Source: a virus. From it: a stretch of 64,000 nt of DNA. The stretch spans positions 1 to 64,000 of IMG/VR virus record IMGVR_UViG_3300032285_004073; one strand, written 5' to 3'. The notes under the pieces were generated by a model. It made no database searches. It had not been told where the DNA came from and worked only from the letters and a program-made list of their open reading frames with translations. A program made the translations under genes and the position numbers. Of the stretch, positions 1 to 64,000 are shown one piece after another (positions within the stretch are counted from its first letter, which is position 1; the number at the start of each line of letters is the position of its first letter).

Positions 1-1
1 G

Positions 2-265
2 TGGGCTTATACAACTCCTTCTGATCATACAACAAATGGTGTTAATTTATCAGCTGGTGCTAATTCTCAAGGCATTGAACTCTTAGGAGGTTATGCTACT
101 TCAAATGCAACAATAGATGTAAAGACAGCTTTGAACTTCTTAAACATGGGATCCAATATTGATTACTCGGATGCTGATAAAGTTGTATTAATGGTTAAGC
201 AATTGTCACCAGCTGCTTCTGATGCCTGGATTGTTGCAACAATGAATTTTATAGAAGCTCTTTAA
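2..265 (+). CDS. Hypothetical protein, C-terminal part (5' end outside window)
   Basis: An open frame enters from the left edge and ends at TAA 263-265, giving 87 residues without a start codon. The visible part is polar and small-residue rich, beginning WAYTTPSD and ending NFIEAL, with no recognisable motif. It stops 18 nt before the next plus-strand gene, so the two are probably co-transcribed. The composition would suit a virion protein, but that is a guess; no function is assigned. Confidence 0.6.
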   Translation, partial: WAYTTPSDHTTNGVNLSAGANSQGIELLGGYATSNATIDVKTALNFLNMGSNIDYSDADKVVLMVKQLSPAASDAWIVATMNFIEAL

Positions 266-283
266 GAATAAGTATTAGTAACT

Positions 284-1120
284 ATGTTTACTATTCTTAT
301 TGGTGTAGTGGCTTTAATTGTTGCTGGGTGTGCTGCTTTCTTTTCTGTACAGGGACTAGCAGCTCTCTATGCAGCTAAGTTTATAGCTGTTTGCATTATG
401 GCTGGAGGCTTGGAAGCTGGAAAGCTTGTTGCTGCTTCCTTTCTTCATAGGTACTGGAATGTCTGTGGAAAGCTTTTAAAAGTTTATCTAACAATAGCTG
501 TTGTTGTTCTGATGGCTATTACTTCATTAGGCATCTTTGGATTCCTTACTGGTGCCTATCAAATGTCCCATTCTAAGGTTGAACTGACTGATACTAAACA
601 GGAAGCTTTAAATTCTAAGAAAGAGTTTTTAACAAATGAGATCAAACAATTAAATGATAGAATAAATACTTTAAATGAAGCAAGAAAAGCACAAGAAAAA
701 AGATTACCAGAAATGTCAACCAAATCGGCTAGACCAATATATGAAGATATTAAAAGATCAGGCGAAGAAATCAACACAACAAGAGCTAGAGTTGATGAAC
801 TTACAAATGAACTATTTCGAGTTAGTCAGGATTCAATCCAAGAAAAAATTGCAGGATCAAAGGAAGTTGACATTGGAACGCTTAAATATGTTGCTAAAGC
901 TTTTAATGTTGACGTGGACACAGTTGTTAAATGGTTTACGCTTGCTATTGTATTAGTTTTTGACCCTCTTGCAATAGCTTTAGTATTAGCTTATAATTCT
1001 TTGATAGAAACAAATCAAATTACAAAAACTCCTACAGAGAAATTAATTACAGAAGAACATAAGAAATCTTTTAATATAAAAAGAAGAATATTAGGAGCAC
1101 ACTATAGAGATCAACAATGA
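284..1120 (+). CDS. Membrane protein with central coiled coil
   Basis: This 278-residue protein has hydrophobic segments near residues 3-45 and 65-92, a long charged, probably coiled-coil stretch (about 100-195), and a final membrane segment near 218-242. The layout suggests an inner-membrane protein with a soluble coiled-coil domain between membrane anchors. It sits just upstream of a tiny overlapping gene and the tmRNA. No enzymatic motif is visible and I do not recognise the family beyond similar hypothetical membrane proteins of T4-like phages. Confidence 0.8.
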   Translation: MFTILIGVVALIVAGCAAFFSVQGLAALYAAKFIAVCIMAGGLEAGKLVAASFLHRYWNVCGKLLKVYLTIAVVVLMAITSLGIFGFLTGAYQMSHSKVELTDTKQEALNSKKEFLTNEIKQLNDRINTLNEARKAQEKRLPEMSTKSARPIYEDIKRSGEEINTTRARVDELTNELFRVSQDSIQEKIAGSKEVDIGTLKYVAKAFNVDVDTVVKWFTLAIVLVFDPLAIALVLAYNSLIETNQITKTPTEKLITEEHKKSFNIKRRILGAHYRDQQ

Positions 1121-1269
1121 AACCAATAAAATATACATCTAACAGAAATTATAGAGATTTTTATATAGAAGAATCCGATAACATCAAGAAGCCGGTTTTT
1201 TTAAATAAAAAAAGACCAAATATTCTTAAAAGAATAAAAAAAGCTGTTGATTATATTATTAAGGGATAA
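1117..1269 (+). CDS. Small basic hypothetical protein (50 aa)
   Basis: The ATG at 1117 overlaps the upstream stop in the form ATGA, a common sign of translational coupling. The 50-residue product starts MKPIKYTSNRNYRDFY and is rich in lysine and arginine. It ends 33 nt before the tmRNA. No function can be inferred; the overlap and clean frame are the support. Confidence 0.55.
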   Translation: MKPIKYTSNRNYRDFYIEESDNIKKPVFLNKKRPNILKRIKKAVDYIIKG

Positions 1270-1302
1270 TATATTAATAATAGTTCTTTGATAAATAATT
1301 TT

Positions 1303-1753
1303 GGGGGCGTACTGGTTTCGACTCATACTCGAAGTTTGTATCGCACGCAGTGGTTGATCAGCTGGCCACTATAAAAGCTGATTAAAACATAAATGCAAAG
1401 GTAATAACCAATGCAGTTAAGTCTGTCAAGTCATTCGTGACAAATATAGCTGAGTCACTCTTCTCCAACGAAGACGAGCTCTGCCTTATGGCTGCTTAAC
1501 ACTGAGAGAGGATCCTATTAAATCTCTTAGCATAACAATAGGTTTAGAAGGACTTGTGATTCTTAGAAAAAAAGTACAAGGGGTTGTGTGGTACTCTTCA
1601 ACTACATAGGCAGACTCTAAAAGATAGGTCGGTAAGCCATAGCAGCCTGTAGTCAATCAAATGCTAAATTTACCTAAGCATGTAGAAGTATAAATAGAAC
1701 AGTATGAACACAGGGGTTCGACTCCCCTCGCTTCCATTCCCTCGCCTCCACCA
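1303..1753 (+). ncRNA. ssrA: Transfer-messenger RNA (tmRNA, one-piece)
   Basis: tmRNA rescues stalled ribosomes and tags the unfinished protein. The 5' end GGGGGCG (1303-1309) followed by TACTGGTTTCGAC is the hallmark tmRNA start. The 3' part has a T arm (stem 1712-1716/1724-1728, loop TTCGACT). The acceptor 5' strand pairs with CGCTTCC (1729-1735), including a G-U at the third pair, the alanine identity element. The likely tag frame starts at GCT 1449 and ends at TAA 1497-1499, followed by an in-frame TGA: AESLFSNEDELCLMAA, with the usual acidic centre and hydrophobic-Ala-Ala end. A second 3' end with encoded CCA follows (1737-1753); the mature end could be 1736 or 1753. The exact resume codon is inferred. 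Confidence 0.93.
1722..1753 (+). repeat. Tandem duplication of the tmRNA 3' end
   Basis: CCCTCGCTTCCA (1725-1736) is followed directly by TTCCCTCGCCTCCACCA (1737-1753), so the core CCCTCGCYTCCA occurs twice. Only the first copy lies at the normal distance from the T arm; only the second carries CCA. Both can pair with the 5' acceptor strand. Duplicated tRNA or tmRNA 3' ends are typical of integrase attachment-site scars or of capture of host sequence, but no integrase gene is visible here. Confidence 0.6.
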
Positions 1754-1759
1754 ATTTAA

Positions 1760-1898
1760 TTGAAGTCGGCAAATACCTCTCCATGATCGTTCGCGAAAGG
1801 TTGTGTGATGTAACCGGCTCGTCGTAAGTTCGTACAAAACCAACACATAATGAAGGACGCTTCAAGTTGTCGGGACAAAGGAACTTACACCTTTTTTT
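1760..1898 (+). ncRNA. Candidate structured RNA / terminator region downstream of tmRNA
   Basis: This stretch is less AT-rich than its surroundings and full of inverted repeats: AGTCGG 1764-1769 with CCGGCT 1814-1819, GTAAGTTC 1824-1831 with GAACTTAC 1881-1888, and hairpins GAAG-GACG-CTTC (1852-1863) and TTGT-CGGG-ACAA (1867-1878). A run of seven T (1892-1898) follows the last helix, as in an intrinsic terminator. It could be the tmRNA terminator, a separate small RNA, or the trailer of the precursor. It overlaps the 3' end of the minus-strand gene at 1885. Confidence 0.35.
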
Positions 1899-2124
1899 CA
1901 GGTTTTAATTGACCACCCCTTCTTAAAGCTCCTCTATAATTAGATGCTTGGAGTTTAGCTTTTTTAGAATCGTGTTTTTTGCTAACCCAATTACTTAATT
2001 TTTGTAACTTGGTAGAAGTAGATAATCCTTTTAAGCTTTTTCTAAATTTTTGCCAATCACTGGCTGAGACTGCTTTGTCTATTTGTTGATGAGTAGCTTC
2101 ATTAAAAAAGGTTTTAAAATTCAT
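1885..2124 (-). CDS. Small basic protein with capsid-targeting-like N terminus
   Basis: The 79-residue product begins MNFKTFFNEA and is strongly basic toward the C terminus. The N-terminal pattern (Met, basic/aromatic residues, then xxE-A near residue 10) resembles the T4 capsid targeting sequence that is cut by the prohead protease; similar starts recur in this window. It may be a DNA-associated internal head protein, but this is inference from pattern alone. The 3' end runs into the structured region after the tmRNA. Confidence 0.6.
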   Translation of the reverse strand: MNFKTFFNEATHQQIDKAVSASDWQKFRKSLKGLSTSTKLQKLSNWVSKKHDSKKAKLQASNYRGALRRGGQLKPEKKV

Positions 2125-2139
2125 TTTTTATTATTTATG

Positions 2140-2167
2140 TTGATTTACTTTTATTTTTCTATATTAT
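2140..2167 (+). promoter_or_regulatory. Sigma70-like promoter for the 2174 gene
   Basis: TTGATT (2140-2145), 16-nt spacer, TATTAT (2162-2167). The -10 ends 6 nt before the ATG, predicting a leaderless or nearly leaderless mRNA. Confidence 0.7.
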
Positions 2168-2173
2168 AGAGGA

Positions 2174-2806
2174 ATGGGAATGTTCGATTATATACACTGT
2201 GAAAAAAAGCTACCTCTAACTAAAGAGATTAAGAAGGCTTTTCCTGATACCGATTGGTCTAAAGAGTCTTTTCAAACAAAGTCTTTAGACAATTCGATGG
2301 CAACATATAATATTAGTAAGTCTGGAAAACTCTCAGTCCTTAAAATTGAGGGTGAGTATGTTCGTACAATGACTGAAGACGAAGAAGAGAAGGCGAGAAA
2401 GCAAAAGAAGTTTTGCTGGCCTTATGAGTTTGTGGAATCTGGTCGTAAAAATGAAAGTGTTGATTATACTGGAGTTGTAGACTTTTATTACTACAGTGAA
2501 GACCTGAAAGGTAATACCTGGGATCTTGAGTTTGCTGCAACCTTTGTTAAAGGTAAGTTAACCAAACTTGTGCTCACTAGTGGAAATATTATTAGAACCG
2601 CTGAAGAGAATGAAGCAGATGAAAAACATTGGATAGACCAACACAATGCTTATATTAATCATCCTTGGACTAAGACTAAGAAAGTTCTTGATAAGATTAC
2701 ATTCAAATATTGGAGTACTTTTTGGAAGAATGTCTCTATTATTATTGATAAGGCAGTCAATAGTTTGTCCAAACTGAGGCTTTGGATTATCCGAAACATG
2801 TACTAA
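2174..2806 (+). CDS. Conserved phage hypothetical protein (MGMFDY family)
   Basis: The 210-residue protein begins MGMFDYIHCEKKLP and contains FQTKSLDNSMATYNI near residues 33-47. This start and the FQTK-LDN element are familiar from many hypothetical phage proteins that open with MGMFDY-C-PLP. The last 40 residues are basic and hydrophobic and may contact membrane or nucleic acid. Its function is unknown. It has its own sigma70-like promoter immediately upstream, and a tiny membrane protein follows after TAATATG spacing. Confidence 0.85.
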   Translation: MGMFDYIHCEKKLPLTKEIKKAFPDTDWSKESFQTKSLDNSMATYNISKSGKLSVLKIEGEYVRTMTEDEEEKARKQKKFCWPYEFVESGRKNESVDYTGVVDFYYYSEDLKGNTWDLEFAATFVKGKLTKLVLTSGNIIRTAEENEADEKHWIDQHNAYINHPWTKTKKVLDKITFKYWSTFWKNVSIIIDKAVNSLSKLRLWIIRNMY

Positions 2807-2807
2807 T

Positions 2808-2909
2808 ATGAGATCATTTGAAAACTTAATTGTTTGGTTGGGTCTACTCACTTTGAGTGCTATACTTTGGTGGACTTTAATCAAGACTTTTATTTTCCTT
2901 TTTCGTTGA
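2808..2909 (+). CDS. Tiny membrane protein (33 aa)
   Basis: ATG 2808 lies one base after the preceding stop (TAATATG), a junction seen repeatedly in this genome. The product begins MRSFENLIVWLGLL and is essentially one hydrophobic helix ending FIFLFR. It is probably a single-pass inner-membrane micro-protein. The stop lies within the promoter of the next gene. Support is the junction pattern and the clear transmembrane profile; function is unknown. Confidence 0.5.
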   Translation: MRSFENLIVWLGLLTLSAILWWTLIKTFIFLFR

Positions 2910-2934
2910 ATATTCCTTAGGTTTCCTATACTAT
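2906..2934 (+). promoter_or_regulatory. Sigma70-like promoter for the 2941 phosphatase
   Basis: TTGAAT (2906-2911), 17-nt spacer, TACTAT (2929-2934); the -10 ends 6 nt before the ATG. Confidence 0.7.
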
Positions 2935-2940
2935 AGGTAC

Positions 2941-3882
2941 ATGAGCAAGATTATAGCAATAGGCGATATTCACAATCGCTGGGTACAAGCTGAGGCTGTT
3001 GCATCAAAGTATGATGATACTCATACTATTGTGTTCACTGGTGATTTTTTCGACAACTTTAATGATACAGCTTTGGATGCTGATCAAACAGCTCGTTGGC
3101 TCAAGGAGTCATTGTCTAAGCTTAATCGAATTCATTTGATGGGCAACCATGATATCAATTATCATTATAAGAATGTTCGACCTGGATCCAATCTTGGTGA
3201 TCAGATCTATTATTGCTCTGGTTATAGTCCAGCTAAGGATGATGCTATTAACAGGATTCTGAATAATGAGGATTGGGATAAAATTAAGTTTGCTCACAAG
3301 CAGAATGGATTTTGGTTTTCTCATGCTGGGTTTCATCCTAATTGGTTCTCTAGTCCTCCTTATGGAATGGATGATCAGATTCTTGAGATTAAGCTGAAGA
3401 AGATTCAACAGGACTTTGATGCTCGAATCTTTAGCAATGAACTCTGTGGAGCTGGAAGGTGCAGAGGTGGAATGCATAGAGTTGGTGGATTGCTTTGGAG
3501 AGATCAGATGCAGGAGTCTTATTCAGGTTCTTGGTGGGATGATACTTCAGGCATCAAACAAGTCTGTGGACATACACCTATGAGAAATGGTATTGATATT
3601 GAAGAGCTTCGTAATAAAGGTCTTTGTATTGATATTGATTGTGGCCTTAAGCAAATCCTTGAGATTGATGAGGATGGTACCTATACTGTTATTGATACTG
3701 GTCTTGATAACTTTTATAAGGAACAAGAAGATAAGTTTCATGCCCAACAAAAGAAAGAAAAAGAGGAGCAGAAGCAAAAGTATCTTAATAGTATAGGTGC
3801 CTATGATCATATCTATAAGCAGCTTGATGACATGACCAATTCTATTATTGATAAAAAGGATGCTCCTAAATGGGAATTTTAA
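2941..3882 (+). CDS. Calcineurin-like metallophosphoesterase
   Basis: The 313-residue protein carries the dimetal phosphoesterase motifs in order: GDIHNRW (residues 8-14), GDFFDN (about 35), GNHDIN (about 67), HAGFHP (about 128) and GHTPMRNG (about 205). These bind two metal ions and a phosphate ester. The layout resembles Ser/Thr phosphatase or ApaH-type enzymes. A Lys/Glu-rich helix near 260-285 may be a coiled coil. It is one of several phosphoesterases clustered here; substrate unknown. Confidence 0.85.
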   Translation: MSKIIAIGDIHNRWVQAEAVASKYDDTHTIVFTGDFFDNFNDTALDADQTARWLKESLSKLNRIHLMGNHDINYHYKNVRPGSNLGDQIYYCSGYSPAKDDAINRILNNEDWDKIKFAHKQNGFWFSHAGFHPNWFSSPPYGMDDQILEIKLKKIQQDFDARIFSNELCGAGRCRGGMHRVGGLLWRDQMQESYSGSWWDDTSGIKQVCGHTPMRNGIDIEELRNKGLCIDIDCGLKQILEIDEDGTYTVIDTGLDNFYKEQEDKFHAQQKKEKEEQKQKYLNSIGAYDHIYKQLDDMTNSIIDKKDAPKWEF

Positions 3883-3918
3883 TATGTTTAAAATATTTGA
3901 CTGGATAGAGATTTTAAC

Positions 3919-4014
3919 GTGAATAAAATTTGGAATCATCCATTAATTGTTAAAGTCTCTATTATTTTAATATTAATAATTTTTTATTTAGAAATAAAAT
4001 GGTTAATAACTTGA
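3919..4014 (+). CDS. Possible tiny membrane protein (31 aa, GTG start)
   Basis: A GTG at 3919 opens a frame whose product, starting MNKIWNHPLIVKV, is a single hydrophobic helix. It overlaps the start of the next gene at 3999. No promoter or ribosome site supports it strongly, so it may be non-coding; the hydrophobic profile and genomic habit of tiny membrane genes make it worth listing. Confidence 0.3.
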   Translation: MNKIWNHPLIVKVSIILILIIFYLEIKWLIT

Positions 4015-4430
4015 ATAATAAAGTAGTTACTTTTGACTTTGATGATTGTCTCTTTGAAGATCCTTCCTATCAAATAGGAAGTCTTTGGGCTGCTTCTGGT
4101 ACAACATCTGAACCTATTAAAAGAGTACATGACCTTGTTCAACAAAAACATGAGGAAGGTTATGATATTCACGTTGTGACTTCCAGAGAGGAGAAGCATG
4201 TATCCGAATGTTGGGATTTGATTAAGCTTTATAACCTACCAATTAAATCTGTAGTAGCTACAGCGGGAAAGAATAAAACTCCTTTTCTTTTAAAATTGAA
4301 GAGTGTTCTTCATGTTGATGATAATGTTCAAGTTTGTGTTCTGGCTCAACAAGCCGGTATTGAGGTGCTTCTTGTTGATCAGGGGCAAGTGGATATAAAT
4401 TCAACAGCGGCTTTGTTTGATAAGATTTAG
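3999..4430 (+). CDS. HAD-like phosphatase / 5'-nucleotidase
   Basis: The 143-residue protein shows HAD motif I as TFDFDDCLF (residues 11-19, nucleophile and acid Asp pair), motif II as VVTSRE (about 60), a lysine near 87-95 and acidic motif IV as HVDDN (about 105). Such small single-domain HAD proteins in phages usually hydrolyse nucleotides or 5' phosphates. It sits between two metallophosphoesterases, so a shared role in phosphate or nucleotide turnover is possible. Confidence 0.75.
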   Translation: MVNNLNNKVVTFDFDDCLFEDPSYQIGSLWAASGTTSEPIKRVHDLVQQKHEEGYDIHVVTSREEKHVSECWDLIKLYNLPIKSVVATAGKNKTPFLLKLKSVLHVDDNVQVCVLAQQAGIEVLLVDQGQVDINSTAALFDKI

Positions 4431-4431
4431 C

Positions 4432-4460
4432 TTGCTAGTTCCAGCTAAAGAACCTATTAT
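4432..4460 (+). promoter_or_regulatory. Sigma70-like promoter for the 4470 gene
   Basis: TTGCTA (4432-4437), 17-nt spacer, TATTAT (4455-4460); 9 nt to the ATG. Confidence 0.65.
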
Positions 4461-4469
4461 ATATAGATC

Positions 4470-5033
4470 ATGCATCAAGTATTTCTAATAGCTGACCCGC
4501 ACTTCTCCCATGAGGGAGTCTGTAGATTCCTTCGTGATGATGGCACCAAGCTTCGTCCTTGGGACAATCCTGCAGAGATGGATGAGGCAATGATCGAGAA
4601 CTGGAACAAGGTTGTTCGACCTGTTGATAAGGTTTATGTTTGTGGAGACCTTGTAATGAAGGCCAAGAAGCAGATTCATATTATGAATAGGCTCAATGGT
4701 AAGAAGGTTCTTATCAAGGGTAATCATGATATTGGAGAGCTAAAGGATTATCTTCCATACTTCTATGATATCAGAGCATTCCATATTCTAGACAACTTTG
4801 CTATTACCCACATTCCTATTCATCCAGGCTGCTTGGGTAGGTTCAGAGGTAACATTCATGGACATATTCATCAGAGAAAGGTAATGGAGGTTCGTCCTCA
4901 AGGTTGGGATGATGTTGTTGATCCAAGATACTTCTGTATCTCAGCAGAGCAGATTAACTATACCCCGATTGAGTGGAATGATCTAAGGAAGAAATTCTAC
5001 GCCCAGCTAGGTCTCGAGATTAAAAACTCTTGA
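4470..5033 (+). CDS. Phage metallophosphoesterase (short form)
   Basis: The 187-residue enzyme has IADPHFSHEG (residues 7-16), CGDLVM (about 58), GNHDIG (about 83), THIPIHPG (about 113) and NIHGHIHQ (about 127). These are all dimetal-site motifs of the calcineurin-like superfamily. This compact form is widespread in tailed phages and is often annotated simply as phosphoesterase. It has its own promoter with a near-leaderless start. The physiological substrate is not known. Confidence 0.85.
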   Translation: MHQVFLIADPHFSHEGVCRFLRDDGTKLRPWDNPAEMDEAMIENWNKVVRPVDKVYVCGDLVMKAKKQIHIMNRLNGKKVLIKGNHDIGELKDYLPYFYDIRAFHILDNFAITHIPIHPGCLGRFRGNIHGHIHQRKVMEVRPQGWDDVVDPRYFCISAEQINYTPIEWNDLRKKFYAQLGLEIKNS

Positions 5034-5057
5034 CCTAGTCTTCTTTTACTATAGAAT
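5030..5057 (+). promoter_or_regulatory. Sigma70-like promoter for the 5064 operon
   Basis: TTGACC (5030-5035), 16-nt spacer, TAGAAT (5052-5057), 6 nt before the ATG. It begins just before the stop of the upstream gene. Confidence 0.7.
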
Positions 5058-5063
5058 AAGATT

Positions 5064-5279
5064 ATGGATGAGTTAGAAGATAAACTAAAGGAGTACGCTG
5101 AACTAAATCTCTTTATTCAAAAGCTAAAGCCTTTTATGGAGAAGGATAAGATTATAGCTTGGCTTGGTACACCTAATAAGGTTCTTGATAATAAAATTCC
5201 TTTTGATATGATCATGGAAGGTAATATTGTAGAACTAAACAAAATGATCTATGAAGCTGGAGAGGAGGCATTTCAATGA
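5064..5279 (+). CDS. Small DUF2384-like (MbcA/ParS/Xre antitoxin C-domain) protein
   Basis: The 71-residue protein contains IIAWLGTPNKVLDNKIP followed by FDMIMEGN and a leucine/isoleucine helix. This matches the toxin-binding domain of Xre/MbcA/ParS antitoxins, whose signature is W-L-x-TPN-x-L-x-x-x-x-P and a G before the last helix. The DNA-binding domain of full antitoxins is absent. It overlaps the next gene by 4 nt. It could neutralise a host RES-type toxin, but this is inference. Confidence 0.5.
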   Translation: MDELEDKLKEYAELNLFIQKLKPFMEKDKIIAWLGTPNKVLDNKIPFDMIMEGNIVELNKMIYEAGEEAFQ

Positions 5280-5662
5280 CAAATCATGAAAAGATAATTG
5301 AGCTCAATAAGATCTGGTATTCCTTGATATCTGGAGATCATTTCAAAGACTGTGATTGTCACTTTAGGATTAATACTCATTATTATTATGGGTCTCATGT
5401 TGAGTATGAAGTTGAGCACCATGGCTATATCATGAGAGACATTGGTGTAGAAGCTTTTGGCACATTAGAAGATGCTGAAAACTTTCTTATTCATTCTGTC
5501 TTGAAGAGAGGTATCATGAGTGAGATTAATTGGTTCTTATACCCACCTGAAGATAGTATCTCATATGAACATGAAGCTCTTAATAAAGATGAGATAGAAG
5601 GTTATAAGAAGAGAGTCCTAGAACTTGTTCCAGATATTGAGGAGGAAGAAGATTATGAATAA
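5276..5662 (+). CDS. Hypothetical protein, coupled to the DUF2384-like gene
   Basis: The ATG at 5276 overlaps the upstream stop (ATGA) and is preceded by a strong AGGAGG Shine-Dalgarno, one of the few in this window. The 128-residue product is rich in His, Tyr and acidic residues (DCDCHFRINTHYYYG near 24-38) and ends with an acidic tail. It does not resemble a known toxin fold. Function unknown. Confidence 0.75.
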   Translation: MTNHEKIIELNKIWYSLISGDHFKDCDCHFRINTHYYYGSHVEYEVEHHGYIMRDIGVEAFGTLEDAENFLIHSVLKRGIMSEINWFLYPPEDSISYEHEALNKDEIEGYKKRVLELVPDIEEEEDYE

Positions 5663-5858
5663 AGAAGACTATCTATTGCCAGTTCATATAGCAATGCTTT
5701 TAATGGTTCTAGGTTTTGGTATATTCTTTCTTATGATCTTTTGGGATGTAAAGAAGACAGTTAAGAGAGGAAGGAAGTATAGCAGGAAGTTTAAGAAAGG
5801 TTTGCTTAAAGCAAAGAGAAATCTAATCAAGAAGAAGAATTGGTTCTATGAGATTTAA
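5655..5858 (+). CDS. Small single-pass membrane protein with basic tail
   Basis: ATG 5655 is chosen over an upstream in-frame ATG because an AGGAGG Shine-Dalgarno (about 5641) lies just before it. The start then overlaps the previous gene by 8 nt, as usual in this operon. The 67-residue product has an N-terminal membrane helix (VHIAMLLMVLGFGIFFLMIF) and a very basic cytoplasmic tail. It converges with the minus-strand phosphoesterase, overlapping 4 nt at the ends. Function unknown. Confidence 0.65.
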   Translation: MNKEDYLLPVHIAMLLMVLGFGIFFLMIFWDVKKTVKRGRKYSRKFKKGLLKAKRNLIKKKNWFYEI

Positions 5859-6532
5859 ATCTCTTTCAAAGTAACTTTACCTTCCTTGTCAATTATTAGA
5901 TAGTGACAAGGTTCATCACAAAAAGAGCCTGAGTTGTGATATTCTTTTCCTGACTCAGTACATACAAAGCTTTCAGCATAATGGATATGCCCTCCAACAA
6001 TGGCATCATAATCCTTATCCTTAATAAAGTCTATAGCCTTGTTTCTGATCTTAATTTTAACATTCAAAAATGTCTTGGATGTTCTCTTTAACCATCTACT
6101 AAACTTTCTGGATCTATCTATCTTCTGGAAAAAATAATAAATGCTTTCAGCAATATGGGTTATGACTGGATACTTCTTAATGAATGAATCAAACTGATGG
6201 AAATGGATAAACAAAAACTTCTTATTGTTTATTGTTAATTCATACTTGTCAACAAATTCTAGGCCTAGAACCTTTATTAAGAATGTTGAATTGATATCAT
6301 GATTACCTCGAATGAGTGTAACTTCTTTCTTTTTAGCTATCTTTCTAATAAATGCTAATACCTTCCAATGATGCTTTTTATATCTTTCTATATAGTTTGA
6401 ATCAAAGACATCCCCATTTAATATTAAATGATTATATTTTTCTGTTTTTAAAACCTTGACAAGAGATTTAACTCTTGACACAGGTGAACCAAGATGTATA
6501 TCTGAAATAACTAAAATATTATTTTTATTCAT
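5855..6532 (-). CDS. LpxH-like metallophosphoesterase
   Basis: The 225-residue protein has VISDIHLGSP (residues 7-16), LNGDVFDSN (about 38), RGNHDIN (about 75), HFHQFD (about 110), and GGHIHYAE followed by NSGSFCDEP near the C terminus. This arrangement is that of UDP-2,3-diacylglucosamine pyrophosphatase-like enzymes. A phage copy may act on lipid or nucleotide diphosphates; the true substrate is unknown. A fragment homologous to its N terminus lies at 7932-8069. Confidence 0.8.
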   Translation of the reverse strand: MNKNNILVISDIHLGSPVSRVKSLVKVLKTEKYNHLILNGDVFDSNYIERYKKHHWKVLAFIRKIAKKKEVTLIRGNHDINSTFLIKVLGLEFVDKYELTINNKKFLFIHFHQFDSFIKKYPVITHIAESIYYFFQKIDRSRKFSRWLKRTSKTFLNVKIKIRNKAIDFIKDKDYDAIVGGHIHYAESFVCTESGKEYHNSGSFCDEPCHYLIIDKEGKVTLKEI

Positions 6533-6562
6533 AAAGTTTAAGGGTAATGTTGTGATAATGAT

Positions 6563-6568
6563 TAAGTA
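6563..6568 (+). promoter_or_regulatory. Late-type TAAGTA box before the homing endonuclease
   Basis: TAAGTA ends 5 nt before the ATG at 6574, the same spacing as other late-like boxes in the window. Confidence 0.4.
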
Positions 6569-6573
6569 ATATT

Positions 6574-7413
6574 ATGAATAAAATAATATTACACCCAACC
6601 CTTACACAACAAATACTTAATGAGTATAATGAAGGACTATCAAGTATTAAGCTGAGTAAAAAATATAATATATCTTCTAAAACTATAAGAAGAATTATTA
6701 TAGAAACTGGTGCAAAGATAAGGAATAGACAAGAATCAAGCACAAAATATACTTTTGATCACAATTTCTTTGAGAGTATTGATACACCAGAAAAAGCCTA
6801 TTTTTTAGGTTTTATGCTTGCTGATGGCCATGTTGGTGAAAGGGAAGTTATAATAGCTATTAAGGATGTTGATAGACATATTATTGAAACATTTATAAAA
6901 TGTATTAAGGGAAATAACAGAATAGCTACTATAAAAACCAAATCATCGAAAATGATAAAAAAGGAAACAATAGTTTCAAGATTAAATCTAAGATCAGATA
7001 AAATGATAAAGGATCTTAATTCTATTGGATTAACTAGAAATAAAACTTACAACATTACAACACCTCAGATAGATGGACCCTTACAAAGGCATTTTTGGAG
7101 AGGAGTTTTTGATGGAGATGGATATGTTTCCCTTTTGAACCCTAAAGTGAAGAAGTGGCAATATAAGACATTAGAAGCTGGGCTCTGTGGGCATATTAAT
7201 ACTATAACATCTTTTGCTGAATTTTTAAATAAAAATGGTGTAACAACATCTAAGATCTTTCCAGATCATTCTATATTTTCAGTTAGAATTAATGGAAGTG
7301 CAAACTGTCTAAATCTTTACAAATTATTATATTCTGATATAAATTCAGATCTTTGTCTTACCAGAAAAAGAGAAAAATTCGAAATACACAAAGCCTATAA
7401 AGAACAAGCTTGA
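6574..7413 (+). CDS. LAGLIDADG-type homing endonuclease
   Basis: The 279-residue protein begins with a helix-turn-helix-like segment (LNEYNEGLSSIKLSKKYNIS, about 11-30). It then has two LAGLIDADG-type motifs, AYFLGFMLADGHV (about 76-88) and FWRGVFDGDGYV (about 172-183), each with the catalytic acidic residue. It is free-standing rather than inside an intron or intein. It lies beside an intact phosphoesterase gene and near a remnant of a paralogue, consistent with homing-driven rearrangement. The gene is a likely selfish insertion. Confidence 0.85.
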   Translation: MNKIILHPTLTQQILNEYNEGLSSIKLSKKYNISSKTIRRIIIETGAKIRNRQESSTKYTFDHNFFESIDTPEKAYFLGFMLADGHVGEREVIIAIKDVDRHIIETFIKCIKGNNRIATIKTKSSKMIKKETIVSRLNLRSDKMIKDLNSIGLTRNKTYNITTPQIDGPLQRHFWRGVFDGDGYVSLLNPKVKKWQYKTLEAGLCGHINTITSFAEFLNKNGVTTSKIFPDHSIFSVRINGSANCLNLYKLLYSDINSDLCLTRKREKFEIHKAYKEQA

Positions 7414-7438
7414 CACCTCCACCTAGACAATTTAGAAT
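7410..7438 (+). promoter_or_regulatory. Consensus sigma70 promoter for the 7449 gene
   Basis: TTGACA (7410-7415), 17-nt spacer, TAGAAT (7433-7438), 10 nt to the ATG. The -35 overlaps the stop codon of the homing endonuclease. Confidence 0.75.
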
Positions 7439-7448
7439 AAATAATAAT

Positions 7449-7673
7449 ATGAGTAAATTTGATAAATTAACAGAGGCTTATATAAAGGTTGTAAAAGAAT
7501 CATCCCATAATCTCTATACAGATATTTTGAATCCTCTTCATACAATTATTGGTGATGCTGATCATGTAGGAGATGCATTGGATAATGTTGATGATCTTGT
7601 TCAGTTTTTAATTCAAAAGAATCCATCTATTCAGAATGATCTTCTTGAATATGTAAAGAGTAAGAGCTTTTAG
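7449..7673 (+). CDS. Small hypothetical protein
   Basis: The start at ATG 7449 is preferred to an in-frame upstream ATG-less extension, because the consensus promoter at 7410-7438 would lie inside any longer gene. The 74-residue product begins MSKFDKLTEAYIKVVKE, a start that recalls short leader-like motifs of several other genes here (for example the 22264 gene, LLKEAYDKV). No function is known. Confidence 0.6.
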   Translation: MSKFDKLTEAYIKVVKESSHNLYTDILNPLHTIIGDADHVGDALDNVDDLVQFLIQKNPSIQNDLLEYVKSKSF

Positions 7674-7675
7674 TC

Positions 7676-7704
7676 TTGACTAGCCCATAGAATGTCTATA
7701 GTAT
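7676..7704 (+). promoter_or_regulatory. Sigma70-like promoter for the 7711 gene
   Basis: TTGACT (7676-7681), 17-nt spacer, TAGTAT (7699-7704), 6 nt before the ATG. Confidence 0.7.
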
Positions 7705-7710
7705 TAAGGC

Positions 7711-7905
7711 ATGTTTAATAAAGAAATTGATTGTTCATTTACAAGGGATGTTGTTTGTCCTCATTGTGGGTATGAGTTTAAGGACTCATATGATTTTTTT
7801 GAATATCATGGTCAAGAGGCTGACTTAGAGTGTTATGAATGTGGTAAAGAGTTCATTGCTTGTAGTCACATTACTATAGATTATAGCTCACATAAGAAGA
7901 AATGA
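7711..7905 (+). CDS. Zinc-ribbon protein (64 aa)
   Basis: Two Cys pairs, CPHCGYEF (residues 17-24) and CYECGKEF (about 42-49), form a zinc ribbon separated by an acidic, aromatic linker. Proteins of this size and pattern are common in phages, and their partners are mostly unknown. It is driven by its own near-leaderless promoter. The ribbon could bind nucleic acid or act as a protein adaptor; neither is shown. Confidence 0.75.
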   Translation: MFNKEIDCSFTRDVVCPHCGYEFKDSYDFFEYHGQEADLECYECGKEFIACSHITIDYSSHKKK

Positions 7906-7931
7906 CCTCTATTATAGAGAATCTTCTAAGA

Positions 7932-8069
7932 CTAGAAATTCAAAATTCTTGACACTCCATTCACTATTAAATGATCATACTTTTCACTCTTTAGTAACTG
8001 GACTACCTTTTTAACTCTAGATACAGGGCTTCCTAGATGAACATCAGAGATTACTAAAACATTAGACAT
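7932..8069 (-). pseudogene. Remnant of a second LpxH-like phosphoesterase (N-terminal fragment)
   Basis: The minus strand from ATG 8069 encodes 45 residues beginning MSNVLVISDVHLGSPVSRVK and continuing to HLIVNG. They match the first 40 residues of the intact phosphoesterase at 5855-6532 almost position by position. The match ends where the D-x-F-D metal motif should follow, and the frame runs into unrelated residues and a stop. A late-type box 6 nt upstream of the ATG (8076-8081) is retained. It is therefore a truncated paralogue. Confidence 0.75.
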
Positions 8070-8082
8070 CTAGACTATTTAT

Positions 8083-8110
8083 TTGACTTTCCATCCTTTT
8101 GCTCTATAAT
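8083..8110 (+). promoter_or_regulatory. Sigma70-like promoter for the 8118 gene
   Basis: TTGACT (8083-8088), 16-nt spacer, TATAAT (8105-8110), 7 nt before the ATG. Confidence 0.75.
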
Positions 8111-8117
8111 TCTAAAT

Positions 8118-9260
8118 ATGTTCGACTTCTGGCCAAAAGAAAAAACTGTTGATGAATCTACAAACATTGTAGATAAGAATTCTAATGTATATCCAAGCTG
8201 GTCTTGGTCAACAACTATTAAGGATGCTAATGGTAATGACATGACAGTAAATCAGTTAATTACAAAGTACAATACTCTTTTGAATGAGAATAAAATCCTA
8301 AGAGAGGAACTAGAGTCCATTGAAGAGGATGGAACTGTAGAACATAATAATGCAATAGAACTTAGACAAAAATGGTTGGCTGCAGAAGCAACAGCTGCAG
8401 CTTATAAAGAAGATTCAGAAACTATGGCAGCAGCTGTAAATGCTCATAAAGATGAAAATGTTAAATTAGTAGAAAAAATTAAAAAGCTTGAAGATGAGAA
8501 TCTCGAAAATCAAAATGGTAATAAGAATTGGATGAATCTTTATCAAGAAGTAGTGGACAAAAATCGTGAGCTGCTAAAAAACAATAATAGGTTGACTGTT
8601 GATTATAATGCTTTGCTCAACAAAGGTGGTCTGAAGTATATGGAAGCAAAGTTTCAGGCTGTACAAAATGATTGTGATAAATACTCTAAAGAAAGAGATG
8701 AGTATAAGCATCAGCTCAATGCAGCTAATAAAGAGATTGAAGCTTTGAAGAAGGAAAAGAAAGAATCATTTGAGATCCTTAAAAAGACTATTGAAGATGA
8801 GTCAGATAGGTCTGATAAATTGGCATCAACATATACTAATACATGGATTAATTTAGAGACAGCTAATAAAGAAATTGATAAGTTAAATAGACTTATTGGA
8901 GAATATAAAAAAGTTCTTGATAGAATGGAAGCAGAGAAAGGGAAATTAAAGCAGGATATTTATGATGAATATAAGCACTATATCGATGGTCTCAACAGGC
9001 GAATTGATGAATTAAAGGCAGCTAATGAAGAGATTGATAAGCTTACAAAAGAAGGTTTAGAAAAGAAACAAAAGCATCCTATGTACCCTATTCATTGGGG
9101 AGGCTGGGATGGAGCAGCATCAGCACATCCTGAAGAATATAAAAAGTGGTTAAATGAACAAAAAGATAAAGCTGTAGCTGAATCTTTACCTGATGACCTC
9201 GAAACAAGAGTGAAAAGGCTTGAAAAGGTTGTAGAAGAGCTTAAAATTATTAAAAATTAA
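8118..9260 (+). CDS. Long coiled-coil protein
   Basis: After about 45 ordinary residues, the 380-residue protein is almost wholly Glu/Lys/Leu heptad-rich from about 47 to 300. It then has a Gly/Trp/His-rich patch (HPMYPIHWGGWDGAASAHPEEY, about 316-337) and a short final helix. It is likely an elongated oligomer. No catalytic motif is visible. Its strong TATAAT promoter with a leaderless start suggests early expression. A scaffold or structural role is possible but unproven. Confidence 0.8.
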   Translation: MFDFWPKEKTVDESTNIVDKNSNVYPSWSWSTTIKDANGNDMTVNQLITKYNTLLNENKILREELESIEEDGTVEHNNAIELRQKWLAAEATAAAYKEDSETMAAAVNAHKDENVKLVEKIKKLEDENLENQNGNKNWMNLYQEVVDKNRELLKNNNRLTVDYNALLNKGGLKYMEAKFQAVQNDCDKYSKERDEYKHQLNAANKEIEALKKEKKESFEILKKTIEDESDRSDKLASTYTNTWINLETANKEIDKLNRLIGEYKKVLDRMEAEKGKLKQDIYDEYKHYIDGLNRRIDELKAANEEIDKLTKEGLEKKQKHPMYPIHWGGWDGAASAHPEEYKKWLNEQKDKAVAESLPDDLETRVKRLEKVVEELKIIKN

Positions 9261-9267
9261 AACATAT

Positions 9268-10050
9268 TTAATGTATAAATTTTTTAACTTGTTTGTCTAT
9301 ATCATCTTGTAACAATATACATTTTGGTTTTAATTCATCAAAATTAAAACATTCCCCTTTAAATGTAAGTTTAAAATTTTTACTGTTTTTTACTTTTTGT
9401 ATTATTTTATCAAATTGTATATATGTTGAAATGTCTTTAAGATGTAAAGTTATTAATTTTTTATAATCTACAGTTTGAGATACCACATCTACGAGTCTAT
9501 ACATATAAGGTATTGTAATTGTGTTAATTTTATTAACATATAAATTATTAAATTTATTAATATTATATACCAAAGATATATCACTATGTTTTGTATCTCT
9601 GATTTTAAATTCATTATCAATAATAAACTTGCCTAATACTTTAAAAGTTTTTGCATTCATAAGAATTCCACTACCCCCATAGAGATGAAATTCATTTTTA
9701 CCGGCAATTTTAACTTTATTACCAAATACTTCTAAACTATCATTGTCAAGTTCACTAATATAATTTAATAAATTTGGTATATTAACAAAAGTATCATCAT
9801 CACCTATAAAATACCAATCAAAATCACTATCCTTATGATAATCAAATATTTTTAAAGTTTTATCTATACAGGACAGATAATCATCCGTATCAGATAATTT
9901 AACAATTGGTATATCATCAAATTGATCAAATCCACTTATTAGGTAAAAGTTGGAATTTTTATCTATATTTTTTTTTATATATTTGTATAATCCTCTTGTT
10001 CTTTGTTCGTGCAGATCTCTGCACACCATAAAATTGTAACAAATTTTCAT
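9268..10050 (-). CDS. GT31/Fringe-like glycosyltransferase
   Basis: The 260-residue protein has WYFIGDDDTFVN (about 78-89), a DxD-type metal/nucleotide-sugar motif as in Fringe and beta-1,3-galactosyltransferases. It also has YGGSGILMNAKTF (about 122-134), matching the GG-G acceptor-site region of that family. There is no signal peptide or membrane segment, so it would act in the host cytoplasm. Possible targets are phage DNA, virion proteins or host surface precursors. The UDP-galactopyranose mutase at 15101 is a possible partner. Confidence 0.6.
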   Translation of the reverse strand: MKICYNFMVCRDLHEQRTRGLYKYIKKNIDKNSNFYLISGFDQFDDIPIVKLSDTDDYLSCIDKTLKIFDYHKDSDFDWYFIGDDDTFVNIPNLLNYISELDNDSLEVFGNKVKIAGKNEFHLYGGSGILMNAKTFKVLGKFIIDNEFKIRDTKHSDISLVYNINKFNNLYVNKINTITIPYMYRLVDVVSQTVDYKKLITLHLKDISTYIQFDKIIQKVKNSKNFKLTFKGECFNFDELKPKCILLQDDIDKQVKKFIH

Positions 10051-10062
10051 TATTGTTAAAAA

Positions 10063-10068
10063 TATTTA
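10063..10068 (-). promoter_or_regulatory. Late-type TAAATA box for the glycosyltransferase
   Basis: TAAATA on the minus strand, 12 nt upstream of the ATG at 10050. Confidence 0.4.
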
Positions 10069-10097
10069 TTGGCAATATTTAAAATATACACTACAAT
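10069..10097 (+). promoter_or_regulatory. Sigma70-like promoter for the 10103 operon
   Basis: TTGGCA (10069-10074), 17-nt spacer, TACAAT (10092-10097), 5 nt before the ATG. Confidence 0.65.
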
Positions 10098-10102
10098 ATA
10101 GT

Positions 10103-10333
10103 ATGCCTAAAGTTACAATAGAGTTTAATCTACCAGATGAACAGTCAGAATTTGAAGAAATTAATAATGCTGGAAAGTATTATTCTGTTCTTTGGGATCT
10201 TGATCAGTTCTTGAGAAACAAAACCAAGTATGCTACTGATGAAGTTTCTAAGGAAGAAGTTAATGCTTGTTATGCTTTGAGAGATGAGCTCTGGAGATTA
10301 CTCGGAGAGTATAATCTTGACTTAAACAAATGA
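10103..10333 (+). CDS. Conserved small phage protein
   Basis: The 76-residue protein starts MPKVTIEFNLPDEQSEFE and has YYSVLWDLDQFLRNKTKY and DELWRLLGEY. This pattern is familiar from small proteins of many tailed phages. Its function is not established. It overlaps the APS kinase start (ATGA), forming an operon with it. Confidence 0.75.
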   Translation: MPKVTIEFNLPDEQSEFEEINNAGKYYSVLWDLDQFLRNKTKYATDEVSKEEVNACYALRDELWRLLGEYNLDLNK

Positions 10334-10872
10334 AGCCTATTGTTGTTTGGATTACAGGGTTGTCTGGAGCTGGTAAAACAACTCTAGCTAAATCTCTCCA
10401 GAATTTACTCAAAGATAATCACCGTGTCGGACTAATAGATGGAGACGATATTAGAGCTAGACACGATAAACCAAAAGGGTTTGACATGAAGAGCAGAGAG
10501 AGTGTGGTGTATGAAGCTATCTATATGGCTAAGAATATGCTAACATTTCAGAAGGCTAATGTTATTATTGTTGCGATGATCTCTCCTCTTCAGTCAATGA
10601 GAAATGAAGCGCGTAAGATTCTTACAACATATTCGGATGTACGATTTATTGAAGTTTATTTGGATGTACCGCTTGATATTTGCGAGCATCGCGATCCAAA
10701 AGGACTGTACGCAAAAGCGCGTGCTGGTGAAATAACAAACTTTACTGGGATTGATTCAATTTACGAACCAGCAATCAATGCTGAAATTCATATTCCATTT
10801 AATTATTCAGTTGAATTATCAACACAAATGATATATCATGCTATCTATGAAGAAAACACTACAACCGACTAA
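10330..10872 (+). CDS. cysC: Adenylylsulfate (APS) kinase
   Basis: APS kinase phosphorylates adenylylsulfate to PAPS, the active sulfate donor. The 180-residue product has P-loop GLSGAGKTT (about 10-18), LIDGDDIRARHD (about 36-47), VIIVAMISPLQSMR (about 77-90, holding the conserved ISP-serine) and KGLYAKARAGEITNFTGID (about 123-141). The last is the lid signature of CysC. Length is normal for a stand-alone enzyme. PAPS made here could serve sulfation or feed sulfur metabolism; no sulfotransferase is seen in the window. Confidence 0.85.
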   Translation: MKPIVVWITGLSGAGKTTLAKSLQNLLKDNHRVGLIDGDDIRARHDKPKGFDMKSRESVVYEAIYMAKNMLTFQKANVIIVAMISPLQSMRNEARKILTTYSDVRFIEVYLDVPLDICEHRDPKGLYAKARAGEITNFTGIDSIYEPAINAEIHIPFNYSVELSTQMIYHAIYEENTTTD

Positions 10873-11353
10873 TGATCTCTTTATTCAATTTACGGAAGAT
10901 GAACTTAAAACCCTTAATATTGAACCTGGGGATAAATTTGATTTTAAATTACAAAATGATGGATCAGTTAAACTTGAAAAATATGTTAAATTGGAACTAG
11001 ATATGGAAGAATGGCCAAGGGAAGCCCTTGAATATATTATTAAAGAATCCTGTGAGCAGGATATTACAGTTAATGACATTATTGTCAATTTACTAGAAAA
11101 GGCTGTCAGAAATCTTAAAGATAATAACCTTAAGAGCGAATATGGTTATACAGAATGTGAGGCAGTTCTCCCCACGGCCTGGAATAACGGAAACACATAT
11201 TCCACAGATAATTTGCCTTCTTATGGTTTTAGTAATTTGGCAGACAGTTCATCATTTAAAATGTGTCCGTCATGTTATAATAGCGATACAAGTATTGCTG
11301 GAGATTATAGGAATGAATATAAAATTGAAAATGACATGCTTTACAATGGATGA
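10847..11353 (+). CDS. AbrB-like-domain hypothetical protein, conserved in T4-like phages
   Basis: ATG 10847 is preferred to the in-frame ATG at 10838 because MKKTLQPTNDLFIQF is the usual start of this family. Residues 10-40 (FTEDELKTLNIEPGDKF) look like a looped-hinge AbrB/SpoVT-type beta domain. This is followed by a helical part (WPREALEYIIKESCEQDITVNDII) and a C-terminal CPSC pair. It overlaps the end of the APS kinase gene by 26 nt. It may bind DNA; role unknown. Confidence 0.7.
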   Translation: MKKTLQPTNDLFIQFTEDELKTLNIEPGDKFDFKLQNDGSVKLEKYVKLELDMEEWPREALEYIIKESCEQDITVNDIIVNLLEKAVRNLKDNNLKSEYGYTECEAVLPTAWNNGNTYSTDNLPSYGFSNLADSSSFKMCPSCYNSDTSIAGDYRNEYKIENDMLYNG

Positions 11354-11376
11354 AAAATAATATTGTAAGTATTATT

Positions 11377-11979
11377 ATGAATAAATTTGCTATCTTATTT
11401 TTATCCGTTTTTTTATTGAGTGGGTGCTTGCCCAAATATATAGAAAAACAATCTGAGCCTTTAAAACAAGCTGTCTATGGAGTTAATGATTCTTTGGATA
11501 AAGGTAGAATTGATTTGGCATGGTATTATTCCAATGAAACAACAAAATTAGTAAATCCTCCCAGTATTAGACTTGATGTTAAAAGTTTATATCAAACGGT
11601 TGATGTGAAGAAAACACCAACTGGACAAAGAGTTGTTGTTTTGCCGGAACAACTTAAAGGTGATAAGGTTATAGTTGTTAATACAGATGACTATAAAGAA
11701 TTGATAAAAAATAAAGAAATTGCAAAACAACTACAATCAGAAATTACCGAAAAGGATAAATTTACAAAAAATATAATTGAACAACAACAAAAAAATGAAA
11801 AGATTCAATCAGATCTATTAAATTCTTATAATAATGCAAAATTAAAAATTTCGGAAAAAGATTCATCTATATGGTATAGAAATTTTGTAATTCTTGGATT
11901 ATTGGTTTTAATTGGTGGTTATATTGGTTTAAGGGTGGCCATATCATATGGTAAAATGTCTCTACCTTTTATAATCTGA
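11377..11979 (+). CDS. Lipoprotein with C-terminal membrane anchor, candidate unimolecular spanin
   Basis: ATG 11377 gives a classic lipoprotein signal, MNKFAILFLSVFLLSGC, with the lipidated Cys at residue 17. The rest is a polar, helix-rich periplasmic-type region, with a transmembrane helix near 175-192 (NFVILGLLVLIGGYIGL). A lipobox at one end and a membrane span at the other is the layout of unimolecular spanins, which join outer and inner membranes and fuse them at lysis. The adjacent holin and endolysin genes support this. It is longer (200 aa) than phage T1 gp11. Confidence 0.6.
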   Translation: MNKFAILFLSVFLLSGCLPKYIEKQSEPLKQAVYGVNDSLDKGRIDLAWYYSNETTKLVNPPSIRLDVKSLYQTVDVKKTPTGQRVVVLPEQLKGDKVIVVNTDDYKELIKNKEIAKQLQSEITEKDKFTKNIIEQQQKNEKIQSDLLNSYNNAKLKISEKDSSIWYRNFVILGLLVLIGGYIGLRVAISYGKMSLPFII

Positions 11980-11981
11980 GG

Positions 11982-11987
11982 TAAATA
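11982..11987 (+). promoter_or_regulatory. Late-type TAAATA box for the holin
   Basis: TAAATA ending 8 nt before ATG 11996, within the GGTAAATAC context. Confidence 0.5.
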
Positions 11988-11995
11988 CTTCTGTC

Positions 11996-12460
11996 ATGTG
12001 GCAGAATATTCTTAATATAGGTCAAACCGTTAGTGCTTTTCTTACAAATGGAAAGGCACCGCCAAATACTCCACCTGAATTGGAGAAGAAGATGGAAGAC
12101 ACGAACCATCTTGCATCTAAAAAGTTTTTTGTAATCTTTTCAGCAATTATTATGATTGTGATTATGTTTTTAATGGCAGTTGGTTTTCTTTTTCTTATTC
12201 CAACAGATCATGATTTTGTAGTAACAGCGTATTCTACCATATTCACAAAAATCATAGAAATATTTGGGTTAGTCATATCGGTTTATATAGGCGCACAGGG
12301 TCTTGTTGACTTGAAATATAATAGTTCATCTAGTGCAAGTGTAGCAGGAGAAGCAGACAGTGAAACAACCAAAGAAGAAAAAGATGTTAATATAAATGAA
12401 ACTATATTAACAAACAATGCAAAGGAAGATGACTATAACATTTCGGAGGTAGAAATATGA
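11996..12460 (+). CDS. Putative holin
   Basis: The 154-residue protein has two predicted membrane helices, about 45-67 (FFVIFSAIIMIVIMFLMAVG) and about 82-100 (FTKIIEIFGLVISVYIGAQG). It has a polar N terminus and a long acidic C-terminal tail. It lies directly upstream of the endolysin, overlapping it by 4 nt. Position and topology fit a holin that opens the inner membrane for the endolysin. Sequence identity to a named holin family was not recognised. Confidence 0.6.
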   Translation: MWQNILNIGQTVSAFLTNGKAPPNTPPELEKKMEDTNHLASKKFFVIFSAIIMIVIMFLMAVGFLFLIPTDHDFVVTAYSTIFTKIIEIFGLVISVYIGAQGLVDLKYNSSSSASVAGEADSETTKEEKDVNINETILTNNAKEDDYNISEVEI

Positions 12461-13068
12461 AACAACCAAGTTCAAAAGCATTATCACTTATTTTAGAATA
12501 TGAAGTAGGTGGAGGAAAAACCTATTATGAAAAACATTTAACAAAACCTGAATGGCCCGGTGGTGCTAGTGGGTTTACTTTAGGGATTGGTGTTGATTGT
12601 GGTTATTATTCACCAACTGAACTTGAAAAGTTGTTTCATTTTTTACCAAAAGATCAATTAGAAATAATTAAGGGTGCATCTGGCAAAACAGGACAAGCTG
12701 GTAAAGATTATACTAAAAAACATAAAGATAGCGGAATTGCTGTAACCTGGGATCAAGCAATCGAAATGTTTGATAATCTCATTTGGTCTAAGTTTGCTAG
12801 GTTAGCAGAAAAGGCTTTTCCTGGTTTAGACCAATTATGTGATGATGCTTATGGAGCTATTGTTTCTTTAGTATTTAATAGAGGGTCTTCTCTATCCGGC
12901 GACAGTCGCTTGGAAATGCGTAATATTCGAGATTTAGTACCAAAGAAAGATTATAAAGGTATAGCGGCAGAACTAAGAAAAATGAAGAGAATATGGAAAG
13001 GTAAGGGTTTAGATGGTTTACTAGAAAGAAGAGAAGCAGAAGCTAAACTTGTAGAAACTTGCACATAA
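12457..13068 (+). CDS. Endolysin (lysozyme-like muramidase)
   Basis: The 203-residue enzyme has ILEYEVGGGKTYYEKHLTKP (about 12-31, with the likely catalytic Glu), EWPGGASGFTLGIGVDCGY (about 32-50) and AIVSLVFNRG (about 131-140). These are signatures of a pesticin/lysozyme-like family widely used as phage endolysins that cleave peptidoglycan sugar chains. There is no signal peptide, so export depends on the holin. ATGA overlap with the holin gene couples the two. Confidence 0.82.
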   Translation: MKQPSSKALSLILEYEVGGGKTYYEKHLTKPEWPGGASGFTLGIGVDCGYYSPTELEKLFHFLPKDQLEIIKGASGKTGQAGKDYTKKHKDSGIAVTWDQAIEMFDNLIWSKFARLAEKAFPGLDQLCDDAYGAIVSLVFNRGSSLSGDSRLEMRNIRDLVPKKDYKGIAAELRKMKRIWKGKGLDGLLERREAEAKLVETCT

Positions 13069-13331
13069 TGGATTTAAAAGATGTATATTCAAAACAAGTT
13101 AAAAAAACCTCTGTATCCAGTCATGGATTAGGATTTGGTAATAATTTCCCTTCTATAGAGAAGGACCCTATTATTAATCAATTAGAAATTGATGTAATGA
13201 GACAATTAGCTAGTTTAATGCCAAAAGAAGAAATTCCTATAAAGTCTGCTTCTCCTAGTATCAAAATTTTATCTCCAGAAGATGCATTAAAAGAGTTGAT
13301 TGAAATGGAAAAAAATATGAAAATAAAATAA
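13068..13331 (+). CDS. Hypothetical protein in lysis operon
   Basis: ATG 13068 overlaps the endolysin stop (TAATG). The 87-residue product, MDLKDVYSKQVKK..., is soluble and mixed in charge, with SSHGLGFGNNFPS near residues 14-26. No motif is recognised. It is coupled to the following gene by another TAATG junction. Confidence 0.65.
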   Translation: MDLKDVYSKQVKKTSVSSHGLGFGNNFPSIEKDPIINQLEIDVMRQLASLMPKEEIPIKSASPSIKILSPEDALKELIEMEKNMKIK

Positions 13332-13624
13332 TGAATTATTTTGAAATAAACGAAAAATTAAAAGAAGAATTGTGTTTGAATCACAAGGCCTTTTTTGCCA
13401 AAACTATATTTCTTTCGGCTGGCGCCGTTATATTGCCAGAACCCTTTTATGAAACTACCGTACTATGGGAAAAGGATGAAGACATGAATGTTATTAAAAA
13501 TGCATATAAAATTGTTAGAAAATATCAAAAAAAATTAAAAGAGCAAATGACCGAAGCTATTTTTGAATATAACACCGGTCATCCAGCATTGGTTTGGGCC
13601 ACTTTTACACAAGAGGAGACCTGA
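13331..13624 (+). CDS. Hypothetical protein
   Basis: ATG 13331 is fused to the upstream stop as TAATG. The 97-residue product has a Lys-rich N-terminal helix, a moderately hydrophobic patch (TIFLSAGAVILPEPF, about 25-39) and a second helix rich in Lys and Gln. I do not recognise it. It closes the lysis operon before a new late-type box. Confidence 0.65.
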   Translation: MNYFEINEKLKEELCLNHKAFFAKTIFLSAGAVILPEPFYETTVLWEKDEDMNVIKNAYKIVRKYQKKLKEQMTEAIFEYNTGHPALVWATFTQEET

Positions 13625-13634
13625 ATAGTATAAG

Positions 13635-13640
13635 TAAATA
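13635..13640 (+). promoter_or_regulatory. Late-type TAAATA box for the 13648 gene
   Basis: TAAATA ending 7 nt before the ATG. Confidence 0.5.
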
Positions 13641-13647
13641 ATATCAG

Positions 13648-14043
13648 ATGAATAGTTACACCCCTGATCAAAATAGTGATAAATTTATAGAAAAATTAAA
13701 CGTATTTGAGCAAAGACATCGCCCATTTATTAATTTAATTATTAAACCTTTATTAACAGTTACTTTATTTTTAGCAGTGGGGTATTACACTATGTGGATG
13801 TCTACTACATATGTTAAACAGGATAATTTTAGAACTTATACAGAAAAACAAGACGAAATTTTTAAAAACCGATTTGAAGTAACTCAATCAAAATTAGAGA
13901 CTATTATTAATAATCAAACAGCATTTGCTGAACAATTAAAATCCTACAATCAACTTTCAAGCATTTTCCAAAAACAATTAGACAATTTAAATGATAAAGT
14001 AACATATTTGGAAAGACAGACATCAGTAAAAAATTCAAATTAA
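13648..14043 (+). CDS. Single-pass membrane protein with coiled coil
   Basis: The 131-residue protein has one membrane helix (about 28-51, FINLIIKPLLTVTLFLAVGYY). A C-terminal coiled coil (about 65-125) would lie in the periplasm if the N terminus is inside. Such a topology occurs in i-spanins and in other phage envelope proteins, so a part in lysis is possible. The preceding late-type box agrees with late expression. Function is not proven. Confidence 0.65.
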   Translation: MNSYTPDQNSDKFIEKLNVFEQRHRPFINLIIKPLLTVTLFLAVGYYTMWMSTTYVKQDNFRTYTEKQDEIFKNRFEVTQSKLETIINNQTAFAEQLKSYNQLSSIFQKQLDNLNDKVTYLERQTSVKNSN

Positions 14044-14044
14044 T

Positions 14045-14176
14045 ATGAAATTTGACGCAAAAATATCTACTATACTAAACGAAATACATTGTTGGAAAGG
14101 TTTTAAAAAAGTAGGTATGAAGAAGAAAAATGGTAAAATGGTTAATGATTGCCGAAAAATAAAAAAGAAAAAATAA
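14045..14176 (+). CDS. Tiny basic protein with CWKG...NDC motif
   Basis: ATG 14045 follows the previous stop by one base (TAATATG). The 43-residue product has MKFDAKISTILNE, then CWKGFKKVGMKKKNGKMVND and a second Cys before a Lys-rich end. The pattern CW-G-KK-G-K--GK-V-(N)-C is one I recall from small or N-terminal segments of proteins in T4-like aquatic phages. The first part resembles a capsid-targeting leader. It may be a head-packaged basic protein; this is inference. Confidence 0.6.
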   Translation: MKFDAKISTILNEIHCWKGFKKVGMKKKNGKMVNDCRKIKKKK

Positions 14177-14177
14177 T

Positions 14178-14375
14178 ATGCCATATAAAATAAGAAAAGT
14201 AACAGCAAATGGTAAAACCGGATATAAAGTTTGTAAAACAACAGGTGGTAAATGTTTTAGTAAAAAACCACTTTCAAAGAAAAAAGCTCAAGCACAAAGA
14301 GCTGCTATTGCAATTCATACACATGAATCTTCAAGCCCTTCTTTAATTAAACTTATAGAAGATGCTTTGAAATAA
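14178..14375 (+). CDS. Small basic protein (KVCKTTGGKCFSKKPL motif)
   Basis: The 65-residue protein begins MPYKIRKVTANGKTGYKVCK and contains GGKCFSKKPLSKKKAQAQRAA, a compact element seen in small proteins of large DNA viruses and phages. Two Cys residues flank a turn and the rest is very basic. TAATATG spacing couples it to the preceding gene. Nucleic-acid binding is likely but unproven. Confidence 0.7.
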   Translation: MPYKIRKVTANGKTGYKVCKTTGGKCFSKKPLSKKKAQAQRAAIAIHTHESSSPSLIKLIEDALK

Positions 14376-14388
14376 TATATTAGCATAG

Positions 14389-14394
14389 TAAATA
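14389..14394 (+). promoter_or_regulatory. Late-type TAAATA box for a GTG-start gene
   Basis: TAAATA ending 5 nt before GTG 14400, which supports that start codon. Confidence 0.45.
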
Positions 14395-14399
14395 AATTT

Positions 14400-14576
14400 G
14401 TGAAAAATAAAAGATACTGTTATCGTAATGGAGTCATATTAACTAATAATTGTGATCCACTTTTAAAAGGACAAGTAGTGGAAATCGTTAACGAAACAGT
14501 AGATTCTTATATGGTTAGGGTTTGTTGTAATAGCCCTGTATATACATTAAACAAAAAAGATGTTTTGGTGAATTAA
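14400..14576 (+). CDS. Small hypothetical protein (58 aa, GTG start)
   Basis: This frame has no ATG near its beginning. GTG 14400 sits 5 nt after a TAAATA box, the same geometry as other late genes here. The product begins MKNKRYCYRNGVILTNNC and contains VVEIVNETVDSYMVRVCCN, a likely small beta-barrel (SH3-like) fold by its alternating pattern. Function unknown. Confidence 0.5.
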   Translation: MKNKRYCYRNGVILTNNCDPLLKGQVVEIVNETVDSYMVRVCCNSPVYTLNKKDVLVN

Positions 14577-14615
14577 GGGTTGATTTATCCTCATATTTTA
14601 TCATATATTTTATAT

Positions 14616-15011
14616 ATGATTCATGTAGCACTAGCAAACATTGAAAGTCAAGTCATTAAAGGTATGGTGCTCGAAGCTCCTCCTAATTCCATTGCTTATG
14701 ATGAATATGACAGACCTGTATTGATTGAACAAGGAGCTATCTTTAAGATTACACATAATAATCGTATAGGTATTAATCGTTATCGAATTAATTTAGTAGA
14801 TATTAAAACCGGAGAGAAAAGATATCAAATGAATTATGGCATAGGTAAAAATAAAAAAGGCAATCCTGTATGGTCTCGTAGAAAAGATTTAGAAAATCCA
14901 GAAGATATTCCTCTTTGTTATTCTCTAAAAACTAAAAATCCTCTTTTTAGAAAAGTCCCAGGAGAAAAAAGATATGTCTATACTAAATTAGATACACCTA
15001 TTAGATTCTAG
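14616..15011 (+). CDS. Hypothetical protein
   Basis: The ATG at 14616 (MIHVALANIESQVIKG) is chosen over a TTG extension at 14580, because the upstream codons lie in AT-rich promoter-like DNA. The 131-residue product is a mixed, beta-rich soluble protein with GEKRYQMNYGIGKNKKG near residue 69 and basic patches. Its stop is 2 nt from tRNA-Thr. No family recognised. Confidence 0.6.
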   Translation: MIHVALANIESQVIKGMVLEAPPNSIAYDEYDRPVLIEQGAIFKITHNNRIGINRYRINLVDIKTGEKRYQMNYGIGKNKKGNPVWSRRKDLENPEDIPLCYSLKTKNPLFRKVPGEKRYVYTKLDTPIRF

Positions 15012-15013
15012 AC

Positions 15014-15087
15014 GCCCGGTTAGTTTAATGGTAAAACGGTTGATTTGTAATCATCAAACAAGAGTTCGATTCTCTTACTGGGCTCCA
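15014..15087 (+). tRNA. tRNA-Thr (anticodon UGU)
   Basis: GCCCGGT (15014-15020) pairs with ACTGGGC before TCCA; the T arm is AGAG-TTCGATT-CTCT. The anticodon loop TTTGTAA gives UGU (Thr). The anticodon stem has one T-T mismatch, so this is a slightly weakened or alternatively folded stem. CCA is encoded. Confidence 0.85.
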
Positions 15088-15100
15088 TTTTTTGTATTAT

Positions 15101-16102
15101 ATGAAAGCTAAAATTGTTGGTTGTGGTTTATCAGGGATAACATCAGCTATTCTTCTCAAAGAAAGGGGATATGATATAACCATATATGACACTAGAAATC
15201 ATATAGGTGGTAATTGTTATGATAGTAATCTTTGTGGTACATTAGTTCATAATTACGGTCCTCATCTTTTTCATACAAATGACGAAGAAGTATTTAATTT
15301 TTTGAGTCGTTATACTAGTTGGTTTCAATATCTAAACAAACCAAAAGGTAATACAGAACTTGGGTTACTTTCTCTTCCTTATAGCAAAAAGACTGTAGAA
15401 GAACTTGGAAGAGAATTGTCACAGGAAGAAATTGTTGATGTAATCTTTAGAGATTATTCAGAAAAACAATGGGGTGTTAAATTTGAAGAAATTCCTAAAT
15501 CTATTACTAATCGAGTACCTAAAACTAAAGATTGTGAGGACCCTACTTGGTATGAAGGAGAGAAATATCAATGTCTTCCTAAGGATGGTTATACGAAGAT
15601 GATGGAGCGAATGTTGGAAGGTATTGAAGTTGTTCTTGGTTGTGACTGTGATTATTGGAGGTATGCAGAGGAAGCAGATTTAACCATTTATACAGGTAAG
15701 ATTGATGAATATTTTGATTTTTGTTATGGAAGGCTTCCTTATAGAAGTTTGGATTTTAAACATAAAACAAGTAATACAAAACTAGATTGTGGAATTATAA
15801 ATCAGAATAACAAAACTAATAAATTTACTAGAATTTATGATCATAGCTATTTTAATTATGAACATAAAGGACCTACAATAATAACTCAGGAATATCCAAA
15901 AGATTGTAGTGATAATGATATTCCTTTCTATCCGGTTCCTTGGGGTGAAGGATTACAAATATACGCAAAATATAAAGAACTTGCAGATAAGGAAAAAAAT
16001 GTCATCTTTTTAGGGAGATTAGCAACTTATACCTATTTGGATATGTGGATGTCGGTCAAACAAGCTATATTAAAAATTAGTAGTAATATACCCCAAGTTT
16101 AA
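15101..16102 (+). CDS. glf: UDP-galactopyranose mutase
   Basis: This flavoenzyme interconverts UDP-galactopyranose and UDP-galactofuranose. The 333-residue protein starts at ATG 15101 with the FAD-binding motif KIVGCGLSGITSAILLKERG (about 4-23), then RNHIGGNCYD (about 33-42) and YGPHLFHT (about 54-61). Further on are YSEKQWGVKFEEIPKSI and a C-terminal FLGRLATYTYLDM flavin-contact motif. All are hallmarks of the Glf family. Length is slightly short of bacterial enzymes (about 365-390). A phage copy suggests modification of host surface sugars or of virion glycans. Confidence 0.88.
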   Translation: MKAKIVGCGLSGITSAILLKERGYDITIYDTRNHIGGNCYDSNLCGTLVHNYGPHLFHTNDEEVFNFLSRYTSWFQYLNKPKGNTELGLLSLPYSKKTVEELGRELSQEEIVDVIFRDYSEKQWGVKFEEIPKSITNRVPKTKDCEDPTWYEGEKYQCLPKDGYTKMMERMLEGIEVVLGCDCDYWRYAEEADLTIYTGKIDEYFDFCYGRLPYRSLDFKHKTSNTKLDCGIINQNNKTNKFTRIYDHSYFNYEHKGPTIITQEYPKDCSDNDIPFYPVPWGEGLQIYAKYKELADKEKNVIFLGRLATYTYLDMWMSVKQAILKISSNIPQV

Positions 16103-16104
16103 AC

Positions 16105-16110
16105 TAAGTA
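16105..16110 (+). promoter_or_regulatory. Late-type TAAGTA box before a small GTG-start gene
   Basis: TAAGTA ending 5 nt before GTG 16116. Confidence 0.35.
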
Positions 16111-16115
16111 TATAT

Positions 16116-16235
16116 GTGCTTGATCCTCTAGAAGCTGCTATGACGGGGGTTTTGCTTTTTCCTTTTGTAATTTGTTATATTTTTTTTAAATATCTCTACA
16201 AATTTTTTCTTGCTATCTTGTATAAAATAACATAA
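16116..16235 (+). CDS. Possible 39-aa membrane protein (GTG start)
   Basis: The frame from GTG 16116 to TAA 16233 encodes MLDPLEAAMTGVLLFPFVIC and then a second hydrophobic, aromatic stretch. A TAAGTA box lies exactly 5 nt upstream. The product would be a tiny inner-membrane protein. Support is the promoter-start geometry and hydrophobic profile only. Its 3' end overlaps the promoter of the tRNA cluster. Confidence 0.45.
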   Translation: MLDPLEAAMTGVLLFPFVICYIFFKYLYKFFLAILYKIT

Positions 16236-16238
16236 TAT
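16210..16238 (+). promoter_or_regulatory. Sigma70-like promoter for the tRNA cluster
   Basis: TTGCTA (16210-16215), 17-nt spacer, TAATAT (16233-16238), ending 10 nt before tRNA-Glu. Confidence 0.65.
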
Positions 16239-16248
16239 ACCTATAGAT

Positions 16249-16320
16249 GTCGCCATCGTCTAAAGGTTAGGACACGCGGTTTTCATCCGTGTAATAGGGG
16301 TTCAATTCCCCTTGGCGATG
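16249..16320 (+). tRNA. tRNA-Glu (anticodon UUC)
   Basis: Acceptor GTCGCCA pairs with TGGCGAT (G-U at the first pair). The anticodon stem CGCGG/CCGTG encloses TTTTCAT, anticodon UUC. T arm AGGGG-TTCAATT-CCCCT. CCA is not encoded, so host CCA addition is required. Confidence 0.93.
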
Positions 16321-16334
16321 CTAAATATTTTAAA

Positions 16335-16421
16335 GGAAGTGTACTCAAGCGGTTTACGAGAGCTGTTTACTAAACAGCCGAGCCTTTATCGGCTCCGTGG
16401 GTTCGAATCCCACCACTTCCT
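16335..16421 (+). tRNA. tRNA-Ser (class II, anticodon reads ACU)
   Basis: GGAAGTG pairs with CACTTCC; the long variable arm GAGCC/GGCTC marks a class II tRNA. The anticodon stem GCTGT/ACAGC is fully paired around TTACTAA, giving anticodon ACU, cognate for the Ser codon AGU. Adenosine at position 34 is unusual because GCU is the normal Ser anticodon. CCA is not encoded. Confidence 0.85.
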
Positions 16422-16426
16422 TATAA

Positions 16427-16501
16427 GCACGGAAAGCTAATCGGTTAGGCAAGGGTCTGCAAAACCCTTTATGGTGAGTTCGACTCTCACTCCGTGCTCC
16501 A
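16427..16501 (+). tRNA. tRNA-Cys (anticodon GCA)
   Basis: GCACGGA/TCCGTGC acceptor, anticodon loop CTGCAAA (GCA), T arm with TTCGACT, encoded TCCA end. Confidence 0.93.
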
Positions 16502-16507
16502 TTTTAA

Positions 16508-16595
16508 GGAGGGATGTCTGAGCGGTTTAAAGAGTTAGTCTTGAAAACTAAAGTACTGAAAAGTACCGTGGGTTCGAATCCCACTCCCTCTTCCA
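16508..16595 (+). tRNA. tRNA-Ser (anticodon UGA)
   Basis: GGAGGGA/TCCCTCT acceptor (first pair G-U), stem TTAGT/ACTAA with loop CTTGAAA (UGA), variable arm GTACT...AGTAC, T arm GTGGG-TTCGAAT-CCCAC, encoded CCA. Confidence 0.93.
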
Positions 16596-16601
16596 TTTTT
16601 C

Positions 16602-16629
16602 TTGATAAATACTAAAAATCTTATATTAT
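16602..16629 (+). promoter_or_regulatory. Sigma70-like promoter for tRNA-Pro
   Basis: TTGATA (16602-16607), 16-nt spacer, TATTAT (16624-16629), ending 7 nt before the tRNA. Confidence 0.65.
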
Positions 16630-16636
16630 ACATTTA

Positions 16637-16709
16637 CGGGATGTAGCCCAATGGTTAAGGCGCCTGGTTTGGGACCAGGAGATTCCGAGTTCGAGTCTCG
16701 GCATCCCGA
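16637..16709 (+). tRNA. tRNA-Pro (anticodon UGG)
   Basis: CGGGATG/CATCCCG acceptor with the C1-G72 pair typical of tRNA-Pro, stem CCTGG/CCAGG, loop TTTGGGA (UGG), T arm loop TTCGAGT. CCA is not encoded. Confidence 0.93.
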
Positions 16710-16740
16710 TTTTTTCTTATTTAAGCAGACTGTGGTTGGG

Positions 16741-16746
16741 TAAATA
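16741..16746 (+). promoter_or_regulatory. Late-type TAAATA box for the 16755 gene
   Basis: GGTAAATATATG context; box ends 8 nt before the ATG. Confidence 0.5.
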
Positions 16747-16754
16747 TATGTACC

Positions 16755-16991
16755 ATGGAAGTTACTATACAAGAAGCACAAGTAATCACTATTCAGGAAC
16801 CTATAGTGATAGAGGATGTAAGAGATTTATTTACCAGACAGCGTATTATTGCTAAAATCAAAGGATTGCCTCGTTATATCACCCTTTGGGATGGACCTGA
16901 AGAATATGAAGCTGCTGGAAATTGGACAAATGATTCTGCTTTAATTAGAGCCAAAGAAGTACTTTCTGTTTCACCTATTGTCTGGGGTTAA
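16755..16991 (+). CDS. Small conserved phage protein
   Basis: The 78-residue protein begins MEVTIQEAQVITIQEP and contains IIAKIKGLPRYITLWDGPEEYE. It resembles small beta-rich proteins that in other phages lie among structural genes. A late-type box upstream suggests late expression. It is followed 5 nt later by another small late-type gene. Function unknown. Confidence 0.7.
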   Translation: MEVTIQEAQVITIQEPIVIEDVRDLFTRQRIIAKIKGLPRYITLWDGPEEYEAAGNWTNDSALIRAKEVLSVSPIVWG

Positions 16992-16996
16992 TTTTT

Positions 16997-17350
16997 ATGA
17001 CACTTTCTCCTATTATATCTTCCAATCCAATTAATTCTAATAGTGGATGGACTAATTCTTGGATAACAGTATCTAACGATCAAAGTCGTACATTATATGC
17101 TCAAGCCACCTATAATGTTAACAATCTAGGTAGTAATGGGATCACGGTAATTGCCGGTACTAATCAAGTTGATGGAAATTTTAACGGAATACAAATGATA
17201 ACTTCAACTGTATTTGCTGGACTTACATCATCTGGTACCACAGGCATAAGTGCTATAACAGTTCCTACATTTCCAGCGGGATTTGTTTTAAATGGTAGTT
17301 ACAAATCAATAAAATTAACCAGCGGACAGGTTATTGCTTATAATACTTGA
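16997..17350 (+). CDS. Hypothetical protein, likely virion surface/decoration type
   Basis: The 117-residue protein is rich in Ser, Thr, Asn, Gly and Ile with few charges (for example TLSPIISSNPINSNSGW), typical of beta-sandwich virion proteins. It follows the 16755 gene with a 5-nt gap, in the same likely late transcript. No named family is recognised; the structural role is inference from composition. Confidence 0.6.
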   Translation: MTLSPIISSNPINSNSGWTNSWITVSNDQSRTLYAQATYNVNNLGSNGITVIAGTNQVDGNFNGIQMITSTVFAGLTSSGTTGISAITVPTFPAGFVLNGSYKSIKLTSGQVIAYNT

Positions 17351-17374
17351 TTAATTTCAGTCATTGGTTATAAT
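17347..17374 (+). promoter_or_regulatory. Sigma70-like promoter for the purA homologue
   Basis: TTGATT (17347-17352), 16-nt spacer, TATAAT (17369-17374), 6 nt before the ATG; overlaps the upstream stop. Confidence 0.75.
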
Positions 17375-17380
17375 AAGCCT

Positions 17381-18379
17381 ATGATTGAATATGTAGATAT
17401 CATTGTAGGTCTTGCTTGGGGTGACGAGGGTAAGGGTAAGATCTCAAGTGCATTGGCAAAAGATTATGATATGGTTTGTCGATGGAATGGTGGACCAAAT
17501 GCTGGTCATACTGTTTATCTTAATGATAAAAAGTATAAAACCCATCTCATTCCTTCTGGAGTATTTCATAATAAACCTTCAATTATCGGTCCTAACTGCG
17601 TAGTCAATATTAATAAATTTCATGAGGAGATAGAATATCTCAAAGAAAATGGTTTTGATACATCATTAGTTAAAATACATCCACACGTTCATGTAATCAC
17701 AAAAGATCATATTAAATTCGATGTAGATTATCTTAAACCAAAGCTAGGAACTACTGGTCAGGGTATTGCTCCGTGTTATGCGGCAAAGGCAAATAGAGTC
17801 GGATTACAAATTAAAGATTCTTCGATTGATCCGATATATCATTGGGATGGAAATCTTAAAGGAAAAATTTTATGTGAAGGTGCTCAAAGTATTTGGCTCG
17901 ATATTAACTATGGCGATTACCCATATGTGACAAGTTCTGAAACCTTTCCTCATAATGCTTGCTCACTTGGATTTTCTCCAAAGAAGATTCGTGATATTAT
18001 TGGTGTGGCAAAGATTTATGATACTAAGAGTGGCGTAGATCCGTTATTCCCCGAATCTTTATGGGATGATCCAATTCTAAACAAGATTATTGAAATCGGT
18101 GGCGAGGTTGGAACCACAACAGGTAGAAAGAGACTTGTTAATTGGCTTAATGTTAGAAAGCTAGTTGATGCAATTAATCTCTCAGGTGTAACTAAACTCA
18201 TTATCAACAAGTGTGATGTGTTAGAAAAAGTCGGAGAATTCAGATACAACTTTGATAACAATGGGTTTGTATCAATTGGTCTTAATCCGTTTAAGAAAAG
18301 TTTAATAAAAGATATAATTGAAAATACAGAATTAGAGGAAAACAACATTGTATTTTCTGGAGACAAGACTAATATATAA
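17381..18379 (+). CDS. Adenylosuccinate synthetase family protein (PurA-like)
   Basis: PurA joins IMP and aspartate using GTP to form adenylosuccinate. The 332-residue protein has GLAWGDEGKGK (about 10-20, phosphate loop with the catalytic Asp), GGPNAGHTVY (about 36-45, catalytic His), GTTGQGIAPCYAAKANRVGL (about 127-146), CEGAQSIWLDINYGDYPYVTSS (about 168-189) and TTTGRKRLVNWLN (about 247-259). It is shorter than bacterial PurA (about 430), like archaeal PurA and phage PurZ forms. Retention of GDEGKG favours PurA-type rather than PurZ (2-aminoadenine) chemistry, as I recall that PurZ replaces this Asp. Confidence 0.85.
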   Translation: MIEYVDIIVGLAWGDEGKGKISSALAKDYDMVCRWNGGPNAGHTVYLNDKKYKTHLIPSGVFHNKPSIIGPNCVVNINKFHEEIEYLKENGFDTSLVKIHPHVHVITKDHIKFDVDYLKPKLGTTGQGIAPCYAAKANRVGLQIKDSSIDPIYHWDGNLKGKILCEGAQSIWLDINYGDYPYVTSSETFPHNACSLGFSPKKIRDIIGVAKIYDTKSGVDPLFPESLWDDPILNKIIEIGGEVGTTTGRKRLVNWLNVRKLVDAINLSGVTKLIINKCDVLEKVGEFRYNFDNNGFVSIGLNPFKKSLIKDIIENTELEENNIVFSGDKTNI

Positions 18380-18387
18380 TCAGCTAA

Positions 18388-18459
18388 TACGGTGTAGATC
18401 AATGGTAGATCCCCAGAATTTGGATCTGGTAGTTGTAGGTTCGAGTCCTACCGCCGTAG
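18388..18459 (+). tRNA. tRNA-Gln (anticodon UUG)
   Basis: TACGGTG pairs with CGCCGTA; stem CCAGA/TCTGG with loop ATTTGGA (UUG); T arm GTAGG-TTCGAGT-CCTAC; discriminator G. CCA is not encoded. Confidence 0.9.
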
Positions 18460-18469
18460 CTGTTTTATC

Positions 18470-18498
18470 TTGACATAAAAATAAAAATATTATATTAT
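18470..18498 (+). promoter_or_regulatory. Near-consensus sigma70 promoter for the 18508 gene
   Basis: TTGACA (18470-18475), 17-nt spacer, TATTAT (18493-18498), 9 nt to the ATG. Confidence 0.75.
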
Positions 18499-18507
18499 TA
18501 ATAAATC

Positions 18508-18864
18508 ATGAGCCAAGAAAATATTAAAACAATTAGATTAATGGAATCATATATTACCTATGAGAATCATGGTGATATAAATCTTAATCTTAACTATTTC
18601 CCAGAATTACAAGGCAAGACTAATAGTGAGATACAAGATTGGTTAAATGCTAATAGTGATAATCTTTATGTGGATAGCAATAACGGTGAAATTCGCAAAG
18701 ATCGTTATTACATTTATACACAAGAAGAATATGATGACATGGCAGTAAACGGAGAAGATCCGGAAATTGACGAAGATGTCATTGAACTTTTAGAATATTG
18801 GAATAATAGTGAGGTTATCTGGGATAAAATTAAGTGTGAGGAAAAAACCTTATACGTCCAATAA
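18508..18864 (+). CDS. Acidic hypothetical protein
   Basis: The 118-residue protein is strongly acidic in its C-terminal half (DPEIDEDVIELLEYW) and rich in Asn and Tyr. It has no recognised domain. Small acidic proteins from strong early promoters in phages are sometimes inhibitors of host or DNA-binding proteins, but nothing here proves that. It lies between tRNA-Gln and tRNA-Tyr. Confidence 0.7.
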   Translation: MSQENIKTIRLMESYITYENHGDINLNLNYFPELQGKTNSEIQDWLNANSDNLYVDSNNGEIRKDRYYIYTQEEYDDMAVNGEDPEIDEDVIELLEYWNNSEVIWDKIKCEEKTLYVQ

Positions 18865-18870
18865 TTTTAA

Positions 18871-18957
18871 GGGTAGGTACCGAAGCTGGACAAACGGGGA
18901 GCTCTGTAAAAGCTTTGTCATTCGACTTCGAAGGTTCGAATCCTTCTCTACCCACCA
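18871..18957 (+). tRNA. tRNA-Tyr (anticodon GUA)
   Basis: GGGTAGG/TCTACCC acceptor, loop CTGTAAA (GUA), long variable arm as in bacterial tRNA-Tyr, T arm GAAGG-TTCGAAT-CCTTC, encoded ACCA. Confidence 0.93.
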
Positions 18958-18963
18958 TTTAAA

Positions 18964-19629
18964 ATGAAAATTAAAACGAAACTTACAAAGTTATGTGATG
19001 GTATATACCTTTGTGAAATTGATAATGCTTATGATTTAGCAATGACTTTTTGTCGAGCACAGGAATTCTATGAATCCCCTTTTGAAGAAATAAGAAATAA
19101 GAATTTTACCATGATGCAATTTCAAAGACTTTATTCTTTGAAACGAAATGGTTATTTTTCTTATCCTGAAGATTGGGCAGGATTCAATATTCCTGGTAGT
19201 ATTTTAGAAAAATTCTACAAAGGTGATTGGATAACTAATGATTGGAATGAATATGACGGGGTTTTTAAAAAACTCATTAATCATATAGGTAATGACAAAC
19301 CTTTTTATTTAATTGGAGCGGTGAGAGGAGATAAAGATACTATAGATCATGAATTGTGTCATGCTTTTTATAATTTAAAAGAAAATTATAAAAAAGAAGT
19401 GGACAAACTTATTAGTAAAATCCCTAAAAAAACTTTTAATAAAATGAGAAAGGCCCTCAAAGATACTGGTTATTGCAATAAAGTAATAAAAGATGAGATT
19501 CAGGCATATCTTTCAAGCAGTGATTGTTCTTTTTTTGATGATTATAATTATTGGGAAGAAAATCAAAAGATAGGGAAAGTCTTTGCGAATCATTTTAATA
19601 AACACATTGCCCTAAATATAAAGAAATGA
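18964..19629 (+). CDS. HExxH-motif putative zinc metallopeptidase
   Basis: The 221-residue protein has DTIDHELCHAFYNL (about 122-135), in which HELCH is the HExxH zinc-peptidase motif. A downstream acidic segment (KDEIQAYLSSSD, about 178-189) could supply the third ligand. Related phage proteins of this length are usually left unnamed. It starts 6 nt after tRNA-Tyr and overlaps the next gene by 4 nt. Protease activity is inferred from the motif only. Confidence 0.65.
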   Translation: MKIKTKLTKLCDGIYLCEIDNAYDLAMTFCRAQEFYESPFEEIRNKNFTMMQFQRLYSLKRNGYFSYPEDWAGFNIPGSILEKFYKGDWITNDWNEYDGVFKKLINHIGNDKPFYLIGAVRGDKDTIDHELCHAFYNLKENYKKEVDKLISKIPKKTFNKMRKALKDTGYCNKVIKDEIQAYLSSSDCSFFDDYNYWEENQKIGKVFANHFNKHIALNIKK

Positions 19630-20792
19630 ATTTTAAAGATTTTTATAGTAAAGAAGAAGGGCATATGATTCTTCTCAAAGATATTGAAGTTAGTGAATCT
19701 CTTGCTTATCATTTAAAAAACAAATTAACATTGGCAGAAAATGTTTTTAGAATTTATTCTGAAGAATATTTTTCTCTAATTAAAGAAGCTCGCAATCTTT
19801 ATAACCAAGATGCCTTGGCTTTGAATGATGAAGATTTAGAATTGATTGAATCTTCCTTAGGTGAAAAAGCTATTTTTGAAGGAAGGGAAGTTTATTTGGA
19901 TGCACCAATTACTATTAATGAAGATTTATTCAATGAGGGATTATCCATTATGCCATCTAATTCTGTAGATACACAAATATTTGTTGACATGGATGGAGTG
20001 TTATGTGACTTGTATAAAGTTGTTGCAGAAAAAATGGGTAAAAAATCATATAAAGATTTAACTCAAAAAGAGTATGCTCAATTTTTTGCAGAAAATGCAA
20101 ATGATATGGACAAAATATTTGCTGAATTACCAAAATATGAATCCACAGATTTTTTAGTTAAAATGCTTAAAGAAGTAGCTGGTGGTTATAAGGTGTGTTC
20201 AGCTAATCTTAAAAATCACGATTCTAGCAAAGTAATAAAAGGCAAAAATGATTGGTTGGATAAAAAGTTAAGTGATCAACCAGATCAACGTATTTTTATA
20301 AGAGAAAAATACAAATATGCTACTACAAATAATAGACCAAATATTTTAATTGATGATTGGAGTGAGAATATTAAAAATTGGATTAATGCAGGTGGTATTG
20401 GTATTCATTATTGTGCTAATGAAGATGATTTAGACGTTGTTATAGAAGGATTGAATATCGCGAGAGAAATTTTAAAGGGTGAACAAACAGAGGGTATGTT
20501 TACAGAAGCCACTAAAAACGGTAAAAAAGTAAAACTTAATCACCCCTTTAGAACACCAGGTGGTCCTAAGAAATTTGCAGTTTACGTGAAAACTCCTAAA
20601 GGTACTATAAAAAAAGTTACTTTCGGTGACCCTAATATGAAGGTTCGTAATGCTAATAAAGCAAGAGCAAAGTCTTTTAGAGCAAGACATAAATGTTCAC
20701 AAAAGAAAGACAAAACAACAGCAGGATATTGGAGCTGTAATATTTCTAGATATCGCAAAGCTCTAGGATTAAAATCATCGAGGGCTTGGTAA
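19626..20792 (+). CDS. HAD 5'-nucleotidase-like protein fused to a basic RARH...YWSC domain
   Basis: The 388-residue protein has three parts. Residues 1-115 start MNFKDFYSKEE, a capsid-targeting-like leader. Residues about 118-285 form a HAD domain with IFVDMDGVLCDLYKV (nucleophile Asp), VCSANLKN and NILIDDWSENIKNW, as in 5'(3')-deoxyribonucleotidases. The last 95 residues (NHPFRTPGGPKKFAVYVKT ... VTFGDPNMKVR ... RARHKC ... GYWSC) form a basic domain I recall as recurring in T4-like aquatic phages. The leader and basic tail suggest a DNA-associated, possibly head-packaged protein. Confidence 0.75.
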   Translation: MNFKDFYSKEEGHMILLKDIEVSESLAYHLKNKLTLAENVFRIYSEEYFSLIKEARNLYNQDALALNDEDLELIESSLGEKAIFEGREVYLDAPITINEDLFNEGLSIMPSNSVDTQIFVDMDGVLCDLYKVVAEKMGKKSYKDLTQKEYAQFFAENANDMDKIFAELPKYESTDFLVKMLKEVAGGYKVCSANLKNHDSSKVIKGKNDWLDKKLSDQPDQRIFIREKYKYATTNNRPNILIDDWSENIKNWINAGGIGIHYCANEDDLDVVIEGLNIAREILKGEQTEGMFTEATKNGKKVKLNHPFRTPGGPKKFAVYVKTPKGTIKKVTFGDPNMKVRNANKARAKSFRARHKCSQKKDKTTAGYWSCNISRYRKALGLKSSRAW

Positions 20793-21055
20793 TGGATCTT
20801 CCTTTTCATCAGGAAAAAATATCAGATAAACAAATTATTAGATATTTTTCGGAATTTGTAGATGAAGAAGATTTAAAATGGCATTTTGATGCTGAAGATA
20901 GAATTGTTGAAGCTTTAGAACCTACAGATTGGCTCATCCAATTTGATAATAAACTGCCTCAACCCATCGAAGGAGTAATAAAAATCCCGGCAGGTGTTTA
21001 CCACCGAGTGATAAAAGGAAAAAAAGATTTTAAAATTAATATTAAAATGTCTTGA
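20792..21055 (+). CDS. Small cupin-like hypothetical protein
   Basis: ATG 20792 overlaps the previous stop (TAATG) and is preferred to an in-frame TTG. The 87-residue product contains LKWHFDAEDRIVEALEPTDWLIQFDNKLP and IKIPAGVYHRVIKG. The D-R-x-V, W-x-x-Q-F-D and IP-x-x-x-x-HR-x-IKG elements fit a small cupin-like family common in T4-like phages. Function unknown. Confidence 0.7.
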   Translation: MDLPFHQEKISDKQIIRYFSEFVDEEDLKWHFDAEDRIVEALEPTDWLIQFDNKLPQPIEGVIKIPAGVYHRVIKGKKDFKINIKMS

Positions 21056-21088
21056 TCTTTTATATATGAAGAATTAATATAATCAGAG

Positions 21089-21164
21089 GCACGAGTAGCT
21101 CAGTGGTAGTAGCGCTTCCTTTACACGGAAGATGTCGGGGGTTCGAATCCCTCCTCGTGTACCA
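21089..21164 (+). tRNA. tRNA-Val (anticodon UAC)
   Basis: GCACGAG/CTCGTGT acceptor (G-U first pair), stem CTTCC/GGAAG with loop TTTACAC (UAC), T arm GGGGG-TTCGAAT-CCCTC, encoded ACCA. A TATAAT at 21078-21083 lies just upstream. Confidence 0.93.
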
Positions 21165-21170
21165 TTTTCT

Positions 21171-21503
21171 ATGCACCACACTTTAACAGATATATTATTT
21201 TTTATTGGAAATATTACTATAATTTCCTTTATAACCACAGCAATTTATAGGTTTAATAATCCAAGTAAAAAAACATTAATATCACGTGGCTGTCGTTTTG
21301 TGAAATTTCAAATGTCACAATCTAGGAAGAGATGTTATTATACAATGCCTAGACAATTGAGATCAGATCTTAAATTAAACGTAAGGGGTATAAATAAACA
21401 CAATTGTAGAGAAATAACAGATAAAGTTTTACAAAAATTAGTAGAAGATAATGTTTTAGAATTACAACCCCATGAAAGTGTTGATGTTTATTTTAAGGTT
21501 TAG
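21171..21503 (+). CDS. Hypothetical protein with N-terminal membrane helix
   Basis: The start at ATG 21171 follows tRNA-Val; a longer frame would run through the tRNA. The 110-residue protein has a hydrophobic helix at about 5-25 (TDILFFIGNITIISFITTAI) and a basic, Cys-containing soluble part. No family is recognised. It overlaps the next gene by 32 nt. Confidence 0.6.
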   Translation: MHHTLTDILFFIGNITIISFITTAIYRFNNPSKKTLISRGCRFVKFQMSQSRKRCYYTMPRQLRSDLKLNVRGINKHNCREITDKVLQKLVEDNVLELQPHESVDVYFKV

Positions 21504-21720
21504 CCTTTTTTTTATTGCTATATCTTTATATGCAAATGATACTAATTCATTATCCAATATAACAGATTTAAATACATTTTTAAATCAATCACAAAATGTT
21601 TATTATTTAAAAATACATAACGATAAAAATTTAAACATTATTTTAACAGGAGAAACAATTTTTGAATCAAATATTAAAAGAATTGATACACATAGCTGTT
21701 TTAAAATAATTTTTTGGTAA
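21472..21720 (+). CDS. Small secreted protein
   Basis: The 82-residue product begins MKVLMFILRFSLFFIAISLYA followed by ND, a good signal peptide with a likely cleavage after Ala. The remaining 60 residues are polar and contain one Cys. It would act in the periplasm. No homologue is recognised, and the overlap with the preceding gene makes the start slightly uncertain. Confidence 0.55.
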   Translation: MKVLMFILRFSLFFIAISLYANDTNSLSNITDLNTFLNQSQNVYYLKIHNDKNLNIILTGETIFESNIKRIDTHSCFKIIFW

Positions 21721-21724
21721 GTAT

Positions 21725-22255
21725 ATGAAAAAGATGCAAGGAATAGAAAATGTAATTTTTAGCAAAACAGTTCTTTCTGCTAAAATTAAGTCCTTAGGCA
21801 GGTCTATTACTCGTGATTATAAAGACCAAGAATTAACCATTATTAGTTTAATGGCTGGTAGTATCTTATTTACAGCTGATTTAATAAGAGAAATTAACAT
21901 TCCAATTCATTTATATGCTATAACAGTATCAAGTTATAATGGAGAAAAAATAAGCTCAGGAATTTTAAATATTAAAGAATCTTTACCAAATTGTGAAAAT
22001 AAAAATATATTATTAGTAGATGATATTTTAGATTCTGGGTTAACACTTTCTACATTAAAAAATAATATACAAGTTTTGAACCCACTTTCTGTTAAGACTT
22101 GTGTTTTATTGAAAAAAAATATAGCCAGGGATCATACAGTAGAACCAGATTATTATGGATTTGATATAGGAGAGGAATTCGTAGTGGGTTATGGTCTAGA
22201 TTATCAGGGTTTGTATAGAAATGTTCCTTATATAGGGACTTTGCAGGATAAATAA
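21725..22255 (+). CDS. hpt: Hypoxanthine/guanine phosphoribosyltransferase
   Basis: HPRT joins hypoxanthine or guanine with PRPP to give IMP or GMP. The 176-residue protein has the PRPP-binding loop ILLVDDILDSGLTLSTL (about 97-113) and the C-terminal signature PDYYGFDIGEEFVVGYGLDYQG (about 137-158), which contacts the purine. Length is typical for bacterial Hpt. Together with the PurA-like enzyme at 17381 it could route salvaged hypoxanthine toward AMP. Start is ATG 21725 in a TATATG context. Confidence 0.87.
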   Translation: MKKMQGIENVIFSKTVLSAKIKSLGRSITRDYKDQELTIISLMAGSILFTADLIREINIPIHLYAITVSSYNGEKISSGILNIKESLPNCENKNILLVDDILDSGLTLSTLKNNIQVLNPLSVKTCVLLKKNIARDHTVEPDYYGFDIGEEFVVGYGLDYQGLYRNVPYIGTLQDK

Positions 22256-22263
22256 GATATATT

Positions 22264-22620
22264 ATGAATGACATTTCTTTATTAAAAGAAGCTTATGATA
22301 AAGTTCTTAAAAGAAACTTGAGAGAAGATTTAAGTGTAGATACCATTTCTCCAGAAATGCCAGTACAAGCTTCTTTAGCCGCGGGACCAGAAACCACCAC
22401 ATTAACACCAGCTTTACTAGACTCTCCTATGGATAAAGAAGAGAGTGAAGTACATGATATGGTAATTGCTAAACTTTTACAAATTCAATCTGAAGCTAAT
22501 GAAGCTTTAAACTTTGTTAAAAGTGGTAAAACCGTTGAGTCTTGGATGTTTGCTTTAGTTGAATTGGCAGCTGATAAGGTCAGCACAGTTAAAAATCATT
22601 TAGAGTTCAGCCAAGGTTAA
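22264..22620 (+). CDS. Hypothetical protein with short leader-like N terminus
   Basis: The 118-residue protein begins MNDISLLKEAYDKVLKRN, which shares LxxEAYxKV with the 7449 gene. It then has a Pro/Thr/Ala-rich linker and a C-terminal helical domain. It may be a virion-associated or head protein on the basis of this leader, but no firm function can be given. Confidence 0.65.
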   Translation: MNDISLLKEAYDKVLKRNLREDLSVDTISPEMPVQASLAAGPETTTLTPALLDSPMDKEESEVHDMVIAKLLQIQSEANEALNFVKSGKTVESWMFALVELAADKVSTVKNHLEFSQG

Positions 22621-22623
22621 TAC

Positions 22624-22651
22624 TTGTAATTCCTTTTATATAGTATATAAT
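22624..22651 (+). promoter_or_regulatory. Sigma70-like promoter for the HNH gene
   Basis: TTGTAA (22624-22629), 16-nt spacer, TATAAT (22646-22651), 14 nt to the ATG. Confidence 0.6.
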
Positions 22652-22665
22652 ATATACTTTATACA

Positions 22666-23256
22666 ATGAATGCAGATCATTTAAAATGGCAGACGGTTTT
22701 AGTGTTAAACCGTAATTGGCAAGCTATACACGTTAAATCTCCATCAGAAGCCTTGGCTATGATGTTTTCAGATACAGCTACTGGTCTTGATGTATTAGGT
22801 CAGGATAATATGGTTCCTTATAGATGGAATGAATGGGTTAATTTACCTTATGATGAAAATTCTAGTTATATTAAAACTATAAGAGGAAATATTAAAATTC
22901 CTAAAATCATTATTTTAGCCGAATATGATAAAGTACCTCAAAAAAGACCGAAATTTTCATCTAAAGGTATTTGGAATAGAGACGGTGGTATTTGTCAATA
23001 TACTGGTCAAAAATTGACCCCAAATGAAGGTAATATAGATCATGTAATACCAAGATCTCGTGGTGGCAAATCTACTTGGACTAATTGTGTTTTGGTGCAT
23101 AAAGAAGTTAATGCTAAAAAAGCAGATAGATTGCCGCAAGAAGCTGGTTTAAAATTAATAAGACAACCAAAAGAGCCTAATTCATTGCCCTCTACTTTTT
23201 ATATTAAAAACAGACATAAAATTAGAGAATGGGAATTGTTTTTAAAATATGAGTAG
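22666..23256 (+). CDS. HNH endonuclease
   Basis: The 196-residue protein has a C-terminal HNH domain: GGICQYTGQKL (about 107-117), IDHVIPRSRGGKSTWTNCVLV (about 125-145) and KEVNAKKADRLPQEAGLKL. The conserved HxxPxxxGG, the Asn and the final H/N-region residues are present. The N-terminal half (VLVLNRNWQAIHV) is shared with a group of bacterial and phage HNH proteins. It overlaps the dCMP deaminase by 8 nt, so it is probably an integrated gene rather than a recent homing insert. Confidence 0.8.
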   Translation: MNADHLKWQTVLVLNRNWQAIHVKSPSEALAMMFSDTATGLDVLGQDNMVPYRWNEWVNLPYDENSSYIKTIRGNIKIPKIIILAEYDKVPQKRPKFSSKGIWNRDGGICQYTGQKLTPNEGNIDHVIPRSRGGKSTWTNCVLVHKEVNAKKADRLPQEAGLKLIRQPKEPNSLPSTFYIKNRHKIREWELFLKYE

Positions 23257-23674
23257 AATAACTTGGGAAGAGTATGCTTTGAAAATAGCTGAGGTTGCTA
23301 GTCTTCGAAGTGAAGACCCACGAACTAAAGTAGGATGTTGTTTATTGAGACACGATCACACAATAGCTAGTTTAGGGTATAATGGAGCACCAGCAGGTGT
23401 TGAAATACCTTGGGACAATAGAGAAGAAAAACATAAAAGAGTAATTCATGCAGAAATCAATGCTTTAAGAATGATTAAACCAGGAGAGTGTTATCTAGCT
23501 GCAGTTACTCATTCTTGTTGTAATGATTGTTTAAAATCATTAGCAGCTTATGGTATTAAAAAAATAGTTTATAGAAACTATTATGATGCTGGATATCCAT
23601 TAGAGGATATTGCTAAAGAGTTTGGAATAGAAATTGTAAAAATAGCCTCTGGTGCTCAATCAGAACTAAATTAA
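23249..23674 (+). CDS. dCMP deaminase family protein
   Basis: This enzyme type deaminates dCMP to dUMP, feeding ThyX. The 141-residue protein has PRTKVGCCLL (about 24-33), the zinc/catalytic HAEINAL (about 68-74) and a second zinc site, SCCNDCLK (about 90-97). The usual sequence there is PCxxC; here Pro is replaced by Cys. Length and motifs fit a phage deoxycytidylate deaminase. It is coupled to the HNH gene upstream and converges with hsp20. Confidence 0.82.
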   Translation: MSRITWEEYALKIAEVASLRSEDPRTKVGCCLLRHDHTIASLGYNGAPAGVEIPWDNREEKHKRVIHAEINALRMIKPGECYLAAVTHSCCNDCLKSLAAYGIKKIVYRNYYDAGYPLEDIAKEFGIEIVKIASGAQSELN

Positions 23675-23678
23675 ACTC

Positions 23679-24170
23679 TTAGCCAACCTTAACGTCAATA
23701 TTAATGACTTCTGGTTGAACCACAGGAACGACTACTCGCAGTAAGCCGTCTGTGTATGTTGATGTAATGTTTTTTGCGTCGGATTTATCACTAAGAGTAA
23801 ATGACAATTGTCCCTTTCTCTTACTGATACCCTTTTTGACGTAGGCTGTATTTTCAACAATTACATCCTCTTCTTTCTCAACATCAATAACAAGATGTCC
23901 ATCACGGACTTTAATATTAATGTTGTCTTTACCAATACCAGCCAATGCTACTTCAATAATATAGCTTGTTGGTTGGCCATCTTTATCCTTTGTCGCTTTG
24001 ACATTATAAGGATATACTGCATTCGGAACGTCAAAAGCGCGTCCATAATCAAGTTCTTCAAGAACTTCTTTAATCCAGCTGTCATTGAACAGAGCAGGAA
24101 GCTGGTTAATTCCTGAACCTGTAGCAGGAATGACCCTGCCGATCGTGTATGGTTGTATTGTTGTTGTCAT
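23679..24170 (-). CDS. Small heat-shock protein (Hsp20/alpha-crystallin)
   Basis: The 163-residue protein has the alpha-crystallin domain: VPNAVYPYNVKATKDKDG (about 45-62), YIIEVALAGIGKDNINIKV (about 66-84), DGHLVIDVEKEE, and GQLSFTLSDKSDAKNITSTYTDGLLRVVVPV (about 118-148). The GLLRVVVP element is the A-x-x-x-n-G-v-L end of the domain. Such chaperones are common in T4-like cyanophages. Unlike its neighbours it has a strong Shine-Dalgarno (AAAGGAG) and a leader of about 65 nt from a perfect TATAAATA box. Confidence 0.9.
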   Translation of the reverse strand: MTTTIQPYTIGRVIPATGSGINQLPALFNDSWIKEVLEELDYGRAFDVPNAVYPYNVKATKDKDGQPTSYIIEVALAGIGKDNINIKVRDGHLVIDVEKEEDVIVENTAYVKKGISKRKGQLSFTLSDKSDAKNITSTYTDGLLRVVVPVVQPEVINIDVKVG

Positions 24171-24239
24171 ATATTTCTCCTTTGTTAAGCGAGTTAATAT
24201 GTTTAGCTTTAGTCTTTTTGAGCACCAGAGCTATGAATA

Positions 24240-24247
24240 TATTTATA
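24240..24247 (-). promoter_or_regulatory. Perfect T4-late consensus TATAAATA for hsp20
   Basis: TATAAATA on the minus strand about 70 nt upstream of the hsp20 ATG; with AAAGGAG just before the start, it makes a long leader with a Shine-Dalgarno. Confidence 0.6.
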
Positions 24248-24274
24248 CACTAATCTAAAATTATCTCAACTTTT

Positions 24275-25951
24275 TTATGCTTCACATGATTTACAAGTCA
24301 TAATAGAACGAGCTAAATCTTTAGAAGGATTAGAACTTCTTTGATAATAAAGTGATTTAATACCTTGTTCCCATGCAAAAATATTAAGCTCATTTACTGC
24401 CTTGGGAGATGTTCCTGCTGGTATCATAAGATTTAAACTTTGACCTTGATCAATATACTTTTGACGACCTGCTGCTTGAATAACAATTTCTTTTTGAGAT
24501 GTTTCTGCAAAAGTCTTGAAAACTTCTTTTTCTTCTTCTGTAAGGAAATCTAAATGTTGAACAGATCCTCCATGAATGAGAATGGATTTCCAAGTTTCCT
24601 CGTCATTCTTATCTTTCAATTTAAGTAAATTTTTAAGATAAGGATTTTTATAAGTAAATTTACCTTTTGCTAAATCTTTAACAAAGTAATTTGATTCAAG
24701 AGGTTCAATACTTGGTGATACTTGACCAAGAATGAAAGATGACGATGTAGTAGGAGCAACAGCAAGTGTTGTTGTATTTCTACGATTATAACCCTTAAGC
24801 AATTCTGGTTCCCCAATCAATTCTGAAAGTTCTTTAGTTGCTTTGTCTGCTCTTTCACGGATTGTTTTCCAAATAGTATTATTAAGAAATTTGGCTTCCA
24901 TGGATTCAAATGCAATTAATTTAGATTGAAGAAGTGAATGCCACCCAAGGACACCCAGGCCTAAAGCTCTATGTCTTATAGCAAACTTTCTCGGGGCATC
25001 CATAAAAGGCATGTCTTTGGTTTTATCAATAAATTCTGACATGACAGCATCAAGAAAATAAATCATAGTTTCTACGGCATCAGTGTCTTTCCATTCTTCC
25101 CACTTTTCAAGATTCATAGAAGAAAGATCACATACAAATGATTCATCATCACTATTAGGGAGCATGATTTCTGTGCAAAGATTAGAATGATTAATCTTTA
25201 AATTCTTATCTTTATAAACCTGCGGAGCTTGATTATTGACGTTATCTGTAAAGAAAATATAAGGATATCCAGACTCAAATCTTTTTTTAAGAACTAAACC
25301 CCAAATTCTACGTTTTTCTTTATCCCCATCAATCATGGATTTCATCCACTCATCACTGACTGTAACACCAATAGAAAGATTTTGAATCTCATTGCCCTCT
25401 GAACGAATTTTTAAGAATTCTTCTATGTCCTTATGATCAATAGGAAGATAAGAAGCAAAAGACCCTCTTCGCACGTTTCCTTGAGAAATGACATTCATTA
25501 AACTCTCAAAAAGCTCCATAAAGTGAACTGTTCCTGTAGACTCCCCTCCTGAAGAAATTGGGGTACCTCTACTTCTTAAAGATCCAAAATAAGCAGAGGT
25601 ACCTCCACCACCTTTTGTCATCATGCCCACTTCAGAAACTTTCTCTAGAATACCTTCCATGGTATCTGGAATATGGGAACCAAAACAAGAAATAGGAAGA
25701 CCTCTATTACGACCAAAATTAGACCAGATAGGAGATGCTAGAGAATAAAAACCTCTATGCATATAATCTTCAAACTTTTTTGCAAATTTTGTATCTCCTG
25801 TAAAATCAACCAAGATTTTTTGAGCTGCTTTGGCTATATCTTTGATTCTTTGTTCTGGTGTTTCTCCCTCTAACAAATAACCTCTTTGAAGGAATTTTCT
25901 GGAATCTTTGTTGAGCCAATAAATATCGGAATGCTGCGCTTCGGTAGTCAT
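24275..25951 (-). CDS. nrdA: Ribonucleotide reductase large subunit (class Ia, short)
   Basis: NrdA reduces ribonucleotides to deoxyribonucleotides. The 558-residue protein has PISCFGSHIPD (first redox Cys), KGGGGTSAYFG, SQGNVRRGSFASYLP, HSNLCTEIMLP (the Asn/Cys/Glu radical triad) and a C-terminal CKSCEA thiol pair. The N-terminal ATP cone is missing, so allosteric activity control is probably lost, as in many T4-like marine phages. It is followed downstream by hsp20 and preceded by nrdB. Confidence 0.93.
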   Translation of the reverse strand: MTTEAQHSDIYWLNKDSRKFLQRGYLLEGETPEQRIKDIAKAAQKILVDFTGDTKFAKKFEDYMHRGFYSLASPIWSNFGRNRGLPISCFGSHIPDTMEGILEKVSEVGMMTKGGGGTSAYFGSLRSRGTPISSGGESTGTVHFMELFESLMNVISQGNVRRGSFASYLPIDHKDIEEFLKIRSEGNEIQNLSIGVTVSDEWMKSMIDGDKEKRRIWGLVLKKRFESGYPYIFFTDNVNNQAPQVYKDKNLKINHSNLCTEIMLPNSDDESFVCDLSSMNLEKWEEWKDTDAVETMIYFLDAVMSEFIDKTKDMPFMDAPRKFAIRHRALGLGVLGWHSLLQSKLIAFESMEAKFLNNTIWKTIRERADKATKELSELIGEPELLKGYNRRNTTTLAVAPTTSSSFILGQVSPSIEPLESNYFVKDLAKGKFTYKNPYLKNLLKLKDKNDEETWKSILIHGGSVQHLDFLTEEEKEVFKTFAETSQKEIVIQAAGRQKYIDQGQSLNLMIPAGTSPKAVNELNIFAWEQGIKSLYYQRSSNPSKDLARSIMTCKSCEA

Positions 25952-25997
25952 AAAAATTGATTACTATATCTTATCGAATTACTAATGAATAGCAATC

Positions 25998-26969
25998 TTA
26001 AAATAAGTCTGATTCATCAAATGATTGGTTCTTCTTGGAATATTCAACTGGACGAGAATGGAAAAAATCTGTCATATTGTTTCCGAGTAATTCTTCTTCA
26101 AACCATTTTGTCGATTTGAGAAGCTCATTATTAACTTCAAATGCTTTTCTAAAACCAATTTGAACAAGAGAATCATTAATGCGATTCTTGATAAATTCTT
26201 TTAAGATTCCAGCAGTAAGACCTTCTTCTTGAATTCCGTTTACCATCCAATCAACAATCTTTGCTTCGGATTTGAAAGCTTCACCAGCTTCAAATATAAT
26301 TTTATCTTCTAATTCTGCATCAAAGAGATCTGGATATTCTTGACGAATGGTATTAATAATTTTTATACCAACGAGAGCATGAATATTCTCTTCGTTACGA
26401 GTATACTTTACTTGCTGATCTGTATCTTTAAGAACATTCTTAAATCTTGCGAACCAATTGATTACATAAAATTGTGAGAACAAGCTAACATTCTCAACAA
26501 ATAATGTAAATAAAATCAAAGCATAAAGATACTGTTTTTTAGAATCTTTATAAAAACGATGAGTATATTTACGAAGGTAATTTACACGGCCCTGAATCCA
26601 GTCAAGCTTTAAATTTTGTTCAAAAACTTCTTCAAGACCTAATACAGAAATAAGTCTTTCATAAGCATTATTATGAATGACTTCCACATTCGCCATTACA
26701 TATCCAAGATCCTGTAATGATGGATGTGGAAGATTCTCACCGAGTTTTGCCCAAAAGGTTTTAACCGCAACTTCAATCTGACCAATTGCGGAAAGTGTAC
26801 GTATGATAATTTCTCTTTCTTGATCTGTTAAATTAACTTTAAATTGTTGAATATCTGATTTAAAACTGAATTCTTTATCAGTCCAAAATCCATTGTGCAT
26901 TGCTTCAATGTATTCATCTGTCCAGGTGTAAAGGTTAGGTTTGCGTGAAATTTGTTCGTCGAATATCAT
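25998..26969 (-). CDS. nrdB: Ribonucleotide reductase small subunit
   Basis: NrdB holds the di-iron tyrosyl radical for NrdA. The 323-residue protein contains ANVEVIHNNAYERLI (about 93-107), ENVSLFSQFYVINWFA (about 158-173) and NEENIHALVGIKIIN (about 191-205), which carry the iron ligands Glu/His. Length matches the family. It is 46 nt upstream of nrdA on the same strand. A TAAATA box (26982-26987) lies 12 nt upstream of the ATG. Confidence 0.93.
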   Translation of the reverse strand: MIFDEQISRKPNLYTWTDEYIEAMHNGFWTDKEFSFKSDIQQFKVNLTDQEREIIIRTLSAIGQIEVAVKTFWAKLGENLPHPSLQDLGYVMANVEVIHNNAYERLISVLGLEEVFEQNLKLDWIQGRVNYLRKYTHRFYKDSKKQYLYALILFTLFVENVSLFSQFYVINWFARFKNVLKDTDQQVKYTRNEENIHALVGIKIINTIRQEYPDLFDAELEDKIIFEAGEAFKSEAKIVDWMVNGIQEEGLTAGILKEFIKNRINDSLVQIGFRKAFEVNNELLKSTKWFEEELLGNNMTDFFHSRPVEYSKKNQSFDESDLF

Positions 26970-26981
26970 ATCTTTGTCTTC

Positions 26982-26987
26982 TATTTA
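26982..26987 (-). promoter_or_regulatory. Late-type TAAATA box for nrdB-nrdA
   Basis: CTAAATAGAAG on the minus strand, 12 nt before the nrdB ATG. Confidence 0.45.
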
Positions 26988-27018
26988 GTGATCAATTATC
27001 TTTATTTTAAAATAATAA

Positions 27019-27444
27019 TCACTTAGAATTTAAGGTATTTTTAACTCTAGATAACTTTTTGATTTTCAACGATTTATTTTTTTTATTTTTTCTTTTTTTG
27101 GCTATTTTTTCTAAAAAATTCTTTTGTAATTCTGATTTATAAATTTTATTTGATAGGTGTTTTAAAAAAGCTGCATTTTCTAAACGTGTACTAGTGTTTA
27201 TAAGTCTTTTTTCTGTATAAAGTACCTGTGTTTCACTCCAGTCGGGGAATAGATAATGAACACATTCGTGATATGCAGTTGCTAATAATTCACCACTTGG
27301 GTTTAATTCTATATCAGTCCAATTACAATAACCGTGCGCCCCTCTCATTTTACGAATTGCAAAAAATTCCGGAGGTTTACGCTTGACCAAACTTAAACAT
27401 CTTTTATATATTAATGATAAATCTTTTTTGGTCAATTTTTGCAT
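27019..27444 (-). CDS. SprT-like HExxH metalloprotein
   Basis: The 141-residue protein has ATAYHECVHYLFPDWSE (about 56-72), with HECVH as the HExxH zinc motif. The motif is placed mid-protein as in small SprT/WLM-like domains, and the C-terminal third is very Lys-rich. It may be a DNA-associated protease or just a metal-binding protein. It is transcribed divergently from the AAA ATPase gene. Confidence 0.6.
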   Translation of the reverse strand: MQKLTKKDLSLIYKRCLSLVKRKPPEFFAIRKMRGAHGYCNWTDIELNPSGELLATAYHECVHYLFPDWSETQVLYTEKRLINTSTRLENAAFLKHLSNKIYKSELQKNFLEKIAKKRKNKKNKSLKIKKLSRVKNTLNSK

Positions 27445-27451
27445 ACTTTAA

Positions 27452-27457
27452 TACTTA
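27452..27457 (-). promoter_or_regulatory. Late-type TAAGTA box for the HExxH gene
   Basis: TAAGTA on the minus strand ending 7 nt before the ATG at 27444. Confidence 0.4.
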
Positions 27458-27487
27458 GATTATAAACACTGATTATAAGATTTCAAG

Positions 27488-27515
27488 TTGATAGTGTCTA
27501 ATAAAGCTATATATT
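27488..27515 (+). promoter_or_regulatory. Sigma70-like promoter for the AAA ATPase-nuclease pair
   Basis: TTGATA (27488-27493), 16-nt spacer, TATATT (27510-27515), 6 nt before the ATG. Confidence 0.65.
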
Positions 27516-27521
27516 AATAAT

Positions 27522-28736
27522 ATGTTTGATGCAAAATCTAAAAATTTATTAGGATTTAAAAAAGATGATACAGAATCTTATTATAACCTGATTAATGATA
27601 ATGAGTTCCCTATAAGGAGGTATATTTATAATACCTTTAAAGTTGCGCCGTGTTTTTATTATCCTGATGAAGATTTTAACGGAGATATTTTACCATTTCT
27701 TCTTAAAAACGGTAAATTAATGAGTTTTACTTCGACTGGTAAAATTGATTTAATACAAAAAGATTCTTTAAAAGGAGTGAGAGGGGGAACATTTTGGTTT
27801 AGTTATAAAGATGTTTTTATTAGAGTTACTATTAAAAATCAAACAGATGAGAAGGAACATTTGAGGATTGGTGCAGGGTTTGCATCTAAGGAAATATTGT
27901 GGGAAGAAACGGATGAAGATTTGAAATATTCTTCTTCTTTAACTTTTAATGTAAGTTTTGTAGCTCCTTCTAGTGTACAAAAATATCCCTTAGAAGATTT
28001 TGTGCAATTTATTTCAAAACCGGAAAAAGCCAAAGTTCATCTTTTTATTAAAAATCAATACGGAGAATATGATTTTGAACCTATTAAGATTGATATACCG
28101 GAAAATATAGATTTAGAATTAAATTATGGTAAAGATTTTCTTGAGGTGGATAAGACTATTAAAGAAAGACTTTCAGAAAAATCTAGTGGTTTATATATGT
28201 TTCACGGACCTCCTGGAACCGGTAAAACTACCTATATCAAACACTTAGCAGCACAAATTGATAGAGATTTCATATATGTCCCAACAAGTATGTTGGAATT
28301 CTTTACATCAGATCCTAATAGTTTAAGTGTACTTTTACAAAAATCTAATTCTGTTCTTATTTTAGAAGATGCAGAAAAGGCTATTATGAAAAGAGAAGAT
28401 AATGGAATGGGGTCTAGTGTTTCTTCTCTTCTAAATCTTTCAGATGGTATTATGAGCGATATTTTAAAAACAGCAGTTGTCTTAACCTACAATTGTTCTA
28501 GACAAGATGTTGACGAAGCATTAAAAAGGAAAGGGAGACTTAGAGCTGATTATGAATTTGATTTACTTAAACCAGAGGAAGCTAAAAAATTAGCAAAGTC
28601 ACTAGACTACCCAGATGAATTAATAGAAAAAGAAATTAAGGAAAAAATGTCCATTGCAGATGTTTATAATCTTAAAGATAAGGTTGATTTTTATGAAAAG
28701 AAAGAAGAAGAACAACCAAGAATAGGTTTTAGATAA
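27522..28736 (+). CDS. AAA ATPase (Bcs1/CDC48-like)
   Basis: The 404-residue protein has a unique N-terminal half and a C-terminal AAA domain. This has Walker A FHGPPGTGKTTYIKHLA (about 227-243), Walker B SVLILEDAEKAI (about 280-291), a sensor/arginine-finger region (LSDGIMSDILKTAVVLTYNC) and RKGRLRADYEFDLL (about 338-351), typical of Bcs1-type AAA proteins. It is fused by TAATG to a PD-(D/E)XK nuclease gene, so the two likely act together on DNA or protein-DNA complexes. Similar ATPases occur in T4-like phages without a settled role. Confidence 0.8.
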   Translation: MFDAKSKNLLGFKKDDTESYYNLINDNEFPIRRYIYNTFKVAPCFYYPDEDFNGDILPFLLKNGKLMSFTSTGKIDLIQKDSLKGVRGGTFWFSYKDVFIRVTIKNQTDEKEHLRIGAGFASKEILWEETDEDLKYSSSLTFNVSFVAPSSVQKYPLEDFVQFISKPEKAKVHLFIKNQYGEYDFEPIKIDIPENIDLELNYGKDFLEVDKTIKERLSEKSSGLYMFHGPPGTGKTTYIKHLAAQIDRDFIYVPTSMLEFFTSDPNSLSVLLQKSNSVLILEDAEKAIMKREDNGMGSSVSSLLNLSDGIMSDILKTAVVLTYNCSRQDVDEALKRKGRLRADYEFDLLKPEEAKKLAKSLDYPDELIEKEIKEKMSIADVYNLKDKVDFYEKKEEEQPRIGFR

Positions 28737-29521
28737 TGGATACCTTTTCAAAATTAGAAAAAACTTTTGATCATATTCTTTTTGTAGATAAAGATCATAG
28801 TTATAGAATTAACGGCAAAATTGCTAAATATTCTGTAACTAAAATTCTTAAAAAATATGAAAAGCCGTTTCCAAGAGATGAAATGGCAAAGCATGTTGCT
28901 AATAAAAAAGGTGTATTAATTGAAGATATTTTACAAGAGTGGGATTATAAAAGAGATTACTCATCACATAAAGGATCAGAATTTCATTTATTTGCAGAAA
29001 ATTATCTACAACGCAGACAGATACCTATTGATAGAAAGGCTATAGAGGTTTTCTTAAAAGAAAATCATAATATAGGAACTGTAGAAGATTATTATAAAGA
29101 ACAAGCACATCTTATTACCAATTTTTTAAATTTTTATAAATGGTGGAAAGAAGATCATGTTTTAATCAAACCAGAATTTGTAGTGGGGGATGAAAATGCT
29201 AGTGTGTGCGGTACTATTGACAATCTTTCTTATAATACCAAAACTAAGAAATTGGTAATATTTGATTATAAAACCAATAAAGCTATAGAAAAGAAAAATT
29301 CAAGAGGAGAAACTTTGTTGCCTCCTTTTCAATATTTACCATCTTGTGAGTTGACTAAATATAGTTTACAGCTTTGTTTATATCAGCATATTATAGAAAA
29401 GCATACTGGGTTAGAAGTAGAAAAAAATTACATTGTTTGGGTAAACGGGAAAGAAAATTATGAATTGATAGAATGTTTAGATCTAAGCAAAGAAGCAGAA
29501 CAAATTCTACAAGAAGCATAA
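28736..29521 (+). CDS. PD-(D/E)XK nuclease (RecB/Cas4-like)
   Basis: The 261-residue protein has HKGSEFHLFAENYLQ (about 80-94), IKPEFVVGDENASVCGTIDNL (about 142-162), KLVIFDYKTNKAI (about 170-182) and YSLQLCLYQHIIE (about 205-217). The Asp, the D-Y-K triad and the final Q-x-x-x-Y are the PD-(D/E)XK/RecB-family active site. It is co-expressed with the AAA ATPase upstream. A recombination or DNA-processing role is likely. Confidence 0.8.
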   Translation: MDTFSKLEKTFDHILFVDKDHSYRINGKIAKYSVTKILKKYEKPFPRDEMAKHVANKKGVLIEDILQEWDYKRDYSSHKGSEFHLFAENYLQRRQIPIDRKAIEVFLKENHNIGTVEDYYKEQAHLITNFLNFYKWWKEDHVLIKPEFVVGDENASVCGTIDNLSYNTKTKKLVIFDYKTNKAIEKKNSRGETLLPPFQYLPSCELTKYSLQLCLYQHIIEKHTGLEVEKNYIVWVNGKENYELIECLDLSKEAEQILQEA

Positions 29522-29549
29522 TTTTAATTGAATTGGACATCAAACGAGG

Positions 29550-29555
29550 TAAATA
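29550..29555 (+). promoter_or_regulatory. Late-type TAAATA box for the 29568 gene
   Basis: GGTAAATATT, 12 nt before the ATG. Confidence 0.5.
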
Positions 29556-29567
29556 TTATCACAACAT

Positions 29568-30341
29568 ATGTCACTCATTAAATCATATCTCTCCGTATTA
29601 AACGAAGACAAAAAGAGCTTCACAAGCACAGGTGTAGCAGCTAATCAGGTCGGTGAACTTGAAGGAGCTAAAGAAAAAGCACATCCTTCTATTGATCCTA
29701 CCGAGAATGTTAAAGACCTTGAAACTCCAGTTGATGGTCCTTCTCAAGAAGACGTTACCGCAGAAGATTCCAAGCCTAAGGCAATAAAGAAAGAATCATC
29801 AAATCCTTTTGATGTTCTTTATAATAAGGTTTTAGCTCAAGAGAATTGGGAACTTGAAGAACAAGAGGAAGAAGATGCAGAAGCTGAAGATGCAGCGAAA
29901 GCTGATGATGTTTTTGCAGGTGTAGATGCTGTTGCTGATGATAAAGTTTCTGACGATGAAGAAGTAGGTTTAGAGCATGTTTTAAATCATCTTAAAAATG
30001 CTATTGAAGCTTTGGAAAAATTAGTGTCTGGAGCCAATAATGATTTAACAGATGATATTGTTGGTGAGGAGGATGCAGGAGAAGAGATAAAACAAGAGGC
30101 TGTTGAAGCTGAAGTTGAAGGTACTGCATTAGAGGATGAGGAAAAGCTCAATCACGGTTTAACCAAGCAAGGTTCTAGAACAGTAAAAGGTGCAGTTCCT
30201 GCTCCTAAGAAAGCAGCTTCTGTAGACAAAGGTAAGAAAGTTGATGGTAAGCCAGTACCTTTCAAACCAACTACAGATCTTACTAGCCCCAAGAACCACA
30301 ATGTTGGTGGTGTAGAAAATGGTAAGTTTCTTTTCGCTTAA
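29568..30341 (+). CDS. Acidic Ala/Glu-rich protein, possible prohead core or virion protein
   Basis: The 257-residue protein begins MSLIKSYLSVLNEDKKSF, again a leader-like start with an N-E at residues 12-13. It then has a long Glu/Asp/Ala-rich region (EEQEEEDAEAEDAAKADD) and a coiled segment. The C terminus is Lys/Pro-rich and ends NGKFLFA. Acidic scaffolding-like composition and a late-type box suggest a head core component. It stands alone before a strong terminator. The specific role is inference. Confidence 0.6.
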   Translation: MSLIKSYLSVLNEDKKSFTSTGVAANQVGELEGAKEKAHPSIDPTENVKDLETPVDGPSQEDVTAEDSKPKAIKKESSNPFDVLYNKVLAQENWELEEQEEEDAEAEDAAKADDVFAGVDAVADDKVSDDEEVGLEHVLNHLKNAIEALEKLVSGANNDLTDDIVGEEDAGEEIKQEAVEAEVEGTALEDEEKLNHGLTKQGSRTVKGAVPAPKKAASVDKGKKVDGKPVPFKPTTDLTSPKNHNVGGVENGKFLFA

Positions 30342-30361
30342 TTAAATATTAAACATAAAAA

Positions 30362-30395
30362 TAAAAAACTCCATCGCAAGATGGAGTTTTTTTTT
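30362..30395 (+). terminator. Intrinsic terminator
   Basis: AAACTCCATC (30366-30375), GCAA tetraloop, GATGGAGTTT (30380-30389) and a T run to 30395; the A run on the left makes it potentially bidirectional. It ends the 29568 transcript. Confidence 0.92.
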
Positions 30396-30407
30396 ACCCA
30401 AATTCCC

Positions 30408-30413
30408 TAAGTA
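30408..30413 (+). promoter_or_regulatory. Late-type TAAGTA box for the 30419 gene
   Basis: TAAGTA ending 5 nt before the ATG. Confidence 0.4.
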
Positions 30414-30418
30414 TCTTT

Positions 30419-30760
30419 ATGTTAGGAAGCTTTTCTTCATTTTTTAAAACCTCAACTCCTCATACCAGAGAACATCAACAAAATCCTATGAGGTCTATGA
30501 ATAGAAAACATTTGAATCAAGTGCCTTATTCAAAAAGCCAACAAGCTCTGGATCCTTTAATAGACAATATTATTAAAAATGATAAATACGGAAAATGGCC
30601 CAACATATCATATTATACAGGCAAAAGACTCGCCAAAACATATCATATTACTCATATAGATGACAAGAGCTATTCTAAAGATATTAATAAAACTGGAATA
30701 ATATTAAGTTATAATCCACAAACCAAAAAATTTACTTTAGAAAGAATAAAGAAAAAATAA
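30419..30760 (+). CDS. Basic hypothetical protein
   Basis: The 113-residue protein has a Ser/Phe-rich N terminus (MLGSFSSFFKTSTPHTREH), then a basic, Tyr-rich body. It is translated just ahead of the gp14-like neck protein with TAATATG spacing, so it is probably part of the same late transcript. No domain is recognised. Confidence 0.65.
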   Translation: MLGSFSSFFKTSTPHTREHQQNPMRSMNRKHLNQVPYSKSQQALDPLIDNIIKNDKYGKWPNISYYTGKRLAKTYHITHIDDKSYSKDINKTGIILSYNPQTKKFTLERIKKK

Positions 30761-30761
30761 T

Positions 30762-31391
30762 ATGGAATCTTTACGTTTTTTTAATAAACAAATCAATCTT
30801 AATGAAAGACAAAATTTCAATGGTTGGTGGAAAGAACAGATTAATATCTATGGACAGGAAGTGACTTATTATAGTAATGGTACTACTCTTGATGCTTCTA
30901 ATTTCTTATACGGCGAAGATCCATCAGCTAATTTTGGTCCAGGAACACCTTTAATTGTATTATTAAATCTTAATAATGATTCAATACTTTTATCTAAATT
31001 TGGTATAGTAGCTGACGGTGATATAGCCGGTGTCATACATTTTGAGACCTATACATCTATTTTTGGTAATGGAGCAGAACCAAAAGCTGGGGATATTATT
31101 ACTTTACAAGAATTTGGGTCTGATCGTTTAAATTATCCAAAGAGAGGTCCTACGATCTATCAATTAACAGAGGTTATTGATGAATTTCAAGGCAATCCTC
31201 TCGGAGGACACTATGTATGGTTCTTCAAAGGCAAGCGTTATGATTATAGTGGTGAACCTGGTAGTCCTGGAGCTGGTCTGGGTAACAAGTCTTTAGATGA
31301 TAATGCTATAGCTAATATCACTGCAGATTCTAACTTCAATTATGTAGAAGAGAATTCTTGCAGTGATACTAGCGTTTATGGAAATTATTAA
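30762..31391 (+). CDS. gp14-like neck protein
   Basis: The 209-residue protein has WWKEQINIYGQEVTYYSNG (about 21-39), LYGEDPSANFGPGTP (about 49-63), LSKFGIVADGDIAGVIHFETYT (about 78-99), PKAGDIITLQEFG and GGHYVWFFKGKRYDYSG. This order (IYGQ-V-YY, -GED-, F-KFG-, GD-I) matches the T4/cyanophage gp14 neck protein, which helps close the head-tail connector. The N terminus carries an extra leader-like segment. Call based on pattern recall. Confidence 0.65.
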   Translation: MESLRFFNKQINLNERQNFNGWWKEQINIYGQEVTYYSNGTTLDASNFLYGEDPSANFGPGTPLIVLLNLNNDSILLSKFGIVADGDIAGVIHFETYTSIFGNGAEPKAGDIITLQEFGSDRLNYPKRGPTIYQLTEVIDEFQGNPLGGHYVWFFKGKRYDYSGEPGSPGAGLGNKSLDDNAIANITADSNFNYVEENSCSDTSVYGNY

Positions 31392-31723
31392 ACAATTTCC
31401 ATTTCTTTGCTGGTGAAATCTTCTTCAGTATCTTCTGAATAACACACTTTAATTTTATAATCCTCTTCAAGGATCTTTTTATAAATAATGTGTTCAGTTG
31501 ATTCCATGTATTTAAGGACTGCTAATGGTTTGATTAAATTTTCAAAATCAATATTTTTCTCTTCAGCTTTATCAGCAATAATATTAACTGCTTCGTAAAG
31601 TGAAATCCATCTAGCAAGAGTCATAGCATCTTGGTGAGTTTTATTCCACCATTCTAAAGTATTAGAATTAGAACCAAAATCTAATTTTTCTCCGTTTTCA
31701 TTTAGGTATGTTTGTGTTGTCAT
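31388..31723 (-). CDS. Hypothetical protein
   Basis: The 111-residue protein is mixed helical, with NTLEWWNKTHQDAMTLARWISLYEAVNII (about 21-49) and an acidic C terminus. It converges with the neck gene, overlapping by 4 nt. An inverted repeat, GGAAATT/AATTTCC (31380-31400), spans the junction and could pause transcription from both sides. No family is recognised. Confidence 0.65.
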   Translation of the reverse strand: MTTQTYLNENGEKLDFGSNSNTLEWWNKTHQDAMTLARWISLYEAVNIIADKAEEKNIDFENLIKPLAVLKYMESTEHIIYKKILEEDYKIKVCYSEDTEEDFTSKEMEIV

Positions 31724-31728
31724 ATTTT

Positions 31729-32160
31729 TTAAGATTCAATAGGCGTTACAACCTGATTCTGGAGAGAAGGTGCTACTGTTAAAGGTTCTGTTACTCTAGC
31801 TACCGTAAAATTAATGTTTACAACATTTTTACCATCACATTTATTACAAACAAACTCAATTCTTTTGTTTTCATCTGGCATAAATGTAACAACTTCAGGT
31901 TGCTGACAATAAGCACAACCTAAAATTGTAGACAATTGTTCTAATTTATCTAATTCTTTTTGCCTGGTTTGTTGAATAAAATAGTTATTAACTATATTGG
32001 CAAATAAAGTAAACAGTATATATTGCAATCCTGTAGACAAAATAAAAGAAGCCCAAAAACTTCCATTAAATAATTTAACTGATAAACCAATCAATGTTGA
32101 TATAACTAAAACAACAGATGTTGATTTGATAAATGTAACTAAATTTTTATTAATCTTCAT
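31729..32160 (-). CDS. Membrane protein with C-terminal zinc-ribbon-like pair
   Basis: The 143-residue protein has two membrane helices (about 10-28 and 34-55), a short coiled segment and a soluble domain with CAYCQQP (about 82-88) and CNKCDGK (about 104-110), a probable zinc ribbon. It is therefore a membrane-anchored zinc protein, N terminus likely inside. Function unknown. Confidence 0.7.
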   Translation of the reverse strand: MKINKNLVTFIKSTSVVLVISTLIGLSVKLFNGSFWASFILSTGLQYILFTLFANIVNNYFIQQTRQKELDKLEQLSTILGCAYCQQPEVVTFMPDENKRIEFVCNKCDGKNVVNINFTVARVTEPLTVAPSLQNQVVTPIES

Positions 32161-32202
32161 TAGGATATATTCCTACATAGTGTAAGGAATATCAAGGAGA
32201 TT

Positions 32203-32658
32203 TTAACTAATACCAGGACTCTGTGGTGGTAAAGGACCGGCTAATTGAGCTATTACTAATAATTCTGAACCTATAGTTTTAATATTAATTAAGGTTTTAG
32301 AAGAAAGTTCTTTTAATTCTTCCAATTGTCTTCTTTGGTTATTAGATAATGCTGCATTTTGATCTAAGCAGGTTTCTATTTTATTATAAGCCGCAGTTAA
32401 ATATACAAAACTATCGGTTAAATCTTCATTTATTGTTTGGAGAGGCCAAGGAAGACTTTGAGTTTGTTCTGGTTGTGTATCTGTGGGAGGAAATACTGGA
32501 GGAGCATTGTGTTGATATGGAAAATTATATCCATCTTTTGTACTAAAACCAACAAAGTCTTTACGAGGAGCTTCACTAGCTGCACCCATATGGGCATTAT
32601 TCCATAAGGTGCTAATATCCTCATTTATAACTTCATTCAATGCTCTGTTTAAATCCAT
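32203..32658 (-). CDS. Hypothetical protein with leader-like N terminus
   Basis: The 151-residue protein begins MDLNRALNEVINEDI, continues with a Pro/Gln-rich linker and ends with a helical domain (about 85-140). Its composition resembles small head or virion-associated proteins. It lies in a minus-strand string with a zinc-ribbon protein and PhoH. No function known. Confidence 0.65.
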   Translation of the reverse strand: MDLNRALNEVINEDISTLWNNAHMGAASEAPRKDFVGFSTKDGYNFPYQHNAPPVFPPTDTQPEQTQSLPWPLQTINEDLTDSFVYLTAAYNKIETCLDQNAALSNNQRRQLEELKELSSKTLINIKTIGSELLVIAQLAGPLPPQSPGIS

Positions 32659-32659
32659 T

Positions 32660-32842
32660 TTAAGCAGCTCTGCCTTGTCTGACTAAATTGCCACATCTTC
32701 CACACTGCCAACGAATATTCTTTTCTGGCTGTTTGGTTTTTTGATTGACACTTTCTACAATTCTACCCTGGACATGAGCACCACAGAAAGTACATGCTAT
32801 GGGCTGATTGGTAAGAATTTGATAATCTGGTTTGTTATTCAT
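32660..32842 (-). CDS. Small zinc-ribbon protein (60 aa)
   Basis: CTFCGAHV (about 17-24) and CGRCGNLV (about 47-54) form a compact zinc ribbon. It is expressed from a minus-strand TAAATA box exactly 6 nt before its ATG. It lies between phoH and a hypothetical gene. The partner is unknown. Confidence 0.7.
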   Translation of the reverse strand: MNNKPDYQILTNQPIACTFCGAHVQGRIVESVNQKTKQPEKNIRWQCGRCGNLVRQGRAA

Positions 32843-32848
32843 ATTCTA

Positions 32849-32854
32849 TATTTA
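32849..32854 (-). promoter_or_regulatory. Late-type TAAATA box for the zinc-ribbon gene
   Basis: TAAATA on the minus strand, 6 nt from the ATG at 32842; it lies just beyond the 3' end of phoH and overlaps its last codons. Confidence 0.5.
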
Positions 32855-33736
32855 CTCGTGGTCACCAGGTTTCCAATCTTTTTTATGATTGTTTTCCTTG
32901 TGATGTTGTTGTTTATTAGCTTCTTCTTGTTGTTTAAGAAGCTGTAATTCTTTGAATTTATGAGTAATAAATCTGCAAAGCTCGGAACGAACTATGTCTT
33001 CTTCTGTTAATTCCATACAAAAAATGCCTTGAGACTTAGCTTCATCATTATTGAATAAATCAAAGACTTTATTGAAGCCAGATTTACCAACAGGTAAATC
33101 ACTTTGTTCTGGGTCACCACAAAGAAATACTTTAGAAAATTCTCCAATACGGCTCATTAAAGTATGTATTTCTCTGGTAGAAAAATTTTGTACTTCGTCT
33201 GCGCATATAAACTTTGCCGAGAAATGTAATCCTCTAGCAAAATTAATAGGACAAATGGTTAATCTATTATCTTTTTGAAGTCTATCTAATTGAGCTTTAC
33301 AAAGAAGTTCTTCAAATTTATCATGAAATGGTGTAAGATAAACTGCTATCTTTTCGTCTAAAGTTCCTGGTAAGAAACCTAATTTAGAATCAGAAGATTC
33401 TACAGCAGATCGAACTAATACCATGTCAGAAATTCTCTTCATATTAAGAAGAGTAAGACCACAATACATAGCAAGAGTTGTCTTGGATGTGCCTGCCGGG
33501 CCTTTGAGTAAAAGGACCTTAGTACCTTTATCTAGAAATCTACCAATAATTTCTTTTTGTTTTTCCGTCCAAGGCAAATTCTTAATTGTTAAATCAAATG
33601 AGATCTTATCTCTTTGAAAAACATAAGGGGAATTGTCTGCAGTTTTTCCAGCTTCAATGGCTGTTGACGTTTCGTGATGAACTCTACCTGATTGCTTGCG
33701 GTTGAATTCCTTCTTAGCGCGGGGTTTTTTGCCCAT
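32852..33736 (-). CDS. phoH: PhoH-like ATPase
   Basis: The 294-residue protein has Walker A LLLKGPAGTSKTTLAMYCG (about 75-93), Walker B FICADEVQNFS (about 178-188) and CGDPEQSDLP (about 207-216), all PhoH-family motifs. The C terminus is Gln/Lys/His-rich. PhoH proteins are P-loop ATPases of unclear role that are very common in aquatic phages. A minus-strand TAAGTA box lies 9 nt upstream of the ATG. Confidence 0.9.
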   Translation of the reverse strand: MGKKPRAKKEFNRKQSGRVHHETSTAIEAGKTADNSPYVFQRDKISFDLTIKNLPWTEKQKEIIGRFLDKGTKVLLLKGPAGTSKTTLAMYCGLTLLNMKRISDMVLVRSAVESSDSKLGFLPGTLDEKIAVYLTPFHDKFEELLCKAQLDRLQKDNRLTICPINFARGLHFSAKFICADEVQNFSTREIHTLMSRIGEFSKVFLCGDPEQSDLPVGKSGFNKVFDLFNNDEAKSQGIFCMELTEEDIVRSELCRFITHKFKELQLLKQQEEANKQQHHKENNHKKDWKPGDHE

Positions 33737-33745
33737 ATTTGTTAT

Positions 33746-33751
33746 TACTTA
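33746..33751 (-). promoter_or_regulatory. Late-type TAAGTA box for phoH
   Basis: TAAGTA on the minus strand, 9 nt before the ATG at 33736. Confidence 0.4.
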
Positions 33752-34177
33752 GACAACTGCTCCCTGAACTTTTGTATTGATTGGAGGGTTAACACTTCTT
33801 ACGTTGTTATCTGTTTGTGTATTATTATTTTTCTCCGATGAGGAAGCTGTAGGAGTTACAGGTTTGGTTGAAGATACTGTACCTGTATCAATTGGTTTGG
33901 CATCGAGACCTGCCTTTTTAAAGAGCTCTAAAGTTTTAGCTTGAATTGATGGGTCTAGACTTGAAAATTTAGTTGGAGTTTCATCGTTAAGCATATCAGC
34001 TATTGTAGTTAATAATTCATGATTGGAGCCGCCTTGAGTCCCTAATTTATCAAGAGTAGCATTTAAAGTATCTTTGTCTTTAGAAGGCAAATGTTGTATA
34101 GCATCATTAGCTCTGTCTAAAGTTGTGGGATTTATATTGGCTTCTGCCTCGTTTATTATTTGATCAAACTTCATCAT
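33749..34177 (-). CDS. Hypothetical protein with capsid-targeting-like N terminus
   Basis: The 142-residue protein starts MMKFDQIINEAEANINP; the I-N-E-A at residues 8-11 resembles a prohead-protease cleavage site. The middle is helical and the last 50 residues are Thr/Ser/Asn-rich and disordered-looking. A TAAATA box lies 5 nt before the ATG. It may be an internal head protein. Confidence 0.6.
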   Translation of the reverse strand: MMKFDQIINEAEANINPTTLDRANDAIQHLPSKDKDTLNATLDKLGTQGGSNHELLTTIADMLNDETPTKFSSLDPSIQAKTLELFKKAGLDAKPIDTGTVSSTKPVTPTASSSEKNNNTQTDNNVRSVNPPINTKVQGAVV

Positions 34178-34182
34178 AATAA

Positions 34183-34188
34183 TATTTA
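34183..34188 (-). promoter_or_regulatory. Late-type TAAATA box for the 34177 gene
   Basis: TAAATA on the minus strand ending 5 nt before the ATG. Confidence 0.5.
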
Positions 34189-34249
34189 CAACTCAAACAT
34201 ATAAAGTCATCGTTTCTAAAAAAAATGCTAAAACGTGCCAAATGAAGGA

Positions 34250-34255
34250 TAAATA
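34250..34255 (+). promoter_or_regulatory. Late-type TAAATA box for the tail sheath
   Basis: GGATAAATAG context; 15 nt before the ATG at 34271, a longer leader than most. Confidence 0.55.
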
Positions 34256-34270
34256 GTCTCATAATTTTAT

Positions 34271-36496
34271 ATGTCTACTTTAACCTTAGCATCACCAGGT
34301 GTACAAATTAACGAAGTTGATCTTAGCGTCTTAACATCAACAAGCGGTCAAACCAATGTCTTCGTCACAGGATTTACCTCAAAAGGGCCTACAGATGAAA
34401 TTGTAAATGTTACTAGTATTTCAGATTTCGAAAATACATTCGGAACTCCTAGTAATGCTGCAGAGCGTTATCTTTATCAATCTGCAAGACAGATTTTAAA
34501 TAACTCACCGGCCAATCTTTTAGTTTCTAGAATGCCATACGGCTCTGGCACCGGTGCAGGATTTTCTAATTCTTATAGTGCTTTGGTTTATCCTATCTCC
34601 GCAGTAGATGCAAATGGTAATGATGCACCTTATCAGAGTGCTACACAATATGTAGTATTGCCTCCAGTTTCAATATTGCTTACCCAACAGCAGTATACAA
34701 ACTACATCGAAGATAATAATATTTCTTGGAATGAAAATTATAACAGTTCAGATATAACCGATGCCTCAAATTTAGGTCGTGCAGGTATTATCGTAGTCAA
34801 TCCTACTAAATTAGGTGTTGACAGTCTCTATCAAGGATATTATGTAGGATTGGCTGATAATTCTAATAATAACCCAGCTACAGATTTTATTGCTATTACA
34901 GGTGTTAATACAGTTTATCAAGTTAATAATGGTAATAGTCAAACATTCCAGTCAGTTCCACAATCACGCCTAGCGTTTACTTTAACTCAACCTTTCTCCT
35001 CTCCAGGAAGTAGTATTTCTTATGTTATAGAGAGCTTCCCTACAACATATAGTTTTGGTGCAAGTGCGTATAATGATTGTTTATCTTTATTAGTATTTAA
35101 ATTAAGAGCTTCAACATATAATGCGGATGTCACCACATTATCTTATAATGTAACAGAAGGATATACAGGTTCACTTTATTCTAATAGAACCGCACAAAAT
35201 CCAAACGGAGGAAGTCCAGTTACCTTTAATTTAGCTCAATTAGCCAATCAGAAATCCCGTGATATTCATGTTCTTGTAAATCCAAATATATCTAATGGGT
35301 CTAACTGGGTTAATAGTAATGGGTTTACTAAAAAGGTAAGAGTCTCAGATGCAGCTAAAAATCTTTATTCAACTGGTGTATATCAAGCTGATACTGATTT
35401 GACAGCTAATGACGTGGGAAATGTACCACAAAAATTAGATCGTGTATTAAGCCTTATTGATACGCTTGATCAGCCTTTAGATGTAACCATCGAAGCTGGT
35501 TTGGGAACTATTTGGGCGAGTGCTTACAAGCGTTGGACGGATTCCGCTTTCGGAAAATCATCAATTGGACAACCAACGGTATTTGACGAAAATTATAATT
35601 TAAGTATTACAGGACTTATAAACCAACAAAATGGTTATTCCGATTCTGTGGCTTTAAAATACAATGAAATAGCCAGTCGTTTTGTATCATTTGCTGAAAA
35701 AACACGTCAAGATCATATATTCATAGCCGATCCTTTAAGAAACTTGTTTGTTACTGGTGGCAATTATAAGACTAGTAAAGATCCTTCATTTAATTTCTCA
35801 ACAAACATTTACTGGGGATTAAAAAATCTTTATAGCAGTAGCACTTCAAGTTATGCTGCAACATACGGTAACTGGTTGCTTGTAAATGATGCGGCTTCTA
35901 ATTCACAGGTATGGGTTCCTTCCTCTGGATGGGTTGCAACTATCTTGGCTCAAACATCACAGAAGAATTTCCCGTGGTCAGCTCCTGCTGGTTTAAATCG
36001 CGGAACATTAACAAATGTTCTTGATTTAGCTATTAACCCAACACAAAAGCAAAGAGACCTTCTTTATAGAATCAATATTAATCCTATAGCCTACTTCCCT
36101 GGAGACGGATTTGCGATATATGGTCAAAAAACTCTTTTCACTAAGCCTTCTGCTTTTGATAGAATTAATGTTCGTAGACTTTTCTTAACATTAGAAAAAG
36201 CTACACAACGACTCTTGAAGTATTATGTATTTGAACCTAATACCTTTACCACAAGAGCCAGATTGGTTAACTCCCTTAAACCGATATTTGATCAAGCACA
36301 AAACAATAATGGTTTATATGCTTATCAAATTGTTTGTGACGAACGCAATAACACACCAGATGTAATTGATGCTAATACATTAGCAATATCAATTTATATT
36401 CAGCCCGTAAGAACTTCTGAATTTATCTTGTGTGACTTTATTGCCACACAAACCGGTGTTAATTTCAATGAATTAATTGGAACCAATCAATTCTAA
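34271..36496 (+). CDS. Tail sheath protein (gp18-like)
   Basis: The contractile sheath drives injection. The 741-residue protein starts MSTLTLASPGVQINEVD and has TSTSGQTNVFVTGFTSKGP (about 21-39) at the N terminus. The conserved C-terminal domain has FAIYGQKTLFTKPSAFDRINVRRL (about 614-637) and LEKATQRLLKYYVFEPN, which are sheath-family hallmarks. Its length is close to T4 gp18 (659) with insertions in the middle. It is followed by the tube gene. Confidence 0.93.
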   Translation: MSTLTLASPGVQINEVDLSVLTSTSGQTNVFVTGFTSKGPTDEIVNVTSISDFENTFGTPSNAAERYLYQSARQILNNSPANLLVSRMPYGSGTGAGFSNSYSALVYPISAVDANGNDAPYQSATQYVVLPPVSILLTQQQYTNYIEDNNISWNENYNSSDITDASNLGRAGIIVVNPTKLGVDSLYQGYYVGLADNSNNNPATDFIAITGVNTVYQVNNGNSQTFQSVPQSRLAFTLTQPFSSPGSSISYVIESFPTTYSFGASAYNDCLSLLVFKLRASTYNADVTTLSYNVTEGYTGSLYSNRTAQNPNGGSPVTFNLAQLANQKSRDIHVLVNPNISNGSNWVNSNGFTKKVRVSDAAKNLYSTGVYQADTDLTANDVGNVPQKLDRVLSLIDTLDQPLDVTIEAGLGTIWASAYKRWTDSAFGKSSIGQPTVFDENYNLSITGLINQQNGYSDSVALKYNEIASRFVSFAEKTRQDHIFIADPLRNLFVTGGNYKTSKDPSFNFSTNIYWGLKNLYSSSTSSYAATYGNWLLVNDAASNSQVWVPSSGWVATILAQTSQKNFPWSAPAGLNRGTLTNVLDLAINPTQKQRDLLYRININPIAYFPGDGFAIYGQKTLFTKPSAFDRINVRRLFLTLEKATQRLLKYYVFEPNTFTTRARLVNSLKPIFDQAQNNNGLYAYQIVCDERNNTPDVIDANTLAISIYIQPVRTSEFILCDFIATQTGVNFNELIGTNQF

Positions 36497-36506
36497 TCTT
36501 AAAGGA

Positions 36507-36512
36507 TAAATA
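36507..36512 (+). promoter_or_regulatory. Late-type TAAATA box for the tail tube
   Basis: AAGGATAAATATT; box ends 5 nt before the ATG at 36518. Confidence 0.55.
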
Positions 36513-36517
36513 TTAAT

Positions 36518-37066
36518 ATGCCTAACTTATTCGAAAATCAAGATATCAATTCATTCTATCAGAATGCAATCAATAGAGACTTTGCACGTACTAATCTATT
36601 TAGATTACTGAATATTAATTCAGGAAGTACTAATGTCTCTTTTGACACTTCTGATTTAGTATATGTCACATCCACTACATTACCACAGCGTTCTATTAAT
36701 AACGTTCAGGTTCCTTTTATGGGATTAAGTTTCAATGTACCAGGAACTGCTCAGTACCCAAATAGTAATGGTTGGTCTGTAACATTTAGAATGCCGCAGG
36801 ATCTTGGAATAAGACAAAAATTAGAGCAATGGTCAAGAGGTGTATTTGATGATGCAACTAGTACAGGTGCTTATGAAGTAAAAAATTTAGGTGATATTAC
36901 ATTAGCCCTTATGGGTAAGAATGGAAATCCGTTAGCTGTTTACAATTTAATAGGAGCATATCTAGTTAATATTGGTGATTATACATTGGATGTAACAACA
37001 GCCGGTGAAATAGTTACACAACCAGCAACTATTGCTTATCAATATTGGACTAGCACATTAGCTTAA
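36518..37066 (+). CDS. Tail tube protein (gp19-like)
   Basis: The 182-residue protein sits directly after the sheath, as gp19 does. It has FARTNLFRLLNIN (about 18-30), STTLPQRSINNVQVPFMG (about 52-69), WSVTFRMPQDLGIRQKLEQWSRG (about 88-110) and a final YQYWTS. These fit the gp19/Hcp-like beta-barrel that stacks as hexamers in the tail tube. A late-type box gives a near-leaderless start. Confidence 0.88.
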   Translation: MPNLFENQDINSFYQNAINRDFARTNLFRLLNINSGSTNVSFDTSDLVYVTSTTLPQRSINNVQVPFMGLSFNVPGTAQYPNSNGWSVTFRMPQDLGIRQKLEQWSRGVFDDATSTGAYEVKNLGDITLALMGKNGNPLAVYNLIGAYLVNIGDYTLDVTTAGEIVTQPATIAYQYWTSTLA

Positions 37067-37083
37067 TATTTTATCTGTCTAGA

Positions 37084-37089
37084 TAAATA
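37084..37089 (+). promoter_or_regulatory. Late-type TAAATA box for the 37096 gene
   Basis: AGATAAATAT; box ends 6 nt before the ATG. Confidence 0.55.
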
Positions 37090-37095
37090 TATTAA

Positions 37096-37794
37096 ATGTC
37101 TAATAGTCCCTACGTCTTTTATCTTGATGTCTTAAGTGATTGGGCTTCTACCATTGCCCTTGAGAGTCAATGGTTCTTGTATTTTGATTTAGCATCTGTA
37201 AATGCATTAAAAGGTGATTTAGGAGCTACTGTTAGAAATTATGATTCTGGTAGCCCAGCAAGTTGGGGTATAAGCTCTGCAACAACATCTGGTTTACTTA
37301 AAGATAAATATCAATTATCTACAGAAAGTTTGGTTGGGTGTGTTTTTGCTAGACAAGTTACTTTACCAGCTGAAAAAATTAATGCTTCTAATGAAGGTGT
37401 TGAATATGCGAGTTATTTAGGACCGGCAACGTCTTCTAATAGAGACCCATATAATAAATTAAGTATAGTTTTTACAGAAAGCAATGCTTCTTTTATAGAT
37501 TTAATTTTAAGACCTTGGTCTATTTTAGTAGGTTATAATGGTTTAGTGGCCAGGGCTCCAGGATCTCCTAAAAATGTAAAATGTGATTTTGCTGATGTAG
37601 TATTTTTGGCAAAAAATGGTTCTGGTAACGCTATGTCAAAACGCAAAATTTTTAGATTTTATAATATAGCCCCTGTATCTGTTACTGGTTTATCACAAAC
37701 ATATGCAGCCGAAGGTATGATTTACGGTAATGTTGATTTTGTTTACGATTATTATAGTGTGTTTGATGCTGATACTTCAAACCATTTTATTTGA
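37096..37794 (+). CDS. Second tube-like protein (possible baseplate/tail tube initiator)
   Basis: The 232-residue protein has features of the tube fold: ARQVTLPAEKIN (about 94-105), RDPYNKLSIVFTESNASFIDLILRPWSILVGY (about 120-151) and a final FYNIAPVSVTG strand. In T4-like phages proteins of this type (such as gp54) start tube polymerisation on the baseplate, or form a minor tube ring. The assignment to one of these is not certain. Confidence 0.6.
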   Translation: MSNSPYVFYLDVLSDWASTIALESQWFLYFDLASVNALKGDLGATVRNYDSGSPASWGISSATTSGLLKDKYQLSTESLVGCVFARQVTLPAEKINASNEGVEYASYLGPATSSNRDPYNKLSIVFTESNASFIDLILRPWSILVGYNGLVARAPGSPKNVKCDFADVVFLAKNGSGNAMSKRKIFRFYNIAPVSVTGLSQTYAAEGMIYGNVDFVYDYYSVFDADTSNHFI

Positions 37795-37819
37795 TAATAA
37801 ATAGAGTCTTTGTTATAAT
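37791..37819 (+). promoter_or_regulatory. Sigma70-like promoter with overlapping late-type box
   Basis: TTGATA (37791-37796), 17-nt spacer, TATAAT (37814-37819), 6 nt before ATG 37826; a TAAATA box (37798-37803) lies within the spacer. Confidence 0.55.
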
Positions 37820-37825
37820 ATATTG

Positions 37826-38791
37826 ATGCTGGAATATATTCACAATATAGAAATGCCTTTTTGTGGCAAAAATATTAATTTTAGAGAATTAACAAATTTA
37901 GAACAAATATATATTTCCAAGGCAAATATAGTAATGCCGCCAGAAAATAAAGAACCTGAATTATACAGTTCTTATTTTAAGAATATTGTTTTTAATTGTG
38001 TACAAAACAAAGAGGTTTTAAAAGAATTAAATTTAATAGAATATATTCTATTTATTACAAAATTAAGAATGACTTGTTTTGGTTCGGATATAGAACTTTC
38101 TTATAATCAAGAAAACGAAAATGATGAATACAAAAATGTCAAAATAAATATAGAGTTGCAATCATTTATGCAAAATCTTTATAATGGTTCTTCTTGTCTT
38201 GAAAGAAATCCAATTACCATTAATAATATTGAAATTGTTTTAAATTGGCCATTACAAACATCAGAAAATTATTTTCTCAAGCTTGATTCGGATGTAAATT
38301 CTGTTATTTCATCCTTGCCAGAATTTGTATCGGAAATACGAATCAAAGACAAAATAATAAAAATGTTAGATTATTCTATTGAACAAAAACAAGATATATT
38401 TAATAATCTTCCCGTTGCTGTAAGAACTAGAATTCAAAATGAAATTTTGAAATCATTACAAACATTATCAACTCAAGATTTATTTGGTATTAAACATTTG
38501 TCTAATTATAAATTCAGCTTTTTTAATAAATTATATCAAGACATAATAAGATTATTTTTTTCTTTTGATTTAAGAGGATTGTATAGAGAGTATTATATTC
38601 TAGCTTCTAAAAGAATACCACCTTTTTATTTGGATAATAAAACATCAACAGATAAAAAAATTTATTTGTCTATTCTAGAAGAAGAAATGGCTAGTAGAGA
38701 ATCTTCAGATATCAATTCAGGAGGAACTCCATTAGGTGGTACTCCTCTCGAAAATTTAGCTCGTGAATTTGGAGATGAATTACCTAATTAA
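37826..38791 (+). CDS. Probable baseplate hub/tail assembly protein
   Basis: ATG 37826 is chosen over TTG 37823 because the promoter ends 6 nt before it. The 321-residue protein begins MLEYIHNIEMPFCGKNINFRE and is helical, ending with a duplicated GGTPLGGTPLEN. In T4-like phages, proteins with this type of start (peptide-core, then helical) assist baseplate hub assembly (gp26/gp51 group). Exact T4 counterpart not identified. Confidence 0.55.
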   Translation: MLEYIHNIEMPFCGKNINFRELTNLEQIYISKANIVMPPENKEPELYSSYFKNIVFNCVQNKEVLKELNLIEYILFITKLRMTCFGSDIELSYNQENENDEYKNVKINIELQSFMQNLYNGSSCLERNPITINNIEIVLNWPLQTSENYFLKLDSDVNSVISSLPEFVSEIRIKDKIIKMLDYSIEQKQDIFNNLPVAVRTRIQNEILKSLQTLSTQDLFGIKHLSNYKFSFFNKLYQDIIRLFFSFDLRGLYREYYILASKRIPPFYLDNKTSTDKKIYLSILEEEMASRESSDINSGGTPLGGTPLENLAREFGDELPN

Positions 38792-38796
38792 AATAT

Positions 38797-39618
38797 ATGC
38801 CAGAGAATTCTGTAGAAATTGAAACCTTGTCATTTAAAGATGCTCTTAATGCTTTAGATGCAATTACTAAAGACACATTTGTTAGTGATGTTTGGATACC
38901 ATCTCTTAACAGAACAATTTCTATTAAAGAAATTAATGCCAAACAACAAAAAAATTTATTAGAAGCAGCAATAGATTCCTCCGTTTATAAATCTTCTTTT
39001 GCTAAAGCTTTTTATGAAATTATAACAACTAATATATCAGAATCTAAAGAAGTTATTGATAACTTGACATTAGCAGATAAAATTTCTATTTCCGTTTGTT
39101 TAAGAAATCAGATAGCACCTACTATAAAAGTAGAATTTACAGAAGGTGCAGAATCTGAAGATTATCCTTTGAATACTATTATTGAGAGGGTTAAAGCTTA
39201 TACACCACCTAACTCAGAGACTTTTGAAATTACGAAAAACGGAGTTTCTGTATCGGTAACAACGGCTCTTCCCACTATACTTTCAGATGTTCAATTTGAT
39301 ACTTTTTTATTAAAAAATAAAAAGAAAACAGAAGATTCTGAAGAAGTAAAAACAATTATTACAGATGCTTTCTTAGGAGAGACTTCCAAATATATAAAAA
39401 GTCTTTCTATTGACGGGGTAGATTTAAATTATTCTTCCTTTTCAATATATCAAAAGATTCAATTTGTAGAAAAATTACCGGGAGCTATAATACAACAAAT
39501 TTTAAATATAGTTACAAAATGGAAAAAAGAATTGGAAGATTTAATCACCGTAAAATCTTTAGACGGTGAAAAATCTAAAGTATTAGAGTTAGATAGTTTG
39601 TTATTTTTGAACAATTGA
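38797..39618 (+). CDS. gp26-like baseplate hub component (tentative)
   Basis: The 273-residue protein has WIPSLNRTISIKEINAKQQKNLLEAAID (about 34-61), which resembles the N-terminal pattern of T4 gp26-type hub subunits (a target beta strand followed by KEx-N-KQQK--L-A). The rest is alternating helices and strands. It lies 6 nt after the previous gene and before the likely tape measure, which fits tail initiation. Recognition is moderate. Confidence 0.55.
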   Translation: MPENSVEIETLSFKDALNALDAITKDTFVSDVWIPSLNRTISIKEINAKQQKNLLEAAIDSSVYKSSFAKAFYEIITTNISESKEVIDNLTLADKISISVCLRNQIAPTIKVEFTEGAESEDYPLNTIIERVKAYTPPNSETFEITKNGVSVSVTTALPTILSDVQFDTFLLKNKKKTEDSEEVKTIITDAFLGETSKYIKSLSIDGVDLNYSSFSIYQKIQFVEKLPGAIIQQILNIVTKWKKELEDLITVKSLDGEKSKVLELDSLLFLNN

Positions 39619-39643
39619 TTCTTCTAGAGTTAGGCATAGGATC

Positions 39644-39649
39644 TAAGTA
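39644..39649 (+). promoter_or_regulatory. Late-type TAAGTA box for the tape measure
   Basis: TAAGTATTCT; box ends 6 nt before the ATG at 39656. Confidence 0.4.
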
Positions 39650-39655
39650 TTCTAT

Positions 39656-41842
39656 ATGCCCCCAGAAGTACAAGCCTTAATAATTTCTAAATTAGAAAAA
39701 ATGGATCCTTTGGATTCAGGAGCTTTTTTTAGAATTGTACTAGAAGATAAATCAATTCAAAAAATTGTTTTAGATAAATTAACTAAAATAGTAGGTTCTA
39801 CTAATTTAGAAAAAGTATTCAATACTGCTGCTGCGCAAATACAACAAAGCGTAAACAAAATTAGGAGTGCAGCAGATGCTGCATCTACTATTGTTGATGA
39901 CCTCTCAACTAAATCTAAGAAATCCGGTTCCTCATCTTCTAAGGATAAAGATAAAGCAATGTTGGAATTTTTGAAAGTTTTAGGACTTTCTTTAACTACT
40001 GGTAAAAGGGGTTCGTCAATAGAACCTATATTGTATAAAACCAAAAAAGATGAATTAGAATTATCTGAAAGTTCTATTAAAAAATTTGCTAAGGTGGCTG
40101 GTCTTTCTAGTAAAGAAACTGACCTTTTACTTAAAAAATTAAAAACTACTGTAGATCATATAGATGATAATTTAGGTCTTTTGGACAGCTTTTTAAAGCG
40201 CAAATCTGGCGGTTTTCTTGACCTTCTTATTAGTTTTGGTAAATTATTGTTATCTGGTGGACTTGCTATTTTACTCTCATCATCTTTTGGCCCAGCAATT
40301 ACTGGAGTCGTAGATCGTATTTTTGGAACTAATTTAACTGGATTATTTGCTCCTTATAGACAAGCCCTAGCTAAATGGCAGGGTTACATAGATATGTTTG
40401 GGAAATATTCTGTTGAAATTGGTTTATTACTACTAAACGGAGCTAGTGGATTTAAAAAATTATTAACCATGGGTGTTTTTGGTGGTAGATTATCTAAAGG
40501 CATAACAGAAGCTTCAAAAATAGTAAAGCCGGGTATAATAGAAAGATTAAAACTAGCTGCTGGAATCATTAAAGTAGATCCTTTAAAGAATTTACCAGCC
40601 ATGGAAAGAGATGCTAAGGGTGTAATAAGAATAGCTAAAGGTGTAAAAGATGCTTCTGGAGTTGGAATTGGTGGGCGTATGGTGTCAAAAGAGGCAGCTG
40701 CAGCGTTTGAGGCAGCTGAAAAAGCGGCTGCAGCTGCAGCTGCAAAGGCTGCTTCAATGGGTTTTATAGGCAAGTCTTTAGGAAACATAACAAGTTTTAT
40801 AGGAAAAGCTACAAGTGTGGTAGGGAATGCTCTTAAATTTAGTGGTTTTGAAAAAATAGGTGGCAGTCTACTAGGTAAAATAGGAGGTAAGCTTTTTAGA
40901 AGAATTCCTTTTGTAGGTGCTTTGATTAGTTTTGGTTTAGGTATAAAAAAGATTTTTGATGGTGATGTAATAGGTGGTATGTTTGATATAACTTCTGCAC
41001 TTGTTGGTTTTATTCCTTTTGTGGGTATTCCTTTATCATTTGCTATAGATCTTTTAGGCAGTGCTGTAACTAATGCAGCGGGAGGAGATAAAAATAAAAA
41101 AGGAGATGTTATATCGACTTTTTTCAAAAATTTAATGAAAAATTTTCTTAGAACTTTTGTTAATTTTATGCCAGAAAGTTTCGGCATAAGAGCTGCTGTT
41201 GCAAAATTTTTAGGAGTCGATATAGGTGCTGCTGGTAATGAAAATATAACACCACCAGTTAATCCTCAAATGCCTACCAAACCATCTACCCCTGGTGATC
41301 ATGCTTTAAAAATGGGTGAAACATTTAGTAAAGATCAAGTAACTCCAGAATTTTTAGCAAAACATCCCGGATTAAAATGGTTCCAGCAAGGAAAGGATAA
41401 AAGTAGAGGATTTTATAAAAATACTATTGAAGAAAATCAAGAACAACAATCTTCTTCTCCACCAGCGACTCCTGCCCCAGTTCCAGCTCCAGCTCCGGCT
41501 CCTGCGCCGGCTCCTACACCGAAGTGGCATGTTGGGTCGACACCACCTAAATTTTGGGTTTCAAAGGAAATGGAGGAAGCTGCACAAAGCAATTCTTGGT
41601 CAAAACGATTTGCTACAAATGAATTGCATCCGGAATTAAAACAACATTTGTCATCTTTGAGTCGTATAATGTCCGATATGTCTTTAAGCTTTAAAGATTA
41701 TCAAAATGCTATGTCCCAAGCTAATAATTCTATTGTAAGTATTAATAATACTTCCGTATCAGATGGTGGTTCTGAAGGATTCTTTATGGGTTCTAGAGAT
41801 CCATTATTTGAAACACGATTTGCTTATAAAAATCTCAAATAA
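39656..41842 (+). CDS. Probable tail tape measure / hub protein
   Basis: The 728-residue protein has a helical N terminus, hydrophobic membrane-like segments (about 190-215 and 415-470), Ala/Lys-rich helices (AFEAAEKAAAAAAAKAAS, about 347-364), and a Pro/Ala linker (PAPVPAPAPAPAPAPTP, about 605-621) before the C-terminal domain. Length, hydrophobic segments and position between tube/hub genes and the gp48-like gene fit a tape measure. Its size implies a moderate tail length. No sequence match is claimed. Confidence 0.6.
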   Translation: MPPEVQALIISKLEKMDPLDSGAFFRIVLEDKSIQKIVLDKLTKIVGSTNLEKVFNTAAAQIQQSVNKIRSAADAASTIVDDLSTKSKKSGSSSSKDKDKAMLEFLKVLGLSLTTGKRGSSIEPILYKTKKDELELSESSIKKFAKVAGLSSKETDLLLKKLKTTVDHIDDNLGLLDSFLKRKSGGFLDLLISFGKLLLSGGLAILLSSSFGPAITGVVDRIFGTNLTGLFAPYRQALAKWQGYIDMFGKYSVEIGLLLLNGASGFKKLLTMGVFGGRLSKGITEASKIVKPGIIERLKLAAGIIKVDPLKNLPAMERDAKGVIRIAKGVKDASGVGIGGRMVSKEAAAAFEAAEKAAAAAAAKAASMGFIGKSLGNITSFIGKATSVVGNALKFSGFEKIGGSLLGKIGGKLFRRIPFVGALISFGLGIKKIFDGDVIGGMFDITSALVGFIPFVGIPLSFAIDLLGSAVTNAAGGDKNKKGDVISTFFKNLMKNFLRTFVNFMPESFGIRAAVAKFLGVDIGAAGNENITPPVNPQMPTKPSTPGDHALKMGETFSKDQVTPEFLAKHPGLKWFQQGKDKSRGFYKNTIEENQEQQSSSPPATPAPVPAPAPAPAPAPTPKWHVGSTPPKFWVSKEMEEAAQSNSWSKRFATNELHPELKQHLSSLSRIMSDMSLSFKDYQNAMSQANNSIVSINNTSVSDGGSEGFFMGSRDPLFETRFAYKNLK

Positions 41843-41845
41843 TAT

Positions 41846-42865
41846 ATGGCTTTTAATTTTTTCTATATTAATACAGTTACTACTACTACCAAAGGAGTAA
41901 CGGTTTCATATCCAAAAGCAGAACCTAATTCTCTTGGTACTGTATTAGACGTTTTAAATAAATTTCGTTGGAAAAATTCTGGAAGTGTTGCAGAAGTGCC
42001 AAGTTTATTTTTAACAGAATATTCTTTAGATTACGGATCATATTCTGCAAATATAGCTCGTTTATTAGAAGGCGTTTCTCAAGCTGCTGCTGGTTCATTA
42101 GATCCTTATCAAGTTTTATATCAAGCTGATTTAACCGGGTTTCATTATAATTTACCTTATCTAGTTAAACCAGGAACAACATTAAGAGGTTCTATTTCCA
42201 ACAGTTGGAAAGATTCAACTCAAGATATAGGTAACATGGCACAAGATGCTTTCAAAGCAGTTGGAGGGGGAGAAGCATATAAATTGTTAGCAGGTGCAGC
42301 GGAAACGGTTGCTGGTTTTATTGCACCTGGTTATGGAGCAGAACCTGTGCAAGCTTTTAATAATACTAACCCTAACGAGATTACAATTTCATTTCCGCTT
42401 TATAATACGACTAGTATATCAGAAATGATGGATAACTATAGCTTTGTTAGTTTATTGCAGTTTCAAAATTTAAAAACCAGAACAAGTTTCTTATCTTATA
42501 TACCACCAAAAATTTACACAGTCGACGGATTAGCTGATGGTGGTGTTTATATGCCAGCTGCTTATATTAGTAATTTATCTATAGATTCTATAGGGACAAC
42601 CAGATCTTTAAAAGAATTAGGTGGAGTGAGTAGTAATGCTGGAGCTACTTTAATACCAGAAGCTTATAGAGTAACAATCACTCTCAAAGAATTAATACCT
42701 CAAAGCTCTAATATTATGTATGGAGTAATGGGCGGGAAAAAAGTAGAAGTCATATCCGTACCACCTACAGGAGGAGTTTTAGATGTTTTAACACAAAGTC
42801 CACTTAGAGGAGCATTTGTTAATCCTGCAATTATACCTACCGAGACAATAGGACCTGTAAAATAA
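41846..42865 (+). CDS. gp48-like baseplate tail tube cap
   Basis: The 339-residue protein starts MAFNFFYINTVTTTTKGVT and has ISFPLYNTTSISEMMDNYSFVSLL (about 174-197), FLSYIPPKIYTVDGL and YMPAAYISNLSIDSIGTTR. This is the conserved core of gp48-type tail tube cap proteins. It is directly followed by the gp53-like gene, as in T4-like baseplate clusters. Confidence is moderate to good. Confidence 0.7.
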   Translation: MAFNFFYINTVTTTTKGVTVSYPKAEPNSLGTVLDVLNKFRWKNSGSVAEVPSLFLTEYSLDYGSYSANIARLLEGVSQAAAGSLDPYQVLYQADLTGFHYNLPYLVKPGTTLRGSISNSWKDSTQDIGNMAQDAFKAVGGGEAYKLLAGAAETVAGFIAPGYGAEPVQAFNNTNPNEITISFPLYNTTSISEMMDNYSFVSLLQFQNLKTRTSFLSYIPPKIYTVDGLADGGVYMPAAYISNLSIDSIGTTRSLKELGGVSSNAGATLIPEAYRVTITLKELIPQSSNIMYGVMGGKKVEVISVPPTGGVLDVLTQSPLRGAFVNPAIIPTETIGPVK

Positions 42866-42866
42866 T

Positions 42867-43226
42867 ATGAATAGAAATTCTTTTTCCAATTTACCAAAAA
42901 TTTCTTTATATAGTTATGAAAATTTTTTCAATATCTATACAGATATTTCTACTAATAAAAATTTTTATAATTTGTTGGCTTCTATCAACATATCTCCTTC
43001 TAATAACGAAAAAATACAGACTTCTTATGTTGTTACAGAACCAGACACATGGATTTCTATATCCTATAAATTTTATAATACTATAGATTTGTGGTGGTTA
43101 GTTTGTGCTTATAATCAAATACAAAATCCAACAAAAATGCCAGAACCTGGCACTAAATTAAATTTATTAAAAACTGAATATGTAAGCACTGTATTATCAG
43201 TATTAAATAAACAACTCATTCAATAA
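42867..43226 (+). CDS. gp53-like baseplate wedge protein
   Basis: The 119-residue protein has YVVTEPDTWISISYKFYNTIDLWWLVCAYN (about 52-81) and MPEPGTKLNLLK. The DTW-SIS-K-Y-D-WWL--AN pattern with PG-L is a LysM-like element typical of gp53. The N terminus is Phe/Tyr/Asn-rich. It is shorter than T4 gp53 (196 aa). A minus-strand gene converges on its end with 11 nt overlap. Confidence 0.78.
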   Translation: MNRNSFSNLPKISLYSYENFFNIYTDISTNKNFYNLLASINISPSNNEKIQTSYVVTEPDTWISISYKFYNTIDLWWLVCAYNQIQNPTKMPEPGTKLNLLKTEYVSTVLSVLNKQLIQ

Positions 43227-43626
43227 ATTTTTTTATATCAAAAAAGAATCTTACAGTACTATAATTTCCACTCATTTCTAATATAGAATAACAATAAATT
43301 TGATTTTTTATTTTGAAATAATAAGGATCTGGAAACAAATCATCAAATAATTCTAACTCAAAATATACATCTAAATTTTCGTCTAAGAATTTTATAACTT
43401 CTTCTTCTTTTATATCCTCTAGAACAGATTGATCTAATTCTGCTAATTTATCTTGAAATTTATTCCAAGTACCTTCTTTATTGCTGTGGTTTAAAAGAAA
43501 AATGGGATATTTGTTTTTAAGATTAAATACTTTACTATCAACGGATAAAAAAGAATATTCTTCCGGTGTTTGTTCTAAAACCTTGAGGTATTTGGCGGAG
43601 TTATATCCTTTCTTTTTAGGTTTCAC
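43216..43626 (-). CDS. Hypothetical protein on the opposite strand of the late block
   Basis: A longer frame could start inside the terminase gene, but GTG 43626 is preferred. It lies 7 nt after a minus-strand TATAAATA box and removes overlap with terminase. The 136-residue product, MKPKKKGYNSAKYLKVLEQ..., is acidic, with a DLFPDPYYFKI segment near the C terminus. It is the only such gene between the tail and terminase genes. Function unknown. Confidence 0.6.
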   Translation of the reverse strand: MKPKKKGYNSAKYLKVLEQTPEEYSFLSVDSKVFNLKNKYPIFLLNHSNKEGTWNKFQDKLAELDQSVLEDIKEEEVIKFLDENLDVYFELELFDDLFPDPYYFKIKNQIYCYSILEMSGNYSTVRFFFDIKKFIE

Positions 43627-43629
43627 CTC

Positions 43630-43643
43630 TAAATATTTATAAT
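43630..43643. promoter_or_regulatory. Divergent late promoters (TAAATATTTATAAT)
   Basis: The near-palindrome TAAATATTTATAAT provides TAAATA on the plus strand (43630-43635) 10 nt before the terminase ATG, and TATAAATA on the minus strand (43634-43641) 7 nt before GTG 43626. Confidence 0.5.
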
Positions 43644-43645
43644 AA

Positions 43646-45532
43646 ATGGCTAGAAGATCAAAAGACGAAGAAGATGATGATGACAATTTAGAAAATCTTT
43701 CTTTAGATGAAATAGAAAATGATGATATATTAGTAGACGGCAAATATTTTCAGGGTAATGAAAATATTCTTCGTCAAAATGCTACGTTTAAATGGACAGA
43801 AGAAATGATAGCAGAGTTAAAACTCTGTACAAAAAGTATTTTACATTTTGCCGAAGCTCACTTTTTTATTACAACGGAAGAAGGCAAACGCCGTATAGAA
43901 TTGTATAAATATCAAAAAAAATTATTAAAAGCCTTTAAAGCAAATAGATTTAATGTAGTATTATCTAGTCGTCAAAGCGGTAAAACAACCACTATTACCA
44001 TATATGCTTTATGGTTAGTATGCTTTCAAAAAGATAAAAGAGTTACAATTGTAGCTAACAAAGAATCTACAGCTAAAGAAATTTTCGCTAGAATTAAAAT
44101 GGCTTATGAACAATTACCAATTTATCTTAAACCAAACGTTAAGTCTTGGAGAAAAGATGGATTTGTTCTTGGTAATGATTCTGCTATAACCGTTAGTACA
44201 ACATCATCTTCCGGTCCTCGTGGTACTACTAGTAATCTTTTGATTATAGATGAAATGGCTCACTGCCCATCAGAATTGATGAAAGAACTTTGGAGATCCG
44301 CTATTCCTATTATTTCTTCCATGAAGAAATCTCAAATTGTGGTTATTAGTACACCTAATGGAACTGATAATAAATTTTATGAGCTTGTAACTGATGCAGA
44401 AAAGAAGGATAGTGAATGGCATTTAGAAAGAGTAGAGTGGACAGATGTTCCTGGAAGAGACGAGGAATGGAAACGCAGAGAAATAGCCATGATGGGATCC
44501 GAGGAAGATTTCTTGCAAGAATATTGCAATATGTTTATTTTGCCTGGTAAGAGTGTAGTAGATACTTCTTATTTAGACGAATTAAAAGCTCAGGCTAAAG
44601 AACCTGTTTTAGTCAATGATGAAGGTGCATATAAAATATATGATTTGCCTAAACCAGGCAATCTTTATATTATAGGTGTAGACGTAGGAGAAGGTATAGG
44701 AAGATCTAATACTGTTGCACAAATTTTAGATGTAACAGATTTACAAAATATAAACCAGGTAGCGGTTTATGCAACTAGTACTATGTCTCCTTTTCTTTTT
44801 GGAACTAAATTAATGAGTATTCTCAATGATTGGGGACGTCCGCCTATTCTTATAGAGAACAACAATAATGGTCAGCAAGTATTAGATGTTCTTTGTCAAA
44901 CTCATCAATACGAAAACGTAGTATCCTACCAATTTGAAGGTAATAGTAAACATTATGATACTTCTAAAAGATTGGGTATACATAATCATACCAATACAAG
45001 ATATAAAGGTATAACAAATTTTAGATATTGGGTAGATAGTTTAAAAGTTGTTAAATTGAATGATTTAGATACTATTTTAGAACTTTATAATTTTATTAGA
45101 TTACCTAATTTCACCTATAGTAAAAGAAGTGATAAAGATTTGGATGACAGAATATTTGGTTTAATTTGGGCCCTTTTTATATTAGACCCTTCTTTAGTAT
45201 CTAGATATTTTGTATTATCAGAATTAGATGATCAAGGAAGGCCACAAAAAATACAAGCCCTGGTAGACAATAGTGATTATATTAAAAAAAGTCCTCTTTT
45301 AATAGGTGGATCTTATACTTTAGAAAAGAATAAGTATTCAACAAATCTACCTACCTTTATGACTTTTAAACAACAAAATAATCCAGCACTGGAAGACGAA
45401 GCAAGAAATTTGTGGGTGTGGTTACATACTCAAGCCGGAACAGAAAAAGACTTACTTAAAAATTCTTTAACAATAGATAATACTAAAGATAAGTCTTCTA
45501 TAGAGGAATATAGACCTATTATATTATTTTAA
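43646..45532 (+). CDS. Terminase large subunit (gp17-like)
   Basis: The packaging motor cuts and pumps DNA. The 628-residue protein has Walker A LSSRQSGKTTTI (about 107-117), Walker B LLIIDEMAHC (about 199-208), a coupling VVISTPNGTDN (about 234-244), and a C-terminal nuclease domain with IIGVDVGEGIGRSN (about 344-357) and DDRIFGLIWAL (about 497-507). These are T4 gp17-type signatures. No intein is visible. It lies among tail genes instead of before the portal, unlike T4. Confidence 0.93.
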   Translation: MARRSKDEEDDDDNLENLSLDEIENDDILVDGKYFQGNENILRQNATFKWTEEMIAELKLCTKSILHFAEAHFFITTEEGKRRIELYKYQKKLLKAFKANRFNVVLSSRQSGKTTTITIYALWLVCFQKDKRVTIVANKESTAKEIFARIKMAYEQLPIYLKPNVKSWRKDGFVLGNDSAITVSTTSSSGPRGTTSNLLIIDEMAHCPSELMKELWRSAIPIISSMKKSQIVVISTPNGTDNKFYELVTDAEKKDSEWHLERVEWTDVPGRDEEWKRREIAMMGSEEDFLQEYCNMFILPGKSVVDTSYLDELKAQAKEPVLVNDEGAYKIYDLPKPGNLYIIGVDVGEGIGRSNTVAQILDVTDLQNINQVAVYATSTMSPFLFGTKLMSILNDWGRPPILIENNNNGQQVLDVLCQTHQYENVVSYQFEGNSKHYDTSKRLGIHNHTNTRYKGITNFRYWVDSLKVVKLNDLDTILELYNFIRLPNFTYSKRSDKDLDDRIFGLIWALFILDPSLVSRYFVLSELDDQGRPQKIQALVDNSDYIKKSPLLIGGSYTLEKNKYSTNLPTFMTFKQQNNPALEDEARNLWVWLHTQAGTEKDLLKNSLTIDNTKDKSSIEEYRPIILF

Positions 45533-45535
45533 TTT

Positions 45536-46135
45536 ATGTTACAGCCCATTTTAAATAGATCTCGTTCTGATAAATTTTTACTAATTTTGGATTTACCACC
45601 AGCATTAAAAGGTAAACAAGACAGTACATTACAGAGCGGTTATAATCCAGATCAAATTCAATTTACAGTTTATGGATCTCCTGTACCTAAAATTACTATA
45701 CCAGAAATAGAAATACCTTTTGGTGGACAATTTATAAAAGTATCTAGTGGATCTAGACCCTCATTCCCATCTTTGGATATCAAATTTTTGATTGACAATG
45801 GATATCAAAATTATTGGACTCTTTGGAATTGGTTAAATCTTTTTAATGATTCTAGAGAAGGCACATCCGATTTAAATGCAAATTTAAATCATCGCGATAA
45901 AAATATTTTTTTAACAAATCCTTTAAGCAAATATACTTCCAATTTTAGCCTTTATGCTTTGGATGAATTTGATAAAAAGATTATTTCTTTTGATTATACT
46001 AATGCCTTTATTACGGGATTGAGCGAAATAAATTATTCCTATCAAGAGCCTTCAGAAATTACCTGTAATGCTACTTTTGTATATAATCAATTACAAGTTA
46101 ATCTCTTGAAAGATGTTAATGTGTCTTCTTGTTAA
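45536..46135 (+). CDS. Hypothetical tail/baseplate protein
   Basis: The 199-residue protein follows terminase by 3 nt and has LLILDLPPALKGK (about 15-27), VPKITIPEIEIPFGGQF and SYQEPSEITCNATFVYNQL. The IP-x-E-I-P-F-GG element resembles tube-fold or tail-completion proteins. It likely belongs to the baseplate region that continues downstream. Exact role not identified. Confidence 0.6.
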   Translation: MLQPILNRSRSDKFLLILDLPPALKGKQDSTLQSGYNPDQIQFTVYGSPVPKITIPEIEIPFGGQFIKVSSGSRPSFPSLDIKFLIDNGYQNYWTLWNWLNLFNDSREGTSDLNANLNHRDKNIFLTNPLSKYTSNFSLYALDEFDKKIISFDYTNAFITGLSEINYSYQEPSEITCNATFVYNQLQVNLLKDVNVSSC

Positions 46136-46137
46136 TT

Positions 46138-47802
46138 ATGGCTGTAGAAAATCCAGATTTTGTTCATCAAATAAATGGTCAATTTTATCATGTACAAATT
46201 TGGCTTCATAATGATTTGGAAGAATACAAACCTTTTTTAATTCATTTTAGTTATATACAAGAATTAATCATAGAAGAATCTTTAGTAGATTGGCCTAGTA
46301 GAGGTTCTATTACTTTAATAAATGACTTTGAGGTGTTTGAGAGAGGTGCTTTGTCTACGAATTCAAAAAATAAAACAAATAATGGAGGTACAGTAAAAGC
46401 TCCGTATGTTTTTAGGACTGATGGACGCAATAAATTAGGTATTAAAATATACCCTATAAAAGGAGATCCTTTTAACACAGGTGTACCAGATATAGGAGAT
46501 GATTTAACACCTGCCTTATGGGAAATAAGTTTAGATGGTGCTATATATGATATTGAAGATTTGCCTACAAAGAATAATCATCAAAAAAAATTACGCAAAT
46601 TATATTTTCACGATGAACGAAATCAAATTTTAAATGAAAGAAATTTAGAATGGTCTACTTCAAAATACGGACCAAACCAAGGTCAGATAGGGACTACAGA
46701 TATTCAAAGAACAATGCCAGCTAATATGGCTATTCAATCTATATTACATGCGGCTGGCTCTAATAGTTCTAATCCCTTGATACCAGATTTGATGGTGGGA
46801 TATGATTATGATGGTTCTATAGATAAACCTAATGTAAAATTTGCAAATATAGATAATAATAATTGGGATACAGGACCCTCTTCTCCTCAAATTGATGATG
46901 GAGGTTGTAATGTTTTTTATACTTCACCTGCTCATCATTGTGCTAATGATGATATAGCATATATGATGAATAACGCTGTAGGACAAGATGGTAGTCCTGT
47001 GTTTTTAAGCTTTGGTAGATGGTCTGGTGATAAAACTTGGAAATTAATTTCTTTAGGCAAATATTTTCAAAAAGCTAGTGAAAATCAAATTGAAAAATTA
47101 ATATTGGAAGACGGTATGGACGGCTCTACAACGCCTCCATATATTGCTAGGGCACCTAATGATGTAGGAACTGATATTAAAAATTTTCAATCTGGTATTG
47201 CTTCTCGTATCAGAAAATATTTCTTTGCACAAATGTCCCCAGAAGATGATGCTAGAATTAAGAATACACCTATATACAATTATAATTTTGCCAATTCTGA
47301 ATTTAACATTATATTTTCCGGAAAAAGTGATAGTATGAATTTGCCTAATAATAACGGAAATACGGCAGAAGGAGTATTTCAGAATTTAAATAATTTAGCT
47401 AAATCTGGATTATATGGATATCAACAGCCAGGTAGTGGGCAAATTCTTTTAAATTTAAATCAAACCAAACAAAAAGGTTTGATGACAACACCGTATTTTG
47501 AACCACAGACATTTTTTCCAAAAATGAAAACTGGTTTACAAATGACTAGTGATAGTATTTTCTTAAATCAGGCTCTACATTTTAGAGCTCCTGGATTAAC
47601 TTTTAGATCGCCTGGAAAATTTGTCTTCGTTGATAGAACTACCTCTAGTGATAATAATCCCTTCGATGATAGATTTTGTGGACAATGGCTTATTCATAAA
47701 GTAACTCATAGATTTACCCAAGTCTCTTATCATACGGATGTAGTTTGTAATAAAATAGATGCCTTTTCTCAAATTTTTAATTCTTTTGGTTTAAAATTTT
47801 AG
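46138..47802 (+). CDS. Baseplate hub-like protein
   Basis: ATG 46138 gives MAVENPDFVHQINGQFYHV and is preferred to an ATG at 46129 that overlaps the upstream gene. The 554-residue protein begins with a beta-rich region (IEESLVDWPSRGSITLIND, about 42-60). It ends FRAPGLTFRSPGKFVFVDR and QWLIHKVTHRFTQVSYHTDVVCNKID, as in gp27/gpD-type hub proteins whose last domain binds the spike. The order hub, small zinc protein, then spike genes supports this. Confidence 0.65.
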   Translation: MAVENPDFVHQINGQFYHVQIWLHNDLEEYKPFLIHFSYIQELIIEESLVDWPSRGSITLINDFEVFERGALSTNSKNKTNNGGTVKAPYVFRTDGRNKLGIKIYPIKGDPFNTGVPDIGDDLTPALWEISLDGAIYDIEDLPTKNNHQKKLRKLYFHDERNQILNERNLEWSTSKYGPNQGQIGTTDIQRTMPANMAIQSILHAAGSNSSNPLIPDLMVGYDYDGSIDKPNVKFANIDNNNWDTGPSSPQIDDGGCNVFYTSPAHHCANDDIAYMMNNAVGQDGSPVFLSFGRWSGDKTWKLISLGKYFQKASENQIEKLILEDGMDGSTTPPYIARAPNDVGTDIKNFQSGIASRIRKYFFAQMSPEDDARIKNTPIYNYNFANSEFNIIFSGKSDSMNLPNNNGNTAEGVFQNLNNLAKSGLYGYQQPGSGQILLNLNQTKQKGLMTTPYFEPQTFFPKMKTGLQMTSDSIFLNQALHFRAPGLTFRSPGKFVFVDRTTSSDNNPFDDRFCGQWLIHKVTHRFTQVSYHTDVVCNKIDAFSQIFNSFGLKF

Positions 47803-47803
47803 T

Positions 47804-48097
47804 ATGCTCAACAAAAATCATCTCCAGGAACATTTAAATAATTTCGCCAGAACTTCTACTTTTCCTAGTAAAGTACAAATGGCTAAAAATTTAGGTCAGA
47901 GTATTGTAAGAAACGTTCAAAGCGTCGCAGCTGGTAATCCATTAAATGTACCAGATTCATTAGCTCAAAATAGATTATCAATCTGTAATGGTTGTGAATT
48001 TTTTGATAAAATATCTCAACGATGTTCTAAATGTGGATGTAAAATGGCTGTCAAGACTTATTTAAAAGCTGAAAAGTGTCCTATAGGTAAGTGGTAA
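47804..48097 (+). CDS. Small Cys-rich zinc-binding protein
   Basis: The 97-residue protein has a C-terminal Cys cluster: CNGCEFFDKISQRCSKCGC (about 61-79) and ends EKCPIGKW. The pattern C--C-F-----RC--CGC...CP--KW occurs in small phage proteins encoded near baseplate genes. It probably binds one or two zinc ions. It overlaps the convergent dNMP kinase gene by 17 nt. Confidence 0.7.
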   Translation: MLNKNHLQEHLNNFARTSTFPSKVQMAKNLGQSIVRNVQSVAAGNPLNVPDSLAQNRLSICNGCEFFDKISQRCSKCGCKMAVKTYLKAEKCPIGKW

Positions 48098-48680
48098 CAT
48101 AAAAATCTGATATTTCATAAGCAATTTTTTGAATTTCTTTTTTATAATCTTTTAAATTTTCATAGTCTGATGTATGAATTATTTTATCTGCCAATCCTTT
48201 AATAATTTTATTATTATTTAATTCAAAATCATTAGCTGGTTTTAATCCTTCTCTTTCAATATAAAATAAAGTTCCCTTTACTTCATCTTTAAGCCACCAA
48301 ACTTCATCTTTAGGATATTCAATATATCTTATATCTGTAATAATAGATATATTATTCTTCATAAATCCTTTATTAGCGTTTAATTTTTCTATAAAATAGC
48401 GTCCTTTTGTAGTGTTTCTCATCAGTCTTCCATATTCTACAAACAAAGGTCTAAGCATTTTTTTCTCTTTGTCGTTGTGTGTATGAACACATAAACCAGT
48501 TTTAGAAAGAATTAAAGGCTGTAGATCTTTTCGTATACAATCACCTGCAATAGAAAATCTTTTTGCTTCTATATTATGTTTTTGTTTAAAAGCCTTTATA
48601 AGAGCTTCACATAAAGAATCTTTACCTGCTCTTGCATGACCAGACAAACCAATGGGAGGGTAAAATACGCTGTTTGCCAT
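48081..48680 (-). CDS. dNMP kinase (gp1-like)
   Basis: This enzyme phosphorylates deoxynucleoside monophosphates. The 199-residue protein has P-loop IGLSGHARAGKDSLCEALI (about 10-28), EYGRLMRNTTKGRYFIEKL (about 82-100) and IITDIRYIEYPKDEVWWL (about 113-130). The G-ARSGKD-type loop and TD-R element match T4 gp1-type kinases. It is one of the two minus-strand genes within the plus-strand late block. Confidence 0.72.
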   Translation of the reverse strand: MANSVFYPPIGLSGHARAGKDSLCEALIKAFKQKHNIEAKRFSIAGDCIRKDLQPLILSKTGLCVHTHNDKEKKMLRPLFVEYGRLMRNTTKGRYFIEKLNANKGFMKNNISIITDIRYIEYPKDEVWWLKDEVKGTLFYIEREGLKPANDFELNNNKIIKGLADKIIHTSDYENLKDYKKEIQKIAYEISDFYVTTYL

Positions 48681-48704
48681 AAGTTTTTATATAATATTAT
48701 ATTT

Positions 48705-50219
48705 ATGGCGGCTAATCAAGTCACAACTTTTACGTCTAAAACTCCTTTAAGTCAAGTTATTCAATCTACTGGGCAAAGGGGTAATATAACATTTACTTCT
48801 AATATAGATGCAACTAAGGGAATATTGCATAATTTAGAAATTGCTTCAGGTCTATTAATAGACCCCTCAAAGATAACTGCTTTTAGAAAGATTACTATAG
48901 ATGCTTTTAAAATACATGGAGACAGTAATCAATATGCTGCAGAGTTGGATATTTTAGTAAATGGGCAAAAAGCTTTGGGTCATATTTGGGCAATCGATGC
49001 TACAGATCCTTATATAATAGATAATACTCGATACAAGTCTTTTGTAAAGAGGATGTTTGAAAATCATTTTTTAGAAGAATTACAAAAAGTTACTCCAGCT
49101 GGTCAACGAGGAGAATTGGTTACTGGTGGTTTATTGGGTATACATGCTTTATCAATGAACGGTATGGCATCTAATCCTATTACAGGTCCTAATTTACAAA
49201 ATGATAGTTTATTAGGACAACTTTTAAATGATATACACCCTGGCATGGTAGATGGTATAGAAAATTTCTGTAATATTATTCGTACTAGATCCTATCTTAC
49301 TATGCCTCCTTCTTCCTTTGGAAGTTTACAGACATTTCTTCACAAAGTACAAGGCGCTATTAGTAGTTTTATACAATCTCTTTATGATATATATCATGGA
49401 GTTTTATTATATTTGCAAAGAATTGCTATAGTGATTAATGGTCTTTTGACTGCATTAAATCAATGGGTTTATGAATGGATTAATAAAAATATTCCTTTAG
49501 ATTTAATTTGTGCCATTTTAGGTGCTACACAGGCTATATTAGATGACGTTGCTTTCTTTGCACAATTGTTTGCTGGTGGTGATGGTTTGTTTAATGCTAT
49601 AAATTCTGTACAAACTGTAATCAATTATGCTGCTAAAGGTTTAAGTTTCGCATATAATCCTATTTCTATTTTAAATTTAATTCCAGGAGTTAGTGATGTA
49701 TTTGCGGCTTTAAATCAATTAGAATCAGATCCTCAAGCTTTCATGGGGTCTTTAATTTCTCACTTTGGGTTTTCTAAAGGTTTACAAGGAAGAGCTTTTC
49801 AAATAGCCAATGCCATCCTTTTACATTATGGTTTAGAGAGTCAATTAGGCCCGTTAGGTTCTGTGTTATTAAGTGCAGGAGTAGCTGGAAATAGTAGTCA
49901 ATGGTATAGAACAGGTAATACTGGTATTGGTAATTTTGGTAATATGGCTTATGGCAATGTTACGCCTAATCCAACTTATCTTGATCCGGATAACCCATTA
50001 GGTATTTTAGATATAAACAATAATCAATACTTTAATGCAGTGGGTACAGATCTGAGTAAATTTACAAACAATTTAAATGATATACCCGGAGCAGCAGGTG
50101 CAGCTGCCAATGAATTGAAAACTAATGTTGTAAATCTTTTTAATCCCAACGCTCCACAAACAGTTGCACCAGTGACTCCTACTCCAGTTACCGGTAATAC
50201 AGCTGCTACAGCACAATAA
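48705..50219 (+). CDS. Large structural protein of the baseplate region
   Basis: The start is ATG 48705 (MAANQVTTFTSKTPL); a longer frame would overlap the divergent kinase gene. The 504-residue protein has a polar N-terminal domain, hydrophobic helical segments (about 200-300) and a Pro/Thr/Ala-rich end. It lies just before the spike genes and is probably a virion component. No family is recognised. Confidence 0.6.
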   Translation: MAANQVTTFTSKTPLSQVIQSTGQRGNITFTSNIDATKGILHNLEIASGLLIDPSKITAFRKITIDAFKIHGDSNQYAAELDILVNGQKALGHIWAIDATDPYIIDNTRYKSFVKRMFENHFLEELQKVTPAGQRGELVTGGLLGIHALSMNGMASNPITGPNLQNDSLLGQLLNDIHPGMVDGIENFCNIIRTRSYLTMPPSSFGSLQTFLHKVQGAISSFIQSLYDIYHGVLLYLQRIAIVINGLLTALNQWVYEWINKNIPLDLICAILGATQAILDDVAFFAQLFAGGDGLFNAINSVQTVINYAAKGLSFAYNPISILNLIPGVSDVFAALNQLESDPQAFMGSLISHFGFSKGLQGRAFQIANAILLHYGLESQLGPLGSVLLSAGVAGNSSQWYRTGNTGIGNFGNMAYGNVTPNPTYLDPDNPLGILDINNNQYFNAVGTDLSKFTNNLNDIPGAAGAAANELKTNVVNLFNPNAPQTVAPVTPTPVTGNTAATAQ

Positions 50220-50225
50220 TCTATC

Positions 50226-51323
50226 ATGGAAAAAGTATACGGAATACATTTAGGACTTGTTATAAGTGATACTCAAGATCCTAATGGTAAAAATGGGTGT
50301 CAAATATTTTTCCCTCATTTATCCAATGCTATGTTATCTCTTTTAAATGAAAAATCAACAGATTTAAAATTTAAAGATCCTAAAGATTTATACAGCAAAG
50401 ATCCTACTTTTATAGACCATTTAAAAACTGTTCTACCTTGGGCTGAATGTGCCGCACCTATATTTGGAGGTTCTAGTGGTCTTTGGAATTCATCTACTTC
50501 CCAAACAGCTATTAATAGTGGATCTACTGTGTCTCCGTATAATAATGCTGATGTCACAAAACAATATCCCAATAGCAGTAATAATATGAATTTGGACGGA
50601 ACCAAACCAGCAACTGCTTCACCAGTTTCTGGCTCATCCAGAACATTAACCGCTACAAAATATAGCTTTGGTCCATCTGTAGGTGGTCCTGATACATCTG
50701 GAAGTGATGATACAAATACAAATAAAGGTATAGGCGCTATAGGAGAACAAAAAATAATTTTAGGTCCGGGAGCTGCCGCGTCTAATGAATATCCTTTGGG
50801 TACGGTTTTATTAAATGCTAGCACTGGTGAAAAAATGGTAGTTGTTGACAGACCACGAAGTGATATAAAAGGTACTGTAGATGTTTGGCAAGATCCTTCA
50901 CTTTACAACAATGCTCCAACAGGACCATCAGATTTCCAAGTAGTGGGAAATGTTGACACCGCAAAATTATCTGATAATGCTAGTTTACAAGCTGCTATAG
51001 CTGATTTGCCTGGTAAAATAGTCGCTGGCGAGAGTGCCTCTTATTGGTTGAATCAAGGTACTGCTGCTATAGCAAGTGCTTCTGGAAGTGGATTTGCCCC
51101 TTCAACGGAATCAAAAAATGCAAAAATGGTTATGATTCCTGATAGATCAAGAGCATTAGCCAAAGCATCTAATATAGGATTGCCAGGATCCCCTGTAGGA
51201 ACCTTTTCCACACCTAATGCTGGTTCTAAAGTTTGGGCGTTCTTTTTAGGAGGAGATGTTCAAAGACCAGTTTATTTCGCTCAAGCAGTCAATAGTAGTG
51301 ATATCGCTGCGTTAAATACTTAA
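50226..51323 (+). CDS. gp5-like OB-fold hub/spike protein
   Basis: The 365-residue protein begins YGIHLGLVISDTQDPNGKNGCQIFFPHL (about 4-31), the OB-fold start of gp5/VgrG-type spikes, and has LPWAECAAPIFGG (about 72-84). A long Ser/Thr/Asn linker follows, and a second folded part ends VWAFFLGGDVQRPVYFAQAV (about 336-355), which is typical of these domains. No lysozyme domain is present, so peptidoglycan cutting must be elsewhere. Confidence 0.72.
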   Translation: MEKVYGIHLGLVISDTQDPNGKNGCQIFFPHLSNAMLSLLNEKSTDLKFKDPKDLYSKDPTFIDHLKTVLPWAECAAPIFGGSSGLWNSSTSQTAINSGSTVSPYNNADVTKQYPNSSNNMNLDGTKPATASPVSGSSRTLTATKYSFGPSVGGPDTSGSDDTNTNKGIGAIGEQKIILGPGAAASNEYPLGTVLLNASTGEKMVVVDRPRSDIKGTVDVWQDPSLYNNAPTGPSDFQVVGNVDTAKLSDNASLQAAIADLPGKIVAGESASYWLNQGTAAIASASGSGFAPSTESKNAKMVMIPDRSRALAKASNIGLPGSPVGTFSTPNAGSKVWAFFLGGDVQRPVYFAQAVNSSDIAALNT

Positions 51324-51327
51324 TAAT

Positions 51328-53367
51328 ATGCCCAAATCCATAGAAACAACAGAAAATCAAGAAACCATTACGCATAGCATTAATGCTCGTTATAGTGGTA
51401 TACAATTTGTGGATAGTAAACAAAAAGATCCAAACGGATCTCAAACACCAAAAGATAAATCATTTACTATTTGGCAAAATTCTTGGGGTTCTTTTATAAG
51501 ACAGCAAGCTGGTAATATTATAGGTAGAGCTTTGGGTAATGTTAGTTTAGATGCTGGAGATGAAATACATATATCCGGTCATAAAAAACAAGAAGTAATA
51601 ACTGATGGTGCTGCTATTTTTATTAAAGGCACCTCTGTCAACAATCACGGTGATAACACAGACGAGCAAAAAGCTCTAATGCAACAATATAAAGATCATA
51701 TGGACGCCGTGTCTGAAGCTTCTAAAAAAGCTATTAAATCCACTCCAGCTGAGAAAACACAATGTCCTAATTGTGCTCAGCAACATTTAGTGGATGATAA
51801 AAGTGATCCTTGGACTGTTATTTTAAGAAGAGTAAAAGATTTAATCGGTAATATTCCTTTTTATGCTTTGCCGTTTAAAACCATACAATGGTTAATACAA
51901 AATGTATATTGTGCATTATTGGGTGTTAAAAGTAATAACTCTTTAGCAAAAAATAATTCTTGCGGACCTGGATGTGTTAACGGACAAAAAGACGGTATGT
52001 CTGCTAAATTACAAGCTGGTGCATCTGCTGCTAGTACAGAATTAGCACAAAGAAGTGATGATTTAAAACGTATAGAACAATTATTAGGAGATACTTCTGT
52101 CAAGGTAGAACCTCATGTTCATGGGTATATGGGTGTTTATGGTAATCCTACAGTTCCAAAACATAGTCCATATATAACCATGGATAGCCATCATTCTATA
52201 CCTACTAATTTAAGAGTATCAGATGTCTTAAGAAATAAACTATATGTGACTACAGAAGGCAATCCTAAGCAAGTAGTTTATCAACCACCTCCACATCTCC
52301 CTTTTGGTAATTTAACTTTTAACGTAGAAAATAAATTTTCTCTCACTGCTGGAAACGCTGGAGCGGATATTCTTTCTACCGGAGAAGTAACCATAAGAGC
52401 TGGTTCAGTCCATATTAATGGTTCTCAAGGAGAAGTATCTCTTACTAGTGGCAATCTTACTACTATTGGAGGAAAAATGGTTTATATATCAGCGGATGAT
52501 GGTTCTGGAGATTCTGGTGTTTGTATTGATTCAAAATATACCTATGCTCGAGGAGCCTTTAATGTTAATGGTGATGCTAGTTTCAATGGTCATGTGACTA
52601 TTGACGGAGGTTTGACCTGTACACATTTTACATATCCTACCATGGCTGTGCCTACAGATTTAGCATCAACATCTAAATGGGCATCCGAAGGTGCAAATTG
52701 GCAATTTTTTGGAGCAGCTTTGAATATGTCAAATTTTGCTAAAGATCTTGTATTAAAGTATGGTGTAGGTTTGTTATTGGAAACTGAAGCAGGGTTGCTT
52801 AGTTTGGCTATGGAAATGTTTAATATAATAATGATGGACACGGTGGTAGAAATATTACCTACTGGTTTTGCTATAGGAATTTGTCCAGTTGGTCCAGTTT
52901 TTTGTGTACCTCCTGTGGGCGGTGTTTGGAATTGGAGACATAATCACACTCTTGCAGGTCATGATCATGATCATGAATATGATGCACCGGCTGGAATTAT
53001 GCACACTGAACATTTAGGTGTTGGTAATCATAGAGTAGCTGGTAACCCTGCACCTACTCCTGCACCTACTGCTACACAATATCCTAGACCCGGACCCAAG
53101 GCTTGGTCTGGTGGTTGTGGTGGAGGTGGACTCTTTGCTAAGATTCGTAATCAAAGATATGGAATCAATTCTGAGGATGCCTATAACGGAACTAATACAG
53201 TACAAACAACAACCAAGAGAAATTCAGATGGTTCTATTTATCCATTCCCAATTTCAACGTGGACCCTCAATAATTTACCATCAGGTGGCAGTATTGATCC
53301 AAACACTGGTTACTTTACACCGGCTCAAACATTATCTGGTGTAGATTGTACTCCGATTGAAAGTTAA
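51328..53367 (+). CDS. Central spike-like protein with His-rich tip region
   Basis: The 679-residue protein has a beta-prism type repetitive region (LTAGNAGADILSTGEVTIRAGSVHINGSQGEVSLTSGN, about 336-373), as in gp5/VgrG C-terminal helices. A CPNCAQQH zinc-like pair lies near 148, a hydrophobic segment near 495-535, and then the His-rich stretch NWRHNHTLAGHDHDHEYDAP (about 534-553). Such HxH motifs bind iron in membrane-piercing tips of other phages. The end is Pro/Gly-rich. It is likely the puncturing device of the tail. Confidence 0.65.
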   Translation: MPKSIETTENQETITHSINARYSGIQFVDSKQKDPNGSQTPKDKSFTIWQNSWGSFIRQQAGNIIGRALGNVSLDAGDEIHISGHKKQEVITDGAAIFIKGTSVNNHGDNTDEQKALMQQYKDHMDAVSEASKKAIKSTPAEKTQCPNCAQQHLVDDKSDPWTVILRRVKDLIGNIPFYALPFKTIQWLIQNVYCALLGVKSNNSLAKNNSCGPGCVNGQKDGMSAKLQAGASAASTELAQRSDDLKRIEQLLGDTSVKVEPHVHGYMGVYGNPTVPKHSPYITMDSHHSIPTNLRVSDVLRNKLYVTTEGNPKQVVYQPPPHLPFGNLTFNVENKFSLTAGNAGADILSTGEVTIRAGSVHINGSQGEVSLTSGNLTTIGGKMVYISADDGSGDSGVCIDSKYTYARGAFNVNGDASFNGHVTIDGGLTCTHFTYPTMAVPTDLASTSKWASEGANWQFFGAALNMSNFAKDLVLKYGVGLLLETEAGLLSLAMEMFNIIMMDTVVEILPTGFAIGICPVGPVFCVPPVGGVWNWRHNHTLAGHDHDHEYDAPAGIMHTEHLGVGNHRVAGNPAPTPAPTATQYPRPGPKAWSGGCGGGGLFAKIRNQRYGINSEDAYNGTNTVQTTTKRNSDGSIYPFPISTWTLNNLPSGGSIDPNTGYFTPAQTLSGVDCTPIES

Positions 53368-54272
53368 AGTACTTTTGTGCTAGGTAAAATAACATTAGTT
53401 GTTTCACTAGTATTATTTTCAACTGGCAAATATTTAGACAAAAAGGAATAATTTGATAAAGGCTCTATTAAAGACGATGACAAATAATCTATTGATTTAG
53501 GATCCAAAGTTACTGAAGTAGGGGGAGAAACTAATTCACCCGGATTGGCATAATTTAAAATTGGCGATGTCATTGCTGTTATCATATTCATTGAAATTGA
53601 AGTCAATGAAACACCGGCTGTAGTATCTCCGGGCATGGTAAAAGGTGTTAATGATACGCCTAGTTGTGATGAAATATAATCTGCTTGATCATAATAATAT
53701 TTTATACTGACATCATTTTCATTTGTCTTTGTTAAATTAACAATAAACATATAACTCTGCGGCAGCACTAATAACTGAACAGTCCATCCAGAATATTTTA
53801 TTTTTAAAAAATTTAAAAAATCATTTGCATGTGTCTGTAAAGAAGATTGATATAGTTTATATATTCTATCAACAACCTCGCCTGATTCTATCCTTGCTGT
53901 ATTTGTAACATTAGCACAATTTGTTGTAGCCTTTATAATAGGCACACCCTCAGCATCACAAATATAATCATTTATTATTTGACAACCCCCTGCATCTGCA
54001 ATTTCTCTTCTTGCTTGTAATCTAGGAATAAATTCTGTATAAATAGCCGATAAAACAGAACCTAAAGAAAATCTACCATCTGTAATATTATTAAATACTG
54101 CTGGATCAAATTTTAATTGATCTAAAGATTTTTGTGAAAGTGATCCATCTCCTTTAATCTTTCCTTCAAATGTCGGATCTAAAGAAGCTGCAGCTAAATC
54201 CGCAATAAATTGCTTACCATCATAATAAAGTTTATCAGCTGTTAAAGAAGGCCAGGACGTATAAATTGACAT
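53364..54272 (-). CDS. Hypothetical protein
   Basis: The 302-residue protein is Ser/Thr/Asp-rich with mixed helices and strands, for example GGCQIINDYICDAEG (about 95-109) with two Cys. It converges with the spike gene, overlapping by 4 nt, and starts the minus-strand block. It may be another virion component since it lies at the block boundary. No family is recognised. Confidence 0.65.
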   Translation of the reverse strand: MSIYTSWPSLTADKLYYDGKQFIADLAAASLDPTFEGKIKGDGSLSQKSLDQLKFDPAVFNNITDGRFSLGSVLSAIYTEFIPRLQARREIADAGGCQIINDYICDAEGVPIIKATTNCANVTNTARIESGEVVDRIYKLYQSSLQTHANDFLNFLKIKYSGWTVQLLVLPQSYMFIVNLTKTNENDVSIKYYYDQADYISSQLGVSLTPFTMPGDTTAGVSLTSISMNMITAMTSPILNYANPGELVSPPTSVTLDPKSIDYLSSSLIEPLSNYSFLSKYLPVENNTSETTNVILPSTKVL

Positions 54273-54280
54273 ATATTTAA

Positions 54281-54682
54281 TTAGTCTAAAAGGTTATTTT
54301 GCTGTTGCTGAATAAAGATAGTTTTAAGAAATTCCATAATGGCATCCCTATCTCTAGGGGATTTATAATACTGAATTACAATTCTTTCACCTTCTGTATT
54401 ATATCCAAATATCATAAAGGTATCCAAATATTCTGTTGCAGTATTTTTTAAAATAGATAAATCCCTAACAGCTATTTTATCATCAAAATCTTTTTGTTTA
54501 GACCATTTATCCAAACCCTTTTCTAATTCTGCATTATTAATAGAATTGAATAAATTAATTTTTATGTCTTCTAAAGACATAGGTTCTTTTGTCTGAACCT
54601 TAACTGAAGAAAGAGAAGGAACTGCCTCTAAAGACAGTTCCTTCTTTTTATTTTTCTTGCCCTTTTTATTAGGCTCCTGCAT
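54281..54682 (-). CDS. Hypothetical protein
   Basis: Met 54682 (MQEPNKKGKKNKKKE) is preferred over 54709 because it leaves a short overlap (14 nt) with the upstream gene. The 133-residue product has a very basic N terminus and a C-terminal domain containing FMIFGYNTEGERIVIQYYKSPRDRDAI. It ends in a Gln run. No function is known. A hairpin within the coding region (54600-54645, GGAACTG/CAGTTCC) is probably incidental. Confidence 0.6.
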   Translation of the reverse strand: MQEPNKKGKKNKKKELSLEAVPSLSSVKVQTKEPMSLEDIKINLFNSINNAELEKGLDKWSKQKDFDDKIAVRDLSILKNTATEYLDTFMIFGYNTEGERIVIQYYKSPRDRDAIMEFLKTIFIQQQQNNLLD

Positions 54683-54992
54683 AAGTCGAGGACTTATTAG
54701 TAATACCAAACTTGTTCAAGTACTCTACAATAACCTCAATGGAACTGGTCTTAATCTTGAAATTTTCTGGAATATATTGTCCTCCATCATGCATTTCAAA
54801 ATACTCTTCGCCAATATCATTATGATTGTTATAACACGTAATGAATATAGATGCTACCTGGGGATCTACAATAACAGTCCAAGAGCGAGGGTCCTGATAA
54901 CCAAAATCGCTAAAAAGCTTATCGGCTACATATCCACTGTCTCTCAGTCTCTTAATGAAGTAACTGCATGTTGTTATTTTATTCTTTGCCAT
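54669..54992 (-). CDS. Conserved phage protein (MAKNKITTCSYF family)
   Basis: The 107-residue protein starts MAKNKITTCSYFIKRLRDSGY and has DPRSWTVIVDPQVASIFITCY and DGGQYIPENFKIKTSSIEVIV. This set recurs in small proteins of T4-like phages, near replication genes. Function not known. A minus-strand TAAATA box lies exactly 6 nt before the ATG. Confidence 0.8.
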   Translation of the reverse strand: MAKNKITTCSYFIKRLRDSGYVADKLFSDFGYQDPRSWTVIVDPQVASIFITCYNNHNDIGEEYFEMHDGGQYIPENFKIKTSSIEVIVEYLNKFGITNKSSTYAGA

Positions 54993-54998
54993 ATATTT

Positions 54999-55004
54999 TA
55001 TTTA
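54999..55004 (-). promoter_or_regulatory. Late-type TAAATA box for the 54992 gene
   Basis: TAAATA on the minus strand ending 6 nt before the ATG. Confidence 0.5.
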
Positions 55005-55019
55005 ATTAATGTGTTTGGT

Positions 55020-55775
55020 TTATTTTACTAGAGCTGAAACGATATATTTCAATTCTACATCATCATCTTCCTTATTTTGAAAGATGAAAACTTTATACTG
55101 ATTATTAATTTTTACTTTAATATCAGTTTTGCAAGAAGCAAGATTTTTAAAAACTTCTGTATTAACAGGAAGAGCATCCACAATTGCCGATCCTTCTACA
55201 TTGTCAGCCACAATTAAAGTCATGTTGTCAACATTTTGTAATGTACGGTCATTAATTTCAGCGTAAACCTTGTTTTCTTTAGAATAAAAATATATCTTAG
55301 TAAGATCTGAAGCAAAAGCATATCCTGCCATTATTTGACGAATTTTACTAGTAGTAAGAATAAATTCTGTATCAAATTTTAATTGAGACATTTTTTCTAA
55401 ATTAACGGCTGTTTCTCTAATAACACTATCGTCTACTAAATGATATTTAAAAAATGTTTTTTCTCCATCTGATGTCTTAACTTCACATTTAATATTATTA
55501 ATATTATATTCAATGGAAAATTCCCCGTCATCTCCGAGACACTCTAAACCTGATATTAACTTTTTAATACTGATTAAATTTAATCTTATCGAGTCATTTA
55601 ATACAAAAGGTAATTTAGCTTTTGCGTAAAGAATAACCGTCTTATCCGAAGAAGAACATATAGAATATAAACTATCCTTATCAGCTTTAAGGACACAGCT
55701 TTCTGTGAGTCTATTGACTGGTTTAAGAATCTTCTCTAAGAAGCTCTTAGGAAGTGGAATGTGTATTTCTGACAC
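55020..55775 (-). CDS. Sliding clamp (gp45-like)
   Basis: The clamp tethers the polymerase to DNA and, in T4, activates late transcription. The 251-residue protein has the two-domain clamp pattern: LYSICSSSDKTVILYAKAKLPF (about 36-57), LISGLECLGDDGEFSIEYN (about 73-91), YLVDDS-like YHLVDDSVI, then a second repeat ending YKVFIFQNKEDDDVELKYIVSALVK. Length matches gp45 (228) with small insertions. It begins with GTG 55775 and overlaps the end of the upstream gene region. Confidence 0.78.
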   Translation of the reverse strand: MSEIHIPLPKSFLEKILKPVNRLTESCVLKADKDSLYSICSSSDKTVILYAKAKLPFVLNDSIRLNLISIKKLISGLECLGDDGEFSIEYNINNIKCEVKTSDGEKTFFKYHLVDDSVIRETAVNLEKMSQLKFDTEFILTTSKIRQIMAGYAFASDLTKIYFYSKENKVYAEINDRTLQNVDNMTLIVADNVEGSAIVDALPVNTEVFKNLASCKTDIKVKINNQYKVFIFQNKEDDDVELKYIVSALVK

Positions 55776-55779
55776 TTAA

Positions 55780-56268
55780 TTAGTCTAGTTGATTGTTTTT
55801 ATTCTTTTCTGTAAAGGAAGCAAATACTTTACCAAGCATACCCGACATCTTAGTCAAAGTAGCATTAGTTCTTTCTAATTGGGATCTAATGGCTTGAATA
55901 TCTTCTTTTGAAACAGAGACATTATTATTTTCTACTTGTGAACTTCCTGGAATTTGTACAATTGATTGCGGAATAATAGGATTATTAAAAATTGGAGAGC
56001 TTACAGGAGAGCCAGCAGAGGTATCTGGCACCTGTTGAAGTGCCAGAAGCTCTGCGTCTCTAACTGCTTTTTCCATTCTTAAATCCACAGGAACAGGTGA
56101 ATTTTGGGTCACCTGTCCACCCATTAAAGGTGCAACAAACCTTTGCATATCAATTTTATTAGCCTGATTATTACTTCTCTCAACAGTCATATTATCCACA
56201 CCATTAAGATGTGTACCAACCATTCTTGCTAACATTGCCGCTTCAAAGACTTGTTGCTGTGGATTCAT
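55780..56268 (-). CDS. Hypothetical protein
   Basis: The 162-residue protein is Asn/Gln/Val-rich with a Pro/Ser linker (SAGSPVSSPIFNNP, about 84-97) and a C-terminal helix (SKEDIQAIRSQLERTNATLTKM, about 120-141). It lies between folE2 and the clamp gene. No domain is recognised; it may be a replication accessory factor by position only. Confidence 0.65.
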   Translation of the reverse strand: MNPQQQVFEAAMLARMVGTHLNGVDNMTVERSNNQANKIDMQRFVAPLMGGQVTQNSPVPVDLRMEKAVRDAELLALQQVPDTSAGSPVSSPIFNNPIIPQSIVQIPGSSQVENNNVSVSKEDIQAIRSQLERTNATLTKMSGMLGKVFASFTEKNKNNQLD

Positions 56269-56269
56269 A

Positions 56270-57115
56270 TTACTTTAAGTCTCTACCGGCATGTGTAACC
56301 GAAACTGCAATCGAAGAGTGAATGGACTCGTAGTGATTGACAATTACAAGATAATCCTTAATGCGACCATCAAGATCCTTGTCTAACTCAACTGCAACCT
56401 TACGCACCATATCTTCAACAAAGACTGGATTCTCATACATAAGTTCCGTCTGATATGCTTCGTCAACCCTCTTAAGAGCATTGACAATGGGTGCAGAGCT
56501 GCTTCTCTCAACTGCACCAACAAGCTCTTCGAACCAATAAACATCCTTGCCTTCTGTGCCTGGATGATTGATCTCAACGGTAACATCCGCATAAGACTGC
56601 TGATTATGGGCTCCATAATCACTGATCTCTTTAGAGCAAGGGCAGAGGGAAGCATAAAGAACATTGGCGTGAAGATAAAACTTCTTCTCACCGTTAATAA
56701 GACGTCCTTCAAAGGATCCCTGATAATCCATGTGAGACTTAACTTTAGAAACCGGAGCTTCCTTAATCATGAAATAATCAAACTTGATCTTGATGTAAGC
56801 ATTCTGAGACTTCAGACGATTCTTACATTCATCAAGGAGAAGATCCATAACCTGATCAATGCGATGGGTCTTATTAGCAAGAACCTCTTCAACCAGGATA
56901 CGATAGCGACTCATGTTTGTACCTTTGACCTCAGGTGTAAGGTCAGTGTACATACTGATGATTGCCTTGGTGGGGTTAATGGTTCCATCTTGTCTAATAA
57001 TCTCCATAGGAACTACAATATTCCTAGAACCAACTTTAGGAATATACTTCTTAGGGAAACCATCCAGCGTATTTTGAATATCTGGAATGTCGTCGTTTGT
57101 CTTTATTCTTGGCAT
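56270..57115 (-). CDS. folE2: GTP cyclohydrolase IB
   Basis: FolE2 converts GTP to dihydroneopterin triphosphate, the first step of folate and 7-deazaguanine synthesis. Met 57115 (MPRIKTNDDIPDIQN) is chosen over a 21-residue extension. Of 281 residues, MSRYRILVEEV (about 77-87), YASLCPCSKEISDYGAHNQQSYADV (about 147-171, zinc Cys) and YENPVFVEDMVRKVA (about 228-242) are FolE2 signatures. The gene is markedly more GC-rich than its neighbours. Partner: queD at 61516. Confidence 0.88.
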   Translation of the reverse strand: MPRIKTNDDIPDIQNTLDGFPKKYIPKVGSRNIVVPMEIIRQDGTINPTKAIISMYTDLTPEVKGTNMSRYRILVEEVLANKTHRIDQVMDLLLDECKNRLKSQNAYIKIKFDYFMIKEAPVSKVKSHMDYQGSFEGRLINGEKKFYLHANVLYASLCPCSKEISDYGAHNQQSYADVTVEINHPGTEGKDVYWFEELVGAVERSSSAPIVNALKRVDEAYQTELMYENPVFVEDMVRKVAVELDKDLDGRIKDYLVIVNHYESIHSSIAVSVTHAGRDLK

Positions 57116-57143
57116 ATATTTGTTTGTTTGTTGTTTAATTGAA

Positions 57144-58010
57144 TTACAGATCTTTGAGAATATCTTGGATACGATCATTTTGATCTGATAGGACTTCGTT
57201 ATTATCCTCTACAACTGTAGAAGAAGCAACGGTGTTTGTTGATACTGGAGCTATATAGGTTTCCTCTTCCTCTTCCTGAATATCTACCTTAGGAGCAGAG
57301 ACTTCTTCATTTCCGTGAAAATGGACATTAAGAAGCTTAGTAATATCTTCTGGTGTCTTATGCTCAAAGATATTGTCAAGAGGCTTAAAGGCCTTATAAA
57401 TCTCTTCAATATCCTGCGCTCCCTCAAGAGGAGAAGGAGCAACAAATTTGGAACTAACATAGGTAGGATAACCACCCTCATTTTCTTCCACCTTGATGCG
57501 AAGATTGCATCCTTTTTCGGATAGATCGAAAATCTTTGCCCCGAGGTCATCCGAATCATCACCGCTGATGGCATCAGTAATAATCTTAGCAAGCTGCTTA
57601 CCGTAACGGAGAATCTTAACCTGACCCTGATTCTCTGGATTGGTTGGATCCTTAATTACATAGACATTGGCGAGCCAATTCTCATTGCGCTTAATAGGAG
57701 AAATACGCTTGATCTCTGCCTCGTTATTGGTGCGATAAACCTTAGAACGATATTCATCAATAGGACAACGCTCTCCATAGGTTGTAGGACAAGTACAAGA
57801 GACAAGCTGATTAGTTACTACACTCTTCCAAAGATGATGATAGTAATGATAAAGGGTGCGCTCTGGAGCTTCAATATTAGGAATAAGGCGTACCAAATAG
57901 GTATTACCAATCTCCAGCTTCATAAAGTCTCTGAATCCGCTTTCGGTATTGGATGACTTCTTGTTGAGAGCCTCTTTAATAGACTCGAATAGGTTAGTGT
58001 TGTATTTCAT
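57144..58010 (-). CDS. Single-stranded DNA-binding protein (gp32-like)
   Basis: The 288-residue protein has an N-terminal cooperativity-like helix, IGNTYLVRLIPN (about 33-44), a zinc knuckle region with His-59 and CTCPTTYGERCP (about 73-84), and a C-terminal acidic tail (VEDNNEVLSDQNDRIQDIL), matching T4 gp32 organisation. It binds exposed ssDNA during replication. It has a relatively high GC content, consistent with high expression, and a leader with AAACAAAC repeats. Confidence 0.85.
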   Translation of the reverse strand: MKYNTNLFESIKEALNKKSSNTESGFRDFMKLEIGNTYLVRLIPNIEAPERTLYHYYHHLWKSVVTNQLVSCTCPTTYGERCPIDEYRSKVYRTNNEAEIKRISPIKRNENWLANVYVIKDPTNPENQGQVKILRYGKQLAKIITDAISGDDSDDLGAKIFDLSEKGCNLRIKVEENEGGYPTYVSSKFVAPSPLEGAQDIEEIYKAFKPLDNIFEHKTPEDITKLLNVHFHGNEEVSAPKVDIQEEEEETYIAPVSTNTVASSTVVEDNNEVLSDQNDRIQDILKDL

Positions 58011-58710
58011 ATGTTTGTTTGGTTTGGTTTTCGGTTGTTTGTTTAATATTATATGGAGTCTTAATATTTTTCAACTCTTCTATAATAAAAATTTTAATTT
58101 TTTTTGTAGCTTCTCTTATTAAAGATTTTGCTTTAGGTGAATTGTGATATCTAGTACGAATAGCATTTATAGTATTAGATAAATTGGGTGCCCAAATAGC
58201 TTGTTCATCTTCTGACATATTTAAAATATTAGTTGAACCATTTAATTCCATTATACTATATGGATTAATTAAATGCTCTCTATAATGTTGTGTCCATATA
58301 GGCATTCTTCCTATTTTAAAACTTAAATATTGATCAAGATGTATCCTGTTCTTAATACAGAACATAGCAATAAATCTAAGACTTTCTTTAATTTTATCAA
58401 ATTGTTTTTCTGGTGATTGATCTTCCAGCTGTTGTTGATAAAGACTGTAAGCTCTAATAGCCGCTCTAGTAGTAAAGAATTTAAGTGGCGGACATTTTTC
58501 ATCCGGGTGAAGACCGCGAGGTGCACCAAAAAAATCATCCCATTTGATGTGAGAAAATTTTCTAAAAAAATTATACATCCTCTTTATAAGAACTACGTTC
58601 TCTGAGGATATATCTGAAAAATCTTTTCTTGGTTGGTAAGGTAAACCATTACGAGAATGTTTTAAATAACAATTGTAAATGGCTTGCTCTGTTTTATTCA
58701 GTTGATTCAA
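57994..58710 (-). CDS. Hypothetical protein of the replication block
   Basis: The 238-residue protein is helical and Lys-rich, with YNFFRKFSHIKWDDFFGAPRG (about 46-66) and SLRFIAMFCIKNRIHLDQY (about 111-129). It lies between ssb and a small gene, the position where T4 has helicase-loader gp59, but I see no convincing sequence match. It overlaps both neighbours by about 17 nt. Confidence 0.6.
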   Translation of the reverse strand: MNQLNKTEQAIYNCYLKHSRNGLPYQPRKDFSDISSENVVLIKRMYNFFRKFSHIKWDDFFGAPRGLHPDEKCPPLKFFTTRAAIRAYSLYQQQLEDQSPEKQFDKIKESLRFIAMFCIKNRIHLDQYLSFKIGRMPIWTQHYREHLINPYSIMELNGSTNILNMSEDEQAIWAPNLSNTINAIRTRYHNSPKAKSLIREATKKIKIFIIEELKNIKTPYNIKQTTENQTKQTYEIQH

Positions 58711-59011
58711 TGGGTTTCTTTTTTTTGTTGTGTTTGGATCGGAAAATCTTTTTATATATATTAGGAGTACTTCCTAAATAGGCACGCATAATATTTTGTA
58801 AACTATAGTCTCCTAATATTTCAAAATATAACTTTTGTGTTCTTTTATCTTCTATTAAAAATTTAAGGAAATTCAAATAATTAAATTTTTTGCCTTTAGC
58901 TATACAGACAAAAGAAGCAAATTTCATAGTAATATCTTCAAATTCTGAAAGATCAAATACGTCTGAAGGGTTTGAACTTTCTTCTATCTGTTGCGAAGAA
59001 GTAATAATCAT
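58694..59011 (-). CDS. Hypothetical protein
   Basis: The 105-residue protein has an acidic N-terminal third (SNPSDVFDLSEFEDI) and a basic C terminus ending in KKKKPIESTE. It lies between DHH phosphoesterase and the 57994 gene with short overlaps. No family is recognised. A transcription or recombination accessory role is possible from position alone. Confidence 0.6.
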   Translation of the reverse strand: MIITSSQQIEESSNPSDVFDLSEFEDITMKFASFVCIAKGKKFNYLNFLKFLIEDKRTQKLYFEILGDYSLQNIMRAYLGSTPNIYKKIFRSKHNKKKKPIESTE

Positions 59012-59898
59012 AAAGGTTTTAAATTTTTTGTAATTTCCATAAAGAGAGGAGTTATTTTACCACCAGCTGCGAATTCATGACCACCTCCTTCACAAATTTT
59101 TTCTGCAAAAGCCCCTACATCTACAGGATCTTCTTTAGTACATTGTCTTATAGAAACTTTTTCTGTTTTTGTATTAATAAAGAAAAATATATCTGGTTTA
59201 TGTTTTTGAATAAGAATATCCATTACTTGAGGTACTATTCTATCCACCAACCCTGCGCATATTTTTTTCTTTTTATTTACAATATTTAATTCACCGGAAA
59301 AAATAGGCACTTTATTGGCTTCATCAATCGCTTCCTTTTTAATAAAATTAATAGCTCTTTTTTGTTCTGGGGTAAATGGTTTGTAACCATTCATGTAGTC
59401 TTTAATAAATTCTGAAAATTTATTTCTATATTGAGACCAAAAAAGAATATTTAAATCGTAAGAAGATGGGAATTTAAGATTATAAGAATCAAAATCATCA
59501 GCTAATAATATTAGCATTTTTTGCATATCATTCAATTCTGGTGAAGATTGTGCAAACAATTTTCTAGTTAAAAGAGCATTAGAAGAATATTCTTTATATA
59601 AAACTTTGGCTTTTTTAAATTTATTAGCAAACCTTTCTGAAGATTTATGATGATCTATAAAGGTTACATTTTCTTTATCTAAAAGAGGTATAAATTCATC
59701 TCTTAAAGCTAAATCTAAAACAAAAGTGGTAGGATTATTATGAGTATTAGAATAATGTTCCTTGATTTTATCTATTATCTCTAAATTATTTAAAGGAAAA
59801 TAATGAAACGTAGCATCTGGTCTTGACCACATTAATGCTAAAAGGCTTACTGCTCCATCTAAATCATTGTGCGTAAAAACATGATAGCATTTTGACAT
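59008..59898 (-). CDS. DHH-family phosphoesterase
   Basis: The 296-residue protein has FTHNDLDGAVSLLAL (about 7-21), TTFVLDLALRDEF (about 57-69), FIDHHKSSERF (about 79-89) with the DHH motif, ILLADDFDSY, and a C-terminal DHHA1-like ICEGGGHEFAAGGKI (about 268-282). Such enzymes degrade small oligonucleotides or cyclic dinucleotides (NrnA/RecJ-like). Met 59898 is preferred because the TAAATA box lies 6 nt upstream of it. Anti-CBASS activity is possible but not shown. Confidence 0.85.
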   Translation of the reverse strand: MSKCYHVFTHNDLDGAVSLLALMWSRPDATFHYFPLNNLEIIDKIKEHYSNTHNNPTTFVLDLALRDEFIPLLDKENVTFIDHHKSSERFANKFKKAKVLYKEYSSNALLTRKLFAQSSPELNDMQKMLILLADDFDSYNLKFPSSYDLNILFWSQYRNKFSEFIKDYMNGYKPFTPEQKRAINFIKKEAIDEANKVPIFSGELNIVNKKKKICAGLVDRIVPQVMDILIQKHKPDIFFFINTKTEKVSIRQCTKEDPVDVGAFAEKICEGGGHEFAAGGKITPLFMEITKNLKPL

Positions 59899-59904
59899 AT
59901 TCAT

Positions 59905-59910
59905 TATTTA
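59905..59910 (-). promoter_or_regulatory. Late-type TAAATA box for the DHH gene
   Basis: TAAATA on the minus strand, 6 nt before ATG 59898. Confidence 0.5.
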
Positions 59911-59928
59911 ATAGTATGTCACAAACTT

Positions 59929-61317
59929 TCACCCCTCATCATCTAAATTCTCTATAAGATTAAGTGTGTCTGCTATACTTTGAATACCACCACTAATAGA
60001 TCCTGGTATATTTCTCCTTTGAGAATTAAATGATTGTGCTACGCTGTCTGGGTCTCTAAGAGTAAGTGTAGGATAGTCAATTTCTAAAACCGTATGACAT
60101 TCTCTAGGCCCGAAGCGGTTTTTTGTAATACCCAAATGAATAATACCTAATTCAAAATCTTCTTCTTCCGTCCAAATAGAGAATTGAGCATCTGCAGTAT
60201 GAGCAAGACCCATAGATTCAGATACTGTTTCCAATCCTGGATTATTTTGATCATATGCCGACCTATTAGCCTGTGTTGCAGAAATAACCGGACAGGAAAA
60301 ATAATAAGACAATGCTCTAATCTGTTCTGTAATATGTTTGATTGCCTCGTAAGAATTAGTTCCTCTTTCTGGTGGCGCCACTAGATTTAAATAATCTAAT
60401 ACGATAGCATCTGGTTTAATACCTTTCTTAACCAATCTCTCTAAGAATGCTTTGATTTGAATAGGAGTAATGGCTTTGGGAGGAAATTCTTTAATAATAA
60501 GCTTAGCATCTTGATGTCTTAATTTATAAGCATTAAGTGAGTCTTTAAGAGGATCAATTTGCATAGGCAAATCATTCATAGCAATGCGAGACAATGAGGA
60601 ACTAATGCGTTTAGCATAAACCTGCTCTGCCATTTCCAAAGTAATAAGGACAACGGTTTTATTTTGACTAAGAATGTTTGTAGCAATATTACCTAAGAAA
60701 ATAGATTTACCGACATTGGTGACTCCATAAAATACATAAAGTGCTCTACCTTCTGCCATAAAACCACCACCAATTTTATCATCTAACCATTTCCAACCAG
60801 AAGGAATAGTTTTAAATACCTTCTGGAGATCTTCGCAATGCTTATCAATTTGCTCTAGATAATCTAATCCAAAGCTTTCTACCAATGAAATACTACATGC
60901 CTTTTCAAAATCTTCTAAAATTTGAGAAGAATTAATAGTGCCAGATTGTACATCTACGGATGTTTTAAGAACTGTATTATATACAGCCTTTTCTTTAAGA
61001 AATTTTTCTGTGTTAACTAATAATACTTCTTTATCGTAATTTTTATCAATATCTGTAAAGCTTAAAGCTACACTTTTTAATGCGTCTCTTTTTTCTGGCT
61101 CTATTAAATGAACTTTAAGTTCTGTAATATTTGGTATTTTATTATAAGTTGAATAAAAATTAGCTAAAGATTCAAATACAGTTCTTATATTCTTATTCTC
61201 AAAATAAGACGGTTTGGCATGTTCAATAATACTTTCCAAGTATATTGGATCAACCAAAGAATTGTATATCATGATCTTCTCAAAAAGATCATAATCTATA
61301 GGTAATGATTTAATCAC
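59929..61317 (-). CDS. Replicative DNA helicase (gp41/DnaB-like)
   Basis: The 462-residue protein unwinds DNA ahead of the fork. It has an N-terminal domain, Walker A FYGVTNVGKSIFLGNIA (about 205-221), Walker B PDAIVLDYLNLVAPPE (about 303-318), ISATQANRSAYDQ (about 345-357) and a RecA-type end ITKNRFGPRECHTVLEIDY (about 404-422). These are DnaB/gp41 motifs. It precedes the small gene and queD on the minus strand. Confidence 0.9.
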   Translation of the reverse strand: MIKSLPIDYDLFEKIMIYNSLVDPIYLESIIEHAKPSYFENKNIRTVFESLANFYSTYNKIPNITELKVHLIEPEKRDALKSVALSFTDIDKNYDKEVLLVNTEKFLKEKAVYNTVLKTSVDVQSGTINSSQILEDFEKACSISLVESFGLDYLEQIDKHCEDLQKVFKTIPSGWKWLDDKIGGGFMAEGRALYVFYGVTNVGKSIFLGNIATNILSQNKTVVLITLEMAEQVYAKRISSSLSRIAMNDLPMQIDPLKDSLNAYKLRHQDAKLIIKEFPPKAITPIQIKAFLERLVKKGIKPDAIVLDYLNLVAPPERGTNSYEAIKHITEQIRALSYYFSCPVISATQANRSAYDQNNPGLETVSESMGLAHTADAQFSIWTEEEDFELGIIHLGITKNRFGPRECHTVLEIDYPTLTLRDPDSVAQSFNSQRRNIPGSISGGIQSIADTLNLIENLDDEG

Positions 61318-61328
61318 TCAAATAGAAA

Positions 61329-61511
61329 TTAACGACCCCAACTAGTGCCACCAAAAAGATTTGAAAATCCATTTGTAGTATTATTCCCCACAGATGCTGC
61401 TTTCGGCGCTGGTTTATGGATAATATTATTCAAATGCTGAATATTAATATCTTCTTCCAATTGATCTGGGTTCATTTTATTTAATTCGTCTCTTAATTGT
61501 TTGTATGTCAT
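61329..61511 (-). CDS. Small hypothetical protein (60 aa)
   Basis: The product starts MTYKQLRDELNKMNPDQLEEDI and ends with a Gly/Asn/Phe-rich tail (NGFSNLFGGTSWGR). The first half is a likely helix. It lies between helicase and queD with short gaps. Role unknown. Confidence 0.6.
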   Translation of the reverse strand: MTYKQLRDELNKMNPDQLEEDINIQHLNNIIHKPAPKAASVGNNTTNGFSNLFGGTSWGR

Positions 61512-61515
61512 AATT

Positions 61516-62037
61516 TTATACTCCTGGTCTATTACTAATTATAGGTGAAGATGTTTGGGAGGTCACGGATGGATGTATTTTTAAAGAAATATCTTCTTTA
61601 GAATAAATTGCTGAATTATTTTCGTGTTCAAATACCTCAACCTTGTCTACCCAACATCTGTCACCGTATTGCTCTTTAATAAAATCCGATGCTGTTTTAA
61701 AACACCATTCTGCTGCTCTTTCTATACCAACACCTTCTGGCATGATTCTTAAAACTGCAGCTCCCCTTTCTTCAAGTTGCTTCCAAAGATCAAGACAAGG
61801 ATCATCTGCTGCAACACAAAGCGTATGATCAAATTGATTTTGTAATATATCTTTAAGAGGTTTAAGACCCCCGAAATCTACCGCCCAATTACGAAAATCT
61901 AATTCTTTGCAACCAAACCAAAATTTGGCTTTGAGTTGATATCCATGTACATATTGACAATGACTATGTTGTGCTCCGTATTGTCTAAAAGCACATGATC
62001 CTAATTCTATTACTTTTGTTGATGTATAATTACTCAT
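61516..62037 (-). CDS. queD: 6-carboxytetrahydropterin synthase (QueD-like)
   Basis: QueD converts dihydroneopterin triphosphate to 6-carboxytetrahydropterin in the preQ0 pathway. Met 62037 (MSNYTSTKVIEL) is preferred over a longer frame since it leaves only 8 nt overlap with uvsX. Of 173 residues, QHSHCQYVHGYQLKAKF (about 24-40, catalytic Cys and zinc His), LDFRNWAVDFGGLKPLKD and FDHTLCV are family motifs. The usual HGH is HGY here, so one zinc ligand is changed. It pairs with FolE2. Confidence 0.8.
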   Translation of the reverse strand: MSNYTSTKVIELGSCAFRQYGAQHSHCQYVHGYQLKAKFWFGCKELDFRNWAVDFGGLKPLKDILQNQFDHTLCVAADDPCLDLWKQLEERGAAVLRIMPEGVGIERAAEWCFKTASDFIKEQYGDRCWVDKVEVFEHENNSAIYSKEDISLKIHPSVTSQTSSPIISNRPGV

Positions 62038-63196
62038 TTTCTTCGTTATTATTTTCCTCTGATAAAAAATCGTCTTCAATATCTACTTCTTCTGTTATAG
62101 AAGCATTATTAAAACAAAGTTGGGTCTTAAGTTTTTCTTCTAAAGATGGAAGAATTTTATTCCAAACTTCTTCATCATCCTTCCAATCTTTGAAGAAGCC
62201 TAATATTTCTCCATTAAAAGAATGTCGGTGACCCACTTTCTCCAAGACACCGTATCCTTCACACATTTCAAGTAGACCGGAATATTTGTTAAGACCCGTT
62301 CTAAAATTCAAATACATTTCTGTTTCTAAATAAGGAGGAACAAATCGATTTTTAGTAGTAAGAGCTCTAAGAGTCAATCCATTAATATCTTTGGATAAAG
62401 GAGTAACGTCTGTATTAGCATCTTTATTTTTACTATCGCTTGACCTTTCTGCCTTCTTAGCCATTTGAACAATAACTGATGCCATATATAGAGGTCCAGA
62501 TCCTCCTGCTTGTTTTTTGATAGCTGAAGGATGAAGCTGGGAAGGATCCTCATAGATATGATTAGTAAAAACTACTGGACAATTAGCCTTAGCAGCTGAA
62601 TGTGTAATAGCCCTCATCATACTCTTTAAAGCCTTGGCTCTGTTTCCCATGTCTGGAGTGTCAGAACCTTCATCAATCTTTTTCTTTTCTTGGGTTGTAA
62701 TAAGATTACCTAAAGAATCAATAACAATAAGTACCTTACCTTGTAAACCTTTTTGTATAACATTGTCTAAAAATTTAACAATTTGATTGCGACAATTTTC
62801 TGTTATCTCGCTTGGAACGTGTTTGATTTTAGAAGAATCACATCCTAAACGTGAAGCTGTTGCTTCATCCAATGCACCTTCTGTATCAAAATATGCAACA
62901 TGCATACCTTTCATAAATTGTGCATTAGCCATTACTTTATTACACATAAGAGTCTTACCACAAGATTCTGGCCCAATAAATCCAGTCAATCTTCCCATAG
63001 GAATTCCACCATAAAGTGAACCTGAAATAATTGCATTTAAAGCATAACTTCCAGTGTCAATCCAATCTTTTACAGTTGAAAGACTATTTTTATCAAGATA
63101 TGCTGCTTCAGGATTTAAATCCTCTAAAACCTTAAAGGCATCTTCAATAGTGCCACCGGTTACTTCTTCTGTATCTGTTTTCTTTTTGTATGCCAT
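62030..63196 (-). CDS. uvsX: UvsX-like recombinase (RecA family)
   Basis: The recombinase forms filaments on ssDNA and drives recombination-dependent replication. Met 63196 (MAYKKKTDTEEV) is chosen since the 9-residue extension lies in terminator-adjacent AT-rich DNA. Of 388 residues, Walker A GFIGPESCGKTLMCNKV (about 72-88), AYFDTEGAL (about 103-111) and Walker B VLIVIDSLGNL are RecA/UvsX motifs. The C terminus is acidic, as in UvsX. Confidence 0.92.
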   Translation of the reverse strand: MAYKKKTDTEEVTGGTIEDAFKVLEDLNPEAAYLDKNSLSTVKDWIDTGSYALNAIISGSLYGGIPMGRLTGFIGPESCGKTLMCNKVMANAQFMKGMHVAYFDTEGALDEATASRLGCDSSKIKHVPSEITENCRNQIVKFLDNVIQKGLQGKVLIVIDSLGNLITTQEKKKIDEGSDTPDMGNRAKALKSMMRAITHSAAKANCPVVFTNHIYEDPSQLHPSAIKKQAGGSGPLYMASVIVQMAKKAERSSDSKNKDANTDVTPLSKDINGLTLRALTTKNRFVPPYLETEMYLNFRTGLNKYSGLLEMCEGYGVLEKVGHRHSFNGEILGFFKDWKDDEEVWNKILPSLEEKLKTQLCFNNASITEEVDIEDDFLSEENNNEENE

Positions 63197-63211
63197 ATAA
63201 TATATAATAAC

Positions 63212-63247
63212 AAAAAAGCTCAACTTGTCAATGACAAATTGAGCTTT
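63212..63247 (-). terminator. Intrinsic terminator upstream of uvsX
   Basis: On the minus strand, AAAGCTCAA and TTGTC pair with GACAA and TTGAGCTTT around a short loop, followed by TTTTTTG. It would end transcription from the 63270 gene before uvsX. Confidence 0.85.
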
Positions 63248-63269
63248 AAAGTGTTAAACTAGATCTTTT

Positions 63270-63659
63270 TTACTCATCAAAAAGATTAATCACTCCGCCC
63301 TTACCACCAGGGGAAGCTGGTTCAGAAGGTGGAACAAAGATGTTACTCTTATTAAACATCTGGCTGTATTGTGCCTGAAGTCGGAAATCAATAGCTTCAA
63401 TACTGGTCTCTGTAATGTTAGCCTTCTTGTAGAAGAAGGTGACATCATCCGTCTTATCAGGAAGGAACTCCCTGAAAAAGATTGGAAGCAACTGAACAGA
63501 CATTCTACCGGATTGATCCTGTGGTACTACATTAAGTACAACTGGATTCTTCAAGGCAAGAACACTGTCAGTGGTCTGATCAGCAACGACTTCACCCAAA
63601 AGGGTGCGGCCAACTGTGTCTAGGATGGTTGTTAGGTTTGTTGTTGTTGTTTCGCTCAT
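63270..63659 (-). CDS. Conserved phage hypothetical protein
   Basis: The 129-residue protein has SVQLLPIFFREFLPDKTDDVTFFYKK (about 54-79), IEAIDFRLQAQYSQMF (about 87-102) and a Gly/Pro-rich tail ending INLFDE. The GC content is high relative to neighbours, suggesting strong expression. A TAAATA box lies 7 nt before the ATG, and an intrinsic terminator follows, so it is a monocistronic unit. Function unknown. Confidence 0.75.
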   Translation of the reverse strand: MSETTTTNLTTILDTVGRTLLGEVVADQTTDSVLALKNPVVLNVVPQDQSGRMSVQLLPIFFREFLPDKTDDVTFFYKKANITETSIEAIDFRLQAQYSQMFNKSNIFVPPSEPASPGGKGGVINLFDE

Positions 63660-63666
63660 AAAATAT

Positions 63667-63672
63667 TATTTA
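63667..63672 (-). promoter_or_regulatory. Late-type TAAATA box for the 63659 gene
   Basis: AAGTAAATAATATT on the minus strand; box ends 7 nt before the ATG. It overlaps the last codons of thyX. Confidence 0.5.
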
Positions 63673-64000
63673 CTTGGTTTCTTTTATAGGCAACGGATTC
63701 CATTGCAAAGCTTCTGAAGTATTTGGAAAGATTTCTGCAAAAATATTTCTAATAGCTAATGCTATTTCTCTATGTTCTTTTTGCGTATCTTCTTTAGTTC
63801 TTAAATCTAAATAATGTATCCAAGATCTTAAAGTACCACTCATATATAAAGTAGTTTGTGTACAAAGAGGTAAAATCATTCTAGCGGTTTCTCTCGCAGC
63901 TCCTCTTTCTAAGAGATTATCATATAATTTAGCAGATTCTATTAAATGATTTTGTATTAATTTTAAATCTTCTTCGCCCAGTGGAAGAGTATCTGTGCTG
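63670..64000 (-). CDS. thyX: Flavin-dependent thymidylate synthase, C-terminal part
   Basis: The frame runs off the window's right edge, so the N terminus is missing; 110 codons are visible. It contains LLERGAARETARMILPL and SGTLRSWIHYLDLRT, then a helix with HREIALAIRNIF. The RG-ARE-AR--LP and SWIHYL--R elements are the C-terminal signature of ThyX, which makes dTMP from dUMP with FAD. It complements the dCMP deaminase and RNR in this window. Confidence 0.85.
   Translation of the reverse strand, partial: STDTLPLGEEDLKLIQNHLIESAKLYDNLLERGAARETARMILPLCTQTTLYMSGTLRSWIHYLDLRTKEDTQKEHREIALAIRNIFAEIFPNTSEALQWNPLPIKETK

What the first reader, a model, noticed from the sequence alone, without database searches (positions are those of the whole stretch)
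17381..22255. Phage purine salvage: HPRT plus PurA-like enzyme
HPRT makes IMP and a PurA-type enzyme makes adenylosuccinate from IMP; only host PurB is then needed to reach AMP. Phage HPRT is uncommon. The short PurA belongs to the family that also gave PurZ, so its substrate deserves a test.
Basis: partly seen in the sequence, partly recalled or inferred. Interest (0 to 1): 0.6.

Follow-up and report, generated by a model that had tools for sequence, protein, structure and literature searches.

The report
Phage HPRT and short adenylosuccinate synthetase
A large AT-rich, T4-type bacteriophage carries two purine enzymes that together would turn hypoxanthine into the direct precursor of AMP; the second belongs to a phage-only branch of PurA that is separate from the enzymes that make the unusual base Z, and its relatives pair it mostly with a GMP-reductase-family enzyme, which suggests phages that shift host purines towards adenine.

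Summary
Confirmed: 17381-18379 encodes a 332-aa PurA-family protein and 21725-22255 a 176-aa HPRT. Both have intact catalytic residues and are under purifying selection. The phage (176.8 kb, 31.6% GC) has a B-family DNA polymerase and RNR genes. Not supported: the link to PurZ. The short PurA keeps the catalytic Asp (65 of 65 relatives; phage PurZ has Ser), roots among long bacterial PurA beside Bacteroidota, and appears to have lost the extra segments independently. It is a phage-only clade: 401 IMG/VR stretches encode relatives, and no fetched cellular homologue exceeds about 39% identity. Of 18 contigs of 80 kb or more carrying this PurA, 14 also carry an IMPDH/GMP-reductase-family gene, two (window included) carry HPRT, two neither, none both; none of 34 records searched has PurB. 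Best reading: phages supply their own IMP and push it to AMP, using host PurB, to feed adenine-rich DNA. Unexpected: six substitutions at aligned substrate-pocket positions are invariant in the phage clade, including Val273 to Ser at a position conserved in all sampled PurA and PurZ. Whether the substrate is IMP or dIMP is therefore open. Activity is inferred, not shown.

The parts
17381..18379 (+). purA: short adenylosuccinate synthetase of a phage-only clade (332 aa)
   Evidence: PF00709 8.6e-80; catalytic residues kept in 65 of 65 phage sequences; AlphaFold2 pLDDT 89.4, pTM 0.89, Foldseek hits to solved PurA from 6.4e-26
21725..22255 (+). hpt: hypoxanthine(-guanine) phosphoribosyltransferase (176 aa)
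   Evidence: TIGR01203 157.9 bits over its cut-off of 150; best PDB match 1r3u, E 1.2e-41; active-site motifs invariant in three phage copies
23249..23674 (+). dCMP deaminase (dCMP to dUMP), pyrimidine counterpart of the proposed G-to-A shift
   Evidence: PF00383 6.8e-18 and phrog_174 9.4e-38; family found in all 18 large PurA contigs
24275..25951 (-). ribonucleotide reductase large subunit (NrdA/NrdE-like), would consume the ADP/GDP produced
   Evidence: TIGR02510 763.8 bits over its cut-off of 602
25998..26969 (-). ribonucleotide reductase small subunit
   Evidence: PF00268 6.7e-45
19626..20792 (+). NT5C-type 5'(3')-deoxyribonucleotidase domain, between purA and hpt; role in the pathway unknown
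   Evidence: PF06941 5.8e-07; phrog_2643 1.2e-21

Best explanation
The phage carries its own two-step route into the adenine branch of purine metabolism. HPRT joins hypoxanthine to PRPP to make IMP. The phage PurA couples IMP with aspartate, using GTP, to make adenylosuccinate. Host PurB then yields AMP, which the phage ribonucleotide reductase and host kinases take to dATP. Relatives mostly use a GMP-reductase-family enzyme (GMP to IMP) in place of HPRT, so the shared logic is 'own IMP source plus own PurA', moving purines from G to A for an AT-rich genome, alongside dCMP deaminase moving C to T. Shown: gene identity, catalytic residues, co-occurrence, absence of PurB. Inferred: activities, direction of flux, benefit.
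For: Family, residue and fold evidence for both enzymes. All 65 phage PurA keep D13, K16, N38, H41, T129, R143, Q224, T239, R303, R305 and also K331 and D333 (E. coli numbering). An IMPDH/GMP-reductase-family gene lies within about 0.5-8.6 kb of purA in 69 of 97 loci. Of the copies in the window's own sub-clade, 3 of 4 tested pass the NCBIfam GMP reductase cut-off of 344 (362, 356, 372; the fourth scores 340). Of 18 contigs of 80 kb or more, 14 have such a gene, 2 have HPRT, 2 neither, none both. The partner enzymes fall into at least three distinct lineages plus HPRT, which suggests repeated recruitment. No PurB in 34 records. Window phage GC 31.6%; loci median 29%. In one phage group purA follows nrdA-nrdB with one ORF between. 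dCMP deaminase in 18 of 18 large contigs.
Against: No activity data. HPRT is known in only three contigs of one sub-clade, may be a single gain, and could serve guanine salvage. The main-clade partner scores and folds closest to IMPDH, which would consume IMP, although it lacks the E. coli Arg401-Tyr402 dyad. GMP reductases occur widely in phages without PurA: 23 of 24 long contigs outside this clade lack it. Not all PurA loci are AT-rich; a few reach 37-45% GC. Host and host GC are unknown.
Confidence: 0.7

Rival explanations
1. The pathway works on deoxynucleotides. dGMP from degraded host DNA is reduced to dIMP by the GMP-reductase-family partner, and the phage PurA, with its altered ribose-side pocket, converts dIMP to the succinyl precursor of dAMP.
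For: Substitutions invariant in 65 of 65 phage PurA at aligned substrate-pocket positions (V273S, R272K, S/T270D, G276D, G225S, R131Q), where V273, R272 and G276 are invariant in sampled cellular PurA, the archaeal PurA, PurZ and PurZ0. Co-occurring deaminase and reductase genes.
Against: R303, the residue reported to balance the 2'-OH of IMP (PMC8342488), is kept in all. HPRT in the window phage makes ribonucleotides. No data that these reductases accept dGMP.
Confidence: 0.12
2. The enzyme is a PurZ-type synthetase that uses dGMP to make 2-aminoadenine (Z) DNA.
For: Short architecture like PurZ; Q at position 131 and P at 37 are shared with most sampled PurZ of the phiVC8/S-2L branch.
Against: Asp13 kept; PurZ model 92 bits against a cut-off of 300; placed among bacterial PurA, clade with PurZ p-AU 0.023; no DatZ, MazZ or DpoZ found, no A-family polymerase, B-family polymerase present.
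Confidence: 0.03
3. HPRT and PurA are unrelated acquisitions. HPRT salvages guanine (or both purines), while PurA independently raises AMP from host IMP.
For: About 3.3 kb apart in a gene- and tRNA-rich region; HPRT in only three PurA contigs; GMP reductases exist widely without PurA.
Against: Both close HPRT relatives found lie on contigs with this PurA; no contig has both HPRT and an IMPDH/GMP-reductase-family gene, as expected of interchangeable IMP sources, though the numbers are small and the three are close relatives.
Confidence: 0.2

Closest known systems
Bacterial adenylosuccinate synthetase PurA (PF00709), Bacteroidota branch
   Same: Catalytic and GTP-recognition residues; fold; tree places the phage clade beside Bacteroidota PurA
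   Different: Lacks the internal segment of about 62 profile positions and the region before the C-terminus; below the NCBIfam purA equivalog cut-offs (259.5 against 402); six substrate-pocket substitutions; at most about 39% identity to fetched cellular sequences
Archaeal short PurA (Pyrococcus horikoshii, PDB 5k7x/2d7u)
   Same: Similar length and missing segments
   Different: Outside the bacterial-plus-phage clade in the tree (100/99), so the shortening appears independent
PurZ / PurZ0 of Z-DNA phages
   Same: Superfamily, short form, phage-borne
   Different: Ser in place of Asp13, separate clade, different accessory genes and polymerase family
Bacterial HPRT (TIGR01203; 1r3u, 2geb)
   Same: Whole-length match and active-site motifs
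   Different: Borne by a phage; close relatives on only two other viral contigs found
Phage GMP reductase (reported in a pelagimyophage group, PMC7029224)
   Same: Same enzyme family as the partner of PurA in relatives
   Different: That report mentions no PurA (no match for 'adenylosuccinate' in its text); most phage GMP reductase contigs tested here lack PurA

Membership tests
PurA (adenylosuccinate synthetase) | Pfam PF00709 over curated cut-off | tested here: met
   268.9 bits against 27
PurA (adenylosuccinate synthetase) | Catalytic Asp13 and His41 and substrate residues K16, N38, T129, R143, Q224, T239, R303, R305 | tested here: met
   65 of 65 phage sequences
PurA (adenylosuccinate synthetase) | NCBIfam purA equivalog cut-offs | tested here: not met
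   259.5 against 402; 237.9 against 395.55; consistent with the two missing segments and divergence. So it is called a PurA-family enzyme that should work like PurA, not an assured equivalog.
PurA (adenylosuccinate synthetase) | Val273 and neighbouring substrate loop | tested here: not met
   V273S, R272K, G276D invariant in the phage clade
PurA (adenylosuccinate synthetase) | GTP-dependent synthesis of adenylosuccinate from IMP | not testable with these tools
   needs enzyme assay
PurZ / PurZ0 | Ser in place of the catalytic Asp (phage members) | tested here: not met
   Asp in 65 of 65; Ser in all 7 PurZ/PurZ0 sampled
PurZ / PurZ0 | Membership of the PurZ clade | tested here: not met
   NF038379 92.3 against 300
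PurZ / PurZ0 | Companion DatZ, MazZ/DUF550 and A-family DpoZ in the genome | tested here: not met
   B-family polymerase instead. The record may be incomplete.
PurZ / PurZ0 | 2-aminoadenine in virion DNA | not testable with these tools
   needs LC-MS
HPRT | TIGR01203 over curated cut-off | tested here: met
   157.9 against 150
HPRT | PRPP loop and purine-binding residues | tested here: met
   DDILDSG, SSY, K131, FVVGY, LD159 and R165 present (correspondence to human HPRT from own knowledge); one conservative change, Glu to Asp, in the PRPP loop
HPRT | Activity with hypoxanthine rather than guanine | not testable with these tools
   needs assay
GMP reductase (partner gene in relatives, not in the window) | NCBIfam GMP reductase cut-off | tested here: inconclusive
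   Met in 3 of 4 sub-clade copies (NF003966); narrowly missed in L058/L209 (387 and 385 against 397); main-clade copies far below all cut-offs

The most novel reading that the evidence does not exclude
A phage-specific PurA clade has been remodelled at the sugar side of its active site to act on dIMP, and with its reductase partner forms a direct dGMP to dAMP conversion route that, together with dCMP deaminase, rewrites the base composition of host-derived nucleotides to match an AT-rich phage genome.
Probability: 0.1. Interest if true: 0.75.

Novelty: new variant of a known kind. Interest (0 to 1): 0.5.

Why it matters
It would show phages actively converting guanine nucleotides to adenine nucleotides, not merely making more of everything, and it identifies a widespread, apparently uncharacterised PurA clade (401 relative-encoding stretches in IMG/VR) that must not be annotated as PurZ. 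The invariant pocket substitutions give a concrete enzymology question, and the association of PurA with several alternative IMP sources is a testable prediction about how phages match nucleotide supply to their own base composition.

Tried and rejected
PurZ identity (rejected by residues, profile, tree and missing companions). Archaeal origin of the short PurA (the tree places it with bacterial long PurA). PurB on the phage or relatives (none in 34 records). An IMPDH/GMP-reductase gene in the window phage (none). A general rule that phage GMP reductase implies PurA (rejected: 1 of 24 long contigs outside the clade; the implication runs the other way). Classifying the main-clade partner by fold gave IMPDH catalytic domains as nearest, so its direction stays unsettled. 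Literature searches found no description of this PurA clade or of the PurA-GMP reductase pairing; the library is open access only. A search for reports of dIMP use by PurA gave nothing useful.

Full report
Observation. The window is the first 64 kb of a 176,807-bp viral record of 31.6% GC. It has a contractile-tail sheath, RNR and a B-family DNA polymerase, so it is a large T4-type phage. ORF 17381-18379 is a PurA-family protein of 332 aa and ORF 21725-22255 an HPRT of 176 aa. Both evolve under purifying selection.

What the PurA is. It matches the Pfam profile in two blocks, 1-147 and 210-334 of 416, so a middle segment and a stretch before the C-terminus are missing relative to E. coli PurA. 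The predicted fold is confident and matches solved PurA structures first (6.4e-26) and PurZ ten orders of magnitude later (1.9e-16). In a 60-protein tree the 21 phage sequences are one group (100/100) on a long stem (2.12), inside bacterial PurA and next to Bacteroidota (100/97); PurZ and PurZ0 form a separate group (100/97) and the archaeal short PurA lies outside the bacterial-plus-phage clade. Forcing the phage clade with PurZ lowers the likelihood by 29 units (p-AU 0.023). The stem is long, so the exact sister group is less certain than the exclusion from PurZ. Short length is therefore most simply an independent loss.

Active site. All 65 phage sequences keep Asp13, Lys16, Asn38, His41, Thr129, Arg143, Gln224, Thr239, Arg303, Arg305, Lys331 and Asp333 (E. 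coli numbering). Published work assigns Ser at position 13 to phage PurZ and Asp to PurA (PMC12884076), and assigns Arg303 to contact with the 2'-oxygen of IMP (PMC8342488). By these criteria the enzyme should use a hypoxanthine nucleotide and, by the kept Asp333, probably GTP. Six substitutions are nevertheless invariant in the phage clade: R131Q, G225S, S/T270D, R272K, V273S, G276D. Position 273 is Val in every sampled cellular, archaeal, PurZ and PurZ0 sequence. I have no structure with ligand, so the effect is unknown.

Distribution. Two scans of IMG/VR with this PurA fetched 64 and 79 loci (partly the same); with the HPRT locus they make 96 viral loci, two of them (L003, L065) on one contig. 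The profile scan found 401 stretches that encode relatives. The best cellular matches are only about 32-39% identical. Cultured-phage records hold nothing above 60% identity; the best is 40% on an uncultured 735-kb phage.

Context. Clustering the proteins of these loci showed an IMPDH/GMP-reductase-family protein (PF00478, 1.3e-62, no CBS domains) in 69 of 97 PurA loci, about 0.5-8.6 kb away. Reciprocally, 42 of 46 contigs with close relatives of that protein carry this PurA; on the other four the fetched stretch shows none. Whole-contig searches then found a different, Bacillus-type GMP reductase in the window's own sub-clade and an E. coli-type one in L056-L058. The window phage, L002 and L003 instead carry HPRT and no PF00478 protein. 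Of 18 contigs of 80 kb or more, 14 have the PF00478 enzyme, two HPRT, two neither, none both. None has PurB. All 18 have a dCMP deaminase, which is common in T4-type phages in any case (own knowledge).

Limits of the association. The HPRT contigs are close relatives and may reflect one gain. Related phages share genes by descent, so counts are not independent; the stronger argument is that at least three distinct partner lineages plus HPRT occur with the same PurA. So PurA is usually accompanied by an IMP source, while an IMP source does not require phage PurA. The main-clade partner lacks the E. coli IMPDH Arg401-Tyr402 dyad but is nearest to IMPDH by score and fold; its direction is not settled.

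Mechanism. Most likely: hypoxanthine to IMP by HPRT, IMP to adenylosuccinate by PurA, then host PurB to AMP, and onward to dATP through RNR (genes at 24275-26969). In relatives the IMP would come from GMP. The common result would be a shift of the purine pool from G to A, which suits genomes with a median of 29% GC in the sampled loci, although a few loci reach 45%. Gene identity, residues and co-occurrence are shown; enzyme activities, flux and benefit are inferred.

Comparison and novelty. PurA, HPRT and phage GMP reductase are known kinds (PMC7029224 reports a GMP reductase in a pelagimyophage group). PMC12884076 counted 481 viral PurA homologues and put 151 sequences in the PurZ group, so viral PurA relatives outside PurZ were already visible in databases. 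I found no characterisation of this clade or of the pairing in the open-access library. I rate it a new variant of a known kind.

Noticed in passing
window 15014-21164: Nine tRNA genes interspersed with the metabolic genes, three of them between purA and hpt.
   Followed up: no
window 19626-20792: NT5C-type deoxyribonucleotidase domain with a further C-terminal domain (phrog_7595) between purA and hpt.
   Followed up: no
window 15092-16102: UDP-galactopyranose mutase-like protein (TIGR00031 268 bits, cut-off 304) next to the tRNA cluster.
   Followed up: no
window 22666-23256: HNH endonuclease whose best NCBIfam match is the HNH region of Cas9d (5.5e-14, far below cut-off); probably an ordinary HNH protein.
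   Followed up: no
L301 (contig of 202,704 bases): A large phage contig outside this clade with a longer PurA-family protein (open frame 454 aa) about 9 kb from a GMP reductase.
   Followed up: partly
L170:6952-8055 and relatives: IMPDH/GMP-reductase-family proteins with an unusual insertion near residues 203-218 and below all curated cut-offs; direction of reaction unknown.
   Followed up: partly
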